A DNA stretch of 64,000 nucleotides, from the NCBI RefSeq assembly GCF_012926505.1, contig NZ_JABBNT010000003.1, positions 659,122 through 723,121 of the forward strand, written 5' to 3'. The notes beneath the pieces are model-generated. The model was not told where the DNA came from. It saw nothing but the letters and a program-made list of their open reading frames with translations, and searched no databases. Source of the DNA: Pacificispira spongiicola. GTDB lineage: Bacteria > Pseudomonadota > Alphaproteobacteria > UBA8366 > Aestuariispiraceae. The position numbers and the translations under genes are program-made. Shown here piece after piece: positions 1 to 64,000 of this stretch. Each line of letters begins with the position of its first letter. Position 1 is the first letter of the stretch.

Positions 1-1
1 A

Positions 2-418
2 TCAGTCGAGCGAGTCGAGCGCCTTCTGGAAGCGGCCCGCATGCGACTTTTCGGCTTTCGCCAGGGTTTCGAACCACTGGGCGATTTCGTCGAAGCCTTC
101 TTCACGCGCGGTGCGCGCCATGCCTGGATACATGTCGGTGTATTCGTGCGTTTCGCCCGCGATGGCGGCCTTCAGGTTCAGCGAGGTATCGCCGATCGGT
201 TCGCCCGTCGCCGGGTCGCCGGTTTCTTCGAGATATTCCAGGTGGCCGTGGGCGTGGCCGGTTTCGCCTTCCGCGGTCGAGCGGAAAACGGCGGCGACGT
301 CGTTGAAGCCTTCGATATCGGCCTTCTGGGCGAAATACAGATAACGGCGGTTGGCCTGGCTTTCACCGGCGAACGCTTCTTTCAGATTGTCTTCGGTTTT
401 TGAGCCTTTGAGCGACAT
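2..418 (-). CDS. Rubrerythrin (diiron protein, no rubredoxin domain)
   Basis: Encodes 138 aa, complete: the TGA stop lies at bases 2-4. The protein is a four-helix diiron protein of the erythrin/rubrerythrin family, which reduces peroxide or handles iron in the cytoplasm. The two metal-ligand pairs are visible: E19 plus E52-x2-H55 in the first half, and E89/E92 plus E123-x2-H126 in the second. The C-terminal rubredoxin [Fe(SCys)4] domain of classical rubrerythrin is absent (no CxxC), so an external electron donor would be needed. It lies downstream of irr on the same strand, behind its own candidate promoter and an operator-like palindrome, which suggests iron- or peroxide-responsive expression. 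Family assignment is secure; the physiological substrate is not. Confidence 0.93.
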
Positions 419-589
419 GGTGACTCTCCTGTCCTGTTGACCCGATAGGCGGCCCGGATCCCCTCCCGGCCTTGTATCGAGGCGATTGGTCTCAGATCCA
501 CCGGCGACGGGCGATGGGCGCCTCTATCGCCGGATCCCGCGGGGCGAAGAGCGCACGCGATCCTGCCCGTTCAACGCGAGAACGGGGAA

Positions 590-618
590 AGTATGAGCGG
601 GGTTCAGGGCAGAGTCAA
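590..618 (-). promoter_or_regulatory. Candidate sigma-70 promoter of the rubrerythrin gene
   Basis: On the minus strand TTGACT (618-613) is separated by 17 bp from CATACT (595-590). Transcription would start near 583, giving a leader of about 165 nt before the rubrerythrin ATG at 418. The -35 box lies only 5 bp from a 19-bp perfect palindrome at 624-642, the usual geometry for a Fur-family operator. Seen in sequence; activity not shown. Confidence 0.5.
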
Positions 619-623
619 TAGTT

Positions 624-642
624 TAGAATTTTTATAATTCTA
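624..642. promoter_or_regulatory. Palindromic operator candidate (7-5-7), Irr/Fur-family type
   Basis: TAGAATT-TTTAT-AATTCTA is a perfect 7-bp inverted repeat with a 5-bp spacer. The flanking TTTAGAA/TTCTA core resembles the iron control element bound by Irr in alphaproteobacteria. It abuts the predicted -35 of the rubrerythrin promoter and is 31 bp downstream of the irr stop. Which Fur-family protein binds is inference. Confidence 0.5.
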
Positions 643-660
643 TGAATAACGCACTGAAAA

Positions 661-675
661 TGAAAATAATTCTCA
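661..675. promoter_or_regulatory. Fur-box-like 7-1-7 motif overlapping the irr stop codon
   Basis: TGAAAATAATTCTCA matches the classical 7-1-7 Fur box TGATAATNATTATCA at 12 of the 14 specified positions. Its right end covers the irr TGA stop (673-675). It could be a second, upstream operator for the rubrerythrin promoter 43 bp away. AT-rich sequence here makes chance matches possible. Confidence 0.35.
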
Positions 676-1119
676 ATTACGATTGACCCGGATTATGACG
701 TCCACGCGGCCCAAAGCGGTGCCTTCCGGTGGTGTCGGCAGGCGCGAAACTTCCACGGATTCCATGGGGATATCGATCAACTCGCCCTGCGGCTCGACAT
801 AGAAGTGATGGTGATCGTGGGTGTTCGTGTCGAAATACGACCGGCCCGGCCCGACGACGACTTCGCGCAGCAGACCGGATTCCCGGAACTGGTGCAGGGT
901 GTTGTAAACCGTGGCCAGGGAGACCGACACGGAGGCGTCGCGCGCCAGGACGTGCAGTTGTTCGGCCGTCACATGCTGGTCGCCGCCGTCGAACAGAAGC
1001 TTCGCCAGGGCGAGCCGCTGACGCGTCGGCCGCAGCCCCGCTTCCTTCAATCGGCCCAACGCATCGGCAAACGGCCGCTGCGCGCCGGTAGTGGATATGT
1101 CCTTGAAACTCTTCGCCAT
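673..1119 (-). CDS. irr: Iron response regulator Irr (Fur family)
   Basis: Encodes 148 aa. Fur-family fold: an N-terminal winged helix (about residues 20-85, with LRPTRQRLALAKLL and the recognition region SLATVYNTLHQF) and a C-terminal metal/haem domain with the histidine cluster H101-D-H103-H104-H105. That HxHHH signature and the ending VDVIIRVNRN are characteristic of Irr, the alphaproteobacterial regulator that senses iron through haem status rather than Fe2+ directly. The N-terminal CP-type haem regulatory motif of Bradyrhizobium Irr is missing, as in many rhizobial and Rhodospirillales Irr proteins. ATG at 1119 is preceded by GGGAG. A promoter-like TTGTTC-N17-TATTGT lies upstream. Adjacent to rubrerythrin, a plausible target. 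Confidence 0.9.
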   Translation of the reverse strand: MAKSFKDISTTGAQRPFADALGRLKEAGLRPTRQRLALAKLLFDGGDQHVTAEQLHVLARDASVSVSLATVYNTLHQFRESGLLREVVVGPGRSYFDTNTHDHHHFYVEPQGELIDIPMESVEVSRLPTPPEGTALGRVDVIIRVNRN

Positions 1120-1193
1120 CGGTACGCTCCCGACACAATCTCGTCGCTCAATCCCTCAAATGGGGGCAGTGAGATCTAAATTCAATCGATATC

Positions 1194-1222
1194 ACAATAC
1201 GCTATATCATACTTTGGAACAA
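1194..1222 (-). promoter_or_regulatory. Candidate irr promoter
   Basis: Minus strand TTGTTC (1222-1217), 17-bp spacer, TATTGT (1199-1194); predicted start near 1187 gives a leader of about 68 nt. The surrounding 1120-1319 stretch between divergent irr and the penicillin-binding protein gene is AT-rich and must also hold the plus-strand promoter, which I could not place. Confidence 0.45.
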
Positions 1223-1319
1223 GACCAAGAAAGCGAGCGTGCGTGATCCTTCGAACTAACCTACAATATATCGCGATTCTTTCTGAACGATACGCAATAT
1301 CAGCCTCGTGGTGGTAAAT

Positions 1320-3299
1320 ATGTCGCGGAAACCGGCGGGTTCCGGCGCCCGAAAAGGTGCCGGCAAGACCTCTTCCAAGAAGGCAGCGGCCAAAAAGGCG
1401 AGTGCCAAACAGTCGGGCGCCAAGCGCGCCCCGGCCCGGACGCTGACCGCCGACAGGGATGCCCCGCGCCGTTCGTCCGCGTCCCGATCCGCACCGCGCC
1501 GCGGATTGTGGCCGCGTCTTCTGCGCCTCGGTCTGTCCGTGATGATCTGGGGGGCGGTTCTGCTGGCCGGGGTGGTCGGTTGGTTCGCCTGGGACATGCC
1601 CGACCCGAATGCCGTCATGGCGCAGGCGGGCCGGGAACCCGGTGTGACCGTCTTGGCGTCGGACGGATCGGAATTGATGAAGGTCGGCGACCTGTATGGT
1701 ACGCGGGTCCGGCTGGAAGACTTGCCGCCCTATGTCCCGCAGGCCTTATTGGCGACGGAAGACCGACGGTTTTATATGCATCCTGGCATCGACCCGATCG
1801 GGATTGTCCGGGCGATGATCGCCAACTATCGATCCGGGTCCGTGCGGGAAGGCGGCAGCACGCTGACCCAGCAATTGGCGAAGAACCTGTTCCTGTCCCG
1901 CGACCGCACGATCCGGCGCAAGGTGCAGGAGGCCCTGCTGGCCTTTTGGCTGGAGGCCCGCTACGGCAAGGACCGTATTCTCGAGATTTATCTGAACCGT
2001 ATCTATCTGGGGGCCGGGGCCTATGGCGTCGACGCGGCGGCGCGGCGCTATTTCGGTGTTCCGGCGACACGCCTGACCCTATGGCAGGCGGCGGTTCTGG
2101 CGGGTCTGCCGCGTGCGCCGTCTGCCCTCAACCCCTATCGCAATCCCGAACGGTCCGCGACGCGGGCGCGGGAGGTCCTGGACGATATGGTCCGGGCTGG
2201 GTTCCTGTCGGAAGCGGATGCGACGGCGACAAAGCGTGCCCGTGTCGATACCGCGCCGACCGACGGGGCGGGCGAACAGACGCGCTGGTTGGCGGAATGG
2301 GCCTTCGATCGGGCGGCGGACCTGCTGGGCGGTGTCGATCGCGATATCCTTGTGGACACGACGTTGGTGCCGATGCATCAGCGCGCGGCGGAAGCGGCGG
2401 CGTCAGAAATCGGGCCGCAGGCGCGCGCGCAGGGCGCGCGCGAACTGGCCTTCGTCGCCATGCGGCCCGACGGGGCGGTGACGGCGCTGCTGGGCGGGGC
2501 GGATCGGCGGAAGTCGGCTTTCAACCGCGCGGTGCACGGCCTGCGGCAGCCGGGATCGGCGTTCAAGCTGTTCGTCTATCTGGCCGGATTCGAAAACGGC
2601 CTGACGCCGGACAGTCCCATCGACGACCGGATCGCCCCGATCAAGGGCTGGTCGCCGCGCAATGCCGGTGCGGGCAATCGCGGCGTCGTCTCCCTGCGCG
2701 AAGGCGTGGCGCGGTCGATCAATACGGTGGCGGTCGCGGTGATGGAAACCGTCGGCCGCGACAAGGTCGTCGACATGGCGCGGCGTTTGGGCATCACCGC
2801 GCCGCTGCGGCCCGATCCGGCATTGGCGCTGGGCGTGTATGAGGTCAGCCCGATGGAGCTGACGGCGGCCTATGCCACCGTTGCCGGGAACGGACGTGCC
2901 GCGACCCCCTATGTCGTCAGCCGTATTCGCGCGGCGGCTGATGGCGAAGTCCTCTATGAACGCGACCGCGCGCCGGGGCCGCGCCTTCTGTCCCCGGAAA
3001 CCGTGGCGCGGGCGAATGACGTATTTTCAGCGGGCATGTCCTGGGGCACGGGCAAGGAAGCGGCGCTGCCCGATCGTCCGGCGGCGGGCAAGACCGGCAC
3101 GACGCAGGATTACCGCGACGCGTGGTTCGCCGGCTATGTCCCGCAATTGACCGGCGTCGTCTGGATGGGCAACGATGACGGCAGCCCGACCGACGGCGTC
3201 TATGGCGGGTCCTATCCTGCGCGTTTCTGGAAGGCCTTCATGACCCGCGCGATGGCGGGGGAACCGATTGTGCCGCTGACCGGGGACGCGGGCAGCTAA
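1320..3299 (+). CDS. Class A penicillin-binding protein (PBP1A-like transglycosylase/transpeptidase)
   Basis: Encodes 659 aa from ATG 1320; a GTG four codons upstream (1308) is possible. Polymerises and cross-links peptidoglycan in the periplasm. The N-terminus (about 1-65) is a Lys/Ala/Ser/Arg-rich cytoplasmic tail, followed by one membrane anchor (MIWGAVLLAGVVGWFAW). The GT51 glycosyltransferase domain carries ATEDRRFYMHPGID (catalytic Glu) and EGGSTLTQQLAKN. The transpeptidase domain carries the SxxK nucleophile motif (SAFK in RQPGSAFKLFVY), SxN (SIN in ARSINTVA) and KTG (AGKTGTTQDYRDAWF). All active-site motifs are intact. The length is shorter than E. coli PBP1a (850 aa) because the OB-type insert is missing. 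It stands alone, with a terminator-like hairpin just after the stop. Confidence 0.93.
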   Translation: MSRKPAGSGARKGAGKTSSKKAAAKKASAKQSGAKRAPARTLTADRDAPRRSSASRSAPRRGLWPRLLRLGLSVMIWGAVLLAGVVGWFAWDMPDPNAVMAQAGREPGVTVLASDGSELMKVGDLYGTRVRLEDLPPYVPQALLATEDRRFYMHPGIDPIGIVRAMIANYRSGSVREGGSTLTQQLAKNLFLSRDRTIRRKVQEALLAFWLEARYGKDRILEIYLNRIYLGAGAYGVDAAARRYFGVPATRLTLWQAAVLAGLPRAPSALNPYRNPERSATRAREVLDDMVRAGFLSEADATATKRARVDTAPTDGAGEQTRWLAEWAFDRAADLLGGVDRDILVDTTLVPMHQRAAEAAASEIGPQARAQGARELAFVAMRPDGAVTALLGGADRRKSAFNRAVHGLRQPGSAFKLFVYLAGFENGLTPDSPIDDRIAPIKGWSPRNAGAGNRGVVSLREGVARSINTVAVAVMETVGRDKVVDMARRLGITAPLRPDPALALGVYEVSPMELTAAYATVAGNGRAATPYVVSRIRAAADGEVLYERDRAPGPRLLSPETVARANDVFSAGMSWGTGKEAALPDRPAAGKTGTTQDYRDAWFAGYVPQLTGVVWMGNDDGSPTDGVYGGSYPARFWKAFMTRAMAGEPIVPLTGDAGS

Positions 3300-3307
3300 A
3301 CGAAAAA

Positions 3308-3335
3308 CGGCACCGCCGGTTGTCCGACGGTGCCG
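3308..3335. terminator. Bidirectional hairpin terminator
   Basis: CGGCACCG (3308-3315) pairs with CGGTGCCG (3328-3335), 12-nt loop. On the minus strand it is followed by CGTTTTTCG, a short U-tract, fitting a terminator for the molybdenum hydroxylase operon; on the plus strand it follows the penicillin-binding protein gene with only a weak pyrimidine tail. Confidence 0.6.
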
Positions 3336-3363
3336 CTCTTCTGCCACTCCCTAACGCTTAAGG

Positions 3364-5604
3364 TCAGGTCGTCATGCCCTTTGCCATCGGCAGGGTCCGG
3401 ATGCGGTTGCCGGTCAATTTCGCCACCGCATTGGCGACGGCGGGACCGATCGGCGGGACGCCCGGTTCCCCGACACCCGTCGGGTTGGCGTCGCTGTCGA
3501 CGATGTGGACTTCCACCACCGGCATCGCATCGATGCGCAGCGGTTCGTAGAGGTCGTAATTGCCTTGATCGACCTCCCCATCCGTCATCGTGATCTCCTC
3601 CCGCAGGATGGCGCCGAGGCCGAAGCCGACACCGCCTTCCATCTGGGCCTTGATCGTGTCCGGGTTGACGGCGATGCCGCAATCGACCGCGCAGACGACG
3701 CGATGGACGCGGATTTCGCCGTCCTCCATCGATACCTCCGCGACCTGCGCGACATAGGACTGGAAGCTTTCGTGCACGGCGATGCCCAGCGCCCGTCCTT
3801 CCGCAACCGGTTTGCCCCAGCCGGCCTTTTCCGCCGCCAGTTTCAGGACCGCCGCATGCCGCGGATGGTCCTTCAGCAAGTCGAGACGCAGGGCGACCGG
3901 GTCCTTGCCGACGGCTTCCGCGATTTCGTCCAGGAAGGCTTCCGTCGTGTAGGCCGTATGGGTCGACCCCACGGACCGCCACCACAGAACCGGGACCTTC
4001 ACATCCGTCGTGGTCAGGCCGACCGACAGGTTCGGAATGGCATAGGGCAGGTTGGACGCCCCTTCCACCGATGTCGGATCGATGCCGTTCTGCACCATGC
4101 CGCCGAAGGGACCGCCCGCCATGATCGACTGACCGACGATATGGTTTTCCCAGGCGACGATGTTGCCGTCCTTGTCCAGACCCGCCTTCAATCGGTGGGT
4201 ATAGGCCGGACGATAGCGGCCGCCGCGCATATCGTTCTCTCGGGTCCACTGTACTTTCACCGGTGCTTTCCAGCCGATGGCCTGACCGATCGCGACCGCT
4301 TCGGACACGACATCCGCATCGCCGACCGCGCGACGGCCGAAACCGCCCCCGGTCTTCATGATATGCATGCGGATATTCGCCATATCGACGCCGGTGACCT
4401 GGGACACGATATGCTGGTACAGGTCCGGCATCTGATGGCCGCCCCAGACTTCCAACGTACCGTCCGCATTCATCCGGGCGGCGGCATTCAGCGGTTCCAT
4501 CGCGGCATGGGCGAGGAAGGGGAATTCGTAATCCGCCTCCAGGACCCGATCCGCCGCGGCCAGGGCCGCCGCCGTATCGCCATCATTGCGGGCGACCGCT
4601 TGCGGCGGTTGATCCAACAGCGCGCGGTATTCCGATAGAATCTGCTCCGTGCCCCGGGTTTCGGCCTGGCTTTCGTCCCATTCGACGGTCACCAGGTCGC
4701 GCCCGGTGATGGCGGACCACATATCCTTCGCGACGACCGCGACTCCACGGTGGATGGTCACGACGTCGACGACGCCGGGCTGTGCTTTCGCCTGCGCCGC
4801 ATCGACCGATTTCACCGTCGCGCCGAATTTCGGCGGATGGATCATCACCGCCGTCAGCATGCCCGGCAGTTTGACGTCCAGGGTGAAGTCCTGCTGTCCC
4901 TTGGTCTTGCCGACCCGGTCATAGCGTTTCAGATCCGGATTGCCGATTTCGGTCCAGGTATCGGGAGCTTTCAACGTCACATCGCCCGGTACCGGCAGTT
5001 TTGCGGCGGCGGCGGCGAAAGCGCCCAGGGAGGCGGCTTTGTCGCCATGGCCGATCAAGCCGTCGGCGATGGTGATCTCCCCGGCGGGGACGCCCCATTC
5101 CTGCGCGGCGGCTTGGGTCAGCATGGCCCGCGCGGTGGCCGCCGCCTGACGGTAGCGGTCCCAGGAGGTGAAGATGGAGGTCGATCCCCCGCTGCCCTGG
5201 AACGCCCCGCCGAAGGCGATGTTGCCGTATAGCGCGGTATTGCCGTTCACGCCCCGGACGGACAGTTTCTCCCATCCGCAGCCCAATTCCTCGACCACCA
5301 GCGTGGCGAGGCCGTGGTAAGACCCCTGACCCATATCGAACTGCGAAGACAGAACGGTGACCGATCCGTCCTCGGCGATTTCGATATAGGCTTCCAGCGG
5401 ATTGGCGGCGTCCGAAGTCGCTTCCGTCGAAGTCGCTTCCGTTGCCTGGGCCGGACGGAAGCCGATGGCCAGACCGCCCGCACTCGCGGTGACGCCCAGC
5501 AGGAACCCGCGCCGGGACACCGACGACAGGTCGAGGCGCTGGGGAACGCGTTTCGCAATCATTTCGGGCAGGTTTTCGGGTAGCATTGTCGTGTTGGGTA
5601 GCAT
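3364..5604 (-). CDS. Molybdenum hydroxylase large subunit (IorB / xanthine dehydrogenase family)
   Basis: Encodes 746 aa. Binds the molybdopterin-cytosine-dinucleotide cofactor and hydroxylates an N-heterocycle or oxidises an aldehyde. The N-terminus carries a twin-arginine signal ([20 protein letters not shown] then AxA near residue 54), so the complex is exported folded to the periplasm. Two aldehyde-oxidase/MoCo domains follow; [15 protein letters not shown] and the C-terminal [18 protein letters not shown] with the catalytic Glu (GEPG) are visible. Directly behind the signal is a 15-bp duplication encoding TEATS twice. Gap to the 2Fe-2S subunit is 3 nt, with GGAGG 8 nt before the ATG. Closest known type is isoquinoline 1-oxidoreductase beta subunit; the true substrate is unknown. 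No cytochrome c subunit or maturation XdhC-like gene lies beside it. Confidence 0.88.
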
Positions 5605-5607
5605 GGA

Positions 5608-6066
5608 TCAGGCCTCCAACCGGTTGGCCGCTTCATGGATCGCGGCGCGGATGCGATGGTAGGTGGCACAGCGGCACAGATTGCCGGCCATGGCGTCGTC
5701 GATATCGGCGTCGCTGGGCTTCTGCGTTTCCGTCAGCAGGGCCACCGCCGACATGATCTGTCCCGATTGACAGTAGCCGCATTGCGGCACGTCCAGATCG
5801 GCCCAGACTTGCTGCACCGTTTCGGCGACCTTGTCGGAAAGCCCTTCAATTGTGGTGACGGATGCGCCTTCGATATCGCCGACAAAGGTCTGGCAGGATC
5901 GCATCGGCACCCCGTCGACATGGACGGTACAGGCGCCGCATTGCGCCAGACCGCAGCCGAATTTGGTGCCGGTCAGGCCGACATGGTCGCGTAGCGCCCA
6001 TAGCAGCGGCATGCCGGGATCGACGTCGAGCGTATGCTCCGTCCCGTTGAGCGTGAATTTTGTCAT
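5608..6066 (-). CDS. [2Fe-2S] subunit of molybdenum hydroxylase (IorA type)
   Basis: Encodes 152 aa. Electron-transfer small subunit of the IorAB-type enzyme. The N-terminal plant-type ferredoxin domain has [17 protein letters not shown] (C-x4-C-x2-C) plus a later Cys (RSCQTF). The C-terminal helical domain has the second cluster motif [11 protein letters not shown] and [13 protein letters not shown]. It has no signal peptide, so it would cross the membrane with its Tat-bearing partner. First gene of a two-gene operon; GGGGATAG precedes the ATG. Divergent from a LysR regulator 167 bp away, the likely controller of the operon. Confidence 0.92.
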
Positions 6067-6213
6067 GGTCTATCCCCTGATGTGAAGCCGTTCCCAAAAA
6101 GAACTCACAGCCGAGCCCGGCATCTTCTTTTGGGGAAGGGGTCGGGGCGCGGCGGCTCGGGTTAAGAGATAAGATATGACGGCCATCAAACAATGTCGTT
6201 TAAATCGCATACA

Positions 6214-6237
6214 TTATTCGATATCATTCACGAATGA
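6214..6237. promoter_or_regulatory. Inverted repeat in the iorA-lysR intergenic region
   Basis: TTATTCG (6214-6220) faces CGAATGA (6231-6237), six of seven bases symmetric with a 10-bp spacer. The right arm covers the lysR start codon (ATG 6234), so binding there would be consistent with autorepression. No Shine-Dalgarno is visible in front of lysR, so leaderless or weak initiation is possible. Confidence 0.3.
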
Positions 6238-7172
6238 ATTTGGATCGCGATATTCTCATCCACCTTCCCGCCGTCCTGGCCGTCGCCCGGTGTCAAAGCT
6301 TCGCGGCGGCGTCGAAGGAATTGAAGATGAGCCCTTCCGCCGTCAGCCATGCCGTGCGCGCGGTGGAGGAACGCCTGGGCCTGCCCCTCTTCGCCAGAAC
6401 GACGCGCAGTGTATCCCTGACCGAAACGGGGCGCAGCTTCGTCGCCGCGACAGCGACCGCTACGTCGGACATCGCCGACGCCATCGAAAGCGCGCGGGCC
6501 GACCAAAACCGCGTGGCGGGGCTGTTGCGACTGAACGTACCGATGCCCGCCCTGTCCATGGGGATCGACCGGATCGTTCGGGAAACGGTGCGCCGTCATG
6601 CCGATCTGCGGGTTGAGGTCTTTTGCGACAACAGCCTGTCGGACATCGTCGCCGACGGATTCGATATCGGGGTGCGTATCGGCACCATGGTGGCCGAAGA
6701 CATGGTGGCGATCCGCATGACGCCGCCGATCCGGTCCCTGCTGGTGGCGGCGCCGTCTTATCTCGAAAAATACGGGACACCGACCTGCGTCGCGGATCTG
6801 CAATCCCATAACTGTATCACCTATCGGAAGCGCAAGGACGGTCCGATTTATGACTGGACCCTGATGGAAGACGGGGGGGCGGTCGACCTTCGGGTGCGCG
6901 GCACCTTCATCGTCAACGAGGCATCCTATGCCAGACAACTCGTCCTGGACGGGGTCGGGATCATCTATGCTTATGACCGTCTGGTGGAAGACGAACTGGC
7001 CGATGGGAGTCTGGTGGAGGTCCTGCCGGAAACCCGCGTCGAGAAGCCCGGCTTGTATCTCTATTATCCGCAGCGCGCGTCACGCACGCCGAAGGTCCGC
7101 GCCTTCATCGATATCGCACGTGAAATCATGGCACCGGAACTGCGTCGATATGATCAGGAGGCCGCTGAGTAA
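6234..7172 (+). CDS. LysR-family transcriptional regulator
   Basis: Encodes 312 aa. N-terminal winged HTH (residues about 5-64: FAAASKELKMSPSAVSHAVRAVEERLGLPLFARTTRSVSLTETG) followed by a periplasmic-binding-fold effector domain, with NCITYRKRKDGPIYDW in the middle that is typical of the CrgA/AaeR-like subgroup. The start is fixed by the conserved MNLDRDILIHL beginning. Divergent orientation from the IorAB-type hydroxylase operon is the standard layout of a LysR regulator and its target, so it probably activates that operon in response to the substrate. The inducer cannot be predicted. No defect seen. Confidence 0.9.
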   Translation: MNLDRDILIHLPAVLAVARCQSFAAASKELKMSPSAVSHAVRAVEERLGLPLFARTTRSVSLTETGRSFVAATATATSDIADAIESARADQNRVAGLLRLNVPMPALSMGIDRIVRETVRRHADLRVEVFCDNSLSDIVADGFDIGVRIGTMVAEDMVAIRMTPPIRSLLVAAPSYLEKYGTPTCVADLQSHNCITYRKRKDGPIYDWTLMEDGGAVDLRVRGTFIVNEASYARQLVLDGVGIIYAYDRLVEDELADGSLVEVLPETRVEKPGLYLYYPQRASRTPKVRAFIDIAREIMAPELRRYDQEAAE

Positions 7173-7184
7173 GGCTTTGTCGAT

Positions 7185-7385
7185 TTAGTGGTGGCCGCCC
7201 AAGGGCACGCCGTCCTTCAGGACGAAGCGCTTATCGCAATAGGGACAGTCGACCTTACGGTCCTGGCCCATCTGCAGATAGACTTTCGGATGGCCGAGAG
7301 GCCCGCCGCCGCCGTCGCAGGATACGCGGCTGTGGTCGACAATTTCGATTTCCGGCTCGTCGATCGACGGTACAGGCATGGTCAC
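7185..7385 (-). CDS. Zinc-finger CHCC-domain protein (NDUFS6-like)
   Basis: Encodes 66 aa. A small protein with the zf-CHCC motif: Cys in RVSCDGGGGPLGHPKVYL (C...HP) followed by CPYCDKRF, giving C-H-C-C zinc ligands. The same domain is found in the NDUFS6 (13-kDa) accessory subunit of alphaproteobacterial and mitochondrial complex I, and free-standing copies of this size are common in alphaproteobacteria. Single gene, convergent with lysR (12-bp gap). Whether it is associated with complex I here is inference; no nuo gene is in the window. Confidence 0.85.
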   Translation of the reverse strand: MTMPVPSIDEPEIEIVDHSRVSCDGGGGPLGHPKVYLQMGQDRKVDCPYCDKRFVLKDGVPLGGHH

Positions 7386-7594
7386 GAAACCCTTGGTTAC
7401 GGTCAGGTCGGCCCTTCGGATAAGACGGAAACGCGACGGAACGCTTGCCCGTCGAGGTGTCGAGGCCTATCTAAAGGGCGCGGCTGTCCAACAGCCGCAT
7501 TGCCGTTATGACCCAGGCCGCCCCTTTTGCGCAAGTCCGCTTGCGCGATTCTTACGACCGGCGGACGAACGAAGTGAAGTTGAGGAAACGCGAT

Positions 7595-8599
7595 ATGCCG
7601 CTTGATGCCCGCGACCAGACAGAAAGCCGGACGGGAACCGATCCCGATTTCGCGATTGAGGCGAAAGGCCTGACGAAGGTCTACAAGGGCCAGGGCAAGT
7701 CCGGGGAAAAGCGTGCGCTGGACAATGTCGACCTGCAGATTCCGCGCGGCAGCCTGTTCGGGTTGTTGGGGCCGAACGGCGCGGGGAAGTCCACCTTCAT
7801 CAATATCCTGGCCGGGTTGGTCGTGAAGACGTCCGGGTCCGCGAAGATTTGGGGCTATGAGGTGGAGGACAATCCGCGCATGGCCAAGGCGGCGATCGGC
7901 GTCGTGCCGCAGGAACTGAATATCGACCCGTTTTTCACACCGGAAGAAATGCTGGATGTGCAGGCGGGTCTCTATGGTGTGCCGAAGGCGGAACGCCGGA
8001 CCGACGCCATTCTGGAAACCATCGGCCTGACGGATAAGCGCGGCGCGTACGCCCGTACGCTTTCCGGCGGGATGCGTCGTCGCCTGCTGATCGGCAAGGC
8101 GATGGTGCACGATCCGCCCGTCTTGGTACTCGACGAACCGACCGCCGGGGTCGATATCGAACTGCGCCAGCAGCTGTGGGAAAATGTCGTGGAACTGAAC
8201 AAGCGGGGCACGACGGTCCTGCTGACCACGCATTATCTGGAAGAAGCCCAAGAATTGTGCGACCGGATCGCGATCATCAACAACGGGCAGGTCGTCGCAC
8301 ATGACGACAAGCGTCACCTGCTGGGCCGGTTGGATGCGAAGACGGTGCGGGTCACCGTGCGCGAAAACCTGACCGATATCCCGGCGCCGTTGCAGCCTTT
8401 CAATCCGACGATTCAGTCGGATGGGGTGGAAGCGGACGGCAGGACCGTGATGACCATCGCCTATCGCCCGTCTTCCATGACGGCGGGTGAAATCATCAAC
8501 GCGTTGAACGTCGCCAATCTGACGATCCTGGACCTCTCCACCGAGGAAACGGATCTGGAAGACATTTTCCTGCAACTCACCAGCCGGTCCAAAGGTTAA
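7595..8599 (+). CDS. ABC transporter ATP-binding protein (YadG-like)
   Basis: Encodes 334 aa from ATG 7595, chosen over an in-frame ATG at 7508 because TGAGGAAA lies 6 nt upstream and conserved sequence starts soon after. ATPase with Walker A GPNGAGKST, Q-loop VPQELN, signature LSGGMRRR, Walker B VLVLDEPT and switch His (TTHYLEEA). The C-terminal tail with a predicted DxxxEETDLEDIFL ending is typical of ABC-2 export ATPases such as YadG. No ABC-2 permease gene is adjacent: the next gene, 12 bp downstream, is a lipoprotein hydrolase. The cognate membrane subunit must be elsewhere or missing. Confidence 0.9.
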   Translation: MPLDARDQTESRTGTDPDFAIEAKGLTKVYKGQGKSGEKRALDNVDLQIPRGSLFGLLGPNGAGKSTFINILAGLVVKTSGSAKIWGYEVEDNPRMAKAAIGVVPQELNIDPFFTPEEMLDVQAGLYGVPKAERRTDAILETIGLTDKRGAYARTLSGGMRRRLLIGKAMVHDPPVLVLDEPTAGVDIELRQQLWENVVELNKRGTTVLLTTHYLEEAQELCDRIAIINNGQVVAHDDKRHLLGRLDAKTVRVTVRENLTDIPAPLQPFNPTIQSDGVEADGRTVMTIAYRPSSMTAGEIINALNVANLTILDLSTEETDLEDIFLQLTSRSKG

Positions 8600-8611
8600 G
8601 GGCGGCCGCGC

Positions 8612-9610
8612 ATGATAGGTGGGACGAATCCGTTCCGCCTGAGCGCGTTGCTGTTCCTTCTACTGGCCGCCTGCGCCCCACGGGTTGACGGCGTCGGTCC
8701 GACTACGACCACGGCGCGGATGGAAGCGGATGCCTTCGTTACGGCGGACGGATACCGTCTGCCGTATCTGTCGGCGGTGCCGTCCGATCCGCGGGCCGTG
8801 CTGCTCGCCCTGCACGGGATGAACGATTATTCCAATGCGTTCGCGGGTTCCGCGCCGATCTGGGCGGAGGCCGGGATTGCCGTCTACGCTTATGACCAGC
8901 GCGGTTTCGGACGGACGCAGGGGCGCGGAATTTGGCATGGGACGGCGGCCCTGACCGGCGATCTGGCGACGGTTTCGTCCTTGTTGCGCGCCCGGTATCC
9001 GGGCTTGCCGCTTGTCGTGTTGGGGGAAAGCATGGGCGGCGCGGTGCTTCTGGCTGCGCAGACCGACCCGGACCTGCCGCATCCCGATCTGGATCGTGCC
9101 GTCCTGTCTGCGCCCGCGGTTTGGGGCAGGGCGTTGATGCCCTGGTGGCAGCGCGCGCCGCTGGCCTTTTTCGCCCACACCCTGCCCTGGCTGGAAATCG
9201 CGCCGCGCATCCGGCGCAAGGTTTCGGACAATATCGACATGTTGCGCGGTCTCGCCCGCGACCCGGTGATGATCCATCAAACCCGGATCGATGCGATCTA
9301 TGGATTGGTGAACCTGATGGACCGGGCCTATGAAGGCGTGCCGGACCTGGGAAAAGACACGCTGCTGCTGTTCGGATTGCAGGAAGACATCCTGCCCGAT
9401 GCCGCGTGGAAGGGGGCCGTTTCGCGCCTGACACCCGGCGCCGGATGGCGCATGGCGTTTTACGACACGGGCTATCACATGCTGACCCGCGACCTTGCCG
9501 GGGACCGGGTTATCCGGGATATCGCAAGCTTTGTCCTGACCCCGGAAAGACCGCTTCCGTCCGGTCGCGAATGGGTGTCGGACTCCCCCTTGCCCTTTGC
9601 CGTCAAATAG
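8612..9610 (+). CDS. Lipoprotein alpha/beta hydrolase (lysophospholipase, monoacylglycerol-lipase-like)
   Basis: Encodes 332 aa. Signal peptide with lipobox (FLLLAAC, Cys about residue 22), so a membrane-anchored periplasmic lipoprotein. The Hydrolase_4 (serine aminopeptidase S33) fold is shown by LALHGMNDYSNAF (oxyanion region), YDQRGFGRT and the nucleophile elbow GESMGG. A late Asp (GLQEDILPD) and His (TGYHMLTRD) complete a triad. Likely cleaves fatty acyl esters of lipids. Only 12 bp behind the ABC ATPase gene, so probably cotranscribed, hinting at envelope-lipid turnover (inference). Confidence 0.85.
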   Translation: MIGGTNPFRLSALLFLLLAACAPRVDGVGPTTTTARMEADAFVTADGYRLPYLSAVPSDPRAVLLALHGMNDYSNAFAGSAPIWAEAGIAVYAYDQRGFGRTQGRGIWHGTAALTGDLATVSSLLRARYPGLPLVVLGESMGGAVLLAAQTDPDLPHPDLDRAVLSAPAVWGRALMPWWQRAPLAFFAHTLPWLEIAPRIRRKVSDNIDMLRGLARDPVMIHQTRIDAIYGLVNLMDRAYEGVPDLGKDTLLLFGLQEDILPDAAWKGAVSRLTPGAGWRMAFYDTGYHMLTRDLAGDRVIRDIASFVLTPERPLPSGREWVSDSPLPFAVK

Positions 9611-9652
9611 GCGAACACTCCGGCTCGATTTTATGGTGTGGGAGGTCAAGAC

Positions 9653-10846
9653 ATGCGGTATTCCGACTTGAAAGAGCGCGTCGGAGGAATGAGCGGCGAA
9701 GCGTGGAAAATCCACGATCTTGCTAAGGCGCGGGCTGCCGCCGGTCACGACGTTATCATTCTGTCCGTGGGCGAGGATCGCACCGCCGTGACGCATCCGG
9801 CGCTTGTCGATGTGGCGAAACACAGCCTGGATGCCGGCAAACACCATTATGCCCCGACAATCGGTTCCGAGGATTTGCGCGCGGCCATTGCGAAACGGCA
9901 CTTCCGGACCACCGGCCAGACGGTTACGCCAGATTCCTGCTGCCTTTTTTCCGGGGCCCAGAATGCCCTGTTCTCGGTCTCTCTTGCCCTGCTGAACCCC
10001 GGCGATGAAATCATCGTGCCGGAGCCGTTCTACGCCACCTATCCCGGCGTCGCGCGTGCCGGTGGGGCGAATATGGTCACGGTCCGGACCGACCCTGAGG
10101 CCGACTTCGTTCTAGACCCCGACCGTCTTTCCGCCGCGGTGACGGATCGCACGCGGGTCATTCTGATAAATTCGCCCAACAATCCGACCGGCGCGTGCTA
10201 TCCGCGCGACGTCATGGAAGCCGTGGCGGATATTTGTAAAAAGCACGATCTGTGGCTGATTTCGGACGAGGTCTACTCCGATTTCGTCTATGACGCGGAC
10301 CATGTCGCCCCAGGCGCCTTGCCGGGAATGGCGGAGCGTACGGTGACCATCGGGTCGTTGTCCAAGTCGTACCGTATGAGCGGCTGGCGGATCGGTTGGG
10401 CTGTTTCGAACCCGGAGTTGAACGGTATTCTGGACGACCTGATTTGCTGCATGCTCTATGGCGGACCAAGCTTCGTGCAGGACGCGGCTCTCTCGGCCTT
10501 GGCCGAGCCGCCGCTGCCGGGGGTTGAGGAAGATAAGCGCGACATGCTGGAGGCCTATCACCGGAAACGCGATATGGTCATGGGCATGCTGGGCGATACG
10601 CCGGGTTTGATCTTGCGTCGTCCGTCGGCGGGCATGTTCGTCATGGTGGATATCCGGCCCACCGGACTGAGCGATTTCGAATTCGCTTTCAAGCTGCTGG
10701 AGGAAGAGGACGTCAGTGTCATGACGGGCTCAGCCTTCGGGCCCAGCGCGGTCGGTCATTTGCGCCTCGGCCTCGTGGCGCATGAGGACATGCTGGCAGA
10801 AGCTTGCCGCCGCATTGATCGCCTTGCCCGGAAATTGATGGCCTAG
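9653..10846 (+). CDS. Pyridoxal-phosphate aminotransferase, class I/II
   Basis: Encodes 397 aa. ATG 9653 is chosen because GGGAGG lies 7 nt upstream; the GTG at 9638 sits inside that ribosome-binding site. Fold-type I aminotransferase (AspC/AAT family): PNNPTGA, SDEVYSDFVYD (Asp binding the PLP nitrogen), the Schiff-base lysine in GSLSKSYRMSGWRIGW, and a C-terminal Arg in LRLGLVAHED. Substrate is not defined; aspartate, aromatic or branched substrates are possible. It is convergent with soxG and the two stop codons share the tetranucleotide CTAG (10843-10846), leaving no intergenic space. Confidence 0.88.
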   Translation: MRYSDLKERVGGMSGEAWKIHDLAKARAAAGHDVIILSVGEDRTAVTHPALVDVAKHSLDAGKHHYAPTIGSEDLRAAIAKRHFRTTGQTVTPDSCCLFSGAQNALFSVSLALLNPGDEIIVPEPFYATYPGVARAGGANMVTVRTDPEADFVLDPDRLSAAVTDRTRVILINSPNNPTGACYPRDVMEAVADICKKHDLWLISDEVYSDFVYDADHVAPGALPGMAERTVTIGSLSKSYRMSGWRIGWAVSNPELNGILDDLICCMLYGGPSFVQDAALSALAEPPLPGVEEDKRDMLEAYHRKRDMVMGMLGDTPGLILRRPSAGMFVMVDIRPTGLSDFEFAFKLLEEEDVSVMTGSAFGPSAVGHLRLGLVAHEDMLAEACRRIDRLARKLMA

Positions 10847-11415
10847 GTCAAGGTCAGGCCGAATTCCAGGCTCGATTCCGTCAGCCAGTGATGCATGTCG
10901 ACGGCATAGGACCGGGCCGCGTAAAGGTCGGCGCTGTCGTCCGTCCGGCAATGCAGGATGGCGCTGAAATGGCCTAAGAGCGTGACGATGCAATCGCCCG
11001 GCGCCATCCGGTCGACATCCACCGTCGTGCCCTTGGCCAGGAGGTCGCGCAGATTCGGCCCGGTAATACGCCAGACGGTTCGGGCATGACCCTGGTCTGT
11101 CAGCGCAGCGGCACCGCCCAAGGCGGTTTCCAACGCGGCGAGCAAGTCGCCCGCTTCCGGTTCCACGACCAGATACCGGTTCGGCCCGGTATTCAGGATG
11201 GCGCGGCCAGCCGCATCCTCGACGGCTTGCACCGGCGCGGGGACCGCCTGACCGGCGATATCCGTCAGGGCGCCCCAGGCATCGACCTGCACCATGGACA
11301 GCGGTGTGCGCAGGGACAGCGTGATTCCCGGTCCGGCGGGACCGATGGCGCCGCTGGTTCCCGCCTGCCAATGCCCGTCCAGGGCGGATCGTCGTTTCAA
11401 TACCGTATCAGTCAT
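10843..11415 (-). CDS. soxG: Sarcosine oxidase gamma subunit
   Basis: Encodes 190 aa. Small structural subunit of heterotetrameric sarcosine oxidase, with a fold related to the GcvT-like half of the alpha subunit. Recognisable by GPGITLSLRTPLSMVQVDAW, NTGPNRYLVVEP and the ending DMHHWLTESSLEFGLTLT. Last gene of soxBDAG: ATG overlaps the soxA stop by 8 nt, so translation is probably coupled. No catalytic residues are expected in this subunit. Confidence 0.9.
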   Translation of the reverse strand: MTDTVLKRRSALDGHWQAGTSGAIGPAGPGITLSLRTPLSMVQVDAWGALTDIAGQAVPAPVQAVEDAAGRAILNTGPNRYLVVEPEAGDLLAALETALGGAAALTDQGHARTVWRITGPNLRDLLAKGTTVDVDRMAPGDCIVTLLGHFSAILHCRTDDSADLYAARSYAVDMHHWLTESSLEFGLTLT

Positions 11416-14407
11416 GCAGGCGCTTTCCTTCCGGATCGACGAAGACAGGGCCGGTCACGCGGGCCTGAACCGCGATATTCTTCAGTGGATGCGTGACCAG
11501 AACGGTTTCCCCCTCCCGCGCCAGCCCGCCTTCCAACAGGGCCAGGGCGACCGGGATATTCCGTTCCGGACTGAACCCGTTGGCCGTGACATGGCCCAGC
11601 ATTTTGACGGGTGGATCGGTATGGTCGACGGATACGATCTGCGACCCGTTGGGCAGGGACGACCGCCCGTCCACCGGAACCAGCCCGACCAGCTTCTTCC
11701 GCGTCTCGCCGGTCATGCCGGGGCGGAAGGCCAGGGCCTTGCCGATGAAATCCTTCTTCTTGGACAGCATCTTGCCCAGGCCCAGATCGTCGGCGGTCGT
11801 GCGCCCGTCCAGTTCGGACCCGGCGACGTGGCCTTTCTCGATCCGCATATTGCCCAGGGCTTCCAACCCGTAGGGCACGATGTCGAATTCCCGCCCAGCC
11901 GCCATCAGGGCATCCCAGACCTGCTGGCCGTAATCGCTGGGCACCGCGATTTCGTAGGCCAGTTCACCGGAAAAGCTGATGCGGAACAGGCGGCCCGGCA
12001 CACCGTCTTTCGTCCGGCAGGGCGCGCAGGCCATGAAGGGGAAGGCCGCGTTCGAAACATCCAGATCGACGACCCGTTGCATGACCTCGCGGGCCTTCGG
12101 TCCGGCGACGGCGATGGCGGCATATTGTTCGGTGACGCTGGTTGCCTTCACCTTCAATTCCGGCCAAACGGCCTGCAGCAGAAATTCGATCTTCGCCATG
12201 ACCGGCACGGCGTTCGCCGTCGTCGTGGTGATGACGTAATGCGTCTCGCCCAGACGGGCGACCGTGCCGTCATCCAGCACCATGCCGTCTTCGCGGAGCA
12301 TCAGACCATAACGGACCTTGCCGACGGGCAGGTTGGAAAAGCCGTTGGCGTAAATCCGATTGATGAAGTCCAGCGCGTCCGGCCCTTGCAGGTCGATCTT
12401 GCCCAGGGTCGTGACGTCGCAAATCCCGACCGATCCGCGTGTTTGCCGGGTTTCGCGGATATAGGCGTCGCGCATGCTTTCGCCCGGCGTGGCGGGGTAA
12501 TGGCGCGGGCGATCCCACAGTCCTGCGGGCACCCATTCGCCGACGCGGGCGTCGTGCCAGTCATGCATCGGCGACCGGCGGCGCGGCTTATACTGCTGAC
12601 CGCGTTCGGACCCGCCCATCGCCCCGATCGAAATCGGCGTATAGGGCGGGCGGAACGTCGTCGTCCCGACCTTTTCGATCGGTTCCCCGCGCAGCGCCGC
12701 CATGATGGCAAGGCCGGTCAGGTTTGACGTCTTGCCCTGATCCGTGCCCATGCCCAGCGTCGTGTAACGCTTCAAGTGTTCGACGGAGATATAGCCTTCG
12801 CGATGCGCCAATTGGATGTCCGACGCCGCGACATCATCCTGATGATCGACGAATTTCTTCGGATGACCGCCGAACAGGCCGGGCGGCGGGTCCGGCGCCT
12901 CCCACAGGGGCGCGGTCGGCGCGAAGCGTTCGATATCGACCTGCGGAATGGCGAAGGTGCCGGTGGCGGAGAAGCCCGCCGCCTTGGCGGCTTCCAGCCC
13001 GCGGACGCTGCCTTCGGACAGGCAGCCATAGAGCGTGAAATGACCGGCGGCGGACCCGGCGGAGCGTTCCGGTCGTTTCGGAACGCCGGGCAGGAAGCAG
13101 CTCAATTCCGCGTTCCAAACGGGTTTCGCCCCGGTCTGGCTGGACAGATGGACGGACGGTTGCCAGCCGCCGGACATGGCCAGCAGATCGCAGGTGAACT
13201 CCCGCACCGTGCCGCCGGTCAAGGGCATGACGTCGACGCGCTGCAAGGTCGGGCTGCCATGCGTGTCGACCACGGCATGACCGGTCAGAACCTCAATCCC
13301 CGCATCGCGCACGGCTTGGGTTAACGCGGATTGGGCCGTGTCGCGGGAATCGACGACGGCCATGACCTGCGCGCCCGCCGCCGTCAGGTCCAGCGCGGTG
13401 CGATAGGCATCGTCGCCGCTGGTGAAGATCACCGCCCGCTTCCCGGGCAGGACGCCGAACTGGTTCAGATAGGCGCGCACGGCCCCGGCCAGCATGACGC
13501 CGGGCCGGTCGTTGTTGCCGAAGACCAGGGGCTGTTCCAGCGCACCCGTGGCGAGGACGACCTGCGCCGCGCGAATCTGCCACCAGCGTTGTCGCGGTTT
13601 ATGATCGACCGGGACGGCCAGATGGTCGGTGACGCGTTCCACACAGCCGATCATGTTGTTGTCGTAATAGCCGAAAGCCGACGTTCGGGACAGCAGCCGG
13701 ACAGTGTCACGGCTTGCCAGCGTGGCGAGGCTCTTCGCCACCCAGTCGGCGGCCGGCATGCCGTCAATGTCGTATCGATCCTGACGCAACCGCCCGCCGA
13801 ATTCGGCATGTTCGTCGATCAAGATCACCCGCGCCCCGGTCTCGCTGGCCGCCAGCGCCGCCGACAGGCCGGACGGCCCGCCGCCGACCACCAGGACGTC
13901 GCAATGGACGCTGCGCCGGGCGTAGGTGTCGGGATCGGTTTCATAGGTCGCGCTGCCCATGCCTGCCGCGCGCCGGATGACGTGTTCGAACATCATCCAC
14001 AGCCTGGTATTGGCAAAGGGACCCATGAAGGTTTTGTAATAGAATCCGGCCGGTAGGAAGCGCGCGAAGACCTGGTTCACCGCCTGCACATCGAAGGCGA
14101 GGCTGGGCCAGCGGTTTTGGCTTTCCGCGACAAGCCCGTCATACAGCTCCACCATCGTGGCGCGGGTGTTCGGTTCGCGGCGTGCGCCGCTGCGCAGGGC
14201 GACCAGGGCGTTCGGTTCTTCCGGCCCGGCAGAAAACACGCCGCGCGGCCGGTGATATTTGAAACTGCGCCCGACCAGGGACACGCCGTTCGCCAACAGG
14301 GCGGACGCCAGGGTATCGCCCTCGAACCCTTGATAGGTTTTGCCGTCGAAGGTGAAGGACAGCGGCTTGCTGCGGTCGATGCGTCCGAATCCGTCGATAC
14401 GGCTCAT
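11408..14407 (-). CDS. soxA: Sarcosine oxidase alpha subunit
   Basis: Encodes 999 aa, the usual length. Oxidises sarcosine (N-methylglycine) to glycine in the tetrameric enzyme, passing the methyl group to tetrahydrofolate. The N-terminal 2Fe-2S-like fold (GKTYQGFEGDTLASALLANG) lacks the cluster, as usual. It is followed by an FAD/NAD-binding domain with VLVVGGGPSGLSAALAASET (NAD site), and a C-terminal GcvT-like folate-binding half (from about residue 600: GEWVPAGLWDRPRHY, GICDVTTLGKIDLQGPDA, GRTTADDLGLGKMLS). Start overlaps the soxD stop as ATGA. Complete with no frameshift. Confidence 0.96.
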   Translation of the reverse strand: MSRIDGFGRIDRSKPLSFTFDGKTYQGFEGDTLASALLANGVSLVGRSFKYHRPRGVFSAGPEEPNALVALRSGARREPNTRATMVELYDGLVAESQNRWPSLAFDVQAVNQVFARFLPAGFYYKTFMGPFANTRLWMMFEHVIRRAAGMGSATYETDPDTYARRSVHCDVLVVGGGPSGLSAALAASETGARVILIDEHAEFGGRLRQDRYDIDGMPAADWVAKSLATLASRDTVRLLSRTSAFGYYDNNMIGCVERVTDHLAVPVDHKPRQRWWQIRAAQVVLATGALEQPLVFGNNDRPGVMLAGAVRAYLNQFGVLPGKRAVIFTSGDDAYRTALDLTAAGAQVMAVVDSRDTAQSALTQAVRDAGIEVLTGHAVVDTHGSPTLQRVDVMPLTGGTVREFTCDLLAMSGGWQPSVHLSSQTGAKPVWNAELSCFLPGVPKRPERSAGSAAGHFTLYGCLSEGSVRGLEAAKAAGFSATGTFAIPQVDIERFAPTAPLWEAPDPPPGLFGGHPKKFVDHQDDVAASDIQLAHREGYISVEHLKRYTTLGMGTDQGKTSNLTGLAIMAALRGEPIEKVGTTTFRPPYTPISIGAMGGSERGQQYKPRRRSPMHDWHDARVGEWVPAGLWDRPRHYPATPGESMRDAYIRETRQTRGSVGICDVTTLGKIDLQGPDALDFINRIYANGFSNLPVGKVRYGLMLREDGMVLDDGTVARLGETHYVITTTTANAVPVMAKIEFLLQAVWPELKVKATSVTEQYAAIAVAGPKAREVMQRVVDLDVSNAAFPFMACAPCRTKDGVPGRLFRISFSGELAYEIAVPSDYGQQVWDALMAAGREFDIVPYGLEALGNMRIEKGHVAGSELDGRTTADDLGLGKMLSKKKDFIGKALAFRPGMTGETRKKLVGLVPVDGRSSLPNGSQIVSVDHTDPPVKMLGHVTANGFSPERNIPVALALLEGGLAREGETVLVTHPLKNIAVQARVTGPVFVDPEGKRLHD

Positions 14408-14667
14408 TTCTGTGTCTCCGACGCGGCGCGGCAGCCGTGGATTTCATGGGTCAGCGTATCACGGTCAACCACGACCCATTGGCGGCATCCGCCGGCATGG
14501 TGCCAATATTCCCGATGCGGGCCGCGCGGATTTTCGCGCTGATAGACGGCGTCGAACCATTCCTGTTCCGACGCGCCCAGATCGGGCCATGCGATTGTGG
14601 CGTCGCCGCCATAGGTGAACTCGTTGGCGTCGCGCAGGCCGCAATGGGGGCATTTGAATTGGAACAT
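14404..14667 (-). CDS. soxD: Sarcosine oxidase delta subunit
   Basis: Encodes 87 aa. Zinc-binding small subunit: CPHCG at residues 6-10 plus a later cysteine/histidine set (HHAGGCRQW, HEIHGCR) form the Zn site known in the tetrameric enzyme. The sequence FTYGGDATIAWPD and WVVVDRDTLTHEI are family hallmarks. Its ATG (14667) is 26 bp past the left arm of the 25-bp inverted repeat that separates it from soxB; its stop overlaps the soxA start. Confidence 0.93.
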   Translation of the reverse strand: MFQFKCPHCGLRDANEFTYGGDATIAWPDLGASEQEWFDAVYQRENPRGPHREYWHHAGGCRQWVVVDRDTLTHEIHGCRAASETQK

Positions 14668-14693
14668 GGCTTACGCCCTTCTTTCTCGCGCCG

Positions 14694-14759
14694 GCCCTCT
14701 CCCCCACCCGGCCACCCAATAGCTTACGATGCCGTGGGTGGCCGGGTGGGGGAGAGGGC
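14694..14759. repeat. 25-bp perfect inverted repeat between soxB and soxD
   Basis: Arms 14694-14718 (GCCCTCTCCCCCACCCGGCC then ACCCA) and 14735-14759 are perfect reverse complements around a 16-nt loop. It looks like a mobile REP-type palindrome of the purine-strand form GGGTGGCCGGGTGGGGGAGA. The transcript of the sox operon would form a very stable stem here, able to act as a processing site, mRNA stabiliser or partial terminator separating soxB from soxDAG expression. Confidence 0.9.
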
Positions 14760-14779
14760 TGGTGCCGACCGAAAACATA

Positions 14780-16036
14780 TTAATGCGCGCCGGGGACCGG
14801 ACCGGCCCCGCGTTCATCGACCATGCGGCCCTCACGGAACCGGGCGAGGTCGAGCCCCTTGTTGATCCAATGCGGCTCGTCATGGGCGATCGTATGGGCG
14901 AAGACCCAGCCGGAGCCCGGTGTCGCCTTGAACCCGCCATAGCACCAGCCACCGTTGAGGTAGAGGCCCTGTACCGGCGTTTTGCCGATGATCGGACTGC
15001 CATCCATCGTCATGTCCATGATCCCCGCCCAATGGCGCAACAGGCGCAGGCGACCGACCGACGGGATCATGGCGCAGACTTCCTCCCCCAGATGTTCGAT
15101 CAAGGGCAGGTTCCCACGCTGGGCATAGGAGTTATAGCCGTCCAGATCGCCGCCGAAGACCAGCCCGCCCTTGTCGGACTGACTGATATAGCAATGACCC
15201 GCGCCGAAGGTGACGACCCCGTCGATGAAGGGTTTCAACGGTTCGGAGACGAAGGCCTGCAACAGATGACTTTCGATCGGCAGCGTCACCCCGGCCATGG
15301 CCATGACGTGGCTGGTATGACCGGCGACGGCGACCCCGACCTTTTCCGCGCGGATCGGCCCCCGGCTGGTTTCGACGCCCTTTACCGTGCCATTTTCGAT
15401 ATGGAAGCCGGTGACCTCGCAATTCTGGATGATGTCGACGCCCAGACGGTCGGCACCGCGCGCCAGACCCCAAGCGACCGCGTCGTGTCGCGCCGTGCCG
15501 CCGCGCGGCTGCAACAATCCGCCGACGATGGGGAAGCGGGCATTGTCGGTGAAATCCAACATTGGGGCATATTGCCGGACCTGTTCGCGGTTCAGCAGTT
15601 CCGCGTCGATCCCGTTCAGACGCATGGCGTTGCCGCGCCGGGAATAGGCATCCATTTGTGCGTCGGAATGGGCGAGGTTCAGCACACCGCGCTGGGAGAA
15701 CATGACATTGTAGTTCAGGTCGACCGACAGGCCTTCCCAGAGCTGGAGCGACTTCTCGTAAAAATGCGCGTTGTCTTCCAGCATGTAGTTGGATCTCACG
15801 ATGGTCGTGTTCCGACCCGTATTGCCGCCGCCCAGCCAGCCTTTTTCCAGCACCGCAACATTCGTGATGCCGTGTTCCTTCGCCAGATAATAGGCCGTTG
15901 CCAGTCCATGGCCGCCGCCACCGATGATGATGACGTCATAGGCCTCGCGCGGGGCCGGATCGCGCCAGGCGCGGCTCCAGTTACGCTGGCTGGTAAGGCC
16001 GCCTTTAAGAACGCTGAAGACTGAATAATGGGACAT
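14780..16036 (-). CDS. soxB: Sarcosine oxidase beta subunit
   Basis: Encodes 418 aa. Catalytic DAO-family flavoprotein of the tetramer. FAD-binding motif YDVIIIGGGGHGLATAYYLA near residue 33-52, GGGNTGRNTTIVRSNY, and QPRGGTARHDAVAWG, whose His is the covalent FMN attachment site in characterised tetrameric enzymes. First gene of soxBDAG; separated from soxD by about 110 bp holding the 25-bp inverted repeat, whereas the remaining genes overlap. The operon lacks the folate genes (glyA, folD, purU) often found next to sox. Regulation may involve choline/betaine signals; a BetI-like gene lies 4.9 kb away. Confidence 0.95.
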   Translation of the reverse strand: MSHYSVFSVLKGGLTSQRNWSRAWRDPAPREAYDVIIIGGGGHGLATAYYLAKEHGITNVAVLEKGWLGGGNTGRNTTIVRSNYMLEDNAHFYEKSLQLWEGLSVDLNYNVMFSQRGVLNLAHSDAQMDAYSRRGNAMRLNGIDAELLNREQVRQYAPMLDFTDNARFPIVGGLLQPRGGTARHDAVAWGLARGADRLGVDIIQNCEVTGFHIENGTVKGVETSRGPIRAEKVGVAVAGHTSHVMAMAGVTLPIESHLLQAFVSEPLKPFIDGVVTFGAGHCYISQSDKGGLVFGGDLDGYNSYAQRGNLPLIEHLGEEVCAMIPSVGRLRLLRHWAGIMDMTMDGSPIIGKTPVQGLYLNGGWCYGGFKATPGSGWVFAHTIAHDEPHWINKGLDLARFREGRMVDERGAGPVPGAH

Positions 16037-16038
16037 GG

Positions 16039-16098
16039 TCCGTCGGAATCCTCTCCCCCAGAGATGGTTCAGTTTTAGAGAGAGGGCGCGCCGACGGA
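16039..16098 (-). promoter_or_regulatory. Imperfect stem-loop in the soxB leader
   Basis: TCCGTCGG (16039-16046) faces CCGACGGA (16091-16098) and CCTCTC (16050-16055) faces GAGAGG (16080-16085), forming a two-part stem directly before the soxB ATG. It could fold in the 5' leader or be a decayed copy of a CCTCTCCCCCA-containing palindrome like that at 14694-14759. No function is established. Confidence 0.35.
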
Positions 16099-16150
16099 AA
16101 GGCTCATTCAGGTCATGCGGTGTTCTGTTTCCGACATGTTGAATGTCGTA

Positions 16151-16762
16151 TTACGCGGTCGGGCGTTTAAATGCCGCGCGGGCGGCCTCCGCTTCCGCGC
16201 GCAGGGCGCATCCGGTGGCGTGATCGTTGATCAGGCCCATGGCCTGCATGAAGGCGAAAATCGTGGTCGGGCCGACGAATTTCCATCCGCGTTTCTTCAG
16301 GTCCTTTGACAGGGCGATGGAGACGGGAGAGGTAGAGACCGTTTGCGGCTTCGGCAAATCGCGCGGGTCCGGTTCGAATCCCCAGAAATAGGCGGCGAGC
16401 GACCCTGTCTCGGCCACCAGTTCTTGCGCGCGTCTGGCGTTGTTCAACACGGCCTCGATCTTGCCGCGATGGCGCACGATTCCGGCATCCTGCAACAGAC
16501 GGTCGATGTCGGTTTCGTCATAGAGGGCGATCTTGTCGTAATCGAATCCGTCGAACGCGTTTCGAAAGTTTTCGCGTTTGGTCAGGATGGTCCGCCAGCT
16601 CAGGCCCGACTGAAACCCTTCCAGGCAGATCTTTTCGAACAGACGGATATCATCCCCGACCGGAAAACCCCATTCGCGGTCGTGATAGGCGAAGAATTCC
16701 GGCGCGGCGGCGCACCAGGCGCAGCGCGGACGGCCGTCGGGACCTTCAACAGTTTTTGCCAT
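16151..16762 (-). CDS. tag: DNA-3-methyladenine glycosylase I
   Basis: Encodes 203 aa from ATG 16762; an upstream TTG at 16777 overlaps the yciI stop (TTGA) and cannot be excluded. Excises 3-methyladenine from alkylated DNA in base-excision repair. Hallmarks: RCAWCAAAPEFFAYHDREWGFP at the N-terminus (zinc Cys and His), FQSGLSWRTILTKRENFR, and LINDHATGCALR near the C-terminus with the second zinc His/Cys pair. Normal length. Last gene of a tetR-yciI-tag group on the minus strand. Confidence 0.94.
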   Translation of the reverse strand: MAKTVEGPDGRPRCAWCAAAPEFFAYHDREWGFPVGDDIRLFEKICLEGFQSGLSWRTILTKRENFRNAFDGFDYDKIALYDETDIDRLLQDAGIVRHRGKIEAVLNNARRAQELVAETGSLAAYFWGFEPDPRDLPKPQTVSTSPVSIALSKDLKKRGWKFVGPTTIFAFMQAMGLINDHATGCALRAEAEAARAAFKRPTA

Positions 16763-16773
16763 CGCTTGATCTC

Positions 16774-17061
16774 TCAACGGGTCAGAAAGGCCAGGGGTGC
16801 CGCCGTCATCGACGGTGCCACTTCCAGAATTTCCGGAACGACCACGTTTTCCGCGACGAAGGGGTCGGCATTCACTCTGTCGGTTAGGTCGGCCAGTGTC
16901 GTTTTATGCGCCAGGATCGTGCCGCCCGCCGCCGGTTGCAGCGACCCGGCCAGCAGGAAGACGCCATCGTCAAATCCCTGTTTGATCCAGGCCTTGTGCC
17001 CGTCCATGAAGGATTGTGCGCGGTCCTTATCGGCGCCGAAGCGCAGGAAGACGATGAACAT
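16774..17061 (-). CDS. YciI-family protein
   Basis: Encodes 95 aa. Ferredoxin-like alpha+beta barrel of the YciI family, with the conserved His (MDGHKAWIKQ, about residue 22) and Asp/Gly pattern (LLAGSLQPAAGG, NADPFVAENVV). Members may be small dehydratase- or muconolactone-isomerase-like enzymes; the function of most is unknown. 10 bp after tetR and touching tag, so the three probably form one transcript. Confidence 0.88.
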   Translation of the reverse strand: MFIVFLRFGADKDRAQSFMDGHKAWIKQGFDDGVFLLAGSLQPAAGGTILAHKTTLADLTDRVNADPFVAENVVVPEILEVAPSMTAAPLAFLTR

Positions 17062-17071
17062 GCTGGGTCCC

Positions 17072-17653
17072 TTAGCTCAGTATTTTTGGGGCGGATAGGG
17101 CGGTCAACCAGTGCTCCATCTCGACGACCTCCCGCTCCACGAAGGCCTTGTCGCGGAAGGCGGTCGCCAGGGTCGCGACGCCCTGACTGCGGGCCAGCAG
17201 TTGCATGGCAAGGGTATCGGCATCCGCCGTGCGGCCCATCAGGGCGAATTGCCGTTTCAGCCAGTCCCGGAACAGGGTGAACAGCGCGTTTGCCTGTCCC
17301 TGCGCCGGATGGTTCAGTTTCGCCAATTCGGTCGACAGCGTCCCGATGGGGCAGCCGTAGAGCATGATCTTCGATTGGTTGACGATCAGGATGCGGATGA
17401 AGTTTCGGATGCGCGCCTCCGGCGTCGCGCCGTCGGCCTCCCACATGTCCAGCATCTCCTGCCGGTCCATCAGACGCTTCTGGATCACCGCGTCCAGAAT
17501 CTCGTCCTTGGTCTTGAAGTGGTAGGAGATATTGCCGCGCGCGATCCCCACCGCTGCCGAGATATCGGCAAAGGATGTCTGCTCGAACCCCTGCTCATAG
17601 AACAGCCGGTCGGCGGCATCGATTATCTGGTCGCGTGTTGCGTTTCGGGTCAT
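17072..17653 (-). CDS. TetR/AcrR-family regulator
   Basis: Encodes 193 aa. N-terminal HTH: IIDAADRLFYEQGFEQTSFADISAAVGIARGNISYHFKTKDEIL is typical TetR; the rest is a ligand-binding helical domain resembling the TetR_C_6/YcdC-like group (DLL-free, with NQSKIMLYGCPIGTLSTELAK). It is first in tetR-yciI-tag. The region directly upstream of its ATG contains three AAGAC/GTCTT half-sites overlapping a -35-like TTGACG, consistent with autorepression of the operon. The inducing ligand is unknown. Confidence 0.9.
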   Translation of the reverse strand: MTRNATRDQIIDAADRLFYEQGFEQTSFADISAAVGIARGNISYHFKTKDEILDAVIQKRLMDRQEMLDMWEADGATPEARIRNFIRILIVNQSKIMLYGCPIGTLSTELAKLNHPAQGQANALFTLFRDWLKRQFALMGRTADADTLAMQLLARSQGVATLATAFRDKAFVEREVVEMEHWLTALSAPKILS

Positions 17654-17665
17654 GGGGATGCCGTA

Positions 17666-17711
17666 ATTAAGACGTTTGTCTTATAATTAGGGCAGTCGTC
17701 TTAATCGTCAA
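17666..17711 (-). promoter_or_regulatory. TetR autoregulatory operator and promoter candidate
   Basis: TTAAGACG (17667-17674) is the exact inverse of CGTCTTAA (17697-17704), and a third half-site GTCTT at 17678-17682 forms AAGAC-GTTT-GTCTT with the first. On the minus strand TTGACG (17711-17706) followed after 17 bp by AATTAT (17688-17683) looks like a promoter; the half-sites cover both boxes. Seen directly; binding by the adjacent TetR protein is inference. Confidence 0.55.
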
Positions 17712-17758
17712 GGATTATTGTCTGGATATTCGGGAGTCGGTTTGGCGGAAAGTCGGGA

Positions 17759-18136
17759 TCAGTCCCAGTCGCGGAGCTTGTCGGTTTCCCGCCGTTCCTT
17801 CTTGGTCGGACGGCCCGCGCCGTCTTCGCGCTGGGCGACGGGCGGCGGCAAATCTTCCCGGCGGCGCGGCTGCGGTGGGGACAGGTCCTTGTAGAGGGCT
17901 TGCGCTTCAGCGGCGGGGCCGCGGCGCTCGCCCAGCGCGACGACTTCAATCACACGGATGGCGTCGCCCTGTGGAAAGGTCAGAACGTCACCGACGGAAA
18001 TGCCATGGCTGGCCTTGCGAATATGCTGCCGATTGACCCTCGCATGCCCGGCGGTCACCGTTTCCGACGCCAAGGTCCGCGTCTTGAAGAAGCGTGCGAA
18101 CCACAGCCATTTGTCGATGCGCAGCTTCTCGGTCAT
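17759..18136 (-). CDS. S4-domain RNA-binding protein (Hsp15-like)
   Basis: Encodes 125 aa. S4 RNA-binding domain at the N-terminus (LRIDKWLWFARFFKTRTLASETVTAGHARVN...), followed by a basic tail (RPTKKERRETDK). In E. coli the homologue Hsp15 binds stalled 50S subunits carrying nascent chain and tRNA. The ATG overlaps the stop of the upstream helicase gene by 4 nt; this helicase-S4 pairing is widespread in alphaproteobacteria. Cytoplasmic. Confidence 0.9.
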   Translation of the reverse strand: MTEKLRIDKWLWFARFFKTRTLASETVTAGHARVNRQHIRKASHGISVGDVLTFPQGDAIRVIEVVALGERRGPAAEAQALYKDLSPPQPRRREDLPPPVAQREDGAGRPTKKERRETDKLRDWD

Positions 18137-20769
18137 CGCTTGCCCGCCTTGGCCGACGGCATCAGCCCCTGAAGAACGGCGAAGGGGGAATCGGGGTTCG
18201 GCTTCGTTCGGGGCGGCGCGTTCTTTCGCGCGGTCTGTGCTTTGCCGGACTTTTTCGCCCCTCGGTTTCGGGTGGCGAAAGCGTAAACGACAGGGCCATC
18301 CTGTGGTGTTTCCGATGCCTTTTGGTCTTCCGTCTTCTTCAGGCCCAAGCCTCGCAACACGCTGGACAGATCCGGGCTGTCCGGGGGAATCCCCAGTTCC
18401 TCACAGAAGGCGGGGTCGGCGGTCAGCGTCTCGCCGCGTTTCATCTGCCGGATGCGGGCGGTCAGGCGTTCCCACCGATCGATGCGGATCGCTAGGGCGC
18501 CCGCCTTCGTATAGCCCAATAGGGGCCACGCCTCCTCCGGCATCCGGGAGGCAGGCAGGCTGAAAGCCGTCTTATTTGGGATCTCTGGCACCGGATTGCC
18601 GGTCCAGGCGGCCCAAAGGAAAGCCCGCGCCCGCACCGACTTCGGGTCTAGCTGCGAGGCGAGGTAAATCCAATCCCGGCCGAAGCGCACACCGATCCGC
18701 GTCAGCGCCGCGCGCGCATCGTCGCCGAGGGCCTTCAAATTCCCGGTAGCGTCCTTGCGGTTTAGGCAGCCCATGCCTTCCCGCAATTGAAACATCAGTC
18801 CCCGTGCCGCGGAATCCAGGGCGGCGGCGTCGATTTCGGGCGCCAGGATAGGTTTCAGGCGGCGCAGGAAAAAACGGTCCAGAAAGGTCTGGATACGCTG
18901 GCGCGCCCGATCCGCGAGACTGCTGTCCGGGATCGCATGGGCCAGTAGGACGGCGCGCGGGGCCAGCGGCGTGTCGCCCTTGTCCAGTCGGGCGATGGCG
19001 CGGCCTTGCCAGGTAACGCGCCCTTCCGGCGTCATGCCGAAGGCCTGGTCGTCCGCTTCTTCCAATGCCTTGATACGGCGGGGTGCTTCCTCCGCCAGGG
19101 CGCGGTGGGCGGCGGCCAGAAGCGCGCGCGCTTCCCGCCGGTCGGCGGCCTCATGCGGTTGGAAGGCGAGGCCTTCCAGATGACCGACGACATGGCCTTC
19201 GACAATGACCTCACCCTTCGAGGTCACGGCGGACAACATGCCCGCCCCGGCACCCTTGGAGCGGACGAGCACCGCCGCGCGGCGGTCCACGAAACGGTCG
19301 GTCAGACGCTGGTGCAGTGCGTCCGACAGGGAATCTTCGATTTGTCGGGCGCGCGCCTGCCAACCGGCACTGTCATCGACCCAATCCGCGCGGTGGGTGA
19401 TATAGGTCCAGGTTCGGATATGGGCCAGACGCACCGTCAGCATGTCGATATCGCCGTCGACTCGATCCAGGCGTTCGACCTGTCCTTCGACCCAATCGCG
19501 GGGTAGGCGACCGCCCCCACCGATGCCGTTGCCGTCAACAAGATGCGTGAAAATCTGCGCGACCAGGGTGGCGTGGTGATCCGGCATGACTTTCCGGAAA
19601 TCCGGAATCTGGCAGCAATCCCACAGAAGCTGCACCCGGTCCCGGCTGGTCGCGCGGTCCAGGATCGTTTCGTCGCGGATCAGCGCGCCCAGCACGGATT
19701 GATCCTCCGCCTCCCGCGCGCGCACCAGTTCCTCGCGCGGTGGCGGCCGGTTCAGGCTGCCATACAGGCGTTTCGGCGATCCGAAATCGAGCGATCGGTT
19801 GCGCCAGAAAATTTGCCGAAGCGCGGGGTAATCGTGTTCCTCCACCCGACGGATGATGTCTTCATCCGGGGGCGGGACGTTGTTGGTGACCCCGAAGGTG
19901 CCGTCATTCATATGCCGCCCGGCGCGGCCGGCGATCTGGCCGATTTCCGGCGCGGTCAGGGGGCGTCGTCGCGCGCCGTCGAATTTTCGCAATTGGGCGA
20001 AGGCGACATGGTCGACATCCATGTTCAGCCCCATGCCGATGGCGTCCGTCGCGACCAGATAGTCGACCTCCCCCGATTGATAGAGGTCGACCTGCGCATT
20101 GCGGGTACGGGGACTGAGCGCGCCGAGAACGACCGCTGTTCCACCGCGCTGCTGACGGAGCGCTTCCGCCAATTCGTAGACCTGATCGACGGAAAAGGCG
20201 ACAACGGCGCTGCGCCGTTTCAACCGATTCAGCTTCTTCGATCCTGCCCAGGACAAGGTCGACAGACGCGGGCGGGTTTCGACCGTCGCGTCGGGGACCA
20301 GCAGGCGGATCATATCCGTCATGCTGTCCGATCCCAGGAACATTGTTTCCTGCCGTCCGCGCGCATGCAGCAGGCGGTCGGTGAAGACATGCCCGCGTTC
20401 CGGGTCGCCGCAGAGCTGGATTTCATCGACGGCCAGGAAATCGACCCGCCTGTCCAGCGGCATCGCTTCCACCGTGCAGACCAGGAAGCGGGGATTGGGC
20501 GGGATGATCTTTTCCTCGCCCGTGATCAGGGCGACAGCGTTGCGGCCGACCCTCTCCGCGATGCGGTCGTAATTCTCCCGCGCCAGCAGACGCAGGGGGA
20601 ACCCGATCATGCCGGTGGCATGGCCGAGCATCCGCTCCACCGCGAGGTAGGTCTTGCCGGTATTGGTTGGGCCGAGCACGGCCCGGACCGGCGCATAGTC
20701 GCCGCTGCGTGCCGATCCGACTGATCGAGAAAAGGTCATGTCCTGACTTTCGGCCCGATGAGATTTCAC
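18133..20769 (-). CDS. Suv3-like superfamily 2 RNA helicase
   Basis: Encodes up to 878 aa from GTG 20769; ATG 20739 (MTFSRSVG) is an alternative giving 868 aa. Ski2/Suv3-type helicase related to the mitochondrial degradosome Suv3: motif I GPTNTGKT, motif II VDEIQL (DEIQ rather than DEAD), and motif VI QIAGRAGR. A long central and C-terminal region ends in a Lys/Arg-rich tail (TRNRGAKKSGKAQ). Likely unwinds structured RNA during decay or ribosome-linked quality control. It overlaps the S4 gene, supporting a shared role in RNA metabolism. Confidence 0.9.
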   Translation of the reverse strand: MKSHRAESQDMTFSRSVGSARSGDYAPVRAVLGPTNTGKTYLAVERMLGHATGMIGFPLRLLARENYDRIAERVGRNAVALITGEEKIIPPNPRFLVCTVEAMPLDRRVDFLAVDEIQLCGDPERGHVFTDRLLHARGRQETMFLGSDSMTDMIRLLVPDATVETRPRLSTLSWAGSKKLNRLKRRSAVVAFSVDQVYELAEALRQQRGGTAVVLGALSPRTRNAQVDLYQSGEVDYLVATDAIGMGLNMDVDHVAFAQLRKFDGARRRPLTAPEIGQIAGRAGRHMNDGTFGVTNNVPPPDEDIIRRVEEHDYPALRQIFWRNRSLDFGSPKRLYGSLNRPPPREELVRAREAEDQSVLGALIRDETILDRATSRDRVQLLWDCCQIPDFRKVMPDHHATLVAQIFTHLVDGNGIGGGGRLPRDWVEGQVERLDRVDGDIDMLTVRLAHIRTWTYITHRADWVDDSAGWQARARQIEDSLSDALHQRLTDRFVDRRAAVLVRSKGAGAGMLSAVTSKGEVIVEGHVVGHLEGLAFQPHEAADRREARALLAAAHRALAEEAPRRIKALEEADDQAFGMTPEGRVTWQGRAIARLDKGDTPLAPRAVLLAHAIPDSSLADRARQRIQTFLDRFFLRRLKPILAPEIDAAALDSAARGLMFQLREGMGCLNRKDATGNLKALGDDARAALTRIGVRFGRDWIYLASQLDPKSVRARAFLWAAWTGNPVPEIPNKTAFSLPASRMPEEAWPLLGYTKAGALAIRIDRWERLTARIRQMKRGETLTADPAFCEELGIPPDSPDLSSVLRGLGLKKTEDQKASETPQDGPVVYAFATRNRGAKKSGKAQTARKNAPPRTKPNPDSPFAVLQGLMPSAKAGKR

Positions 20770-20828
20770 TTCAAGGCTCTAACGCGATTCCGGTAAGGCC
20801 GCGCAACAGACCATTTCGTGAAAAAATA

Positions 20829-20865
20829 GATTGAATGACCAATCAATTTTTGAAACGATCATTCA
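20829..20865. promoter_or_regulatory. BetI-type operator candidate
   Basis: Upstream of the BetI-like gene, GATTG (20829-20833) faces CAATC (20840-20844), and TGAATGA (20832-20838) faces TCATTCA (20859-20865). Alternating ATTGA/TCAAT half-sites resemble known BetI operators rich in TTGATTGAA. The location, 28 bp before the GTG start, suits autorepression. Inference from pattern only. Confidence 0.45.
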
Positions 20866-20892
20866 TCCACTTGAAAAATAGAGGTTCTATCC

Positions 20893-21474
20893 GTGGCGCG
20901 GCGGTCGATTGAAGATATCCGAAAAGCGGAACTGATCGTCGCGGCGCTGGATGTCGTGGCGGAAGACGGACATGACGCGGCGACGGTGCAACGCATCGCG
21001 GCGCGGGCCGAAACATCCCCCGGGATCGTGCATCACTATTTCGGTGACAAGCATCGGCTGATGTTGGCCGCGATGCGCACGGTCCGCAAACCGGTGGCGG
21101 AGGTCTACCGAACGGCGACGCATGATGCCGGAGAATCGGGCCGTGCCGCCTTGGATGCCTGTGTCGCCGCCCATCTCGGTCCCGGTGTGCTGACGGTCCG
21201 ACGGGCGGCGGCGTGGCTGCAATTCGCGGCTCGGGTTGCCTATGAACCGGACTATGCCCGTATTCATGCGGCTGTTCGCTGCCGACAGGTCGCGGCTCTG
21301 CGGCGGGCGCTGACACCGCTTATTGCGGACCCGCAGGCCCGTCATCTGACGGCATTGCGGATCGCGGTGGCATTGGACGGCTATTGGACGGAAACGGCGA
21401 CACGGGAAGGCGGCCTTTATCCCGGTGAGGCGGAAGCGGGTATCGCAAGTCTTTTGCGCGAAAGCCTTTTGTAA
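20893..21474 (+). CDS. BetI-like TetR-family repressor
   Basis: Encodes 193 aa, start GTG 20893 with GAGG 8 nt upstream. HTH at residues about 10-55 (RKAELIVAALDVVAEDGHDAATVQRIA, SPGIVHHYFGDKHRLM) and a BetI-type C-terminal domain (RRAAAWLQFAARVAYEPDYARIHAAV, DGYWTETATREGGL). BetI represses choline-to-glycine betaine genes and is released by choline. No betA, betB or betC gene is present here, so its targets must be elsewhere; soxBDAG, which consumes sarcosine made from betaine, lies 4.9 kb away and is a possible regulon member. Confidence 0.82.
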   Translation: MARRSIEDIRKAELIVAALDVVAEDGHDAATVQRIAARAETSPGIVHHYFGDKHRLMLAAMRTVRKPVAEVYRTATHDAGESGRAALDACVAAHLGPGVLTVRRAAAWLQFAARVAYEPDYARIHAAVRCRQVAALRRALTPLIADPQARHLTALRIAVALDGYWTETATREGGLYPGEAEAGIASLLRESLL

Positions 21475-21503
21475 GCGACACCGACGCGGGATACACTTCG
21501 ACC

Positions 21504-22223
21504 ATGTTTGGAACCGTGCGCCTTGTTCAGTCCCTGCCGAAACTCCTTGTCTTGATCCTGGGGTTCGCGGTCCTATCCGGCTGTTATTTGCCGAACAAGT
21601 TCACCCTGACCATGCAGGTCGCGCCGGATGGGCGCTTTGCCGCCGCCTATGACGGGACGCTGACGCAGCTTCAGTTCCTGCAACGCATCGGCAGCGGCGA
21701 ATTGCAGGGCGCCCAGGTCGACGAATATGTCACGATCTACGAAAACGACATGCGGCGCAGCCCCAGCTTCAAGGAAGTGACCTATCTGGGGAATGCCGAA
21801 TATCAGGTGAAATACGAACGCCAGGGCAGCCTGACCGAAGACCGGCAATTCAGTTTCCCCAGCCGCAACGGCACGATCATGGGCCTACGGTATTGGACGG
21901 CGGAAACCGCACAGGATCATCTGAACCGCATTCGCCAGACCAACCCGCCCGCCTTCAATGCGATTGCGGAGGCCGGGTTCTTGCGCGAGCCCTATATAAT
22001 GGAAGTGTTCGGCGACCGGCTTCCCGCCAAGATCCGTCAGGACCTGACCGCCAACGGGTTCTGGATTCGCGGAGAGATCCGCATCTGGACCGATGCCCGC
22101 GTCGCCTATAGCAATGCCGATCAGGTCGTCCAGGGCAGCCCCAGTCTTTATATTTGGAACATCGACGATCTGAACGATAACGCGCCGCAAATGGTCATGG
22201 CCTGGATGCCGCCGAACAGCTGA
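21504..22223 (+). CDS. Uncharacterised lipoprotein
   Basis: Encodes 239 aa. Signal peptide with hydrophobic LLVLILGFAVLSGC and lipobox LSGC (Cys about residue 27), so exported and lipidated. The mature part has no motif I recognise; it begins with a beta-rich NKFTLTMQVAPDGRFAAAYDG segment reminiscent of other small envelope lipoproteins with an internal repeated beta sheet, and contains no cysteine besides the lipobox. 29 bp after the BetI-like gene, so cotranscription is possible. About 305 bp without a gene follow (22224-22530), with an AT-rich start and no hairpin I would call a terminator. Confidence 0.75.
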   Translation: MFGTVRLVQSLPKLLVLILGFAVLSGCYLPNKFTLTMQVAPDGRFAAAYDGTLTQLQFLQRIGSGELQGAQVDEYVTIYENDMRRSPSFKEVTYLGNAEYQVKYERQGSLTEDRQFSFPSRNGTIMGLRYWTAETAQDHLNRIRQTNPPAFNAIAEAGFLREPYIMEVFGDRLPAKIRQDLTANGFWIRGEIRIWTDARVAYSNADQVVQGSPSLYIWNIDDLNDNAPQMVMAWMPPNS

Positions 22224-22530
22224 CGCTGGCGCAAATATCCTAAATATTCCTTTGAAAACGGTTGCGTGAAAGAACTTTCGTTCGGGCGCAATCCGGGCAC
22301 AGGGCCATGTCCTAAATAAGATGAAGTCTTTAATGGCGCGGATAGGGAAACCGCCGTCTGCTTGTCTTTCGCGGAATCGAACTCTACGGTCACTGTCAGG
22401 CCGCGTCCGGGCCTTCCCCCTCCGAAACGGAGAAGCATGATCCATGCAGGACGGTATGCATTCGAACCGACTCTGATCGAGCCGACGCATGAGGAGGGAT
22501 TGCGGCACCCGCTCGCAGGAGAAGGTTACC

Positions 22531-23241
22531 ATGACATTATCCGCACCGATTTACCGACTGAAACGACAGGCCAAGCTCCGGTCGCGCGAAACCGGCATGC
22601 CGCTGCATGCGGCGCTGGATGAGGCGGCGCGACGAGAAGGTTTCCGCAATTGGAACCACTTGTCCCAATCCATCCCGGACAATCGCGGGGCGGCCGTCTT
22701 CCGGGACTTGATGCCCGGCGACTTCATGCTGCTGGGCGCGCGTCCGGGACAGGGCAAGACATTGCTGGGCCTGGAAATCGCGGTCGCCGCCGTGCGGGCC
22801 GGCTGGGACGCGACATTCTTCACGCTCGACTACACGGCGGAAGACGTCGTCGGTCGATTGCGATCCCTGGGGATTGATCCGACTTCTTTGGGAGACGGAT
22901 TCCATTTGGACATGTCCGACGAGATTTGCGCGGAATACATGATTGCGCGGCTGGAGGAACGGTCGGGGCGCAGGCTCGCGGTGATCGATTATCTCCAGCT
23001 ATTGGATCAACGCCGGGATAGGCCCATCCTTCGACAACAGGTGGAAGATTTGAAGGTCTATTTAGGGAATTCCGGCTCGATCGGGGTGGCGATCTCTCAG
23101 GTTGACCGCGCCTTCGACGCGGGCGGGAAGGCGATACCCGATCTGACGGATTTGCGCCTGCCCAATCCGGTGGATGTCACGTCCTTCACGAAGTCCTGCT
23201 TTCTGCATGACGGGCGTATCGAATTCTCTGGCGTGGCGTAA
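22531..23241 (+). CDS. Orphan DnaB-like RecA-fold ATPase
   Basis: Encodes 236 aa; ATG 22531 has AGGAGAAGG 5 nt upstream. Contains the C-terminal motor of replicative DnaB helicase: Walker A GARPGQGKT (residues 69-77), Walker B LAVIDYLQLLD (149-159) and a GVAISQVDR sensor-like strand. The DnaB N-terminal primase-binding domain is absent and replaced by about 60 residues containing LDEAARREGFRNWNHLS, a motif seen at the N-terminus of other small plasmid or chromosomal alphaproteobacterial proteins. It is about half of a DnaB, so it is not the replicative helicase. Function unknown; possible loader, regulator or ATPase switch. Confidence 0.75.
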   Translation: MTLSAPIYRLKRQAKLRSRETGMPLHAALDEAARREGFRNWNHLSQSIPDNRGAAVFRDLMPGDFMLLGARPGQGKTLLGLEIAVAAVRAGWDATFFTLDYTAEDVVGRLRSLGIDPTSLGDGFHLDMSDEICAEYMIARLEERSGRRLAVIDYLQLLDQRRDRPILRQQVEDLKVYLGNSGSIGVAISQVDRAFDAGGKAIPDLTDLRLPNPVDVTSFTKSCFLHDGRIEFSGVA

Positions 23242-23244
23242 CCC

Positions 23245-23407
23245 GCATAGGAACGGAGGCCTCCAGAAGAGGCCTCCGTCAGAGTTTCGCGCCTTGTCGC
23301 GCGCCATTTCTGATGGTTCCCAGACCCACCGGCCGTTGTGAGCAGGGCCCGTCCACCGCATCGGTTTTGCGGCGGATGCTTCACCGTCGGAATCCCACCG
23401 ACCGCGT
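23245..23407 (-). ncRNA. Candidate standalone structured RNA (about 160 nt)
   Basis: The gap between convergent DnaB-like and cobN genes (23242-23483) carries, on the minus strand, a promoter-like TTGACT-N17-GACACT, then several hairpins: GTCGG/CCGAC, CCGCCGCA/TGCGGTGG (8 bp with one G-U), CCAT/ATGG, CGCGC/GCGCG, ending in the 11-bp terminator stem. No convincing ORF fits. This is the expected architecture of an independent small RNA. I do not recognise it as 6S, SRP, RNase P, tmRNA or a riboswitch. It could instead be the 3' end of cobN mRNA. Confidence 0.35.
23253..23279. terminator. 11-bp perfect stem terminator, bidirectional
   Basis: ACGGAGGCCTC (23253-23263) pairs perfectly with GAGGCCTCCGT (23269-23279), loop CAGAA. 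It follows the DnaB-like gene by 11 bp and would also end a minus-strand transcript coming from the cobN side. U-tracts are poor on both sides, so termination strength is uncertain. Confidence 0.65.
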
Positions 23408-23414
23408 AAGAAGA

Positions 23415-23443
23415 AGTGTCGCGCCGAACGATTTTCGAGTCAA
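23415..23443 (-). promoter_or_regulatory. Promoter candidate of the intergenic RNA
   Basis: Minus strand TTGACT (23443-23438), 17-bp spacer, GACACT (23420-23415), just downstream of the cobN stop. The -35 is good, the -10 weak (A2, A4 and T6 match). Confidence 0.35.
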
Positions 23444-23483
23444 TGCAGCCGTCTCGCACCGCGAATTCGCGGCGCATCAGACG

Positions 23484-26400
23484 TTAAACGCCTGAACCGG
23501 ATGATAATTCGGCGAGGATCGGGCCGGTATCGTTGCGGCGCGAAGTCCATAGTCCGCGATTTTGTGCTTCTGTAAGACGCGCGGCGATGTCTTTCAGGGC
23601 GTCCGGATTGTGATCGCGCAGGAAGTCGCGGACGGTATCGTCCATCAGATAGGCCTCGAACACCGCGTCGAAATGATGGTCGGACACGGCGCGCGCGGTG
23701 GCGGCGAAAGCGAACAGGTAATCGACCGTCGCGGCCATTTCGAACGCGCCTTTGTAACCGTGCCGCATGACACCTTCGATCCATTTCGGATTGACGACGC
23801 GGGCGCGGACGACACGGCCGATTTCGTCTTCCAGCCGTCGGACCTTCGGGCTTTCCGGGCGGCTGTGATCGTTGTGATAGACCGGCACGGCCTCCCCGGA
23901 CAGGGTGCGCGCCGCGACCGCCATGCCGCCTTCGAACTGGTAGTAATCGTCGGAATCCAGCAGATCGTGTTCGCGGTTGTCCTGATTGTGCAGGATTGCC
24001 TGCACCCGTCCCAACCGGCGCTCGAAACCGCTGCGGTCGGCCTCTCCCTCCCGGCCCGCGCCATAGGCATATCCGCCCCAGGCCAGATAGGCATCGGCAA
24101 GGTCGCCTTCCGTCGTCCAGCCTTTCTCGTCGATCAAGGCCTGGAGACCCGCGCCATAGGCCCCTGGTTTGGACCCGAAGACCCGTGCCCCGGCCCGACG
24201 TCGGGCATTCTCTTCGTCCAGGCCGGTGCTTTGAAGTTCCGCGACCTCCGCCGCGACATTGGCGGCCAGCGGGTTAACGTCAGCCGGTTCGTCCAGGGCC
24301 GCGACGGCGCGTGCGGCGCTGTCCACCAGATCGATCAGACCGGGGAAGGCATCGCGGAAGAAGCCGGAAATGCGCAAGGTCACGTCAACGCGGGGCCGGT
24401 CCAACAGGTCGGCGGGCATGATTTCGAATCCGGTGACACGGCGGGACGCGCTGTCCCATTGCGGACGGACGCCCATCAGCGCCAGGGCCTGGGCGATATC
24501 GTCGCCGCCGGTGCGCATATTGGCGGTGCCCCAGCAGCTGAGAGCCAACCGCGTTGGATAATCGCCATGTTCCTGCGCATAGGTTTCGACCAGCAACTGC
24601 GCCGACTTCCAGCCCAGGGTCCAGGCGGCGGGCGTCGGCAGGGTGCGGGTATCGACGGAATAGAAATTCCGCCCCGTCGGCAGGACATCCGGGCGCCCGC
24701 GCGTCGGGGCGCCGGAGGATCCCGGCATCAGGAACCGTCCGTCCAGCGCGGTCAGGGCGCCGGACAGTTCGGCTGCGCCGCAGGCGGTGACGGTGTCGCG
24801 CAGGGACCCGTTGACCCAATCCAAGACAGCCGCGCTGGCCGGGCCGGGCGGCGACACCTGCCCATCGATCAAGCGGCGCGCCAGGCCTTCCAGGCGTTCC
24901 ACGGTGTCGCCATTGCTGCGCCAGCTATCCGAACCGGACAAGGCCGCCGGTTTCGGGCCGGTCCAGGCATCGCCCATGGGGCAGTCCAGCGGATCGAAAT
25001 CGCTCGGAAACGCGAAATCCTTGGCCATCGCCCGGATCAGACTGGCATCCGCGCCCTCGCCCTTCGCGCGCGGCACGCGGGTCAGCGCGACCAGCAGATC
25101 GGACAGCTGATCGCCGTCCGGGCTCTTCCCGAAGATATGCAGCCCGTCGCGGATCTGCATTTCCTTCAATTCGCACAGATAGGTATCCAGCTTGGCGAGC
25201 GCCCGATCTTCGTCGTCACCGTCGGCGATGCCGCAATCCTTGGACAGGCCGATACGATAGGTCAGGTCCAGAATATCGCGTTTCAGCACCTTGATGCGGC
25301 GCGGATCCGTCCCGGCGGCCTCAAAATACTCATCGACCAGCAGTTCCAGATCCTTCAGCGGTCCATAGCTTTCGGCGCGGGTCAGCGGCGGGGTCAGGTG
25401 ATCGACGATCACCGCCTGGGCGCGGCGTTTCGCCTGCGTGCCTTCGCCGGGGTCGTTGACGATGAAGGGATAGATATGCGGCATGGGGCCGAACACGGCC
25501 TCCGGGAAGCAGTCTTCGGACAGGGCGACGGCCTTGCCGGGCAGCCATTCCATATTGCCGTGTTTGCCCATATGGATCATCGCATGGGCATGGAAAGCGT
25601 GCCGCATCCAGGCATAGAAGGCCAGATAGCCGTGCGGCGGGACGAGGTCCGGGCTGTGATAGGTTTCCTGCGGGTCGATGTTGTAACCGCGCGCGGGTTG
25701 CAGGCCGATGGCAATCTTGCCCAAGCGGAAGACGGGCAGGGCGAAAGACCCGCAATCGACCTCTCCCGTCCGATAGAAAGGATCGTCTTCCGGACGACCC
25801 CACCGTTCCGTGACGGCATTCCGGACGCTTTCCGGCAGGCTGCCGAAGAACAGGTGATAGTCGGCGAGGCTCAGGCTTTCCCGGACCTCGCGCCCCCTGA
25901 CCGCGGCATTGGTCGGCCCGGCCTTCAGATAGTCGATCAGAGCGTCCGAGGTGTCGAAGCCGCCGTCGACCGTGTATCCGGCATCCTTTAGCGCCGCCAG
26001 CAGTTCCAACGTCCCGGCGGGCGTGTCCAAGCCAACGCCGTTCCCCAGGCGCGCATCCCGGTTCGGATAGTTGGCGAAGACGATACCGACGCGGCGGTCG
26101 GCCGCCGTCGTATATCGCAACTTCAACCAGTTTGCGGCCAGATCGGCAGTGAAGCGGCATCGGTCGGCGACGGGTTCGTATTCGACGATATCCGCCTGGA
26201 TCAGGGGATCGCGCCGTGCCCCACCCTTGAAACTGACGGCGCGGGCCAGGATTCGCCCATCCACTTCCGGCAGGGCGACGTTCATGGCGATGTCGCGGGC
26301 GGACAGGCCGCGCGTGCCGTCGCGCCAGGCGCTTTCGTTCCCGCCGGAAAAAACGACCTGGAGGACCGGGGCGTCGACCGCATCGAAGGGCGTCTGCGTC

Positions 26401-27233
26401 CGCGCCGCGCCCGGGATGGATAGGGCGAAACCGGTACCGTTCAGGACGATGCCCGCCCCGCCGTCGACCAGCAGACTTTCCACGGTTTCGGCGGCGACGG
26501 GGTCCTTCAGGCTGGCGGCATAGATCGGCAGCGCATCCACGCCCGCCTTGTCCAAGGCGTCGATCAGCGCATCGATGACTTTCAGATTCGCGGCCTGATA
26601 CAGGGCGCGATAGAAGATGATCGCCGCGACGGGCCGGTCTTCATGGCGCGGCAGGTCGGCGAGGCTCGGAAGTGTCAGGCCCGGCCAATAGAGTCCCGCA
26701 CGCAGCAGCGGCGCCGGTTCCTTCCAGTCCGTTTCCCGCCCCAGAAGATCGGCGGCATAGGCTAATAGATGTTCCGTATTGTCGATGCCGCCCTGGACGC
26801 AATATTGCCACATCCGATGAACCGCGTCGCCGGGGAGGGTAGACAGGCCCTGCAATTCGGCATCCGGTTGATCGTCGCCCGGCAGCCATGCCAGCTTGAT
26901 CCCCTTCTTGCGGCACAGGTCGGTCACCTCGTCCGTGCCATAGGGCCAATAGCCGCGCCCGCCCAGCAACCGCCCGATGACCAGCTTCGCCCCGGCCAGG
27001 GTTTCTTCCAGATACAGATCGACGGAATAATTGTGGCCCAAATGCAGAAGGTTCGCGGCGCGCAGGCTGGGCGCGCCCGCATCCTTTGCCAGCCGCCGCG
27101 ATTGGGCGGCGGCGAGGCAGGCGATTTCGGTATCGGCGGCGGTCAGAAAGACGATCTCACCGGGTTCCTGACCCAGATCGACCGCTTCCGATCCGTCGTC
27201 AATTCCGCCGGGGGTCGCGGCTAGAAGATGCAT
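23484..27233 (-). CDS. cobN: Cobaltochelatase subunit CobN
   Basis: Encodes 1249 aa, normal for CobN. Large subunit of aerobic-pathway cobaltochelatase, inserting Co2+ into hydrogenobyrinic acid a,c-diamide with CobS and CobT and ATP. Family hallmarks: [11 protein letters not shown] near residue 90-100, [23 protein letters not shown] with metal-binding His, [25 protein letters not shown], and the C-terminal [27 protein letters not shown]. CobS, CobT, CobW and other cob genes are not in the window. It lies 46 bp downstream of fabI on the same strand; that gap contains a small hairpin (27258-27273) but no room for a cobalamin riboswitch, so control by B12 is not evident. Confidence 0.96.
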   Translation of the reverse strand: [1249 protein letters not shown]

Positions 27234-27257
27234 CGGTTACCAACACCTAAGGTCGGG

Positions 27258-27273
27258 CACCCGAAGCCGGGTG
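27258..27273 (-). other. Short hairpin in the fabI-cobN gap
   Basis: CACCCG (27258-27263) pairs with CGGGTG (27268-27273), loop AAGC. No U-tract follows, so it is more likely an mRNA structure between fabI and cobN than a true terminator. Confidence 0.35.
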
Positions 27274-27279
27274 GATGGA

Positions 27280-28080
27280 TTATTCGTCGCCGCCCGCCGG
27301 GATCGCCATACCGACCAGATGGTATCCGCTGTCGACATAGTGAACTTCGCCGGTCACGCCCGCGGACATGTCGGACAGAAGATAGAGGGCGGAATTGCCG
27401 ACCTCTTCCAATTCGATGTTCCGACCCAGCGGAGACGACTTGCCCTGCCAGTTATAGGTGAAGCGCGCGCCCGCGATGGCCGATCCGGCCAGGGTGCGCA
27501 TCGGTCCGGCGGACAGCGCGTTGACGCGGATGCCGTTCCGGCCCAGATCGACCGCCAGATAGCGCACGGAAGCTTCCAGCGCGGCCTTCGCGACGCCCAT
27601 CACGTTGTAGGACGGCATGACCCGCTGCGCCCCTTCATAGGACAGCGTGATCAGGCTGCCGCCGGGGTTGAGCATGGGTTCGGCGTATTTCGCCACGGCC
27701 GTAAAGGAATAGCAGGAGATATCCAGCGTATGCTTGAAGTTCGACCGCGTCGTGTCGACATAGCGGCCCTTCAATTCTTCCTTGTCGGAATAGGCGATGG
27801 CATGGACGACGAAATCGAACTTGTCCCAGACCTTGCCCAGATCGGCGAAGGTCTGCGCGATGCTGTCGTCCGAATCGACGTCGCAGGGCAGGCAGGCCGC
27901 CGCCCCGACGGATTCCGCCAGCGGCTTCACGCGCTTCCCGAAGGCTTCGCCCTGATAGGTGAAGGCCAGTTCGGCGCCATGGGCATGGCAGGCTTCCGCG
28001 ATGCCCCAGGCGATCGAATGGTTGTTCGCCACACCCATGATCAGGCCGCGTTTTCCGGCCATCAGTTCGGTCGTGTTCAT
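27280..28080 (-). CDS. fabI: Enoyl-[acyl-carrier-protein] reductase (NADH)
   Basis: Encodes 266 aa from ATG 28080 (MNTTELMAGKRG); an earlier start at 28122 would extend into fabB. Reduces trans-2-enoyl-ACP in the last step of each fatty-acid elongation cycle. Short-chain dehydrogenase fold with GLIMGVANNHSIAWGIAEA (NADH site), ITLSYEGAQRVMPSYNVMGVAKAAL containing the Tyr and Lys of the active site, and GPMRTLAGSAIAGARF. Third gene of fabA-fabB-fabI; 7 bp behind fabB. Confidence 0.96.
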   Translation of the reverse strand: MNTTELMAGKRGLIMGVANNHSIAWGIAEACHAHGAELAFTYQGEAFGKRVKPLAESVGAAACLPCDVDSDDSIAQTFADLGKVWDKFDFVVHAIAYSDKEELKGRYVDTTRSNFKHTLDISCYSFTAVAKYAEPMLNPGGSLITLSYEGAQRVMPSYNVMGVAKAALEASVRYLAVDLGRNGIRVNALSAGPMRTLAGSAIAGARFTYNWQGKSSPLGRNIELEEVGNSALYLLSDMSAGVTGEVHYVDSGYHLVGMAIPAGGDE

Positions 28081-28087
28081 GGGCGGA

Positions 28088-29311
28088 TCAGTCCGTGTAT
28101 TTTCTGAAGGCGAGGCTGGCATTGGTGCCGCCGAACCCGAAACTGTTGGAAAGGACGAGGTTCAGACCGGCATTGTCGATCCGTTCCCGTGCGATGGGCA
28201 TGCCCTCGGCCTCTTCGTCCAGTTCGTCGATATTGATCGACGGGGCGATGAAGTCGTTTTCCATCATCAGCAGGGAATAGATCGCTTCCTGCGCACCGGT
28301 CGCGCCCAGCGAATGCCCGGTCATCGACTTGGTGGAGGAGATCGTCGGCAGTTTGTCGCCGAAGACTTCCTTGATCGCCTGAAGTTCGCGCGTGTCGCCG
28401 ACCGGGGTGGAGGTGCCGTGGGTGTTGATATAGCCCACCGGCTCGTTCAGCCCCTGAAGCGCCAGTTTCATGCAGCGCACGGCGCCTTCGCCCGACGGCT
28501 GCACCATGTCGAAGCCGTCGGAATTCGCACCGTAGCCGACCAGTTCGCCGTAAATTTTCGCGCCGCGCGCCTTGGCGTGTTCCAGTTCTTCCAGAACTAC
28601 TGTCGCGCCGCCGCCCGCGATGACGAAACCGTCGCGGTTCTTGTCATAGGCGCGGCTGGCCTTTTCCGGGGTGTCATTATAGCCGGAGGACAGGGCCGGC
28701 ATCGCGTCGAACACGACGGTCATGGTCCAGTCCAGTTCTTCGCCGCCGCCGGCGAAGACGATGTCCTGCTTGCCCCATTGGATCATTTCCGCGCCGTTGC
28801 CGATGCAATGCGCACTGGTGGAACAGGCGGAGCTGATGGAATAGTTGACGCCCTTGATCTGGAACGGCGTCGCCAGAGTGGCGGAGTTGGTCGAAGACAT
28901 GATGCGCGGCACCATGAAGGGGCCGACCCGCTTCGCCGATTTCTCGCGCGCAGTGTCCCAGGCCCACAGCATGTTCTTGGTCGACGGGCCGCCGGATCCC
29001 ATGATCAGGCCGGTGCGTTCGTTCGACACTTCGCTTTCGGTCAGGCCCGCATCCGCGATCGCCTGTTCCATGGCGATGTAGTTATAGGCCGCGCCGTCGC
29101 CCATGAAGCGCATCAGCTTCTTGTCGATATGCTCGGTCACATCGATCTTCGGCTTGCCGTGCACATGGCTGCGGAAACCGCGTTCGGCATAGTCTTCGCT
29201 ATAGCTGATCCCGCTTCGGCCGGCCTTCAGGGAATCGAGCACTTCCTCCTTGTTGTTCCCGATGCAGGACACGATGCCTATACCGGTAACGACCACACGC
29301 CGCGTGTTCAT
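28088..29311 (-). CDS. fabB: 3-oxoacyl-[acyl-carrier-protein] synthase I
   Basis: Encodes 407 aa from ATG 29311 ([15 protein letters not shown]). Condensing enzyme needed for unsaturated fatty acid elongation after FabA. Catalytic Cys-His-His triad is intact: [15 protein letters not shown] (Cys), [13 protein letters not shown] (His) and [14 protein letters not shown] (His), with Lys in TKSMTGHS. Ending [14 protein letters not shown] is typical. Second gene of fabA-fabB-fabI, about 160 bp after fabA. The block is a conserved alphaproteobacterial arrangement for anaerobic-type unsaturated fatty acid synthesis. Confidence 0.96.
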
Positions 29312-29470
29312 GGTCTTTCGCAGCTCCATTCTGTTATCTGTTGGACCCGGCGGACCGGTTCCGAAATTGCCTATAGGCGCCGGTCTCTTGGACCCGCTGT
29401 GACCCGTCTCGTAACCGATATGGGGTCTCTACGCCTAAATGATAGTCGTTTCTTCAGGACGCGCCGGTCT

Positions 29471-30016
29471 TCAGGAAGCGCCGGCGGCGTCTGTCGTGAA
29501 CAGGCCGACCTTCATATCCTTCGCTTCCGCCGCGGGTTTGCCGTCGACCTTCATGATGCCGTCGGCAATGCCCATGACCAGCTTGCGCATGATGACCCGC
29601 TTCAGGTTGATCTCGTATGTGACCTTCTTCGCGGTCGGCAGGACCTGATCGAACAGCTTCACCTCGCCGACACCCAGCGCACGGCCCTTGCCCGGCGCGC
29701 CCAGCCAGCCCAGGAAGAAGCCGACCATCTGCCACATGGCATCAAGGCCCAGGCAGCCCGGCATGACGGGGTCGCCTTCGAAATGGCATTCGAAGAACCA
29801 GCGGTCCGGCGTGATATCGAACTCCGCCAGGATCTGGCCTTTCCCATGCGGGCCGCCGTCCTCGGTGATGGAAGTGATCTTGTCCATCATCAGCATCGGC
29901 GGCAGCGGCAGTTGCGCGTTGCCCGGCCCGAAAAGCTTACCCTTCGCGCAGGCAATCAGATCCTCGTAGGAGAAGCTGTTCTGGCGCGCGGATTCGGTCG
30001 CTTGTTGTCCCGTCAA
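29471..30016 (-). CDS. fabA: 3-hydroxydecanoyl-[acyl-carrier-protein] dehydratase/isomerase
   Basis: Encodes 181 aa. Hot-dog fold enzyme that dehydrates 3-hydroxydecanoyl-ACP and isomerises trans-2- to cis-3-decenoyl-ACP, the branch point to unsaturated fatty acids. Active-site His and Asp are in [23 protein letters not shown]. Start appears to be TTG (30016) because GAGGG lies 8 nt upstream and no in-frame ATG precedes; TTG would lower expression. First gene of fabA-fabB-fabI. In rhizobia irr lies upstream of this block; here irr is 29 kb away. Confidence 0.94.
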
Positions 30017-30210
30017 ATGTTCGCCCTCGTTATCGTTGAAGCCGCCCGCCGCTCCGTGACTTCCGAATCGGTTGTCACGGTCGGCCCGGCCGACAGCCTG
30101 TTACACAGGTCGAGTCTTACCGAAACTGACCGGGTAACACAATGGATTGCGGCTTATGTGCCGGGGGAACATGTATTTTCGATTGGATCGGCAGGGTTGA
30201 AAAAAACAGA

Positions 30211-30255
30211 CTTGACGTTCATTTCGTGAACGCGCTATGCGTTCGCGGCGTGAAC
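30211..30255 (+). promoter_or_regulatory. Dyad cluster and promoter candidate before the winged-helix/NusG pair
   Basis: The 307-bp gap 30017-30323 between divergent fabA and the winged-helix gene has TTGACG at 30212-30217 as a possible -35. Overlapping it are GTTCA (30217-30221)/TGAAC (30227-30231) and the perfect dyad GAACGC-GCTAT-GCGTTC (30228-30244), with another GTGAAC at 30250-30255. Repeated GAAC/GTTC half-sites suggest an operator. The rest of the gap shows nothing I can name. Confidence 0.4.
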
Positions 30256-30323
30256 ATGGCTGCGGACCTTATGAAGCAGCGCCTGCCCACCGATGTTTCC
30301 GACCTGAAAGAACGCCGTCAGAC

Positions 30324-30995
30324 ATGACTGACAAGAAAGCTCAGGACGACACCCTTTCCGATGCGGATCTTGCGATCACGCTGGGGTTGTTGACGGCGGT
30401 CGAACGGGAAGATCGGGTCACGCAACGATCGTTGGCCAGCGAATTGGGAATCGCCCTGGGCCTTGCCAATTCCTATTTGAAGCGCGCCGCCCGTAAGGGC
30501 TGGATCAAGGTGCAGCAGGTTCCGCCGAATCGCTACAGCTATTTTCTGACGCCCCAGGGGTTCAGTGAAAAGGCGCGGTTGACGGGGGAATATCTGACGT
30601 CCTCCCTGACATTCTTCCGGCGGGCGAAAGACCAGATCGGCACGGCGCTGACCGATTTCTCGGAACGGGACTATCGCAAGGTCGTCCTGTTCGGGGTCAG
30701 TGAATTGGCGGAGATTGCCGCCCTCTGCGCCCTGGGGATGGATATCGAACTGGTCGGGATTGTCGACCCGTTCAGCGGCAAGGATCGCTTTGCGGGGCTG
30801 CCGGTCGCCCGGCGCGTGGAAGACCTGCCGGCGGCGGAGGCCTATCTAGTCACCGATGTACGACGATCCCAATCCTGTTACGACGACCTGATCGCCCGGT
30901 ATGGCCGTACCCGCGTCGCGGCGCCTCGTTTGTTGCATATCCGTCAGAAACCCTTGGCCGCGGCCGATCAGGGCGATGAAGGTAGGGCGTCATGA
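30324..30995 (+). CDS. Winged-helix regulator paired with a NusG paralogue
   Basis: Encodes 223 aa from ATG 30324. N-terminal winged HTH of MarR-like type (LTAVEREDRVTQRSLASELGIALGLANSYLKRAARKGWIKVQQ). The C-terminal part (about 105-190, KVVLFGVSELAEIAALCALGMDIELVGIVDPFSGKDRFAG) resembles a Rossmann-like sugar-nucleotide or nucleotide-sensing segment rather than a simple dimerisation tail. Its stop overlaps the start of the NusG paralogue by 4 nt (ATGA). This two-gene unit recurs in alphaproteobacteria, often near exopolysaccharide loci, but no such genes flank it here. Confidence 0.75.
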   Translation: MTDKKAQDDTLSDADLAITLGLLTAVEREDRVTQRSLASELGIALGLANSYLKRAARKGWIKVQQVPPNRYSYFLTPQGFSEKARLTGEYLTSSLTFFRRAKDQIGTALTDFSERDYRKVVLFGVSELAEIAALCALGMDIELVGIVDPFSGKDRFAGLPVARRVEDLPAAEAYLVTDVRRSQSCYDDLIARYGRTRVAAPRLLHIRQKPLAAADQGDEGRAS

Positions 30996-31495
30996 AGCGC
31001 TGGTTCGTCGTCTATACCAAGGCCGCGCAGGAACGGATCGCGGAAATCAACCTCAAGAAACAGGGGTTCGAGACCTATCTTCCCCGATTGGCGCTGCGCA
31101 AGAAATCGGCGGGGCGCGCGATTTCCGCCGTCGTGCCGATGTTCAGCCGCTATCTGTTCGTGCGGCTCGACCTGGACGCGATGCCGTGGCGGTCGGTGAA
31201 CGGCACTTTCGGCGTTTCCAATCTGGTTTCTTTCGGAGAACGCCCGGCACCGGTCGCGGATGCCGTCGTCACGGAAATCATGCAGCGGCATGACGAGGAC
31301 GGCGTGGTGCGTCTGTCCGCCCAGGACGTCTTCACCCCCGGTGAAAAGGTCGAAATCGAAGACGGCCCCTTGGCGGAGGTCAAAGGGCTTTTCTCCGCCG
31401 CGTCCGCCAAGGAACGCGTGATCGTCTTGATGTCGCTGTTGGGTCGGGACGTTCCGGTCCGAATCAGCCCGGATCGACTGCGCCGGGCGTCTTAA
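30992..31495 (+). CDS. NusG-paralogue antiterminator (RfaH-like)
   Basis: Encodes 167 aa. N-terminal NGN domain (KRWFVVYTKAAQERIAEINLKKQGFETYLPRLALR... VPMFSRYLFVRLDLD) and a C-terminal KOW domain (FTPGEKVEIEDGPLAEVKGLF). Sequence and length resemble specialised NusG paralogues such as RfaH, which load on RNA polymerase at particular operons and suppress termination. The housekeeping nusG, usually beside rpl genes, is elsewhere. Start overlaps the winged-helix gene, so the two are translationally coupled; the second gene probably acts on a long operon not in this window. Confidence 0.85.
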   Translation: MKRWFVVYTKAAQERIAEINLKKQGFETYLPRLALRKKSAGRAISAVVPMFSRYLFVRLDLDAMPWRSVNGTFGVSNLVSFGERPAPVADAVVTEIMQRHDEDGVVRLSAQDVFTPGEKVEIEDGPLAEVKGLFSAASAKERVIVLMSLLGRDVPVRISPDRLRRAS

Positions 31496-31509
31496 AGCCC
31501 GGCAACGAC

Positions 31510-31764
31510 TTAGTGAACCGTGACCGGTTCGATTTCCAGGTGTTCGGCGGCGAACATCGCGGCGTCCACGGTTTCCGCCGTGGCCAGTTGAATACCGTCC
31601 GCGCCGCGCAATTCGTATTGCACGCCCTCGTCGGTTTCGATTTCCCGGATATAGCCGACGACGCCGATTCCAAGCCCCTCTAACTCGCCTGCCGTCAGGG
31701 TTTTCAATTCACCCTGGGTGACGAATTCACTGGGGATGACATATTCGTTTTCGTAATCAGACAT
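31510..31764 (-). CDS. DUF1150-family protein
   Basis: Encodes 84 aa. Small acidic protein of a family found only in alphaproteobacteria next to hsp20 genes: VTQGELKTLTAGELEGLGIGVVGYIREI and DGVQLATAE-like segments. No catalytic motif. Its ATG lies within the end of the hsp20 gene (8-nt overlap), so it is co-produced with the small heat-shock protein, suggesting a role in protein quality control (inference). Confidence 0.85.
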   Translation of the reverse strand: MSDYENEYVIPSEFVTQGELKTLTAGELEGLGIGVVGYIREIETDEGVQYELRGADGIQLATAETVDAAMFAAEHLEIEPVTVH

Positions 31765-32236
31765 CTTCTACATCCAGGGCCCGGGTCTTTCGGCCGTTAT
31801 TCGCCTTGCCGCGCCCTTTATCGGCATTGATGGCGATCGTTTGTACGCGGGTTTCCTGCTTCGGCCGTTTCAGGTCGATATCCAGAAGCCCGTTGGTCAG
31901 GCTGGCGCCTTCGATCTCGATCCCGTCCGCCAGGACGAAACGCCGCTGAAACTGACGCGCGGCGATGCCTCGGTGCAGGAAGATACGGTCCTGTTCGTTG
32001 GCGTCGACCATCTGGCGGCCGACGACGACCAATTGGTCGCCCTCGCGTTGGATCGACAGGTCGTCTTCGGAAAAACCGGCCACCGCCAATGTGATGCGCA
32101 GCCGGTCTTCGTCCAACTGCTCGATATTGTACGGGGGGTATCCGTCCGAGGACATTTTAGCGACCCGGTCGAGAGTCCGCTCAACCTCGTCGAAGCCGAG
32201 AAGCAGCGGACTGTTGAAAAGCGTCATGCGCGCCAT
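31757..32236 (-). CDS. Small heat-shock protein (Hsp20/alpha-crystallin)
   Basis: Encodes 159 aa. ATP-independent holdase chaperone binding unfolding proteins. The alpha-crystallin domain spans about residues 35-130 (PPYNIEQLDEDRLRITLAVAGFSEDDLSIQREGDQLVVVGR, ARQFQRRFVLADGIEIEGASLTNGLLDIDLKR), followed by a basic tail. AAGGAGAT lies 4 nt before ATG 32236, fixing the start. Followed by the overlapping DUF1150 gene. A heat-shock promoter or ROSE-type thermosensor is likely for this family, but I could not identify one with confidence in the 216-bp gap to polA. Confidence 0.92.
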   Translation of the reverse strand: MARMTLFNSPLLLGFDEVERTLDRVAKMSSDGYPPYNIEQLDEDRLRITLAVAGFSEDDLSIQREGDQLVVVGRQMVDANEQDRIFLHRGIAARQFQRRFVLADGIEIEGASLTNGLLDIDLKRPKQETRVQTIAINADKGRGKANNGRKTRALDVEDV

Positions 32237-32452
32237 GGCGATCTCCTTAGTCTCAAGCGAGAGCCTACCGGCGCGTTTCGGAACCCTGCCATAGGCATTC
32301 CCGCGCCACTGACCCTTATTTGGCCGGGAAGACCGGAAAATTCAAGCCGCGCGATTCCTGACATCGGTCCGACGCAGCAGGGTTTCCCCCGCGCGGCGGC
32401 GCGGGCATACTGCGGCCCGCATCCTGCCAGTCCATCCGCATCGAGGGTTTTC

Positions 32453-35230
32453 ATGTCCGAAACGCCGCAGCATCTCTATCTCGTCGACGGGTCGGCCTAT
32501 ATCTTCCGGGCCTTTTTCGCATTGCCGCCGATGAACCGGGAAGACGGTACGCCGACCAATGCGGTTTTCGGCGTGACCAGCATGCTGCTGAACCTGATCG
32601 AACGCACGGATGCGGATCACGTTGCCGTGATCTTCGACGCAAAACGCCAGAATTTCCGCAACGACATTTATCCCGACTACAAGGGGCACCGTCCGGACGC
32701 GCCGGAGGAACTGCGCCCGCAATTCCCGATCATTCGGGAAGCGGTGGAGGCATTGAGCCTGCCCTATGTCGAAATGGAAGGGTTTGAGGCGGACGACCTG
32801 ATCGCGACCTATGCCAAGCAGGCTGCCGCCGCCGGTGCGGAAGTCACGGTCGTTTCTTCCGACAAGGACCTGATGCAGCTGGTCGACGACCATATCTCCA
32901 TGTGGGACCCGATGAAGAATCAGGTCATCTCCTATGATCAGGTGATGGAGAAATTCGGCGTCGGCCCGGACAAGGTGGTGGATGTGCAGTCGCTGGCCGG
33001 GGATTCGACCGACAACGTGCCCGGCGTCCCGGGGATCGGCATCAAGACGGCGGCGCAGTTGATAAACGAATACGGCGATCTGGATACGCTGCTGGAACGC
33101 GCGTCGGAAATCAAACAGCCGAAACGCCGCGAAAGTTTGATCGAATTCGCGGAACAGGCCCGCATTTCCCGCCAATTGGTGCGCCTGAAGGACGATGTCG
33201 CGGTCGAGGTACCGATCGCCGATTTGAAGCGCCGGGCGATGGACAAGGACCGCCTGCTGACCTTCCTGAAGGAAAACGGATTCAAGCGCCTGATCGCCCG
33301 CGTCAGCGACGGCAGCGAGACCGGCGCATCCGCTTCAGACGCCCCCGCGCCGCCGAAACCGGCGGATGCCAGCTACGACCTGGTACAGGATGCGGATGCG
33401 TTGAAGGCCTGGATTGCCCTGGCGGAAAAAGTGGGGACGGTGGCCGTCGATACGGAAACCACCAGTCTGAACCAGATGCAGGCCGAACTGGTCGGCGTGT
33501 CCCTGTCGGTGGAGGCCGGGAAGGCGTGCTATATCCCGTTGGCCCATGTCGCGCCGGGATCGGCGGGGGATGGCGATCTTTTGAGCACCGGCGACGATGC
33601 CGAAGTCCCGAAGCAGATGGACAAGGCGGAGGCGCTGGCCCTGCTGAAACCCATGCTGGAAGATCCGGGCATTCTGAAGATCGGGCAGAATATCAAATAC
33701 GACGCCGTCGTGTTGGCGGGGGAGGGCGTCGCCGTCACGCCGATCGACGATACGATGCTGATCAGTTTCGTGCTGGAAGGCGGCATGCATGGCCATGGCA
33801 TGGACGAACTGTCGGAATTGCATCTGGATCATAAGCCGATCGCTTTTTCCGAGGTCGCGGGCAAGGGCAAGTCGCAGATCACCTTCGCCGAGGTGCCGTT
33901 GGACAAGGCGCGGGACTATGCCGCGGAAGATGCCGATATCACCCTGCGCCTGTGGCAGGCGTTGAAACCCCGCCTGTTGGAAGAAAAGCTGGTCACCGTT
34001 TACGAGACGATCGAACGGCCGCTGGTGCCCGTTCTGGCGATGATGGAGCGGGAAGGGATCAAGGTCGATCCGACCGTGCTGCGCAGCATGTCGACCGATT
34101 TCGGCAAGCGTATCGCCGATCTGGAAACCGAAATTCATAAGGAGGCGGGCCGCAACTTCAATGTCGGTTCGCCGAAGCAATTGGGCGAGGTTCTGTTCGA
34201 CGAAATGGGTCTGGACAGCGGGCGCAAGACCAAGACCGGGGCGCAGTCCACAAGTTCCGATGTGCTGGAGCCGCTGCGCGACGCCCATCCGATTGTCGCC
34301 AAGGTCCTGGACTGGCGCATGCTGTCCAAGCTGAAAAGCACCTATACCGATGCCTTGATGGAAGATATCCATCCCCGAACCGGACGGGTGCATACGTCCT
34401 ATATGATGACCGGGGCGCAGACGGGACGGTTGAGCTCGACCGATCCGAACCTGCAGAACATCCCGATCCGAACGGAGGAAGGCCGCGCCATCCGCAAGGC
34501 CTTCGTCGCGCCGTCGGGGTCGAAGCTGATCTCCCTGGATTATTCGCAGATCGAATTGCGGCTCGTCGCCCATGTTGCGGGAATCGAACCGTTGATCCAG
34601 GCGTTCCGGGACGGTCAGGATATTCACGCGGCGACGGCGTCGGAAGTCTTCGGCGTGCCGATGGCGGACATGACGTCGGATGTGCGCCGCAAGGCGAAGG
34701 CGATCAATTTCGGCATCATCTACGGCATTTCCGCCTTCGGTCTGGCCAACCAGATCGGCGTGGCGCGGGGCGAGGCCCAGGCCTTTATCGACCGGTACTT
34801 CGAACGCTTCCCCGGCATCCGCGCCTATATGGATGAAACCGTCGAATATTGCCGCAAGCATGGCCGGGTGGAGACCCTGTTCGGGCGCCGTATCCATATC
34901 CCGACCATCAACGACAAGAACCCGATGCGCCGCAACTATGCGGAACGACAATCGATCAATGCGCCGATCCAGGGGACGGCGGCGGATATCATCAAACGCG
35001 CGATGATCCGCATTCCCAAGGCCTTGGAAGATGCGGGCCTGTCGGACCGGGTGAAGATGCTGCTGCAGGTGCATGACGAACTGGTCTTCGAAGCGCCGGA
35101 GGGCGATACGGAAGCCGCCATCGCCTGCATCAAGGCGGTGATGGAAGGGGCCGCCCAGCCGCTTCTGGATCTGAAGGTCCCCCTGATCGTGGAGGCCGGA
35201 ACCGGCGACAGCTGGGCGGAAGCGCACTAA
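32453..35230 (+). CDS. polA: DNA polymerase I
   Basis: Encodes 925 aa from ATG 32453 with GAGGG 5 nt upstream; the open frame extends about 200 codons further upstream but that part lies antisense to hsp20 and is not protein-like. Fills repair gaps and removes RNA primers. The N-terminal 5'-3' exonuclease starts with LYLVDGSAYIFRAFFALPP and contains SSDKDLMQLV. The 3'-5' proofreading domain has intact acidic residues (VAVDTETTSLNQM, ADITLRLW). The polymerase domain has LDYSQIELR, RRKAKAINFGIIYG and QVHDELVFEAP. Ends 2 bp from the convergent MFS gene stop. Confidence 0.97.
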   Translation: MSETPQHLYLVDGSAYIFRAFFALPPMNREDGTPTNAVFGVTSMLLNLIERTDADHVAVIFDAKRQNFRNDIYPDYKGHRPDAPEELRPQFPIIREAVEALSLPYVEMEGFEADDLIATYAKQAAAAGAEVTVVSSDKDLMQLVDDHISMWDPMKNQVISYDQVMEKFGVGPDKVVDVQSLAGDSTDNVPGVPGIGIKTAAQLINEYGDLDTLLERASEIKQPKRRESLIEFAEQARISRQLVRLKDDVAVEVPIADLKRRAMDKDRLLTFLKENGFKRLIARVSDGSETGASASDAPAPPKPADASYDLVQDADALKAWIALAEKVGTVAVDTETTSLNQMQAELVGVSLSVEAGKACYIPLAHVAPGSAGDGDLLSTGDDAEVPKQMDKAEALALLKPMLEDPGILKIGQNIKYDAVVLAGEGVAVTPIDDTMLISFVLEGGMHGHGMDELSELHLDHKPIAFSEVAGKGKSQITFAEVPLDKARDYAAEDADITLRLWQALKPRLLEEKLVTVYETIERPLVPVLAMMEREGIKVDPTVLRSMSTDFGKRIADLETEIHKEAGRNFNVGSPKQLGEVLFDEMGLDSGRKTKTGAQSTSSDVLEPLRDAHPIVAKVLDWRMLSKLKSTYTDALMEDIHPRTGRVHTSYMMTGAQTGRLSSTDPNLQNIPIRTEEGRAIRKAFVAPSGSKLISLDYSQIELRLVAHVAGIEPLIQAFRDGQDIHAATASEVFGVPMADMTSDVRRKAKAINFGIIYGISAFGLANQIGVARGEAQAFIDRYFERFPGIRAYMDETVEYCRKHGRVETLFGRRIHIPTINDKNPMRRNYAERQSINAPIQGTAADIIKRAMIRIPKALEDAGLSDRVKMLLQVHDELVFEAPEGDTEAAIACIKAVMEGAAQPLLDLKVPLIVEAGTGDSWAEAH

Positions 35231-35232
35231 TC

Positions 35233-36642
35233 TTACGCGCTGTGTTCCGCCCTCGGCGCGGGGCTAGGGCGGGTCGCGATCGACAGGAACAGGGCGAAGA
35301 CCGACAAACCCACGGCTGTCAGGAATGTCGTGGAGAATGCCCCGGCTATCAGGTCGGGGGGCGTTTCCGCGGCGTTTTGGGATCCGGTTGCCGCAGCGAA
35401 AACAGTCGCCATTACCGACGCGCCGATGATGAAACCCAGATTGCGGGAAAGACCCAGCAACCCGGCGATCATCCCCCGTTTGTCGTCCGGGGCGGCGACC
35501 ATGACCGACGCATTATTGGCCGCCAGGAAAAGCTGGAAGCCCGGCGTCAAAAGCATCAGGGACAGGATATAGCCGGTCGTGCCCAAATATCGCGGCGCCA
35601 TCGACAGGCAGATCAGACCCAGGATCGTTTGCGCAAGCCCCAGCACCAATGCCCGCCCTGCGCCGATCCTGTCGGTGATGCGGCCTGCGGGTATACCCGA
35701 CAGGGCTGCGGTCAGGGGGCCGACGGCCATGACAAGGCCGACCGTCGCTTCGTTCAACCCCAAGGCATAGGCCAGGAAGAAGGGTCCGACCACTAGGGTC
35801 GTCATCATCACCGCCGTGATGAGGAGATTGGTGACGAGGGCCGCGGCAATGTACCGGTTCTGTAGCACGGTGAAATCCACCAAGGGCGACTTCCGCGTTC
35901 GTTCGACCCAGACGAAGATGATTCCCCCGATCCCGGCGGTCAGCAGCAGCAACAGGCTATCCGTTGAAAACCCGGTTCGACTGCCGGTCACGGAAACGGT
36001 GAATGCCGCCAGCGTCAGTGTCAGGACCATCATCCCGAAGATATCTATTTGCGGCCGATTTTCCGACGGCTCGGCGGCTTTTCCGGGGACGCCGCGCAGG
36101 GTTACGATTGCCGCGACGATACCGCCCGCGGCTAGGGCCACGAACATAGGACGCCACCCGGCACCGGCAATCGTCAACCCGCCGAGGGAGGGGCCGAGTG
36201 CGGTTCCGATCGCCGACATTGTGCCCATGAGACCCATGGCGGCGCCGGTTCGTTCCGTCGGCACCGTATCGCGGACGATGGACAGCGGCAGGGCCATTAG
36301 GATCGCTGCCCCGATCCCCTGCACCGCGCGGGCGGCGATCAATCCGGTGAAAGTCGGCGTCACGGCGCAGGCCGCCGATGCCGCGGAGAAGAGGACGAGC
36401 CCGGCGAGGAAGACCCGGCGATGTCCCAATAAATCGCCGAGCCGCCCGGCCGTTACGATGGTGACGGTGACGGCCAGCAGATAGGCCAAAATGACCCATT
36501 GTACCTGTGATGTCGGAACGGAGAAGGCGGTTGCCAATGTCGGCAGCGCGACGGTCGCGATACTGATACCGAGTGAGGCCAACAAGACCGCCAAGGCCAG
36601 CGCGGGGAGGCTGCCGTAAGAGGATGAGAGTCGCTTTTTCAT
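35233..36642 (-). CDS. MFS drug exporter, DHA2 (14-TM) family
   Basis: Encodes 469 aa from ATG 36642 (AAGGGCAAGACC upstream). Inner-membrane proton antiporter; 14 hydrophobic segments fit the DHA2 family (EmrB/QacA/SmvA type). Motif A-like GRLGDLLGHRRVFLAG follows TM2 and the motif C-like GPSLGGLTIAGAGWRPMF lies in TM5. Substrate is unknown but such pumps export cationic dyes, biocides or redox cyclers. Divergent from a MerR regulator 67 bp away, with a 19-bp-spaced promoter holding a SoxR-box-like dyad, so it is probably MerR-activated. Confidence 0.88.
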   Translation of the reverse strand: MKKRLSSSYGSLPALALAVLLASLGISIATVALPTLATAFSVPTSQVQWVILAYLLAVTVTIVTAGRLGDLLGHRRVFLAGLVLFSAASAACAVTPTFTGLIAARAVQGIGAAILMALPLSIVRDTVPTERTGAAMGLMGTMSAIGTALGPSLGGLTIAGAGWRPMFVALAAGGIVAAIVTLRGVPGKAAEPSENRPQIDIFGMMVLTLTLAAFTVSVTGSRTGFSTDSLLLLLTAGIGGIIFVWVERTRKSPLVDFTVLQNRYIAAALVTNLLITAVMMTTLVVGPFFLAYALGLNEATVGLVMAVGPLTAALSGIPAGRITDRIGAGRALVLGLAQTILGLICLSMAPRYLGTTGYILSLMLLTPGFQLFLAANNASVMVAAPDDKRGMIAGLLGLSRNLGFIIGASVMATVFAAATGSQNAAETPPDLIAGAFSTTFLTAVGLSVFALFLSIATRPSPAPRAEHSA

Positions 36643-36676
36643 GGTCTTGCCCTTGATGAAAATTGATCTTGGGTGC

Positions 36677-36707
36677 ACGCTGCCACTTCAAGTCAACTTG
36701 AGGTCAA
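36677..36707 (-). promoter_or_regulatory. MerR-type promoter/operator (SoxR-box-like) for the MFS gene
   Basis: Minus strand TTGACC (36707-36702), spacer of 19 bp, CAGCGT (36682-36677): the over-long spacer that defines MerR-activated promoters. Inside the spacer lies TCAAGT-CA-ACTTGA (36688-36701), nearly the E. coli SoxR box CCTCAAGTTAACTTGAGG. It sits between the divergent MFS and merR genes and can serve both. Directly visible; binding is inference. Confidence 0.65.
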
Positions 36708-36709
36708 GC

Positions 36710-37117
36710 ATGAAAATGATCGATATCGGCCAATTGGCCGCGCAATCGGGCGTCCCGGCATCGACATTGCGGTATTACGACGAAATCGGCCTGATTTCGT
36801 CGGTTACCCGGCATGGGTTACGGCGGCAATTTGGGCCGGAGGCGATTTGGCGGCTGCGTTTGATCGCCTTGGGTAAAAAGGCCGGGTTCTCCTTGTCTGA
36901 AATCGCCGATGTCGTCGGCGCGGGCGGTGTAACCGAATTGCCCCGGCCGGTCCTGAAGGCCCGGGTCGCCGAAATTGACAAACAGATTGAGGAATTACAG
37001 GTCCTGCGCGATACGATTCAGCATGTGGCGGAATGCACGGCACCGTCGCATTTGGAATGCCCGCGTTTTCAGAAATTGTTGCGGATCGCGACGCGCCAGA
37101 AATCAGGCGACGGGTAA
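36710..37117 (+). CDS. MerR-family regulator (SoxR-related)
   Basis: Encodes 135 aa from ATG 36710 with GAGG 6 nt upstream. MerR winged helix (IGQLAAQSGVPASTLRYYDEIGLISSVTRHGLRRQFG), a dimerisation helix (KARVAEIDKQIEELQVLRDTIQHVAEC) and a C-terminal metal/effector loop CTAPSHLECPRF (C-x7-C). The [2Fe-2S] ligand set of true SoxR (four Cys in C-x2-C-x-C-x5-C) is absent, so it is not a redox SoxR despite the SoxR-like operator; the C-x7-C loop might bind zinc or a thiol-reactive ligand. Controls the divergent MFS exporter. Confidence 0.88.
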   Translation: MKMIDIGQLAAQSGVPASTLRYYDEIGLISSVTRHGLRRQFGPEAIWRLRLIALGKKAGFSLSEIADVVGAGGVTELPRPVLKARVAEIDKQIEELQVLRDTIQHVAECTAPSHLECPRFQKLLRIATRQKSGDG

Positions 37118-37126
37118 CGCGGGCAA

Positions 37127-37888
37127 TCAGCCCAGGGCCGCGACTTGTTCGCCGACATCGATGTCCAATTCGGCGGCGACTTCCAAGCCGCGATCTTCGA
37201 ACGCATCGGTGTCGGGATGCCGGGCGGCCCAATCCGCGACCACGGCGTCGCGGGCGTCGAGCAGATAGGCGATCTGCGGTTTGAACAGGATCATCATGGC
37301 GCTCAGCCATCGGTTCGTCGCCCAGGACGGGAAGGCGTGATCCATTTCAAACCGATCGATCATGCGCTTCATCGCATCGGCGGGATACCAGGTTTCATCC
37401 GTGACCCAGCGATTCACGGTGAACAGCTTCGATGCCCGGCCGCGCTTGTCCATGCTGATGGCAACGATATGCGCGCCGACGCGGCTGTCGTTTTCCGCCT
37501 GCGGCACGGTCAGCGGCAGGGGGGCGACATCGTCGGGCATGCCGTCGTAACACAGGAAGGTGTGGAAATGCCCGTGTTCGTCGGGCCGTTCTTCCTTCGG
37601 ATGGGAATGGTAGTAGTAGAGGGAATGCGTTTCCCAATCCACGGCGTCACCCTTGGGGTAGTGGCTCCATTCATAATAGGAACCCTGATGACGCAGGATT
37701 TCGGAAACGACATTGCTTGAGGTCTTTTTCAGGATGCGCTGACAGTTCAGCACCTCCGCCCCGGCGGCGCGCAGCGTCGAACGTTCCTCATCGCTCATCA
37801 CCGTCAAACAGCGCGCGAGGTCGAACGGTTCCAGCGTGGAGCCGTCGCCATTCACATGGACCGATTTGGGCGCAGCCGATTGCGGCAT
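37127..37888 (-). CDS. Uncharacterised His-rich protein (DUF6969-like)
   Basis: Encodes 253 aa. No signal peptide or membrane segment. A histidine- and aromatic-rich core EWSHYPKGDAVDWETHSLYYYHSHP then EHGHFHTFLCYDG suggests a metal site of cupin-like or novel type. A later ISMDKRGRASKLFTVNRWVTDETWYPAD and the segment ATNRWLSAMMILFKPQIAYLLDARD are conserved-looking. I think it belongs to the family called DUF6969 but am unsure. Stands alone between merR (convergent) and azoR's terminator. Function unknown. Confidence 0.7.
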   Translation of the reverse strand: MPQSAAPKSVHVNGDGSTLEPFDLARCLTVMSDEERSTLRAAGAEVLNCQRILKKTSSNVVSEILRHQGSYYEWSHYPKGDAVDWETHSLYYYHSHPKEERPDEHGHFHTFLCYDGMPDDVAPLPLTVPQAENDSRVGAHIVAISMDKRGRASKLFTVNRWVTDETWYPADAMKRMIDRFEMDHAFPSWATNRWLSAMMILFKPQIAYLLDARDAVVADWAARHPDTDAFEDRGLEVAAELDIDVGEQVAALG

Positions 37889-37912
37889 GGATTACTCGTC
37901 CCACAAGGAAAA

Positions 37913-37941
37913 GGCCGGATGCGTCAGTTTTGCATCCGGCC
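37913..37941 (-). terminator. Rho-independent terminator of azoR
   Basis: GGCCGGATGC (37913-37922) pairs perfectly with GCATCCGGCC (37932-37941), loop of 9 nt. On the minus strand the stem is followed by TTTTCC. It lies 30 bp beyond the azoR stop and 24 bp before the next gene start. Confidence 0.8.
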
Positions 37942-37971
37942 CCTTCGGGAACAAGTCGGCAGTTGCGCGGA

Positions 37972-38589
37972 TTAGGCCGCGAGCTGTTCGATTTCAGCCG
38001 TCGCCCGGTCCACCGCCGTCTCATCGAGGTTCTGTCGGTCGGCGGCCACCACTTGCACGTCGGTAATGCCCAGGAAGCCAAGCATGAACTTCAAATACGG
38101 CGTGGTGAAATCGGCGACGCCGTTCAGGTCCACCCCACCGGATGCAAAGGTGAGAATTGCCTTTTTGCCTTTCAGCAGGCCTTCGGGGCCGCTTTCGGTG
38201 TACTGGAACGTTTCCCGGGCGCGGGCGACGAGATCGATCCACGACTTCAGCGCGGCCGGGATTTGGAAATTGTAGACCGGCACCCCGATCACTAGGACAT
38301 CTGCGGCCCGGAGTTCGTCAATCAAAGTATCGGAAAGGGACAGGGTCGCTTTCTGGTCGTCGCTGCGCTCCGCAGGATCGGTGAAGGTCGCGCCGAGCCA
38401 CGCGCCGTCCACCATTGGAAGGCCGGCGGATACGTCGCGCAGGGTAACGGAAACGTCGCCGTGTTCAGCTTTCAGTTTCTCGATTACGCGGTCGCTCAGG
38501 GCGCGGCTGGTGGATGCGTCGCCGCGGGCGCTCGAATCGACACGCAGGACAGCAAGCGGGCGATTGTCGTTTTCGGAAGATGTGGTCAT
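37972..38589 (-). CDS. azoR: FMN-dependent NADH-azoreductase
   Basis: Encodes 205 aa. Flavodoxin-like quinone/azo reductase: LRVDSSARGDASTSRALSD phosphate-binding loop, VIGVPVYNFQIPAALKSWIDLVARARETF (FMN and dimer contact) and LTFASGGVDLNGV. Reduces azo dyes and quinones with NADH in two-electron steps, protecting from electrophilic quinones. ATG has GGAGA 7 nt upstream. Divergent from rmuC across 228 bp holding nested palindromes that look like an operator; no obvious cognate regulator is adjacent. Confidence 0.92.
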   Translation of the reverse strand: MTTSSENDNRPLAVLRVDSSARGDASTSRALSDRVIEKLKAEHGDVSVTLRDVSAGLPMVDGAWLGATFTDPAERSDDQKATLSLSDTLIDELRAADVLVIGVPVYNFQIPAALKSWIDLVARARETFQYTESGPEGLLKGKKAILTFASGGVDLNGVADFTTPYLKFMLGFLGITDVQVVAADRQNLDETAVDRATAEIEQLAA

Positions 38590-38650
38590 CGTCGGTCTCC
38601 ATCATCGGATCGGGTTAAAATCTGTATGGGCGTAAAATAACCATGCCTGA

Positions 38651-38692
38651 TTTGGAAAAAATCCCGGTATAAAGAACAATATTGTTTCCAAA
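38651..38692. promoter_or_regulatory. Nested palindromes between azoR and rmuC
   Basis: TTTGGAAA (38651-38658) is the exact inverse of TTTCCAAA (38685-38692), and inside lies the perfect 12-bp palindrome AACAATATTGTT (38675-38686). The AT-rich dyad cluster sits about 60-100 bp before azoR and could bind a HTH or LysR/HxlR-type regulator located elsewhere. Confidence 0.45.
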
Positions 38693-38750
38693 ATCCGCCA
38701 AATCTCCGAGGCTTCCCGAATCCTGTAGAATCGGGTCTTGTCGGCATTCT

Positions 38751-38804
38751 CGTCTCAGAAGGCCCGTCTCAGAAGGCCCGTCTCAGAAGGCCCGTCTCAG
38801 AAGG
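38751..38804 (+). repeat. 14-bp tandem repeat in the rmuC leader (3.9 copies)
   Basis: Unit CGTCTCAGAAGGCC starts at 38751, 38765, 38779 and 38793; the last copy is cut after 12 bases. Copies are identical. It ends 13 bp before the rmuC ATG and includes AAGG Shine-Dalgarno-like segments in each copy, so slippage could change leader length. Not a CRISPR (units abut). Confidence 0.9.
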
Positions 38805-38817
38805 AAGGAAAACTCCG

Positions 38818-40284
38818 ATGCCATTCGAACTCCAGATCGCGGCGATTTTGGCCGGCGGGGGCGTCGCGGTCGGGGTAATCCTGTCCTGGGTGACGCTCGT
38901 TCGGGGCAAGGCTGCCGAACTCTCCGCCATGCGCGCGCGGGAAACGGAACTGGCGCAGATCGTCGAACAGGTGCGAAGCGACCTGTCGGCAGCGTCGGCC
39001 CGGTTGGGGGCGCTGGGAGAAGACCGCGAGGAAATCCGACAGGAACGGGACGTCCTGCGGACCAAGCTGGAGGCCGCCCAATCCGACCTGACCGACCGGC
39101 GCGTGCAAATCGAAAACCTGCAAACCACGTTGGACGCCGAACGCAAATCCCATGCGGAAAAACTGGCGGAACTGGAAAACGTCCACGGCCAGATTGAAAA
39201 GGAATTGAAGATCGCGATGTCCGGTCTTCTGGACGGGGCGAACAAGACCTTCCTGGAACGCGCCCAGGAAGTCTTCAAACAGCAGCAGGAAAAGGGCGAG
39301 ACCGGGATGAAGGCCATGGTCACGCCGATGAAGGAAGCCCTGGACCGTTTCCAGCGTCAGGTCACGGACATGGAAACCCAGCGAAAGCAGGACGAAGGCG
39401 CGCTCAGCCAACAAATCCGCCATATCGCGGAAAGCCATGGGAAGCTGAACGACACGACGGTCAGTCTGGTCAACGCCCTGCGCAGTGCCCCGAAAACGCG
39501 CGGGCGCTGGGGGGAGCAGCAGTTGCGCACGCTGTTGGAACTGTCCGGCATGGCCGAACATGTGGATTTCGAAACGGAAAAGCATTTTTCGACGGAAGAC
39601 GGCGCGCGCCGCCCAGATGTCGTTCTGAACATGCCCGGCGGTCGGACGCTGGTGATCGATGCCAAGACCTCGCTTTCCGCCTATCTGGAGGCGATGGAAG
39701 CGGAAACCGAGGAGCAGCGGGAAGCCAAGCTGGTGGAACATGCGCGTCAGATCCGCACCCATGTCGACCAACTGGGCCGCAAGGATTACTGGAAGAACCT
39801 GCCCTCCGATACGGTCGATTTCGTCGTCATGTTCGTGCCGGGGGAACCGATGTATTCCGCCGCCATGGCCCGCGACCCGGCCTTGTTCGAGGACGCCTGG
39901 GACAAGCGTGTCATCGTCTGTTCGCCGACGACCCTGTTGGGGCTGGCGAAAGCGATTGCTTACGGCTGGCGGCAGGAAAAGGCGTCGAAGGACGCCCAGA
40001 AGGTGCACGAGGTCGCGACCGAACTGTACCGCCGCATGGTGAAGCTGGGCGGCGATGTCGCCGGATTGACGAAATCCCTGCAAGGTCACGTCAACAAGCA
40101 CAATGCCTTCATCGGCAGCCTGGAAGGATCGGTCCTGCCCCAGGCCCGGAAGATGACGGACCTGTCGGTCGGCGACAGTCACGGCACTGTTCCGGAATTG
40201 GAGCCGGTGGAAACCGACGTCCGGGAGCCCAATCCGAATCGGGACCTTCTGTTCGACGACGCGCCGAAACTGCCAAAGCGTTAA
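38818..40284 (+). CDS. rmuC: DNA recombination protein RmuC
   Basis: Encodes 488 aa. One N-terminal membrane helix (AAILAGGGVAVGVILSWVTLV), a long coiled coil (about residues 30-135), and the RmuC nuclease-like domain (APKTRGRWGEQQLRTLLELSGM, RRPDVVLNMPGGRTLVIDAKTSL, with PD-(D/E)xK-like Asp/Asp-x-K). The protein limits inversions at short inverted repeats in E. coli. The ATG lies directly after the 14-bp tandem repeat; AAGGAAGG is the likely ribosome site. Convergent with hslO (12-bp gap). Confidence 0.95.
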   Translation: MPFELQIAAILAGGGVAVGVILSWVTLVRGKAAELSAMRARETELAQIVEQVRSDLSAASARLGALGEDREEIRQERDVLRTKLEAAQSDLTDRRVQIENLQTTLDAERKSHAEKLAELENVHGQIEKELKIAMSGLLDGANKTFLERAQEVFKQQQEKGETGMKAMVTPMKEALDRFQRQVTDMETQRKQDEGALSQQIRHIAESHGKLNDTTVSLVNALRSAPKTRGRWGEQQLRTLLELSGMAEHVDFETEKHFSTEDGARRPDVVLNMPGGRTLVIDAKTSLSAYLEAMEAETEEQREAKLVEHARQIRTHVDQLGRKDYWKNLPSDTVDFVVMFVPGEPMYSAAMARDPALFEDAWDKRVIVCSPTTLLGLAKAIAYGWRQEKASKDAQKVHEVATELYRRMVKLGGDVAGLTKSLQGHVNKHNAFIGSLEGSVLPQARKMTDLSVGDSHGTVPELEPVETDVREPNPNRDLLFDDAPKLPKR

Positions 40285-40296
40285 GGCAACCGGTGT

Positions 40297-41235
40297 TTAC
40301 GCCAGATCGGCGTCCGAAAAGCTTTCGGTACGCGAACAGAATTCGCAAGTGACCTCGATCAGGCCGTTGTCCAGCTTCAAGTCGTCCAGCGCGCCGGGTT
40401 CCAGCGACTTCAGCACGCCCTCGATCTTGGACCGGGAACAGCGGCATTCCTCCACCAATTCCTGTGGCGGGAAGACGCGCACGCCGTCTTCATGGAACAG
40501 GCGATAGAGCAAATCGTTCGGCGGCAGGCCGGGGTCCAGCATTTCCTCCGGCTTGGCGGAACTCATCAGCGCCACGGCGCGGCGCCAGGCGTCGCTGTCC
40601 GCCTTGCCGATATCCTCGTTGCCGCCTTCGTCCGGCAGACGCTGCACCAGCAGGGCGGATGCCGCCATGCTGCCGTCATCCCGTCGTCCGGCGCAGAGTT
40701 TGACGGTGGAGGCGAACTGTTCCGATTGTTCGAAATAGCGTTGCACGCATTCTTCGACCGTCGCGCCTTCCAGGGCCACGATGCCTTGATAGCGTTCCAT
40801 GTCGCTGCCCTGGTCGACGGTGAAGGCAAGATAGCCCTGACCCAGCAGTTTCGGGATCGGGGCCGCCACGACATCGTGCAGTGGCGGCACCTCCCCTTTC
40901 ACTTGGGCATATCCGCGCATCTTTCCGCCGCTGGTCACATCGGCGACCAGCATCGGGACGGGGCCGTCCCCTTTCGTCTGAAGGGTGAAGACGCCGTCGA
41001 ACTTCAACGCCGCCGCCAGACCCGCACACAGGGCCAGCATCTCGCCCAGCAGATAGGCAACCGGGTCGGGATAACCGTGACGGGACAGGATCGTATCGAC
41101 GCTTGCGCCCAGCTTGACCATGCGGCCGTGCAGGCCGGTCCGGTCGATCATGAACGGCTGAACGCAATCGTCGGTCAGCGGGGTGCCGGTCGGCGGGGTA
41201 TCCCCGCCTTCCGGGATGCGGATTTCTTCTGCCAT
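40297..41235 (-). CDS. hslO: Redox-regulated chaperone Hsp33
   Basis: Encodes 312 aa. Cytoplasmic holdase activated by oxidation. N-terminal Hsp33 fold with RGKMRGYAQVKGE-like (SGGKMRGYAQVKGEVPPL) and DQGSDMERYQGIVAL. The C-terminal zinc switch has CxC (EECRCSR) and CxxC (TCEFCSR), the four cysteines that release zinc on oxidation. Third gene of argD-argF-hslO, a conserved alphaproteobacterial order, 25 bp after argF. Confidence 0.95.
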   Translation of the reverse strand: MAEEIRIPEGGDTPPTGTPLTDDCVQPFMIDRTGLHGRMVKLGASVDTILSRHGYPDPVAYLLGEMLALCAGLAAALKFDGVFTLQTKGDGPVPMLVADVTSGGKMRGYAQVKGEVPPLHDVVAAPIPKLLGQGYLAFTVDQGSDMERYQGIVALEGATVEECVQRYFEQSEQFASTVKLCAGRRDDGSMAASALLVQRLPDEGGNEDIGKADSDAWRRAVALMSSAKPEEMLDPGLPPNDLLYRLFHEDGVRVFPPQELVEECRCSRSKIEGVLKSLEPGALDDLKLDNGLIEVTCEFCSRTESFSDADLA

Positions 41236-41260
41236 TTTACGGGCCTTAGCTTTATGGGCC

Positions 41261-42172
41261 TTAAACCTTGTCCAGGCACCAAAGAAGGATGCCCTTCTGT
41301 GCGTGCAGACGGTTTTCCGCCTCGTCCCAGACGACGCTTTGCGGGCCGTCGATCACACCGGCGGTCACTTCCTCCCCGCGATGCGCGGGCAGGCAATGCA
41401 TGAAGATCGCATCCGGCTTCGCCTTCGCCATCAGCTCTTCATTGACCTGGAAGGGTTGCAGCAGATTGTGGCGCACCGGTGCGTCGCGGTCTCCCATGGA
41501 CACCCAGACATCGGTGACGACGCAATCCGCATCCTTCACGGCATGGTCCGCATTGTGGACGATTTCCAGCTTGCAACCTTCCTTGACCGCCCAATCGACC
41601 ACGTCGCGCGGCGGCTGCAATTCTTCCGGGCAAGCGATGCGAAGGGTGAAATCGAACCGCGCGGCGGCGTGAATCCAACTGGTGGCCATGTTGTTGCCGT
41701 CCCCGGCCCAGGCCACGACCTTGCCCTTGATGGACCCGCGATGTTGTTCATAGGTCATCACGTCGGCCATCAACTGGCAGGGATGGGTGCGGTCGGTCAG
41801 GCCGTTGATGACGGGCACCGTCGCATGTTCCGCCAGTTCCAGCAGTTTCGATTCTTCGGTCGTGCGGATCATGATCGCGTCGACGTAACGCGACAGGACG
41901 CGCGCCGTGTCGGCAATCGTCTCGCCACGGCCCAATTGAGTTTCCGCCGGGGTCATGACGACCACCTCGCCGCCCAATTGCTTCATGCCGACATCGAAGC
42001 TGATGCGCGTACGGGTCGAGGGCTTTTCGAAGATCAGGGCCAGAACCTTGCCGTCCAACGGCTTTGGCGCACCGGGTTTGCGGTCGCGCTCGCGGCCCGC
42101 ATTGCCGCTGTCCAGCATGGTCCGCAGCGCGGCTTCGTCGAAATGGTCCAGGTCTAGGAAATGTTTAGGCAT
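41261..42172 (-). CDS. argF: Ornithine carbamoyltransferase
   Basis: Encodes 303 aa. Forms citrulline from ornithine and carbamoyl phosphate in arginine synthesis. Carbamoyl-phosphate motif [11 protein letters not shown], then [24 protein letters not shown], ornithine-binding Asp region [10 protein letters not shown] and the HCLPAHRG motif with the catalytic Cys. Start overlaps the argD stop by 8 nt. Complete, typical length. Confidence 0.97.
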
Positions 42173-43364
42173 CTTTTTTACTCCACTGACCGGCGACCGT
42201 GTCGATAATGGCGGCTGCTTCGTCCACGTGTTTCTCTTCGACGATCAGCGGCGGCAGCAAACGGATCACGTTTTCTCCCGCCCCGACGGTCAGAAGACCC
42301 GCCTCGCGCAGGGCGTTCAGGAATTCGAGATTGCTGACATCCGGCTGGCAGGCCAGGCCCTGCATCAGGCCCGCGCCGCGCTGTCCGGCGAAGACGGTGG
42401 GGTGTTTGGCGACAAGGCCCGCCATCTTATCCCACAGATAGTCGCCGACCTTTTCGACGCGTTCCATGAATCCGGGTTCACCGATCACGTCCAGCACGGC
42501 ATTGCCGACGGCCATGGCCAGTGGGTTGCCGCCGAAGGTCGTGCCGTGGGTGCCGGGCGTCAGGCCACGCGCGGCCTCTTCCTTCGCCAGGATCGCGCCC
42601 ATGGGGAAGCCGCCGCCGATGCCTTTCGCCGTGGCGATGGCGTCCGGTTCGATCCCGGCCCATTCGTGCGCCCACATCTTGCCGGTCCGGCCGTTGCCCG
42701 ACTGAACCTCGTCCAGGATCAGCAGAATGCCGAATTCGTCCGCAGCGGCGCGCAACTGACGCAGATAGTCCAGGTCCGCGGCACGGATGCCGCCTTCGCC
42801 CTGGATCGGTTCCAGCAGGATCGCGGCTGTTTCCGGCCCGATCGCATCGCGCAACGCGTTCATATTGCCGAAGGGCACGTTGTCGAACCCATCGACCTTC
42901 GGACCGAACCCGTCGAGATACTTCTTGTTATTCGCCGCCGCGATGGTCGCCAGCGACCGGCCGTGGAAGGCGCCCTCCACCGTGACCACGCGATAGCGCT
43001 CGGGATTCCCGCCGGCGGCATGGTAGCGCCGCGCCAGCTTGATCAGGCCTTCCAGGGCCTCGACGCCGGAATTGGTGAAGAAAACCCGATCGGCGAAGCT
43101 GTTTTCGGTCAACCGTTTCGCCAGCTTCTCGCCTTCCGGGATCGTGTACAGGTTGGCGACGTGCCACAGCTTTTCGGCCTGCGCCTTCAGCGCGGCGACC
43201 AGATGCGGATGGGCGTGGCCCAGACTGTTCACGGCGATCCCGGCATAGAAGTCGAGATATCGTCGCCCGTCCGTATCCCACAGATAGACGCCTTCGCCAC
43301 GGTCGAACGCAATGGGGGACCGGGCATAGGTGTTCATGACTGCGGATTGTTGGACTTCAGACAT
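42165..43364 (-). CDS. argD: Acetylornithine aminotransferase
   Basis: Encodes 399 aa from ATG 43364; a second ATG nine codons later (43337) is also usable, and AGGAG directly touches the first ATG, so the start is uncertain. PLP enzyme of class III converting N-acetylglutamate semialdehyde to N-acetylornithine; probably also succinyldiaminopimelate transaminase. Motifs: [42 protein letters not shown] (Asp), and the Schiff-base Lys in [14 protein letters not shown]. First gene of argD-argF-hslO. Confidence 0.96.
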
Positions 43365-43445
43365 CTCCTGACTCTTTCTGCTGGGGTGTTCCAACGGGCC
43401 GACCCCGCCGGAAAGCGGCGAAAGTGCAGGGGAAACCGGCTTAAG

Positions 43446-44441
43446 TCAACGGGAGAGACCGAACAATGAGCCCTGCCCGTCGCGGATCACGTCGCTGAGG
43501 CGTTCGACGATGGATGCGCAGCAGTCGGCGGCGTCGAAAACGGGCCGCCAATCGTCCGCGTCCCGGGTGGCAATGGCGGCGGCGAGAGCGGCCCGCGTGG
43601 CAGCGGGGTCCTTGCGGTCGTCGCGCAGGGCTTCGGGCAGATTGACCGCCGCGCAGAGCGCCTGCCAGAATTTTTCCTCCAGCGCGCCGACGGCGATGGC
43701 GCGTCCATCCCGCGCGGCGTAGATGCCATAGCGCGGCGATCCGCCGTTCAGCAGCCAGTCGCCGGGGCCGGGTGTCTTGCCGGTGGCCGAGTGGATCGCC
43801 TGCGCCCACCAGGCGAAGGGCCTTAGATTGTCGGTCATGGCGATGTCCAGATGCGCGCCGTCACCGGTTCGGGTTCGCCGTAACAGGGCCAGCGCGATCC
43901 GCATGACGGCGGGATAGGTACCGCCCGCGATATCGGCGGTCAGCACGGGGGGCAGGATCGGCAGGCCGTCGGCCCCCGTTGTCAGACCCAGGATGCCGCT
44001 TTCGGCCATATAGGTCAGGTCGTGCCCGGCCTTGCGCGCCTTCGGCCCCGTCTGACCGTAGCCGGTGATCGAACAATAGACGATGGACGGATTGATTTTG
44101 GCGACAGCGGCGTAACCGAGCCCCAAACGGTCCATCACACCGGGTCGGAACTGTTCGACCAGGACATCCGCGTCCTCGATCAACGGGGTCAAAAGCGCCA
44201 GCGTGTCCGGTGCTTTCAGGTCCAGTTCCCGGACCGTCTTGCCGCGATTGAGCAACCGATAACAGGCCCCGCTTCCATCCGGCAGAAAGGGCGGAAACCG
44301 GCGCATATCCTCGCCGCCAGGCGGTTCGATCTTGGTGACTTCCGCCCCGGCCTCCGCCATCAGCAACGTCGCCAGAGGCCCCGGCAGCAGCGTGGAAAAA
44401 TCGAGAACCCGGATACCCGAAAGGCTGTCCTGCACGCTCAC
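43446..44441 (-). CDS. CaiB/BaiF-family (class III) CoA transferase
   Basis: Encodes 331 aa, short for the family (usually 380-400) but with a conventional ending. Transfers CoA between carboxylates or, if AMACR-like, racemises 2-methylacyl-CoA. Hallmarks: LSGIRVLDFSTLLPGPLATLLMAEAGAEVTKIEPPGGEDMRR, LRPGVMDRLGLGY-type helix (EQFRPGVMDRLGLGY) and the catalytic Asp in KAGHDLTYMAESG. Start overlaps the EamA gene stop (ATGA). Last gene of a four-gene overlapping operon. Substrate unknown. Confidence 0.87.
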   Translation of the reverse strand: MSVQDSLSGIRVLDFSTLLPGPLATLLMAEAGAEVTKIEPPGGEDMRRFPPFLPDGSGACYRLLNRGKTVRELDLKAPDTLALLTPLIEDADVLVEQFRPGVMDRLGLGYAAVAKINPSIVYCSITGYGQTGPKARKAGHDLTYMAESGILGLTTGADGLPILPPVLTADIAGGTYPAVMRIALALLRRTRTGDGAHLDIAMTDNLRPFAWWAQAIHSATGKTPGPGDWLLNGGSPRYGIYAARDGRAIAVGALEEKFWQALCAAVNLPEALRDDRKDPAATRAALAAAIATRDADDWRPVFDAADCCASIVERLSDVIRDGQGSLFGLSR

Positions 44442-45367
44442 ACTCCTTCAACGGCCCTTCTGCGTCGTCGGAAGGGCAAGACCTCCAGGAACCCGGCCCC
44501 GGCGATCAGCAAGGTACCGGTAATTTCCCGGACACCGAAAGGTTCGTCTTCCAACAGGATCGCGGCGGAAGCGACGGCGACCACCAGATCGCCCAGCAGC
44601 AGGATGCCCGCCGTCGCCGGTGACAGGCGTTTCGTGCCCCAGACAGTGAGGAACAGGATGGGCATCATCAGAACCGCAATCCCGATGGCCAGGATGGCCA
44701 GCGCCTTGGCCGGATCGGACGGGGTGGGGAATCCGCCGATCACATCCGCCGGGAAGATCGCAAGCATCGCTCCGGCGACGACCACCGTGCCCAGGGCCAT
44801 GCTGCAGGAAATTTCGAACGTCCCATGGCCGCGGCTGGTATAGATTTTCGCCGATCCGATGGACCAGACCATGCCGGACACCAACGCCATCCAGTCGCCG
44901 ACGGATTGCGGCAGGGGGATGCCGTCCTCGATCCCCAGAACGACGACCAGACCGGCGAACCCCATGGTCAGGGCGGCGATCCGGCGCAGGGTCAACCGTT
45001 CCCCCAACCAGATCAGGCCGATTAGCGTGGACCAGGCCGGGGACAGGTAGAACAGCAAAACGGCGCGCACGACATCGGTCAGGTTCAAGGCGATGCCGTA
45101 CAGACCCAGGGCCGCGCCGATGGACAGTCCGGCGATGGCGAGCTGCCCCGGCTGAAACAGGAATCGCCGCCAGCGGAGGGCAATGCCGGGCAGCAGAACC
45201 GCCAGGACACCGACGTTCAAGACCAGGGACGGCCAGCCCTTTTCGATGCCGACCTCTTCCAGGCTGCGCATGGGAATCCAATACAGTCCCCACAGGACGG
45301 AGGCGACGACGATCGCCAGACTGGGCCAGAGCGGCGTTTCAAGTTTGTTTTCCGTGACGGAACTCAC
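44438..45367 (-). CDS. EamA/DMT-family transporter
   Basis: Encodes 309 aa from GTG 45367, chosen because GTGA overlaps the preceding stop and hydrophobic sequence begins shortly after. Two EamA domains with 10 membrane helices; SLAIVVASVLWGLYWIPMR starts TM1 and NLTDVVRAVLLFYLSPAWSTLIGLIWLGERLT is the conserved EamA core repeated in the second half. Probable metabolite or amino-acid exporter of the inner membrane. Cytosolic tail is short and basic. Coupled translation with neighbouring uracil-glycosylase-like and CoA transferase genes. Confidence 0.87.
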   Translation of the reverse strand: MSSVTENKLETPLWPSLAIVVASVLWGLYWIPMRSLEEVGIEKGWPSLVLNVGVLAVLLPGIALRWRRFLFQPGQLAIAGLSIGAALGLYGIALNLTDVVRAVLLFYLSPAWSTLIGLIWLGERLTLRRIAALTMGFAGLVVVLGIEDGIPLPQSVGDWMALVSGMVWSIGSAKIYTSRGHGTFEISCSMALGTVVVAGAMLAIFPADVIGGFPTPSDPAKALAILAIGIAVLMMPILFLTVWGTKRLSPATAGILLLGDLVVAVASAAILLEDEPFGVREITGTLLIAGAGFLEVLPFRRRRRAVEGV

Positions 45368-45960
45368 GCCACATACTCCCCGACACGCGATCGCAACACG
45401 GGTAAAACCTCTTCGTCGAACCAGGGGTTCTTGCGCTGCCACGCCGTCGTGCGCCAGGACGGGTGGGGCAGGGGCAAGAAACCCGCGGACAGATGGGTCC
45501 GGAAGTTCCGGACGGATTCCGTCATTGTGGCCGATGCGGCGGATCCCAAGTATCGCTTTTGCGCATAAGAACCGACCAAAAGCGTTAAATCGATGTCCGG
45601 TAGATGCAATAGCAGCCTGTCGTGCCAAGTTCGGGCGCATTCGGGGCGCGGCGGTTTGTCCCCGCCCTTCGGATCGCGGCCCGGATAACAGAACCCCATG
45701 GGCATGATCGCGATTTTGGTTTCGTCGTAGAAAATGTCCTTGGACAGGGACAGCCAATCGCGCAAGCGGTCGCCGGATGCATCGTTCCAGGGGATGCCGG
45801 TTTCGTGGACCTTCGTGCCTGGCGCTTGGCCGACGATCAGGATGCGCGCCCCGCCCTGCATCCGCACGACGGGGCGCGGACCCAGAGGCAGATGATCGGC
45901 GCAAAGCGTACAGCCGCGCACCTCCATCAGCAGATTGTCCAACGTCTCCGGCTTGGTCAT
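45364..45960 (-). CDS. Uracil-DNA glycosylase-superfamily protein
   Basis: Encodes 198 aa from ATG 45960, which overlaps the sirtuin stop (ATGA). UDG-superfamily fold: motif A VGQAPGTKVHETGIPWNDASGDRLRDWL, and the final HPSWRTTAWQRKNPWF motif with the catalytic/binding His. Cysteines at C17-x2-C20 and later (FCYPGRD, PECART) could hold an iron-sulphur cluster as in family 4 enzymes. Whether it removes uracil is untested; relatives act on other bases or are structural. Lies in a four-gene operon. Confidence 0.82.
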   Translation of the reverse strand: MTKPETLDNLLMEVRGCTLCADHLPLGPRPVVRMQGGARILIVGQAPGTKVHETGIPWNDASGDRLRDWLSLSKDIFYDETKIAIMPMGFCYPGRDPKGGDKPPRPECARTWHDRLLLHLPDIDLTLLVGSYAQKRYLGSAASATMTESVRNFRTHLSAGFLPLPHPSWRTTAWQRKNPWFDEEVLPVLRSRVGEYVA

Positions 45961-46685
45961 GCCGTATAGGTCAGAATCTGGTCGACCACGGCGGGAACGG
46001 TTTCCGTCGCGGGGCCGTAGACGCCTTCCTGAAACAGGGTCGCCCCTTCCGACGGTTCCAGGTTGATTTCGACCGTCTGGGCGCGGCCCGTTTCGTTCGC
46101 CGCCGCTACAAATCCGGCGGCGGGATAGACATTGCCGGATGTCCCGATGGACAGGAACAGGCCGCACTTGGCCAGGGCGGCGTAAATTTCCTCCATCATG
46201 AAGGGCATTTCACCGAACCAGACGATATGCGGGCGCATGGTGCCGCGCGTCCCGCAATTGGCACAGGCGGATTTCACCGACATGTCATTGCCCCAGGCGG
46301 AAACCGTCTGGCATCGCGTGCAGCGGGCCTTCAGCAGCTCCCCGTGCATATGGATCAGATTGCGGCTGCCCGCGCGTTCGTGCAGGTCGTCGATATTCTG
46401 GGTGACGATCAGAACCTCGCCCGGCCAGTCCTTTTCCAATCGCGCCAGCGCCGCGTGGGCGGCATTCGGCTGGACCGCCGGGTCCAGCAGCCCGCGCCGC
46501 CGCTCGTTATAGAAGTCGTGCACGCGCGCCGGATCGGCGGCGAAGGCTTCCGGCGTCGCCACATCCTCTATGCGCACCGTCGCCCAGATGCCGTCCGCGT
46601 CCCGAAAGGTCGCCAGTCCGGATTCCCGCGAAATGCCCGCGCCGGTCAGCACGACGATCGGAAAGGCGGCGTCAGCGGTGGCCAT
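45957..46685 (-). CDS. cobB: NAD-dependent protein deacylase (sirtuin)
   Basis: Encodes 242 aa. Class III sirtuin: GAGISRESGLATFRDADGIW, TQNIDDLHERAG, catalytic His in IHMHGELLKARC, and two zinc CxxC pairs (CTRC, CANC). Tyr and Arg in FYNERRR (Y-x2-R) are the pair that permits desuccinylase activity in CobB and SIRT5. Removes acyl groups from lysines with NAD+ and regulates, for example, acetyl-CoA synthetase. First gene of the operon cobB-udg-eamA-CoA transferase, divergent from the phosphatase gene. Confidence 0.93.
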   Translation of the reverse strand: MATADAAFPIVVLTGAGISRESGLATFRDADGIWATVRIEDVATPEAFAADPARVHDFYNERRRGLLDPAVQPNAAHAALARLEKDWPGEVLIVTQNIDDLHERAGSRNLIHMHGELLKARCTRCQTVSAWGNDMSVKSACANCGTRGTMRPHIVWFGEMPFMMEEIYAALAKCGLFLSIGTSGNVYPAAGFVAAANETGRAQTVEINLEPSEGATLFQEGVYGPATETVPAVVDQILTYTA

Positions 46686-46764
46686 CGGTCAATTCCATCC
46701 CGTAAATCTTTGCGAAATTATTCGGTCATGCTAACCAAAGTCGAACCCGCTTTCGAGAGGCGAA

Positions 46765-47253
46765 ATGAGCACGGCATCCGCACCCTATCGTATCCTGATG
46801 GTCTGTACCGGGAACATTTGCCGTTCCACCACGGCGGAAGGCGTCCTGCGCCATATGCTGACGGAAGCGGGGCTTGCGGATCGCGTCACGGTCGACAGCG
46901 CGGGCACCAAGGATTGGCATGAAGGGGAATCGCCGACCCAACAAGCGGTCGTGAGCGCGGCGGCGCGCGGTTATGACTTCACGGGCATTTTCTCGCGCCC
47001 GCTGCGCCCCGCCGATTACACCGATTTCGATTTGATCCTGGGCATGGACGACAGCCATATCGCCCATCTGACCCGGTCGAAACCGGCATCGGCCAGCCCG
47101 GATATCCGGTTGTTCCTGGATGCCGCGCCGGATGTCGGGCGGCACGACGTGCCCGACCCTTACTACGGCGGCGTGGCCGACTACGAATATTCCCTGGACC
47201 TGATAGAGGCCGGGTGCAAGGCCTGGATCCAGGCGCTGCGGGAGCGTCTGTGA
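46765..47253 (+). CDS. Low-molecular-weight protein-tyrosine phosphatase
   Basis: Encodes 162 aa. Catalytic P-loop CTGNICRST (Cys14-x5-Arg20) and general acid DPYYG (VPDPYYGG). Usually dephosphorylates tyrosine kinases such as Wzc-type or arginine phosphates; here the neighbour is a fructosamine-kinase gene, a common pairing. GAGAGGCGAA is the ribosome site. The stop overlaps the next GTG start by 4 nt (GTGA). Confidence 0.93.
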   Translation: MSTASAPYRILMVCTGNICRSTTAEGVLRHMLTEAGLADRVTVDSAGTKDWHEGESPTQQAVVSAAARGYDFTGIFSRPLRPADYTDFDLILGMDDSHIAHLTRSKPASASPDIRLFLDAAPDVGRHDVPDPYYGGVADYEYSLDLIEAGCKAWIQALRERL

Positions 47254-48134
47254 CGGCGCCGCTGCGCCGCCGCATCGAAACCGCGCTGAACAGCGCGATC
47301 CGCCAAAGACGCCCGCTATCCGGGGGCAATATCTGCGACACCTCCCTGTGCGAGATGGCGGATGGGCGTCGCGTCGTGGTCAAGGTCCTGGAACCGCGGC
47401 CGCAGCCGACGGATCTGAAACCCGTTTCCCTGCGCGAGGAAGCGGCCATGCTCAACCGTCTGCGCCGCACGGAAACCCTTCCGGTGCCGGCGGTGCTGTA
47501 TTCCGAACGGGATTTCCTGATCCTGGATCATATCGACAATGATGGGGTCGGCGGCGGATCCGGCATGATGGATCTCGCCGACGGTCTGGCCGCATTGCAC
47601 AGTCAGCAGTCGGTGCGGTTCGGTTATGATCAGCCGACGCCGATCGGCCCGTTGCAGCGGCCCAATCCCTGGACGGATAGTTGGCCCGACTTTTTCCGCG
47701 ACCATCGCCTGCTTTTCCTGGGGCGATTGGCGGAAGAGGTGGGCCGCCTGCCGCCCGGTTGTTTCGCGCGGCTGGAACGGCTGTGCGATCAAATCCATGC
47801 CTGGATTCCCGGTGAGGGGCCCAGCGCCCTGATCCATGGCGATCTGTGGATGGGCAATGTGTTGTTCGACAAGGGACGGCTGGCGGCGGTGATCGACCCG
47901 GCGGTTTACTACGCCGACCCGGAAATCGAACTGGCCTTCCTGACCCTATTCGGCGGGGTCGGCGATGCGTTCTTCGCACGCTATGCAGACCATAGGGCGA
48001 TCGATCCCCTGTTCTTCGAAGAACGGCAATTGCTGTATCAAGTCGAACCTTTGCTGGCGCATGCCTGGTTTTTCGGCGGGTCCTATGGCCGCCGCGTGGA
48101 CGAGATTGTGACGCGGTATGTCGGGCCGGGTTAA
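47250..48134 (+). CDS. Fructosamine kinase family protein
   Basis: Encodes 294 aa from GTG 47250, overlapping the phosphatase stop. Choline-kinase-like fold; phosphorylates Amadori products (fructosamines or ribulosamines) on proteins, triggering deglycation. Motifs: NICDTSLCEMADGRRVVVKV, GPSALIHGDLWMGNVLF (Brenner motif HxDxxxxN) and AVIDPAVYYADPEIELAFL (Mg site). In several organisms an LMW phosphatase next to it removes the resulting phosphate from ribulosamines, fitting protein repair. Confidence 0.9.
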   Translation: MTAPLRRRIETALNSAIRQRRPLSGGNICDTSLCEMADGRRVVVKVLEPRPQPTDLKPVSLREEAAMLNRLRRTETLPVPAVLYSERDFLILDHIDNDGVGGGSGMMDLADGLAALHSQQSVRFGYDQPTPIGPLQRPNPWTDSWPDFFRDHRLLFLGRLAEEVGRLPPGCFARLERLCDQIHAWIPGEGPSALIHGDLWMGNVLFDKGRLAAVIDPAVYYADPEIELAFLTLFGGVGDAFFARYADHRAIDPLFFEERQLLYQVEPLLAHAWFFGGSYGRRVDEIVTRYVGPG

Positions 48135-48963
48135 GCGCGTCCTGCGGTTCGGGGCTTTGCTGCCGCTGCTGCTTCTGGCGGCATCGGTTTATCGTCCCGT
48201 GCCGGAATTGGGCATGGGGAGCGGATTCGTCGGCGATCCGCCGGGGCGGTCGGCCCGCGAGCCGTTTCGATCCGCCGCGCCGCGCGTCTTCATCGTCTAT
48301 CTGAACGGCTCCGTCGCGGAAGGCAAACCGGACCCGTGCAGCCGTCTGGCCCTGCCGCCGGTGGCGGCCGATCTGGACGGGCGGATGGTCGACGGATATC
48401 GCCTGACCGTTTTCCAATACTGCACACCGACGAAGACCGGCGGCTTCAATCAGGAGGACGGCGACGGCGTGGCGAAGGTCCGGCGCCGGGCGGCGGATAC
48501 GGAATCCCTGTTGCTGCGGATGATGGCGGACGGGGTATCGTCGGATCACATCGTTCTGATGGGGCAATCGGCGGGCGCCTGGGCGGGATTGCTCATCCAA
48601 GCGCAGGGGCGGGTTCCGGTCGCCGGATTGATCGGCTTTGCCCCGGCTTTTGCGGGCCGTCGGGCCTATCGCGGCGCTGCGTGGCAGGCGGAACGCGACC
48701 GGCAGATCGCGGAGATCACGGCGTCGGATAGGTTGGACGGCTTGATCTTCGGCTTTTCCGGCGATCCGTTCGAACCGCCGGACGCGATGACATGGCTGGC
48801 CGCCCGCCCGGGCATCGCCTATCGACACTCGCCCTGTATCGTCGCCAGACCCCATGCCGCCGCTTTCAGCCCGTGCTTTCAGGCAACCGAAGCCGGACGG
48901 ATTTTCGCCTATATCGCGATGCGTCTGCGGGCCGGGGCCGTCAATCGTTCAGAAAGGCAGTGA
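48118..48963 (+). CDS. Secreted alpha/beta-hydrolase-like protein
   Basis: Encodes 281 aa. N-terminal signal peptide (VLRFGALLPLLLLAASVY). Nucleophile elbow GQSAGAWAG. A possible acid/His pair lies in the C-terminal third (GDPFEPPD, ARPHAAAFS). Substrate unknown; probably an esterase of the envelope. ATG lies inside the fructosamine-kinase gene end (17-nt overlap), so co-translated. Its own end overlaps the convergent hydrolase gene by 23 bp. Confidence 0.72.
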   Translation: MSGRVKRVLRFGALLPLLLLAASVYRPVPELGMGSGFVGDPPGRSAREPFRSAAPRVFIVYLNGSVAEGKPDPCSRLALPPVAADLDGRMVDGYRLTVFQYCTPTKTGGFNQEDGDGVAKVRRRAADTESLLLRMMADGVSSDHIVLMGQSAGAWAGLLIQAQGRVPVAGLIGFAPAFAGRRAYRGAAWQAERDRQIAEITASDRLDGLIFGFSGDPFEPPDAMTWLAARPGIAYRHSPCIVARPHAAAFSPCFQATEAGRIFAYIAMRLRAGAVNRSERQ

Positions 48964-49873
48964 TGGCCGGGATCAGTCCGGCATGTAGCGGCAGTGACGG
49001 GTCGGTGTAACTGACGAACGGCTGACCGGGGACATCGTCTTTCAGCATATGTGTCGCGCCGGTCAGATCGGCACGCACGGCCTGGGGCATCGCGGTGGCC
49101 AACAAGTCGGCGTCCTTCGGCTTGATCTGCATATCCGCATCGCCCTGGACGATCAGCGCCGGACCTGCCCAGTCGCGCGCCAACGCTGTCGGATCATAGG
49201 AGAACAGGTCGATCATGTAGCGTTGCAGCCCGGCGGTGAACATCGGTCGCAGGAACGGTGGCAATGCGGCGGGGTCGTGGATATGGCCCGCCTCCAGCGC
49301 GGAGACGGCGGCTTCGATTTGCGGCATAAAGGGGGCGTTGCCCGGCATGGCACGCATCTGGTCGACCAATAACCGGCCGATGGGACGCCCCGCCGCCGCC
49401 AGCAGGATCAGACCGCAGAGGTTTTCCGGCGGCTCCTGCGCGGCCAGCAGCGCGACCAAACCGCCTTCCGAGTGACCGGCGATCCAGACGCAGGGGGCCA
49501 GATCCGCTGCCCGCCGCACCCAATCGCGGGTGTCCTGCGCATAGGCGGCGACGGTCACGTCGTTCGGGTCGGCGATGGCGGATCGGCTGCCGAAAAAGCC
49601 GCGCTTGTCGATCCGGATAGACGCGATTCCCGCCCCGGCGAGACCTTCCGCCAGCAGTTTATAGGTGTCCGAATGCAGGCCCATCTGCTTGCCGTTCCCG
49701 TCACTGTCGGTCGGCCCCGATCCCGGAACGATGACGACCGCGTGCCGCGCGCCGTCGACGGCGATCATTTCCCCGGCAAGCGGCCCTGCGGGGCCGTCGA
49801 TCCGCACCGTTTCCGCCGATGCCGTGGCGGCGACCATCAGGAAGAGCGCCGAAAGCAGGACATGATACCCCAT
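48941..49873 (-). CDS. Secreted alpha/beta hydrolase (YbbW/Hydrolase_4-like)
   Basis: Encodes 310 aa from ATG 49873; ATG 49900 just inside the preceding gene is an alternative (319 aa). Signal peptide (MGYHVLLSALFLMVAATASAE). Catalytic elbow GHSEGG, oxyanion region VVIVPGSGPTDSDGNGK, Asp in VQGDADMQI and His in GATHMLKDD. Likely esterase/peptidase of the S9/S33-type fold in the periplasm. Convergent with and overlapping the gene on the other strand by 23 bp, so both cannot be transcribed without meeting. Confidence 0.85.
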   Translation of the reverse strand: MGYHVLLSALFLMVAATASAETVRIDGPAGPLAGEMIAVDGARHAVVIVPGSGPTDSDGNGKQMGLHSDTYKLLAEGLAGAGIASIRIDKRGFFGSRSAIADPNDVTVAAYAQDTRDWVRRAADLAPCVWIAGHSEGGLVALLAAQEPPENLCGLILLAAAGRPIGRLLVDQMRAMPGNAPFMPQIEAAVSALEAGHIHDPAALPPFLRPMFTAGLQRYMIDLFSYDPTALARDWAGPALIVQGDADMQIKPKDADLLATAMPQAVRADLTGATHMLKDDVPGQPFVSYTDPSLPLHAGLIPAITAFLND

Positions 49874-49892
49874 CCGTAGATTGGAATAACCG

Positions 49893-50633
49893 CTAAACAT
49901 CCACGACGGACCCGGCGCGCAGCCCGTATTTCTGGGCGGCGCTGCCGCCGTTCACGGCGATTTCGGCAAGGCCGATGCTGTTTTCGTACCAGAAGCCGAA
50001 ACGTTCCGGCACATCGGAAAAGGTACGCGCGCGCGGCGGGGCGCTGCCGTCGGACAGGGTCAGGCGCACCGGGTCGGGCAGGACCGCCGCGCGAATGCCG
50101 GTCATCGCATTGCCGTAGCCGTCGATATAGATCACCTGCGCCAGATCGTCGGGCCAGGTCGCGCCGGGCCGGTTTTCCGGAAAGGCGGGCAAGGGAGTGC
50201 AGGCGGGCCGGTGACCGGCGGCCCAGCGCGCGGCGGCGGGGGCGAACAGGTCGCGCCCGTGGAAGGACGCGGACAGGCGTTCCGGCCGCCATTGCAGGGC
50301 GGTGCGTTCGACATGCATCGCCTGCCGCATGGCGATTTCGAACAATCCGTTATCCGGGCCGACCAGCCGCTTGCCGTCGACGTCGACCATCAGGGCCTCC
50401 CGCGCGCTGCCGACGCCGGGATCGACGACGCCGACGACGGTCGCGCCCTCTGGCAGGTCGCGCAGCAGCGCCGCCAACAGATAGGCCGACAGTTTCGGGT
50501 CGCGGCTGGGCGCGTCATGCATCAGGTCGACCAGATGCGCGTCGGGATTGGCGGCCAGCGCCGCGCCGTGCATCTGACCGACATAGGGGCCGTCCCATCG
50601 GAAATCGGTGAAGAAGAAAATCGGGCTTCGCAT
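49893..50633 (-). CDS. S-adenosyl-L-methionine hydroxide adenosyltransferase family protein
   Basis: Encodes 246 aa. Family that hydrolyses S-adenosylmethionine to adenosine and methionine (formerly DUF62). Motifs: FFFTDFRWDGPYVGQMHG (start of the N-domain), VVGVVDPGVGS and LVGPDNGLFEIA, with Asp/Arg/His expected at the water-activating site. Starts at ATG 50633. Ends within 8-20 bp of the next hydrolase gene, so probably cotranscribed with it and the FMN reductase upstream. Confidence 0.9.
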   Translation of the reverse strand: MRSPIFFFTDFRWDGPYVGQMHGAALAANPDAHLVDLMHDAPSRDPKLSAYLLAALLRDLPEGATVVGVVDPGVGSAREALMVDVDGKRLVGPDNGLFEIAMRQAMHVERTALQWRPERLSASFHGRDLFAPAAARWAAGHRPACTPLPAFPENRPGATWPDDLAQVIYIDGYGNAMTGIRAAVLPDPVRLTLSDGSAPPRARTFSDVPERFGFWYENSIGLAEIAVNGGSAAQKYGLRAGSVVDV

Positions 50634-50643
50634 CGGGGCGCCT

Positions 50644-51222
50644 TTATCCGATCAGTTTCGCGGTGGTGCGGGCCAGCGCGCCGCCGACATCGCGCAACTG
50701 TTCGGCGCGGGCCTCGTCCTCCGGCACGCCGTCGTCGCCGAACAGCTTGTCCGCGCCGAACACCGCCAATTGTTCGGGGATCACGACGGCCCCCAGATTG
50801 GTCAGGATCTGGCGCACATGGACCAGCCCGCGCATGCCGCCGAGGCGCCCGGCGCTGGCGGAAATCAATCCCGCCGTCTTGCCCTTGTAATAGCGGCCGC
50901 CCGGCCCGCCCGCATCCTTGCGCGACACCCAGTCCAGCGTGTTTTTCAGCAAGGGCGTGATCGACCCGTTATATTCCGGGCAGGCGATCAACAGCCCGTC
51001 CGCCGCCGCGAACAGGGTCTTCAGCCGCGCCGCGCCGTCGGGTTCGCCCTGCTCGGCTTCCAAGTCCTGATTGAACAGCGGCATCGGATAGTCGGCGAGC
51101 GTTACATGCGTGACATCCGCGCCTTCCGCCTGCGCCCCGGCCACGGCGACCCGCAGCATGGCCTCGTTCAATGACCCTTTCCGGGTGCTTCCGGCGAAGG
51201 CGAGAAGTTTCGGCTGTGTCAT
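50644..51222 (-). CDS. NADPH-dependent FMN reductase (chromate/quinone reductase type)
   Basis: Encodes 192 aa. Flavodoxin-like reductase: AFAGSTRKGSLNEAMLRVA (FMN phosphate loop), DGLLIACPEYNGSITPLLKNTLDWVSR (family signature) and GRYYKGKTAGLISASAGRLGGMRG. Relatives ChrR/YieF reduce quinones, chromate or FMN. First gene of a minus-strand group with the SAM-hydroxide adenosyltransferase and the hydrolase; 172 bp from the divergent amidotransferase gene, a gap in which I saw no regulatory motif. Confidence 0.92.
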   Translation of the reverse strand: MTQPKLLAFAGSTRKGSLNEAMLRVAVAGAQAEGADVTHVTLADYPMPLFNQDLEAEQGEPDGAARLKTLFAAADGLLIACPEYNGSITPLLKNTLDWVSRKDAGGPGGRYYKGKTAGLISASAGRLGGMRGLVHVRQILTNLGAVVIPEQLAVFGADKLFGDDGVPEDEARAEQLRDVGGALARTTAKLIG

Positions 51223-51395
51223 GCGATCCTCCTGTTCTGTCCTGTCGGGTCCAAGGTAACGCGCCGTCCCATCGGGGCAACCCGAAACGACGCAGGGCCG
51301 ATTATGCGGTGTGCACTGCGGAAAGCTTGCTGGACGGATCGCGTTTCCTCCGCTACAAGCCGCGCAAAGCGCTTTACTGAGACAAGAGGATCACG

Positions 51396-52130
51396 ATGCG
51401 TCTGGGCATCCTGGAAGCCGGGCGGCCGCCCGCGCCGCTGGACGAAACCCATGGCTATTATCCGGCCATGTTCGCCGACCTGTTGCGGGCACACCTGCCG
51501 GAAGGGTCGGAGATCGTCGACTATCCGGTCATCGACAATGAATTCCCGGACAGCGTGACCGATTGCGACGCGTGGCTGATCACCGGCAGCGCGCTGGGCG
51601 TCTACGATGCCGAACCCTTCATCCCGCGCCTGCTGGACTTCATTCGCGGCGCGGCGGATGCGGGCGTGCCCATGGTCGGTATCTGCTTCGGCCATCAGGC
51701 CATCGCCCAGGCCCTGGGCGGCAAGGCGGAAAAGTCGGATCGCGGCTGGGGCGTCGGCACCCATCGCTATACTTTCGCCAACGTGCCGGACTGGCTGTCC
51801 GATGCGGTGGCGCCGGGCACGGAATTCGACACCTATGTCTCCCATCAGGATCAGGTGACGGTTCTGCCGGAAGGCGCGCAGGTCCTGGCCGGCAGCGACT
51901 TCTGCCCGAATGCCATGGTCGCCGTCGGGAACAAGATCCTGACGCTGCAAAGCCATCCCGAAATGCCCAGCGCCTATGTGAAGGATCTGTATACCTTCCG
52001 GCGCGACCGGATCGGGGCCGATGTGGTCGATCCGGGGCTGACAACCGTCGTCGAAACGCCGCGGGCGCGCGATGCAGACCGCGCCGCCGCGTGGATCGGC
52101 GCCTTCTTTACCCATGCTCTTGAAAGCTGA
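51396..52130 (+). CDS. Type 1 glutamine amidotransferase (GMP synthase-like)
   Basis: Encodes 244 aa. Class I GATase fold with nucleophile Cys in VGICFGHQAIAQALGG and His in LQSHPEM; the Glu follows two residues after. No synthetase domain, so it belongs to the free-standing GuaA-like amidotransferases that hydrolyse gamma-glutamyl compounds (e.g. glutamyl-polyamine or unknown). ATG 51396 with AGAGGATC upstream. 8 bp before typA, so possibly cotranscribed. Confidence 0.9.
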   Translation: MRLGILEAGRPPAPLDETHGYYPAMFADLLRAHLPEGSEIVDYPVIDNEFPDSVTDCDAWLITGSALGVYDAEPFIPRLLDFIRGAADAGVPMVGICFGHQAIAQALGGKAEKSDRGWGVGTHRYTFANVPDWLSDAVAPGTEFDTYVSHQDQVTVLPEGAQVLAGSDFCPNAMVAVGNKILTLQSHPEMPSAYVKDLYTFRRDRIGADVVDPGLTTVVETPRARDADRAAAWIGAFFTHALES

Positions 52131-52138
52131 AGAATACC

Positions 52139-53980
52139 ATGTCCGCTCAAAACACCCTTCGTAACATCGCGATCATCGCGCATGTCGACCACGGCAAAAC
52201 CACCATGGTGGACAAGCTGCTGACCCAATCCGGCGCGGTGCAGTCGCACCAGCAACTCGCCGAACGCGCGATGGATTCCAACGACCTGGAAAAGGAACGC
52301 GGGATCACCATCCTGGCGAAATGCACGTCGGTCGATTGGAAGGGCACGCGCATCAACATCGTCGATACCCCCGGCCACGCCGATTTCGGCGGAGAGGTCG
52401 AACGCATCCTGTCCATGGTCGACGGGGTCGTGCTGCTGGTCGACGCCGCCGAAGGGCCGATGCCGCAAACGAAATTCGTGACCATCAAGGCGCTGGAACT
52501 GGGCCTGAAGCCGATCGTCGTCATCAATAAGGTCGACAAGCCGGATGCCCGTCCCGACTGGGTCATCGATCAGGTTTTCGACCTGTTCGTCGCGCTGGAC
52601 GCCAATGAGGATCAGTTGGACTTCCCGGTCCTCTACGCCTCGGCGAAGCAAGGCTGGGCCGCGCGCTCCCTGGACGACGACCGCACCGATCTGACGCCGC
52701 TGTTCGAAACCGTCCTGGACAAGGTTTCCCCGCCGGAGGCCGATACGTCCGGCCCGTTCCGCATGCTGGTCACGACGCTGGAAAGCGACCCCTATCTGGG
52801 CCGCATCCTGACGGGCCGCATCGAATCCGGCACGATTGCCGTCAACCGCACGGTCAAGGGCCTGTCGCGCGACGGCAAGCAGTTGGAAAGCGGCCGCCTG
52901 ACCAAGCTGCTGGCCTTCCGGGGCCTGAAGCGCGAACCGGTGGAAACGGCCAGCGCGGGCGATATCGTCGCCATCGCCGGGATGACCGTCGCCACCGTGG
53001 CCGACACGATCTGCGATCCGTCCGTGACCGAACCGGTGCCGGGCCGTCCGATCGCCCCGCCGACCATGGCCATGACCGTATCCGTGAACGACAGCCCGCT
53101 GGCGGGCCGCGAAGGCGACAAGCTGACCGGCCGCATGATCGGCGACCGGCTGGAGCGGGAGGCGGAAAGCAACGTCGCCATCCGCGTCACGGAAAGCGCG
53201 GAAAAGGACGCCTACGAAGTCGCCGGTCGCGGCGAATTGCAACTGGGCGTGCTGCTGGAAACCCTGCGCCGCGAAGGCTTCGAACTGACCGTCGGCCCGC
53301 CGCGCGTTCTGTTCCGCAAGGACGAAAAGGGCCAGCGCATCGAACCGATGGAGGAAGTCCAGGTCGACGTGGACGAGGAATTTTCCGGCGTCGTGGTGGA
53401 AAAGCTGGGCCTGCGCAAGGGCGAAATGACCCAGATGGCCCCGTCCGGCGGCGGCAAGACCCGCATCGTCTTCGACATCCCGTCGCGCGGCCTGATCGGC
53501 TATCAGGGCGAATTCCTGGCCGACACGCGGGGCACGGGCATCCTGTCGCGCATGTTCACCGGCTTCGCCCCGTATAAGGGCCCGATCCCGGGGCGCCGCG
53601 CGGGCGTGCTGATCTCCGCCGAACAGGGCACCGCCGTGCCCTATGCGCTCGCCAACCTGGAAGAACGCGGCCCGCTCTTCGTCTCCCCCGGCGACCCCGT
53701 CTATGGCGGCATGATCCTGGGCGAACACAACAAGGGCAACGATCTGGAAGTGAACCCGCTGAAGGCGAAACAGCTGACCAACTTCCGCGCGTCCGGCAAG
53801 GACGACGCCCTGAAGCTGACCACGCCGGTCCGCCGCACCCTGGAAGAGGCGCTGGCCTATATCCAGGACGACGAACGCGTCGAGGTCACGCCGAAGTCCA
53901 TCCGCCTGCGCAAGGCCATCCTGGACCCGCACGAACGCAAAAAAGACAAACGCAAACGCGACGCGGAAGAAGCCGCATAA
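52139..53980 (+). CDS. typA: Ribosome-associated GTPase TypA/BipA
   Basis: Encodes 613 aa. Translational GTPase of the EF-G class: G1 [10 protein letters not shown]2 RGITILAK, G3 DTPGHADF, G4 NKVDKPD, G5 SAKQG. Domains II, III and V and the C-terminal BipA domain ([19 protein letters not shown]) follow. Assists 50S assembly and growth at low temperature or stress. Typical length. Followed by a strong rho-independent terminator. Confidence 0.97.
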
Positions 53981-54009
53981 CGCCGCGTCAAACGCCTGAA
54001 ATGACCAAG

Positions 54010-54041
54010 CCGCCCGGATCGCAAGGTTCGGGCGGTTTTTT
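54010..54041 (+). terminator. Rho-independent terminator of typA
   Basis: CCGCCCG (54010-54016) pairs with CGGGCGG (54029-54035), 12-nt loop, followed by six T (54036-54041). Strong, 30 bp after the stop. It marks the left boundary of the lower-GC accessory cassette. Confidence 0.9.
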
Positions 54042-54082
54042 ATGCATGGAGTAGGTGATAAAAACAAAATTCATAAATGAAT

Positions 54083-54113
54083 GTGGGCAGCTAGCTACTA
54101 ACTAGCTGCCCAC
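54083..54113 (-). terminator. Perfect 12-bp stem terminator of the mini-HTH gene
   Basis: GTGGGCAGCTAG (54083-54094) pairs perfectly with CTAGCTGCCCAC (54102-54113), loop CTACTAA. It follows the mini-HTH stop by 11 bp on the minus strand; the sequence beyond is AT-rich (TTTTGTTTTTATC). Together with 54010-54041 it leaves little read-through in either direction. Confidence 0.8.
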
Positions 54114-54124
54114 GCAATTGTCTG

Positions 54125-54301
54125 TTATTTGGCTGCGGGAACGTTAGCATACCGCTTTCCAGACAACACTTCAGACACGCGACCTTGATTGATTTCAAGG
54201 CGCGCGGCTATCTGGTGCTGAAACAGGTCCGTTGTGGCAGCCAACTTCTTGATCTGAGCGGCGATCGCTGCAGTCATTTGTTTGCGTCCGTAACTTCGCA
54301 T
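54125..54301 (-). CDS. 58-aa helix-turn-helix protein
   Basis: Encodes 58 aa from ATG 54301, fixed by a perfect AAGGAGGT ribosome site 8-9 nt upstream. An upstream frame to 54415 has no protein-like sequence. The HTH covers about residues 29-47 (QHQIAARLEINQGRVSEVLSGKR). This short form with a GRVSEVLSGKR recognition helix is seen in other alphaproteobacteria, often as hypothetical genes. It has a terminator after it and another between it and the upstream gene, so it probably has its own promoter. Candidate DNA-binding regulator of the neighbouring gene; function otherwise unknown. Confidence 0.7.
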   Translation of the reverse strand: MRSYGRKQMTAAIAAQIKKLAATTDLFQHQIAARLEINQGRVSEVLSGKRYANVPAAK

Positions 54302-54426
54302 CCATATCAACCTCCTTTCCGAGCGGCCTTGTCCAACCCGAGGCTTTGGTTTAGCCTTCCGTCTGTCAGAACTATCGAGTTGCTTGGCCCGACCGCATCT
54401 TGAGATTTGGGCCATTTAACTTCCAA

Positions 54427-54457
54427 AAAGGGAAGGCATCATCAATGCCTTCCCTTT
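54427..54457. terminator. Perfect 13-bp stem bidirectional terminator
   Basis: AAAGGGAAGGCAT (54427-54439) pairs perfectly with ATGCCTTCCCTTT (54445-54457), loop CATCA. On the minus strand the stem runs into TTTTT directly, on the plus strand into TTTATTGGTTTTTC. It follows the DGQHR-like gene by 10 bp, separating it from the mini-HTH gene. Confidence 0.85.
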
Positions 54458-54466
54458 ATTGGTTTT

Positions 54467-55705
54467 TCATATGAGTGCCTCCGAACTTTCGCTCGGTAGT
54501 GAGTCGATGCTCAGGGCCGCTCGAACTTTTTTAACCATCTCGCGCTTTGTCGAAGCGCCAGCACTATGAAGTACTAGTTCTTTCGTTCCATCAGAATGCT
54601 CTTTCTCTACCACAAGATCAGACCAAAGCGGTCCAGACCGGCTCCAATCAATTTGGGCTAGGTTTCTGGCGGTTTCCACAGGGTCTTTGGAAGCGAGTGC
54701 ATGAACAACGTCATGGTAGATAACCCCAATCGTTTGCCAGCCTGGAGACGATAAATGGAGGGATTTCCGGTCTTTTGAAAACGCTTCCCCCATTGCATCT
54801 GCGAAAGCATCCAAGAATTCAGCCATCGCTTTGGCATGTTCTAGAGTGTTTTCTGCAGAAAGCGTTGGGTTCTCTATTTCCGCTTTGTTGCTTTCTTGGA
54901 AGGAAGCGCCTTCCATTGCTCCGCGGACGAAACGGAGCAGCACTTGCTGAACAACTATAGCTGTTGATTTGGCACCCAGAGACGCCGCCCTTTCTTCCAT
55001 GCCGCCATGGTTCTTAATTGCGTTACTTTCGCGGGCGAGCCTGTTCGTAACCTGAATGTAAGGGTCAGACATATCTAGGGAAATGGCGATCCGGGGAGGG
55101 ACAGCTACAGCTTTGAAGTTAAAGTCGAAGAAAAGTTGGCCCATTTCTGCACGACTGAGAGGTTCAGATTCAGGATGCGGCGCGTAAATCACGACCGGGA
55201 TCGAGAAACTGCTAAGTAAGTCAACTAATTGCTGACGGTCATCGCTAGGCCTGCTCTCGTCGTAACTCATTTCTAACAACTCTAGAACACTGGAAAGACG
55301 TCCAAGACCATCGACTACGATACGGGCATTTCGAGAACTCATATCAATTTGGATGTGACCGACGCCTTCTGTGTCTGGAATCGCTAGAGGTCGGAAACCG
55401 ACATGGTTTTGAATTGCGATAGAAACTGCAGGAAATGCTCCAATGAGCGTAGAACGCGGACTAAATCTTAAGCGTACATAGTCCATAATGCCACGAAGCC
55501 TTTGTCCCGCAGTCGCTCTTTGTACTTTCGAGTAAATCGCTTCGATGTCGCCGGGCAGCTTTTTCCAATGGCGAGAGCGCGGGTCGTGCCCTAGCAGGCC
55601 TTCGATGGCATGAGGGGGGATTTGAGTCGAATATGTTACAAGACGGTCGCCCACGCGGCCTTGCATGGCAGGAAAGTTTGTCGTGGGGGTCGTTACAGTG
55701 ATCAT
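54467..55705 (-). CDS. Divergent DGQHR/DndB-family protein
   Basis: Encodes 412 aa from ATG 55705 (AAGGAAA upstream); longer upstream frame is not supported. About 50% G+C, clearly below its surroundings, with many rare codons, so probably acquired. Pattern of the DGQHR/DndB family: HDPRSRHWKKLPGDIEAIYSKVQR (about 40-62), RLRGIMDYVRLRF, AFPAVSIAI, then DGLGRLSSVLELL at D132-R136 in place of the canonical DGQHR, and LFFDFNFKAVAVPP (192-203) in place of the usual FSDIN-K motif. Key Q-H are replaced by L-G, implying loss or change of activity. In Dnd systems DndB regulates DNA phosphorothioation, but no dndCDE genes are here. Role unknown. Confidence 0.65.
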   Translation of the reverse strand: MITVTTPTTNFPAMQGRVGDRLVTYSTQIPPHAIEGLLGHDPRSRHWKKLPGDIEAIYSKVQRATAGQRLRGIMDYVRLRFSPRSTLIGAFPAVSIAIQNHVGFRPLAIPDTEGVGHIQIDMSSRNARIVVDGLGRLSSVLELLEMSYDESRPSDDRQQLVDLLSSFSIPVVIYAPHPESEPLSRAEMGQLFFDFNFKAVAVPPRIAISLDMSDPYIQVTNRLARESNAIKNHGGMEERAASLGAKSTAIVVQQVLLRFVRGAMEGASFQESNKAEIENPTLSAENTLEHAKAMAEFLDAFADAMGEAFSKDRKSLHLSSPGWQTIGVIYHDVVHALASKDPVETARNLAQIDWSRSGPLWSDLVVEKEHSDGTKELVLHSAGASTKREMVKKVRAALSIDSLPSESSEALI

Positions 55706-55768
55706 AAATCGTTTCCTTGGTCGCTTTGAATACGGGTTCGGCCGCAGAAACGCGTCGCCGGCGATCAA

Positions 55769-55797
55769 ATAAAAACAAAAATCACGCGGGATGTCAA
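55769..55797 (-). promoter_or_regulatory. Promoter of the DGQHR-like gene
   Basis: Minus strand TTGACA (55797-55792) is a perfect -35; after 17 bp TTTTAT (55774-55769) is a fair -10. Start near 55762, leader about 57 nt. The -35 lies inside an inverted-repeat (GCGGGAT ... ATCCCCGC, 55786-55806), a typical repressor position. Confidence 0.6.
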
Positions 55798-55845
55798 TAT
55801 CCCCGCAATATAAATGTGCTTCCCCGCGTAAAAACGCACGGGGAA
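55786..55845. promoter_or_regulatory. Array of CCCCGC half-sites (operator candidate)
   Basis: GCGGGAT (55786-55792) faces ATCCCCGC (55799-55806); TCCCCGC recurs at 55821-55827, exactly 21 bp (two helical turns) from the first copy; TTCCCCG (55820-55826) faces CGGGGAA (55839-55845) with inner CGT/ACG and four A in the loop. Four related half-sites upstream of and over the -35 look like a cooperative operator, or two RNA/DNA hairpins. The remaining part of the 270-bp gene-free stretch 55706-55975 is AT-rich and otherwise featureless. Confidence 0.5.
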
Positions 55846-55975
55846 AGGGTTGATTTGTCCGGCAGAAAATTTTGTCGAAGCGCCTTTAACTCACTGTTTA
55901 TATTGGGTTTTTCGTTTCGACAATCGGCGAGATTCAGAAACCCATTTGGCGGCATGAAATGTTCTCTTGATATGT

Positions 55976-56431
55976 TTAAACGCTTAATCGCCTAGCCATC
56001 TGAACCACCACCTCCAGCCTATTCAAAAACTCCGACCGGTCCGCCTTTGAGAACGGCCTTGGGCCGCCGGTGATTTGGTTGGTTTCGCGGAGGGACTGCA
56101 TCAGCTCGCGGGTGGCGAGGGCTTGGCCGATATTGTCTTGGGTGTAGGTCTGGCCGTTGGGTTTGAGGGCCAGCGCGCCCTGTTCCAGGCAGCGGGCGGC
56201 CAGCGGGATGTCGTTGGTGACGCAGATGTCGCCCTTGCCGATATGCGCCGCGATCCAGTCGTCGGCGGCGTCGGCGCCGGACGCGACGGTGACGACCTGG
56301 ACCATCGGGTCGGGGCTGGGGCGGATGCCGCCGTCGCTGACCATGATGGTTTTCAGTCTGTGCCGGGCGGCGACGCGCAGGACCTCGTCCTTCACCGGGC
56401 AGGCGTCGGCGTCTACGTAAATTTCCGTCAT
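55976..56431 (-). CDS. YaiI/YqxD-family protein (DUF188, PIN-like)
   Basis: Encodes 151 aa from ATG 56431 (MTEIYVDADACPVKDE). Metal-binding N-terminal DADACPVKDEVLRVAARH and later VTNDIPLAARCLEQGALALKPNGQTYTQDNIGQAL are the family hallmarks; the acidic residues suggest a PIN-like nuclease fold, but activity is unproven. GC-rich like the core genome, so it probably lies outside the acquired cassette. Confidence 0.9.
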   Translation of the reverse strand: MTEIYVDADACPVKDEVLRVAARHRLKTIMVSDGGIRPSPDPMVQVVTVASGADAADDWIAAHIGKGDICVTNDIPLAARCLEQGALALKPNGQTYTQDNIGQALATRELMQSLRETNQITGGPRPFSKADRSEFLNRLEVVVQMARRLSV

Positions 56432-56473
56432 CTGAACCACTGTTTCGATTATGCGGGGCTGTTTCGGAGGGGC

Positions 56474-57715
56474 TCAGTTTAAGGGCTGGAGCGGTTGAAG
56501 GCTATAGACCGCCTTTTCCTGCATCTGCTTCGCCGCGCCGGGGCGGGACAGCGGGGTCGCGCCCAGTTCCTGAATGAAGCGGTAGAAGCCTTCCAACGCG
56601 TCGGCATTGCGTTTTGGTCGGCGGCCGCCATTGGTCAGGGTCTTCCAGGCGTTGCGGGCATGGCCGAAGGTGCCGATGGAAATGCCGAGGGTTTCGAACA
56701 TGGTCGGCGCGGCCAGCAGGAATTGCTGAAACGGCACCGGGTTGCCTTCCTTCAGCAGGGATCGGTGCGCGGACTCGTGGTTTTTCAGGATATCCGTGGC
56801 GTTGGAGTAGAAACCGCGCATCACGGTCTGGGCCTGCCGGCGTTTGGATTTGATCATGTCGATCTGACGCTGGGTAATATGCTTCGCATCGCGGGGCAGG
56901 GAGTCCGGGCCGTTCAGCCAGGCCAGGAAATCGGTGTAATCGGCGCTGAACTCCCGATATAGGAATTCGTAATAGGCGATGCCCTTCCAGGCGAAAAGGA
57001 CGCGTTCGACCCGATCGGCGGGGATGCCGATGCTGCGGAACAGGCGGCCCGTCCGGTCGTTGGTGCGGCAGGCCCAGATGGCGTCCTGCAAGGCCTCCAC
57101 CGTCGCCTTGTAGCGTTCGTCGGAAGTATTGTCGTCCAGCGCCAGATCGACCAGCCGCTTGGCCCTGTCGGCGATGATGGCGCGGGTCGACGATGCCGTG
57201 CGCGGATCGACGGCGAACCAGTCCTGGTCGACCTTGCGGTCGCGTTCGATATCCGCGCGATGGGCCAGCAACAGGAACGGGTCGAAGGTCGGCGACCGGC
57301 AGAAGACGTCCAGCACGTTGCGGTCGTGCGGGGTCAGCGTGACCTCGATCTTGCCGCCGAACCATTTGTTAATCGCCGGTTCGAATTCGTCGGGCAGGGC
57401 GGAGACGGAGGCCCCGCCCTCCCGCGCGTCATCCTCGTTGAACAGGATCAGCACCCGCGTCGCGACGCCGATTTCGTCGTCGTGATTGACCGTCGCCTCC
57501 TTGAAGAAGACGGCGCGGGCGAAAAGCGGCGAATCGAACAGCGGCTCCCGACCCGGTACGACGGGCGGGGCGTTGGGATCCGGGATGGAGGAGGTCAATT
57601 GCGGGGTAATGTCCAGCGGCGGCTCATCGAACACGTCGGTGCCGTCCAGCTCCCCCGGATTGAAGCATAGAAATTTGCCTGAGCTGAGCAGATAGATCAG
57701 CGTTTCGCGGTCCAT
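56474..57715 (-). CDS. Uncharacterised 413-aa protein
   Basis: Encodes 413 aa from ATG 57715; an in-frame start at 57769 would add 18 residues. I do not recognise the family. No signal peptide or membrane segment. Mixed alpha/beta N-terminal part (FKEATVNHDDEIGVATRVLILFNEDDAREGG) and a helical C-terminal half with KRRQAQTVMRGFYSNATDILKNHESAHRSLL and GFYRFIQELGATPLSRPGAAKQMQEKA. The motif YYEFLYREFSADYTDFLAWLNG may form a conserved helical core. High GC. It is divergent from the HlyC-like gene with an AT-rich palindrome in between; a functional link is possible but only inferred. Confidence 0.7.
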   Translation of the reverse strand: MDRETLIYLLSSGKFLCFNPGELDGTDVFDEPPLDITPQLTSSIPDPNAPPVVPGREPLFDSPLFARAVFFKEATVNHDDEIGVATRVLILFNEDDAREGGASVSALPDEFEPAINKWFGGKIEVTLTPHDRNVLDVFCRSPTFDPFLLLAHRADIERDRKVDQDWFAVDPRTASSTRAIIADRAKRLVDLALDDNTSDERYKATVEALQDAIWACRTNDRTGRLFRSIGIPADRVERVLFAWKGIAYYEFLYREFSADYTDFLAWLNGPDSLPRDAKHITQRQIDMIKSKRRQAQTVMRGFYSNATDILKNHESAHRSLLKEGNPVPFQQFLLAAPTMFETLGISIGTFGHARNAWKTLTNGGRRPKRNADALEGFYRFIQELGATPLSRPGAAKQMQEKAVYSLQPLQPLN

Positions 57716-57781
57716 GCCCAAGTTGTGCTCCCCCACATCCGGCCGTACGCGTCGAGGCTGTCGCCCCATTGCTAAAATTTT

Positions 57782-57800
57782 AATAAATTGTACGTTTATT
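57782..57800. promoter_or_regulatory. AT-rich palindrome in the 413-aa protein/HlyC-like intergenic gap
   Basis: AATAAA (57782-57787) faces TTTATT (57795-57800), 7-bp spacer TTGTACG. The divergent gap 57716-57921 is markedly AT-rich around 57770-57880; this dyad would suit an operator or the -10 region of one of the divergent promoters. Confidence 0.4.
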
Positions 57801-57921
57801 TTGTGCGTCGCGAAAGAGTATTGCGATGGGTTCTTAAGATTCCTTCAACGTCGATCAAGTCGTTGCGCGAAAAAAGAATTTCGTGTCAACTGGCGTCCTG
57901 TACCGAACGTCGGGGGGAATA

Positions 57922-58401
57922 ATGGCCGAGACGGTTCAAAAATCGCAAGCGGCGAACAAGGCGGATACCGGCGGCACAACGCGCCCGGCACCGACCGTCG
58001 CTTCCGTATTGGGTGAGATTTGCTGGCTGTTCTCCATGACGCCGTCGCACCGTCATTTCTTCATGGCCGATCTGGACTGGCTGGTCATCCCGCCGGTGGT
58101 GCGCAACCAGTTCCGCGTCTATCGCGATTCGAAGGGGCGGCCCGTCGGGCTCGTGCTCTGGGCGAAGCTGGACGAGGAGGCGGAGCAGCGTCTTCTGTCC
58201 GGGTCGGCGCGCCTGCGCCCGCAGGATTGGGACAGCGGCGACCGCTATTGGATCATCGATGTCGTCGACCTGTCGAAAGGGCAGCGCGCGAAGGGCATGA
58301 TCGAGGATATGGCCAAGACGGCGCTGAAAGACGTGGTCTTCAAATATCACCGCACGGACAGCGCCGGGAATCGCTCCGTCGTCTCCTCGGACGCGCTATA
58401 G
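57922..58401 (+). CDS. Orphan HlyC-type toxin-activating lysine acyltransferase
   Basis: Encodes 159 aa from ATG 57922 (GGGGGGA 4 nt upstream); an upstream GTG 57883 is less likely. Homologue of HlyC, which transfers fatty acyl groups from acyl-ACP to internal lysines of RTX protoxins. Core LGEICWLFSMTPSHRHFF carries the catalytic His (H43, HlyC His23 equivalent) and WDSGDRYWIIDVVDL carries Asp (D107, HlyC Asp92 equivalent). No RTX toxin or type I secretion gene is in the window, so it is an orphan and its target protein is unknown. Only 1 nt separates it from the downstream 2-hydroxyacid dehydrogenase gene. Confidence 0.85.
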   Translation: MAETVQKSQAANKADTGGTTRPAPTVASVLGEICWLFSMTPSHRHFFMADLDWLVIPPVVRNQFRVYRDSKGRPVGLVLWAKLDEEAEQRLLSGSARLRPQDWDSGDRYWIIDVVDLSKGQRAKGMIEDMAKTALKDVVFKYHRTDSAGNRSVVSSDAL

Positions 58402-58402
58402 A

Positions 58403-59350
58403 GTGTCCCTGAAAGACTCTGCGCAAAAGCCGACACTCGTCATATCGGAAGGGATGGAGGCCGGCGCGGTCGATCGACTGCGCGCCGTCTTCGATGTGAC
58501 CTACGATCCCGACCTGTTTCAGGATATCCCGGCGCTGACCCAAGCCGTGGCCCAGGCGGATGCCTGGATCGTGCGCAACCGGACGCAAGTGCGCGGTCCG
58601 GTCCTGGCGGCGGCGCAAAAGGTCCGCATCCTGGGACGGCTGGGCGTCGGGCTGGACAATATCGATATGGAAACCTGCCGCGCGATGGGGATAGAGGTTT
58701 GCCCGGCGACCGGCGCGAACGATCTGTCCGTCGCGGAATATGCCGTGACCATGGCGCTGGTGCTGCTGCGCGGGGCCTATTATTCGAACCGGGACGTCAT
58801 GGACGGGGCCTGGCCGCGCAACCGCCTGCAAGGGCGGGAGGCCGCGGGCAAGAATTTCGGCTTCATCGGCTTCGGCGCGATTTCCCGCCGGGCGGCGGGC
58901 ATGGCGCGGGCGCTCGGCTTCAAGGTCGGGGCCTTCGATCCCTTCGTCCCGGCGGACGATCCGGCCTGGAACGGTGTGGAAAACCTGTCCCTGGCGGATC
59001 TGGCGGGGTGGAGCGACGTGGTCAGCCTGCATGTTCCGCTGACCGACGCGACGCGCTATATTGTCGGCGCGGAGTTTATTGCCGGGATGAAGCCCGGCGC
59101 GGTGCTGATCAATTCCGCGCGCGGCGGCACCCTGGATGAGGCCGCCGTTATCGCCGCGTTGAAAGCCGGCAAGCTGGGCGGCGCGGCGCTTGATGTTTTT
59201 GAAACGGAGCCGCTGACTCGCGACGCGGGCGACAAATTCCGCGATGTGCCGAACCTGATCCTGACACCCCATATTGCGGGGGTTACGCAGGAATCCGACC
59301 TGCGTGTCAGCGGTATGATCGCCGACCGCGTAATCGCCGCCTTTGCTTGA
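58403..59350 (+). CDS. D-2-hydroxyacid dehydrogenase (NAD+)
   Basis: Encodes 315 aa, start GTG 58403. SerA/2-hydroxyacid dehydrogenase family. Catalytic triad: Arg in RILGRLGVGLDNID, Glu in DVFETEPL, His in LTPHIAGVTQES; NAD site GFIGFGAISRRAAGMA. Probably acts on 3-phosphoglycerate-like, (S)-sulfolactate or other 2-hydroxyacids. It begins 1 nt after the HlyC-like stop, so the two are cotranscribed and probably coupled. Does not clearly belong to the downstream aromatic operon, from which it is separated by a 105-bp AT-rich gap. Confidence 0.88.
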   Translation: MSLKDSAQKPTLVISEGMEAGAVDRLRAVFDVTYDPDLFQDIPALTQAVAQADAWIVRNRTQVRGPVLAAAQKVRILGRLGVGLDNIDMETCRAMGIEVCPATGANDLSVAEYAVTMALVLLRGAYYSNRDVMDGAWPRNRLQGREAAGKNFGFIGFGAISRRAAGMARALGFKVGAFDPFVPADDPAWNGVENLSLADLAGWSDVVSLHVPLTDATRYIVGAEFIAGMKPGAVLINSARGGTLDEAAVIAALKAGKLGGAALDVFETEPLTRDAGDKFRDVPNLILTPHIAGVTQESDLRVSGMIADRVIAAFA

Positions 59351-59455
59351 TTGTTTTAGGCTTAAATATTTTTGACTTGAAATAAAATCGGGTCTGCGTC
59401 ACCCTCTTCCCTGAAGCAAAAGCCGACTGGTCACAAAGTTGACGGGAGAAGCGCC
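59351..59455 (+). promoter_or_regulatory. AT-rich promoter region of the aromatic acyl-CoA operon
   Basis: A short AT-rich run (AAATATTTTTGACTTGAAATAAAAT, given in parts: AAATATTTTT then TTGACT at 59372-59377 and TAAAAT at 59383-59388) precedes the operon. No single good -35/-10 pair at 16-18 bp is present; TTGACT-N17-TGCGTC is the best sigma-70 fit. A MarR operator is expected here but I cannot define one. Confidence 0.3.
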
Positions 59456-61750
59456 ATGAAAGTCGCATGTCTGGGAGGAGGCCCGGCCGGTCTCTATTTC
59501 GCCATTTCCATGAAATTGCGCGATCCGTCCCACGAGGTCGTGGTGATCGAACGCAACCGGCCCTATGACACATTCGGTTGGGGCGTGGTCCTGTCCGACG
59601 AGACGCTGGACCATCTGGCCGAAAACGACGCGGCCAGCGCCGCCGTGATCCGCGAGAATTTCTCCTATTGGGACGATATCGCCGTTCATTACCGGGGCCA
59701 GACGGTCAAATCCGGCGGTCACGGCTTCTGCGGGATCGGTCGCAAGGCGCTATTGAACGTCCTGCAGGACAGGGCGAAAGAACTCGGCATCGAACTGCGG
59801 TTCGAAACCGAAATCGACAGTATCGAGGACTATCGCCACGACTATGACCTCGTCGTCGCGGCGGACGGCATCAATTCCAAGACGCGCACGGCGCTGCAGG
59901 ATGTCTTCAAACCGGATATCCAGACGCGCGCCTGCAAGTTCATCTGGCTGGGCACGCATCAGCGTTTCGACGATGCCTTCACCTTCATCTTCGAAGAAAC
60001 CGAACACGGCTGGATCTGGGTCCATGCCTATCAATTCGACGACAAGACCGCGACCTTCATCGTCGAATGTTCGGAACAGACTTGGGCCAATTTCGGCTTC
60101 GACAAGATGACGACGGACGAAACCATCGCGACCTGCGAAAAGGTTTTCGCCAAATATCTGAACGGCAATGCGTTGATGAGCAATGCGCGGCATCTGCGCG
60201 GTTCCGCCTGGCTGAATTTCAACCGGGTCCTGTGCGAAACTTGGTCCCATGAGAATATCGTGCTGATGGGCGACGCGGCGGCGACGGCGCATTTCTCCAT
60301 CGGGTCCGGCTCGAAACTGGCCCTGGAAAGTGCCATCGCATTGGCGGATTATCTGCATTCCGAACCCAGCATGGCCGCCGCTTTCAAGCGGTATGAGGAC
60401 GAACGGCGGCTGGAGGTTCTGCGCCTGCAATCCGCGGCGCGCAATTCGACCGAATGGTTCGAGGAGGTCGAGCGTTACCTGCATCTCGACCCGATGCAGT
60501 TCACCTATTCCCTGCTGACGCGATCGCAGCGGATCAGCCACGAAAACCTGCGCGCCCGCGACAAGGGCTGGCTGGAAGCGGCGGAAAAATGGTTCGACCG
60601 CGCCGCGACGGGGACGGAACCGGAAACGGTCCGCCCGCCGATGTTCGTGCCTTTCCGCCTGCGCGGGATGGAATTGAAGAACCGCGTCGTCGTGTCCCCC
60701 ATGGCGCAGTACAAGGCCGTCGACGGCGTGCCGACCGACTGGCACTTCACGCATTACACAAGCCGGGCCCTGGGCGGGGCAGGGCTGGTCTATACGGAAA
60801 TGACCTGCATTTCCCCGGAAGGGCGGATCACCCCCGGCTGTCCGGGCCTCTATTCCGATGCGCAGGAAACGGCCTGGAAACGCATCGTCGATTTCGTCCA
60901 TGCCGAATCCAGCGCGAAAATGGCACTGCAATTGGGCCATTCCGGGCCGAAAGGGTCGACCCAACTGGGCTGGCAGGAAATGGATGCGCCGCTGCCGGAA
61001 GGGAACTGGGAAATCCTGGGTCCGTCGCCGGTCGCGTGGTCCGACCGGAATCAGGTGCCGAAGGAAATGACCCGTGCGGACATGGACGCGGTCCGCGATC
61101 AGTTCGTCGCGGCGGCGGAGCGCGGGGCGCGGGCCGGTTTCGACATGCTGGAACTGCATTACGCCCACGGCTACTTGATGTCGGCCTTCATCACGCCGCT
61201 GACCAATAAGCGGACGGATGAATATGGCGGCAGCCTGGAAAACCGGATGCGCTTCCCGTTGGAAGTGTTCAAGGCGGTGCGCGCCGTCTGGCCGGAAGAT
61301 CGCCCGATATCCGCGCGCATTTCCGCCCATGACTGGGTCGACGGCGACGGGATCGGGCCGGACGACGCGTTGGAAATCGCGGGCATGCTGCGCGACGCCG
61401 GGGTCGATATCGTGGATGTTTCCGCGGGACAGACGTCGAAACGCGCCCAGCCTGTCTATGGCCGCATGTTCCAGACACCGTTTTCCGACCGGATTCGGAA
61501 CGAGGCCGGGATCGCCACCATGGCGGTCGGCAATATCTACGAACCGGATCACGTGAATTCGATCCTGATGGCCGGGCGTGCGGATCTGTGCTGTCTGGCC
61601 CGGCCGCATCTGGCCGATCCCTATTGGACGCTGCACGCGGCGGCGGGCCTCGGCTATGCAGACAAGACTTGGCCGGAACCGTATTATGCCGGACGGGATC
61701 AGATACAACGTTTGGCGGGACGCCAGGAGCAAATGACCGGAAAGGTTTGA
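59456..61750 (+). CDS. Bifunctional 2-aminobenzoyl-CoA/salicylyl-CoA monooxygenase-reductase
   Basis: Encodes 764 aa, a fusion. N-terminal aromatic-ring monooxygenase (residues about 1-375) with FAD motif [48 protein letters not shown] and [20 protein letters not shown]-terminal old-yellow-enzyme reductase (from about 395: [65 protein letters not shown]). This layout is that of 2-aminobenzoyl-CoA monooxygenase/reductase of the hybrid aerobic anthranilate pathway and of annotated salicylyl-CoA 5-hydroxylases. Which CoA ester is used here is not decided by the sequence. First gene of a catabolic operon. Confidence 0.92.
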
Positions 61751-61755
61751 TCGCA

Positions 61756-62520
61756 ATGACCGATCTGTCGGCGCATCATGCAGTCATTACCGGGGGCGGT
61801 ACCGGCGTCGGCGCGGCGATTGCGAAGGTATTGTCCGATGCCGGTGCGCTGGTGACCCTGGCCGGACGGCGCGAAGGGCCGATCAAGGCCGTGGCGGAAA
61901 CCCTGCCGCGCGCCCAGGCGATCGCTTGCGACGTGACGGACGAGGCGTCGGTCGATGCCCTGTTCGAACAGGCGGCGGCGTCTTTCGGCCCCGTGACCAT
62001 CGCCGTGGCCAATGCCGGGGCGGCGGAAAGCGCGCCCTTCGGTCGAACCGATCTTGCGGCTTGGGATCGGATGATGGCGGTAAACCTGACCGGTGCCTTC
62101 CTGACGGCACGCGCGGCGCTGGGGCCCATGCGCAAGGCAAAGGCGGGGCGTATCCTTTTCATTGCCAGCACGGCGGGGCTCAAGGGCTATCCCTATGTCG
62201 CGCCTTATTGCGCGGCGAAACACGGCGTCGTCGGCTTAACCCGTGCGCTGGCCGTCGAGGTGGCGAAGGACGGCGTGACGGTGAACGCCGTCTGTCCGGG
62301 ATTCACCGAAACCCCGCTGCTGCAGGAGAGCATTACCAATATCATGGAAAAAACCGGACGGGATGAGGCGGCGGCCAGGGCGGAATTGTCGAAAGGCAAT
62401 CCGCAGGGCCGCTTCATCCAGCCGGAGGAAGTGGCCGAAACGGTTCTGTGGCTGTGTTCGGAGGGGGCGCGGTCCGTCACCGGACAGGCAATTTCGGTAT
62501 CAGGGGGAGAAACCCAATGA
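61756..62520 (+). CDS. Short-chain dehydrogenase/reductase of the aromatic-CoA operon
   Basis: Encodes 254 aa from ATG 61756, 5 bp after the monooxygenase. NAD(P) motif VITGGGTGVGAAIAKVL, the NAG segment VANAGAAE, catalytic Ser (IASTAG) and YxxxK (YCAAKHG). Probably oxidises a 3-hydroxyacyl-CoA or cyclic alcohol intermediate in ring degradation. Its stop overlaps the MarR gene start (ATGA). Confidence 0.9.
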   Translation: MTDLSAHHAVITGGGTGVGAAIAKVLSDAGALVTLAGRREGPIKAVAETLPRAQAIACDVTDEASVDALFEQAAASFGPVTIAVANAGAAESAPFGRTDLAAWDRMMAVNLTGAFLTARAALGPMRKAKAGRILFIASTAGLKGYPYVAPYCAAKHGVVGLTRALAVEVAKDGVTVNAVCPGFTETPLLQESITNIMEKTGRDEAAARAELSKGNPQGRFIQPEEVAETVLWLCSEGARSVTGQAISVSGGETQ

Positions 62521-63035
62521 CGCAATCCAACGCGGCGGAGAATCCGGACCCGGCAAACGGGGACGAGACGATGTCGAAAAAACGCCTGCGGCTGTGGCTT
62601 GGCATGCTGCGCACCGCCCGGCGGATCGAATTGATCCTGCGGGAACGGCTGAAGACGGAATTCGACGCCACCCTGCCGCGCTTCGACGTCCTGGCGGTTC
62701 TGGACCGCTGCGAAGGCGGCATGACCATGACGAAACTGTCGCAGCGCCTGATGGTGTCCAACGGGAACGTCACCGGCATTGTCGACCGGCTGGAAGAAGA
62801 AGGCCATGTCAAACGCGTGACGAACGAGCGCGACCGTCGCGCGACCTTGGTGGCGCTGACGGCGAATGGGCGGGCGGTCTTCCAGGAAATGGCCGCGGCG
62901 CATGAAACCTGGATCGACGAATTGCTGGGTATCTATAGCGCGGAGGAAGTGGGGGCGCTGACGGACCTGCTGCGCATCCTGCGCGAGGAACAGAAAATGG
63001 CGGAAGACGCCAAGATCAAAAAAAAGGGAGTGTAA
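62517..63035 (+). CDS. MarR-family regulator
   Basis: Encodes 172 aa from ATG 62517. Winged-helix MarR core: [50 protein letters not shown] and [20 protein letters not shown]. Sits inside the aromatic acyl-CoA operon, so likely represses it and is released by an aromatic-CoA ligand as in BadR/HcaR-type regulators (inference). Confidence 0.92.
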
Positions 63036-63039
63036 CGCC

Positions 63040-63852
63040 GTGGCGTCGATGAAGGACCTGAAGCCGAAGCATTTTCTGTGGGAAATGGCGGGCGATGTCG
63101 CGGTGATCCGGTTGGATCGCCCGGATCGCAAAAACCCGCTGACCTTCGACAGCTATGCCGAACTGCGCGACACGTTCCGGGACCTTGCCTATTGCGACGA
63201 TGTGAAGGCCGTCGTTTTCGCGTCGAACGGCGGCAATTTCTGCTCCGGCGGGGATGTGCACGATATTATCGGCCCGCTGTTGCAGCGGGATATGAAGGGG
63301 CTTTTGGAATTCACCCGCATGACCGGCGATCTGGTGAAGGCGATGAAGGCCGCACCGCAGCCCGTTATCGCGGCGGTGGACGGTATTTGCGTCGGGGCCG
63401 GTGCGATGGTCGCCCTGTTCGCCGATATGCGTCTGGGCACGGCGGCGGCGAAAACGGCCTTCCTGTTCACCCGCGTCGGTCTGGCGGGCTGCGATATGGG
63501 GGCCTGCGCCATGCTGCCGCGTGTTGTCGGTCAGGGTCGGGCGGCGGAATTGCTGATGACCGGCCGGTCGATGTCGGCGGATGAAGGTTTCGCCTGGGGC
63601 TTCTTCAACCGCCTTGTGGACGCGGATGCCTTGGAGGCCGATGCGGTCGCGCTGGCGCAAAGCCTCGTCGCCGGCCCGAATTTCGGTCACATGATGACCA
63701 AGACGATGCTGAACCAGGAATGGTCCATGACCCTGGATCAGGCGATCGAGGCGGAAGCCCAGGCCCAGGCGATCTGCATGCAGACGCGCGATTTCCAACG
63801 CGCCTATGACGCCTTCGTCGCGAAACAGAAACCCGTCTTCGAAGGGAATTGA
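63040..63852 (+). CDS. Enoyl-CoA hydratase/isomerase family protein
   Basis: Encodes 270 aa; start is GTG 63040 or ATG 63049. Crotonase fold: the oxyanion hole segments [15 protein letters not shown] and [22 protein letters not shown] are clear. The catalytic Glu pair of classical hydratases is not obvious ([15 protein letters not shown] in the usual second-Glu region has Asp), so a different crotonase chemistry such as hydrolysis or ring cleavage is possible. Lies 4 bp after marR, before the acyl-CoA dehydrogenase gene. Confidence 0.9.
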
Positions 63853-63861
63853 GGGCGCGTC

Positions 63862-64000
63862 ATGCCGGATAAGACTTTCCTGGATTGGCCGTTCTTAGAA
63901 GACCGTCATCGGGTGCTGGCCACCGATCTGGATGCCTGGGCCACGGACAATCTGGCGGATATCGATCATGGCGATACGGATGCGGCCTGCCGCGATATTG
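63862..64000 (+). CDS. Acyl-CoA dehydrogenase, N-terminal fragment (window edge)
   Basis: Only the first 46 codons are present; the gene runs off the window end. The start (MPDKTFLDWPFLEDRHRVL...) matches the N-terminal helix of acyl-CoA dehydrogenases that follow this hydratase in hybrid aromatic-CoA operons. GGGCGCGTC precedes the ATG. Probably dehydrogenates a ring-opened or alicyclic acyl-CoA. The assignment from 46 residues is moderate. Confidence 0.65.
   Translation, partial: MPDKTFLDWPFLEDRHRVLATDLDAWATDNLADIDHGDTDAACRDI

What the first reader, a model, noticed from the sequence alone, without database searches (positions are those of the whole stretch)
54125..55845. Low-GC cassette: divergent DGQHR/DndB-like protein with a 58-aa HTH gene
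A gene near 50% G+C in a >63% G+C chromosome encodes a DndB/DGQHR-like protein, followed by a tiny HTH gene. Both have perfect-stem terminators, the first gene has an operator-like array over its promoter, and the cassette lies between the typA terminator (54010-54041) and core-like genes. DndB-like proteins belong to DNA modification or 7-deazaguanine-type systems, yet no modification or restriction partner is present. This is a compact two-gene module whose role is undescribed to my knowledge.
Basis: partly seen in the sequence, partly recalled or inferred. Interest (0 to 1): 0.75.

Follow-up and report, generated by a model that had tools for sequence, protein, structure and literature searches.

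The report
Solitary phage-type DndB-like gene islet
A low-GC gene stranded among housekeeping genes belongs to a rare branch of the DndB/DGQHR family whose viral members found here have a DNA methyltransferase gene next door, while the bacterial copies found here lack that partner and, in the pairs that could be tested, are still tightly conserved.

Summary
A 412-aa DndB/DGQHR-family gene (54467-55705, -) and a 58-aa HTH gene (54125-54301, -) form a ~1.9-kb islet of ~50% G+C between typA and a DUF188 gene. The claimed operator array is not above chance. The protein passes the Pfam DndB and NCBIfam DGQHR cut-offs but fails the DndB equivalog (32 of 328 bits); its pentapeptide is DGLGR, not DGQHR. 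It is rare (1 of 385 sampled class genomes, 1 of 398 phylum: itself). Motif-guided searches gave relatives in seven bacterial genomes (Ferruginivarius, Acidocella, Novosphingobium, Bradyrhizobium, Granulicella) and nine viral contigs; tblastn gave one cyanobacterial plasmid. All aligned members have DGL[AG]R, which no search pattern used. A DNA methyltransferase gene follows the viral copy, directly or after one gene, in 9 of 9 contigs (6 distinct); none of nine cellular/plasmid loci matched those methylases. The window protein groups with Ferruginivarius and one phage (99/100). A similar HTH gene recurs only in Ferruginivarius, so the 'two-gene system' is local. Bradyrhizobium copies: pN 0.032, pS 0.615. 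Best reading, mechanism inferred: a phage modification-cassette protein, probably a nucleotide-responsive ParB/Srx-fold DNA-associated regulator, kept by hosts without its methylase.

The parts
54042..55975 (.). low-GC islet between the typA terminator and the stop codon of the DUF188 gene
   Evidence: composition; gene GC 0.50 vs 0.65 and 0.63 in two neighbours; the limits (typA hairpin 54007-54038; DUF188 stop) are a judgement
54467..55705 (-). DndB/DGQHR-family gene, 412 aa, DGL[AG]R clade
   Evidence: PF14072 E 3.6e-22, 79.3 bits (cut-off 29.1); TIGR03187 60.3 bits (cut-off 58.85), TIGR03233 32 bits (cut-off 328)
55574..55594 (-). LGHDPRS motif (residues 38-44)
   Evidence: alignment A5, 14 rows, 13 with LGHDPRS and one with LRHDPRS; used as a search pattern, so partly conserved by construction
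55517..55522 (-). QR pair (residues 62-63), a DGQHR-domain motif
   Evidence: invariant in A5; motif named in PMC4619093 (passages)
55298..55312 (-). DGLGR (residues 132-136), in place of the DGQHR pentapeptide
   Evidence: DGL[AG]R in 14 of 14 A5 rows and in the Euhalothece protein; DGQHR in the 7 other family hits that the clade profile reached, of 23
55118..55138 (-). QLFFDFN (residues 190-196), holding the FxxxN motif
   Evidence: Q, L, F, D, F, N invariant in A5; also used as a search pattern
54427..54457 (-). intrinsic terminator-like hairpin after the DndB-like gene (13-bp perfect stem, 5-nt loop)
   Evidence: (listed on the plus strand); TTTTT at the minus-strand end of the stem
54125..54301 (-). 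58-aa HTH gene
   Evidence: phrog_1468 transcriptional repressor E 1.2e-7; HTH_37 22.6 bits, below its 27-bit cut-off; AAAGGAGG upstream; only other genome match E 0.59
54083..54113 (-). hairpin after the HTH gene (14 pairs, 3-nt loop, AT-rich tail)
55706..55975 (-). leader/upstream region of the DndB-like gene; no operator array above chance

Best explanation
SHOWN: the gene belongs to a distinct, rare clade (DGL[AG]R) of the DndB/DGQHR protein family. In the nine viral contigs found, the clade's gene is followed on the same strand by a DNA methyltransferase gene (directly, or after one gene). At five cellular loci where both sides could be read (window, Novosphingobium, Acidocella aquatica, two Bradyrhizobium) it is a low-GC gene next to genes that read as housekeeping genes, without a match to those methylases. 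The two Bradyrhizobium copies, at one shared site, show very few amino-acid changes for their silent changes. The window copy groups with a phage copy. INFERRED: the protein has a ParB/sulfiredoxin-like nucleotide-binding fold and works as a nucleotide-responsive DNA-associated regulator. In the phage it would control or target the neighbouring methyltransferase, as DndB controls the dnd operon. In the chromosome it was kept alone because it acts in trans, most likely on the DNA or the modification operon of related incoming phages (superinfection control), possibly also on its own promoter. That hosts took it from phages, and not the reverse, is also inferred. In this twig a phage-repressor-like 58-aa HTH gene lies beside it as a separate regulator.
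For: Family; PF14072 in 14 of 14 and DGQHR in 12 of 14 A5 rows at E <= 1e-3. DGL[AG]R against DGQHR. Viral linkage: PF05869 Dam in L088, L103, L105, L106 and L110, N6_N4_Mtase in L102; by tblastn with the five phage methylases 9 of 9 viral contigs and 0 of 9 cellular/plasmid loci match. Grouping: window + L092 + phage L102 at 99/100. Low GC: DndB-like gene 0.46-0.59 against neighbours 0.59-0.68 in seven of eight cellular loci. Selection: L097/L098 pS 0.615, pN 0.032; L093/L095 pS 0.835 (saturated), pN 0.068; flanking polA-like gene dN 0.104, dS 0.51. Fold: two BFVD hits at 2.9e-6 and 2.1e-5 (no names; TM-scores 0.31-0.38), then a GmrSD N-terminal domain protein at E 0.056, probability 0.99. 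Relatives, from passages read: DndB binds the dnd promoter region (PMC4507180); a DndB-like protein bound ATP and GTP, and DndB is described as an ATP-dependent repressor (PMC12704722); in DndI the arginine of DGQQR is needed for ATP hydrolysis (PMC11662687), and that arginine is kept here.
Against: No biochemistry. The DGQHR motif is changed (Q-H to L-A/G), so nucleotide handling may differ. No PDB fold match at E <= 1e-3 with either model; pTM is 0.52-0.53 and the BFVD TM-scores are low. No operator was found. Superinfection control is a guess: nothing here shows that a solitary copy affects a phage. The tree does not show the direction of transfer (midpoint root). The Bradyrhizobium copies have a higher dS than their flanks (1.29 against 0.51 and 0.42), so descent at that site is not proven and part of the constraint could have acted while the gene was phage-borne. 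dS is saturated between the window copy and L092, so selection on the window copy was not measured. Absence of a methylase was tested only with the five phage methylases and only in the stretch held (3.7-64 kb; L092 and L093 are 3.7 and 4.3 kb). The viral sample is small: six distinct sequences.
Confidence: 0.4

Rival explanations
1. It is a two-gene regulatory or toxin-antitoxin-like module: the HTH protein represses the DndB-like gene and the pair is the functional unit.
For: Both genes are adjacent on one strand in the window; a similar small HTH frame follows the closest relative (L092; tblastn E 2e-5, 43% over 30 aa). The HTH resembles a phage repressor.
Against: None of the other 13 relatives has a match to the two-sequence HTH model below E 0.7 within 3 kb (self-hits are by construction); a terminator-like hairpin separates the genes; Bradyrhizobium copies without it are well conserved.
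Confidence: 0.15
2. It is a single-gene defence effector: a ParB/Srx-fold NTPase or nickase that attacks invading DNA or nucleotides, as proposed for other ParB-superfamily proteins in conflict systems.
For: The superfamily holds nucleases and NTPases (discussion in PMC10853773, passages); the Granulicella relative lies near NotI-type restriction enzyme, HNH nuclease and integrase genes; lone conserved copies fit a stand-alone effector.
Against: No domain other than DndB was found in Pfam scans of the 14 members; in the viral contigs it accompanies a methylase.
Confidence: 0.25
3. It is a decaying relic of a prophage or plasmid with no present function in this strain.
For: 1 of 14 family genomes has it, low GC, at a synteny break, no partner found.
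Against: Full-length open frame with the clade motifs intact and a terminator-like hairpin; lone relatives conserved.
Confidence: 0.15
4. It is an orphan regulator of DNA phosphorothioation (a stray dndB).
For: Passes Pfam DndB; dndBCDE clusters without dndFGH are reported in Alphaproteobacteria (PMC8569181, passages).
Against: TIGR03233 32 of 328 bits; DGLGR instead of DGQHR; no DndC or DndD match in the genome; a same-genus relative carries a dnd-like island with a separate, DGQHR-type DndB.
Confidence: 0.03

Closest known systems
DndB (TIGR03233), regulator of the dnd phosphorothioation operon
   Same: Pfam PF14072 over nearly the full length; QR pair and FxxxN motifs
   Different: Equivalog score 32 of 328 bits; DGLGR instead of DGQHR; no DndC or DndD match in the genome; viral members lie beside methylases
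DGQHR domain proteins (TIGR03187/PF14072), including DpdB-type proteins
   Same: Above both cut-offs; motif order QR - DG..R - FxxxN
   Different: The signature pentapeptide is not met; DpdB was compared only through the literature (PMC12839542, passages)
GmrS/DUF262 (GmrSD, BrxU, DndI, SspE) ParB/Srx-fold NTPase domains
   Same: DGQQR-type motif and QR/FxxxN motifs as described in PMC4619093 (passages); a GmrSD N-terminal domain phage protein is the third BFVD hit
   Different: No HNH nuclease half found; BFVD E-value 0.056 only; PDB hits, BrxU among them, not significant
Phage orphan DNA methyltransferases (PF05869 Dam, N6_N4_Mtase)
   Same: Viral members of the clade lie 5' of such a gene
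   Different: No match to them at the window and eight other cellular/plasmid loci

Membership tests
DndB/DGQHR family (PF14072, TIGR03187) | Profile score over the curated cut-off | tested here: met
   79.3 vs 29.1 bits; 60.3 vs 58.85 bits
DndB/DGQHR family (PF14072, TIGR03187) | DGQHR pentapeptide | tested here: not met
   DGLGR here; DGL[AG]R in 14 of 14 A5 rows. D, G and R are kept. PMC4619093 calls the pentapeptide 'nearly invariant' (passages)
DndB/DGQHR family (PF14072, TIGR03187) | QR pair and FxxxN motif | tested here: met
   Q62-R63 and F192-N196
DndB proper (TIGR03233) | Equivalog score | tested here: not met
   32 vs 328 bits
DndB proper (TIGR03233) | dndC/dndD partners in the genome | tested here: not met
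   No match at E <= 1e-3; genome 97.85% complete
DndB proper (TIGR03233) | ATP-dependent binding to a target promoter | not testable with these tools
   needs purified protein
ParB/Srx superfamily fold | Structural match to a known member | tested here: inconclusive
   No PDB hit at E <= 1e-3; BFVD hits with GmrSD or ParB names only at E 0.056 or worse
Phage DndB-like/methyltransferase cassette | DNA methyltransferase gene downstream on the same strand | tested here: not met
   No match in the window or 8 other cellular/plasmid loci; present in 9 of 9 viral contigs
Two-gene DndB-like + mini-HTH system | HTH gene beside the gene across homologues | tested here: not met
   2 of 15 loci including the window
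DpdB (7-deazaguanine DNA modification) | dpdA/dpdC neighbours | not tested
   No profile search for them was made

The most novel reading that the evidence does not exclude
A phage-borne modification cassette made of a DGL[AG]R ParB/Srx-type nucleotide switch plus a Dam- or N6/N4-type DNA methyltransferase has repeatedly shed the switch gene into host chromosomes, where it persists as a single-gene, partner-free anti-phage or superinfection-control gene that recognises the modification state or operon of related phages.
Probability: 0.25. Interest if true: 0.72.

Novelty: new variant of a known kind. Interest (0 to 1): 0.5.

Why it matters
In the papers seen here DndB-type proteins are discussed for phosphorothioation and 7-deazaguanine systems. 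A clade tied to ordinary DNA methyltransferases in phages, with conserved lone copies in bacterial chromosomes, would suggest that this nucleotide-binding switch is a more general accessory of DNA modification. It also gives simple one-gene and two-gene systems in which what DndB-like proteins do could be tested directly.

Tried and rejected
Single-protein scans found no relative: genome contigs (72 stretches), viral contigs (10 stretches; 2 stretches with the Euhalothece protein); a two-row alignment found none in viral contigs (78 stretches). tblastn of INPHARED phages gave one weak hit (23%, E 1e-3; fetched and not used further) and none for two viral members. The relatives came from motif patterns: 1 of 6 viral stretches, 7 of 13 genome stretches and 9 of 87 viral stretches were relatives by tblastn; the others were dropped. 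Two more viral scans gave no new contig. Rejected or not shown: operator array; clean empty site (synteny break); RNA element; tRNA gene as target; flanking direct repeats as insertion marks (of four islets tested, an A-rich 12-mer in the window and an 11-mer in L094 exceed shuffles). PDB fold searches were uninformative; sequence searches of the PDB gave nothing better than E 0.075. Papers were seen only as search listings and passages.

Caveat on motifs: relatives were picked with GHDPRS..W..LP, LGHDPRS or QLFxDFN patterns, so those motifs are partly conserved by construction; DGL[AG]R was in no pattern. The L102 row of A5 stops 27 residues short of its frame's end (6855).
Full report
OBSERVATION. 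The window lies at G000:C13:659122-723121 of a 4.2-Mb, 97.85% complete genome. On the minus strand there is a 412-aa gene (54467-55705) and, 165 bp downstream of it, a 58-aa gene (54125-54301) with AAAGGAGG 9 nt before its ATG. G+C is 0.48-0.51 in windows from 54000 to 55999, against 0.63-0.71 to the left and 0.57-0.68 to the right. A 13-bp perfect stem lies between the genes and a second hairpin follows the HTH gene. The claimed operator array is not supported: repeated 5- to 8-mers in 55706-55975 do not exceed dinucleotide shuffles.

FAMILY. The long protein matches Pfam DndB (E 3.6e-22) and passes NCBIfam DGQHR narrowly (60.3 against 58.85 bits), but the DndB equivalog gives 32 of 328 bits. 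PADLOC's DndB model gives 36.1 bits; no PHROG matches it. The small protein is a phage-repressor-like HTH (phrog_1468, E 1.2e-7) with HTH_37 similarity below the cut-off. The genome holds one copy of each; the next HTH match is at E 0.59.

RARITY. With the window protein, a relative at E <= 1e-5 was found in 1 of 14 family genomes and 1 of 385 sampled class genomes; with a 9-row profile at E <= 1e-20, in 1 of 43 order and 1 of 398 sampled phylum genomes. Each time the one is the window genome. These samples overlap. The broad PF14072 family occurs in 21 of 385 class genomes, the window's included. One plasmid relative (Euhalothece natronophila pEu4, 37%) was found by tblastn, next to a P63C-domain protein.

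RELATIVES. A degenerate pattern for GHDPRSxxWxxLP found 13 stretches in genome contigs, of which 7 encode relatives (tblastn E <= 8.8e-76): Ferruginivarius sediminum (49%), two Acidocella (43, 42%), Novosphingobium (44%), two Bradyrhizobium (41, 40%) and Granulicella mallensis (36%). In viral contigs the pattern and a profile-guided scan gave 9 contigs of 6 distinct sequences. L103 and L104 are 99.99% identical over 7.5 kb, and L108 and L109 are each identical to L110 over their length.

CLADE SIGNATURE. All 14 aligned rows, and the Euhalothece protein, carry DGL[AG]R where the family has DGQHR. Of the 23 other PF14072 matches in the class sample, the clade profile reached seven, and these seven carry DGQHR; the other 16 were not settled. 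DGL[AG]R was not part of any search pattern, so it is an independent mark of the clade; GHDPRS and QLFxDFN were search patterns. The QR pair and FxxxN, described as the other DGQHR-domain motifs in PMC4619093 (passages), are kept.

VIRAL PAIRING. In L088, L105, L106 and L110 (with L108 and L109) a PF05869 Dam methyltransferase gene follows on the same strand; in L103/L104 a T5orf172/MUG113 gene lies between the two; in L102 an N6_N4 methylase gene starts 155 bp after the DndB-like frame and the contig carries a gpA terminase. By tblastn with the five phage methylases, 9 of 9 viral contigs and 0 of 9 cellular or plasmid loci (window included) match in the stretch available. That test would miss an unrelated methylase. 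No PF05869 match exists in the window's genome.

CELLULAR COPIES. Gene names here are read from translations (recalled), except LysE and DUF188, which are Pfam hits. The Novosphingobium copy lies between a rimO-like gene plus a 157-aa frame without Pfam match on one side and a gltD-like gene on the other; the Bradyrhizobium copies lie between a polA-like gene and a LysE-family gene; the Acidocella aquatica copy lies beside ilvB/ilvN-like genes. In seven of eight cellular loci the gene is 0.09-0.16 lower in G+C than the neighbours measured; Granulicella differs by 0.03-0.08. Granulicella is also different in context, with NotI-type restriction enzyme, HNH nuclease and integrase genes nearby. 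The Ferruginivarius and Acidocella-MAG contigs are too short (3.7 and 4.3 kb) to judge context.

SELECTION. Between the two Bradyrhizobium copies pS is 0.615 and pN 0.032 (dN/dS about 0.03); their polA-like flank has dS 0.51 and dN 0.104, and the LysE-family flank dS 0.42 over 102 aligned residues. The Acidocella pair has pN 0.068 at saturated synonymous sites. Copies without a methylase neighbour thus look constrained. The higher dS than the flanks leaves allele replacement or separate entry possible.

DESCENT. In a maximum-likelihood tree of 15 proteins the window groups with Ferruginivarius and the phage contig L102 at 99/100; Acidocella, Novosphingobium and Bradyrhizobium form another group (87/94), and three phage copies form the deepest branch at the midpoint root, which is for drawing only. 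The tree does not fix the direction of transfer.

HTH GENE. A model from the two known HTH proteins finds no third case below E 0.7 within 3 kb of 15 loci; the two self-hits are by construction. In Ferruginivarius the longest HTH frame overlaps the end of the DndB-like gene. The pair is therefore, as far as seen, a feature of this twig.

SITE. In two single-contig same-genus genomes, typA and the DUF188 gene lie 59 and 62 kb apart on the same strand; in the window genome a 10.7-kb block starting at DUF188 lies in the opposite orientation directly after the islet. The islet sits at that junction, so no clean empty site can be shown from these relatives. A same-genus genome (G013) has its own dnd-like island with a DGQHR-type DndB, a PAPS-reductase-like gene and an SMC-like ATPase gene (names recalled from the translations, DndB excepted).

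STRUCTURE. AlphaFold2 models from 9 and 14 rows have mean pLDDT 75.9 and 79.5 and pTM 0.53 and 0.52. PDB searches gave nothing at E <= 1e-3. BFVD gave two unnamed hits at 2.9e-6 and 2.1e-5 with TM-scores of 0.31-0.38, then a GmrSD N-terminal domain protein (E 0.056, probability 0.99) and some ParB-named phage proteins at weaker scores. This agrees with, but does not prove, the ParB/Srx assignment made in the literature for DndB and DUF262.

MECHANISM. Literature passages: Salmonella DndB binds the dnd promoter region (PMC4507180); DndB is described as an ATP-dependent repressor, and a DndB-like protein bound ATP and GTP (PMC12704722); the arginine of DGQQR is needed for DndI's ATPase (PMC11662687); ParB-superfamily members in conflict systems may also be nucleases or NTPases (PMC10853773). 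Combined with the methylase pairing, the most economical model is a nucleotide-responsive DNA-associated regulator of a phage methylase cassette, kept by hosts as a trans-acting lone gene. The regulator step, the nucleotide step and the host benefit are inferences; a stand-alone defence effector is the main rival.

NOVELTY. Searches of the open-access library for DndB with DGQHR, DndB/DpdB/ParB, DGQHR domain, DndB-like/orphan/solitary/standalone DndB and PF14072, DndB with prophage and Dam methyltransferase and 'DNA-sulfur modification-associated' showed, in their listings and in the passages read, no description of this clade or of its methylase pairing. The listed phage papers were not opened, and subscription papers are not covered. 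The DndB family is known, so this is a new variant.

Noticed in passing
window 53981-66680: A 10.7-kb block (55990-66680) lies in the opposite orientation, next to typA, compared with two single-contig same-genus genomes where typA and DUF188 are 59 and 62 kb apart; the islet marks the junction.
   Followed up: partly
window 54058-54069 and 55769-55780: A 12-nt direct repeat ATAAAAACAAAA brackets the HTH and DndB-like genes; longer than shuffles give but A-rich.
   Followed up: no
window 57883-58401: HlyC/RTX acyltransferase-family gene (PF02794, E 7.7e-31); no RTX structural gene was looked for.
   Followed up: no
window 56474-57715: 413-aa protein without a Pfam match at E <= 1, with an apparent counterpart near DUF188 in G011 and G013.
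   Followed up: no
L114 (G013:C1:2264001-2278000): Same-genus dnd-like island: large ATPase-like, PAPS-reductase-like, DGQHR-type DndB, SMC-like ATPase and helicase-like genes (names recalled except DndB).
   Followed up: partly
L101 (Granulicella mallensis): The clade member lies near NotI-type restriction enzyme, DUF3892, DUF6998, tyrosine recombinase and HNH nuclease genes.
   Followed up: partly
L092 2663-3445: PD-(D/E)XK nuclease-superfamily domain gene (PF20472, E 9.7e-36) near the Ferruginivarius copy.
   Followed up: no
G010:C16:193695-195512: The typA relative is reported with one TAA in the matched stretch at 84% identity, perhaps just an end-of-frame effect.
   Followed up: no
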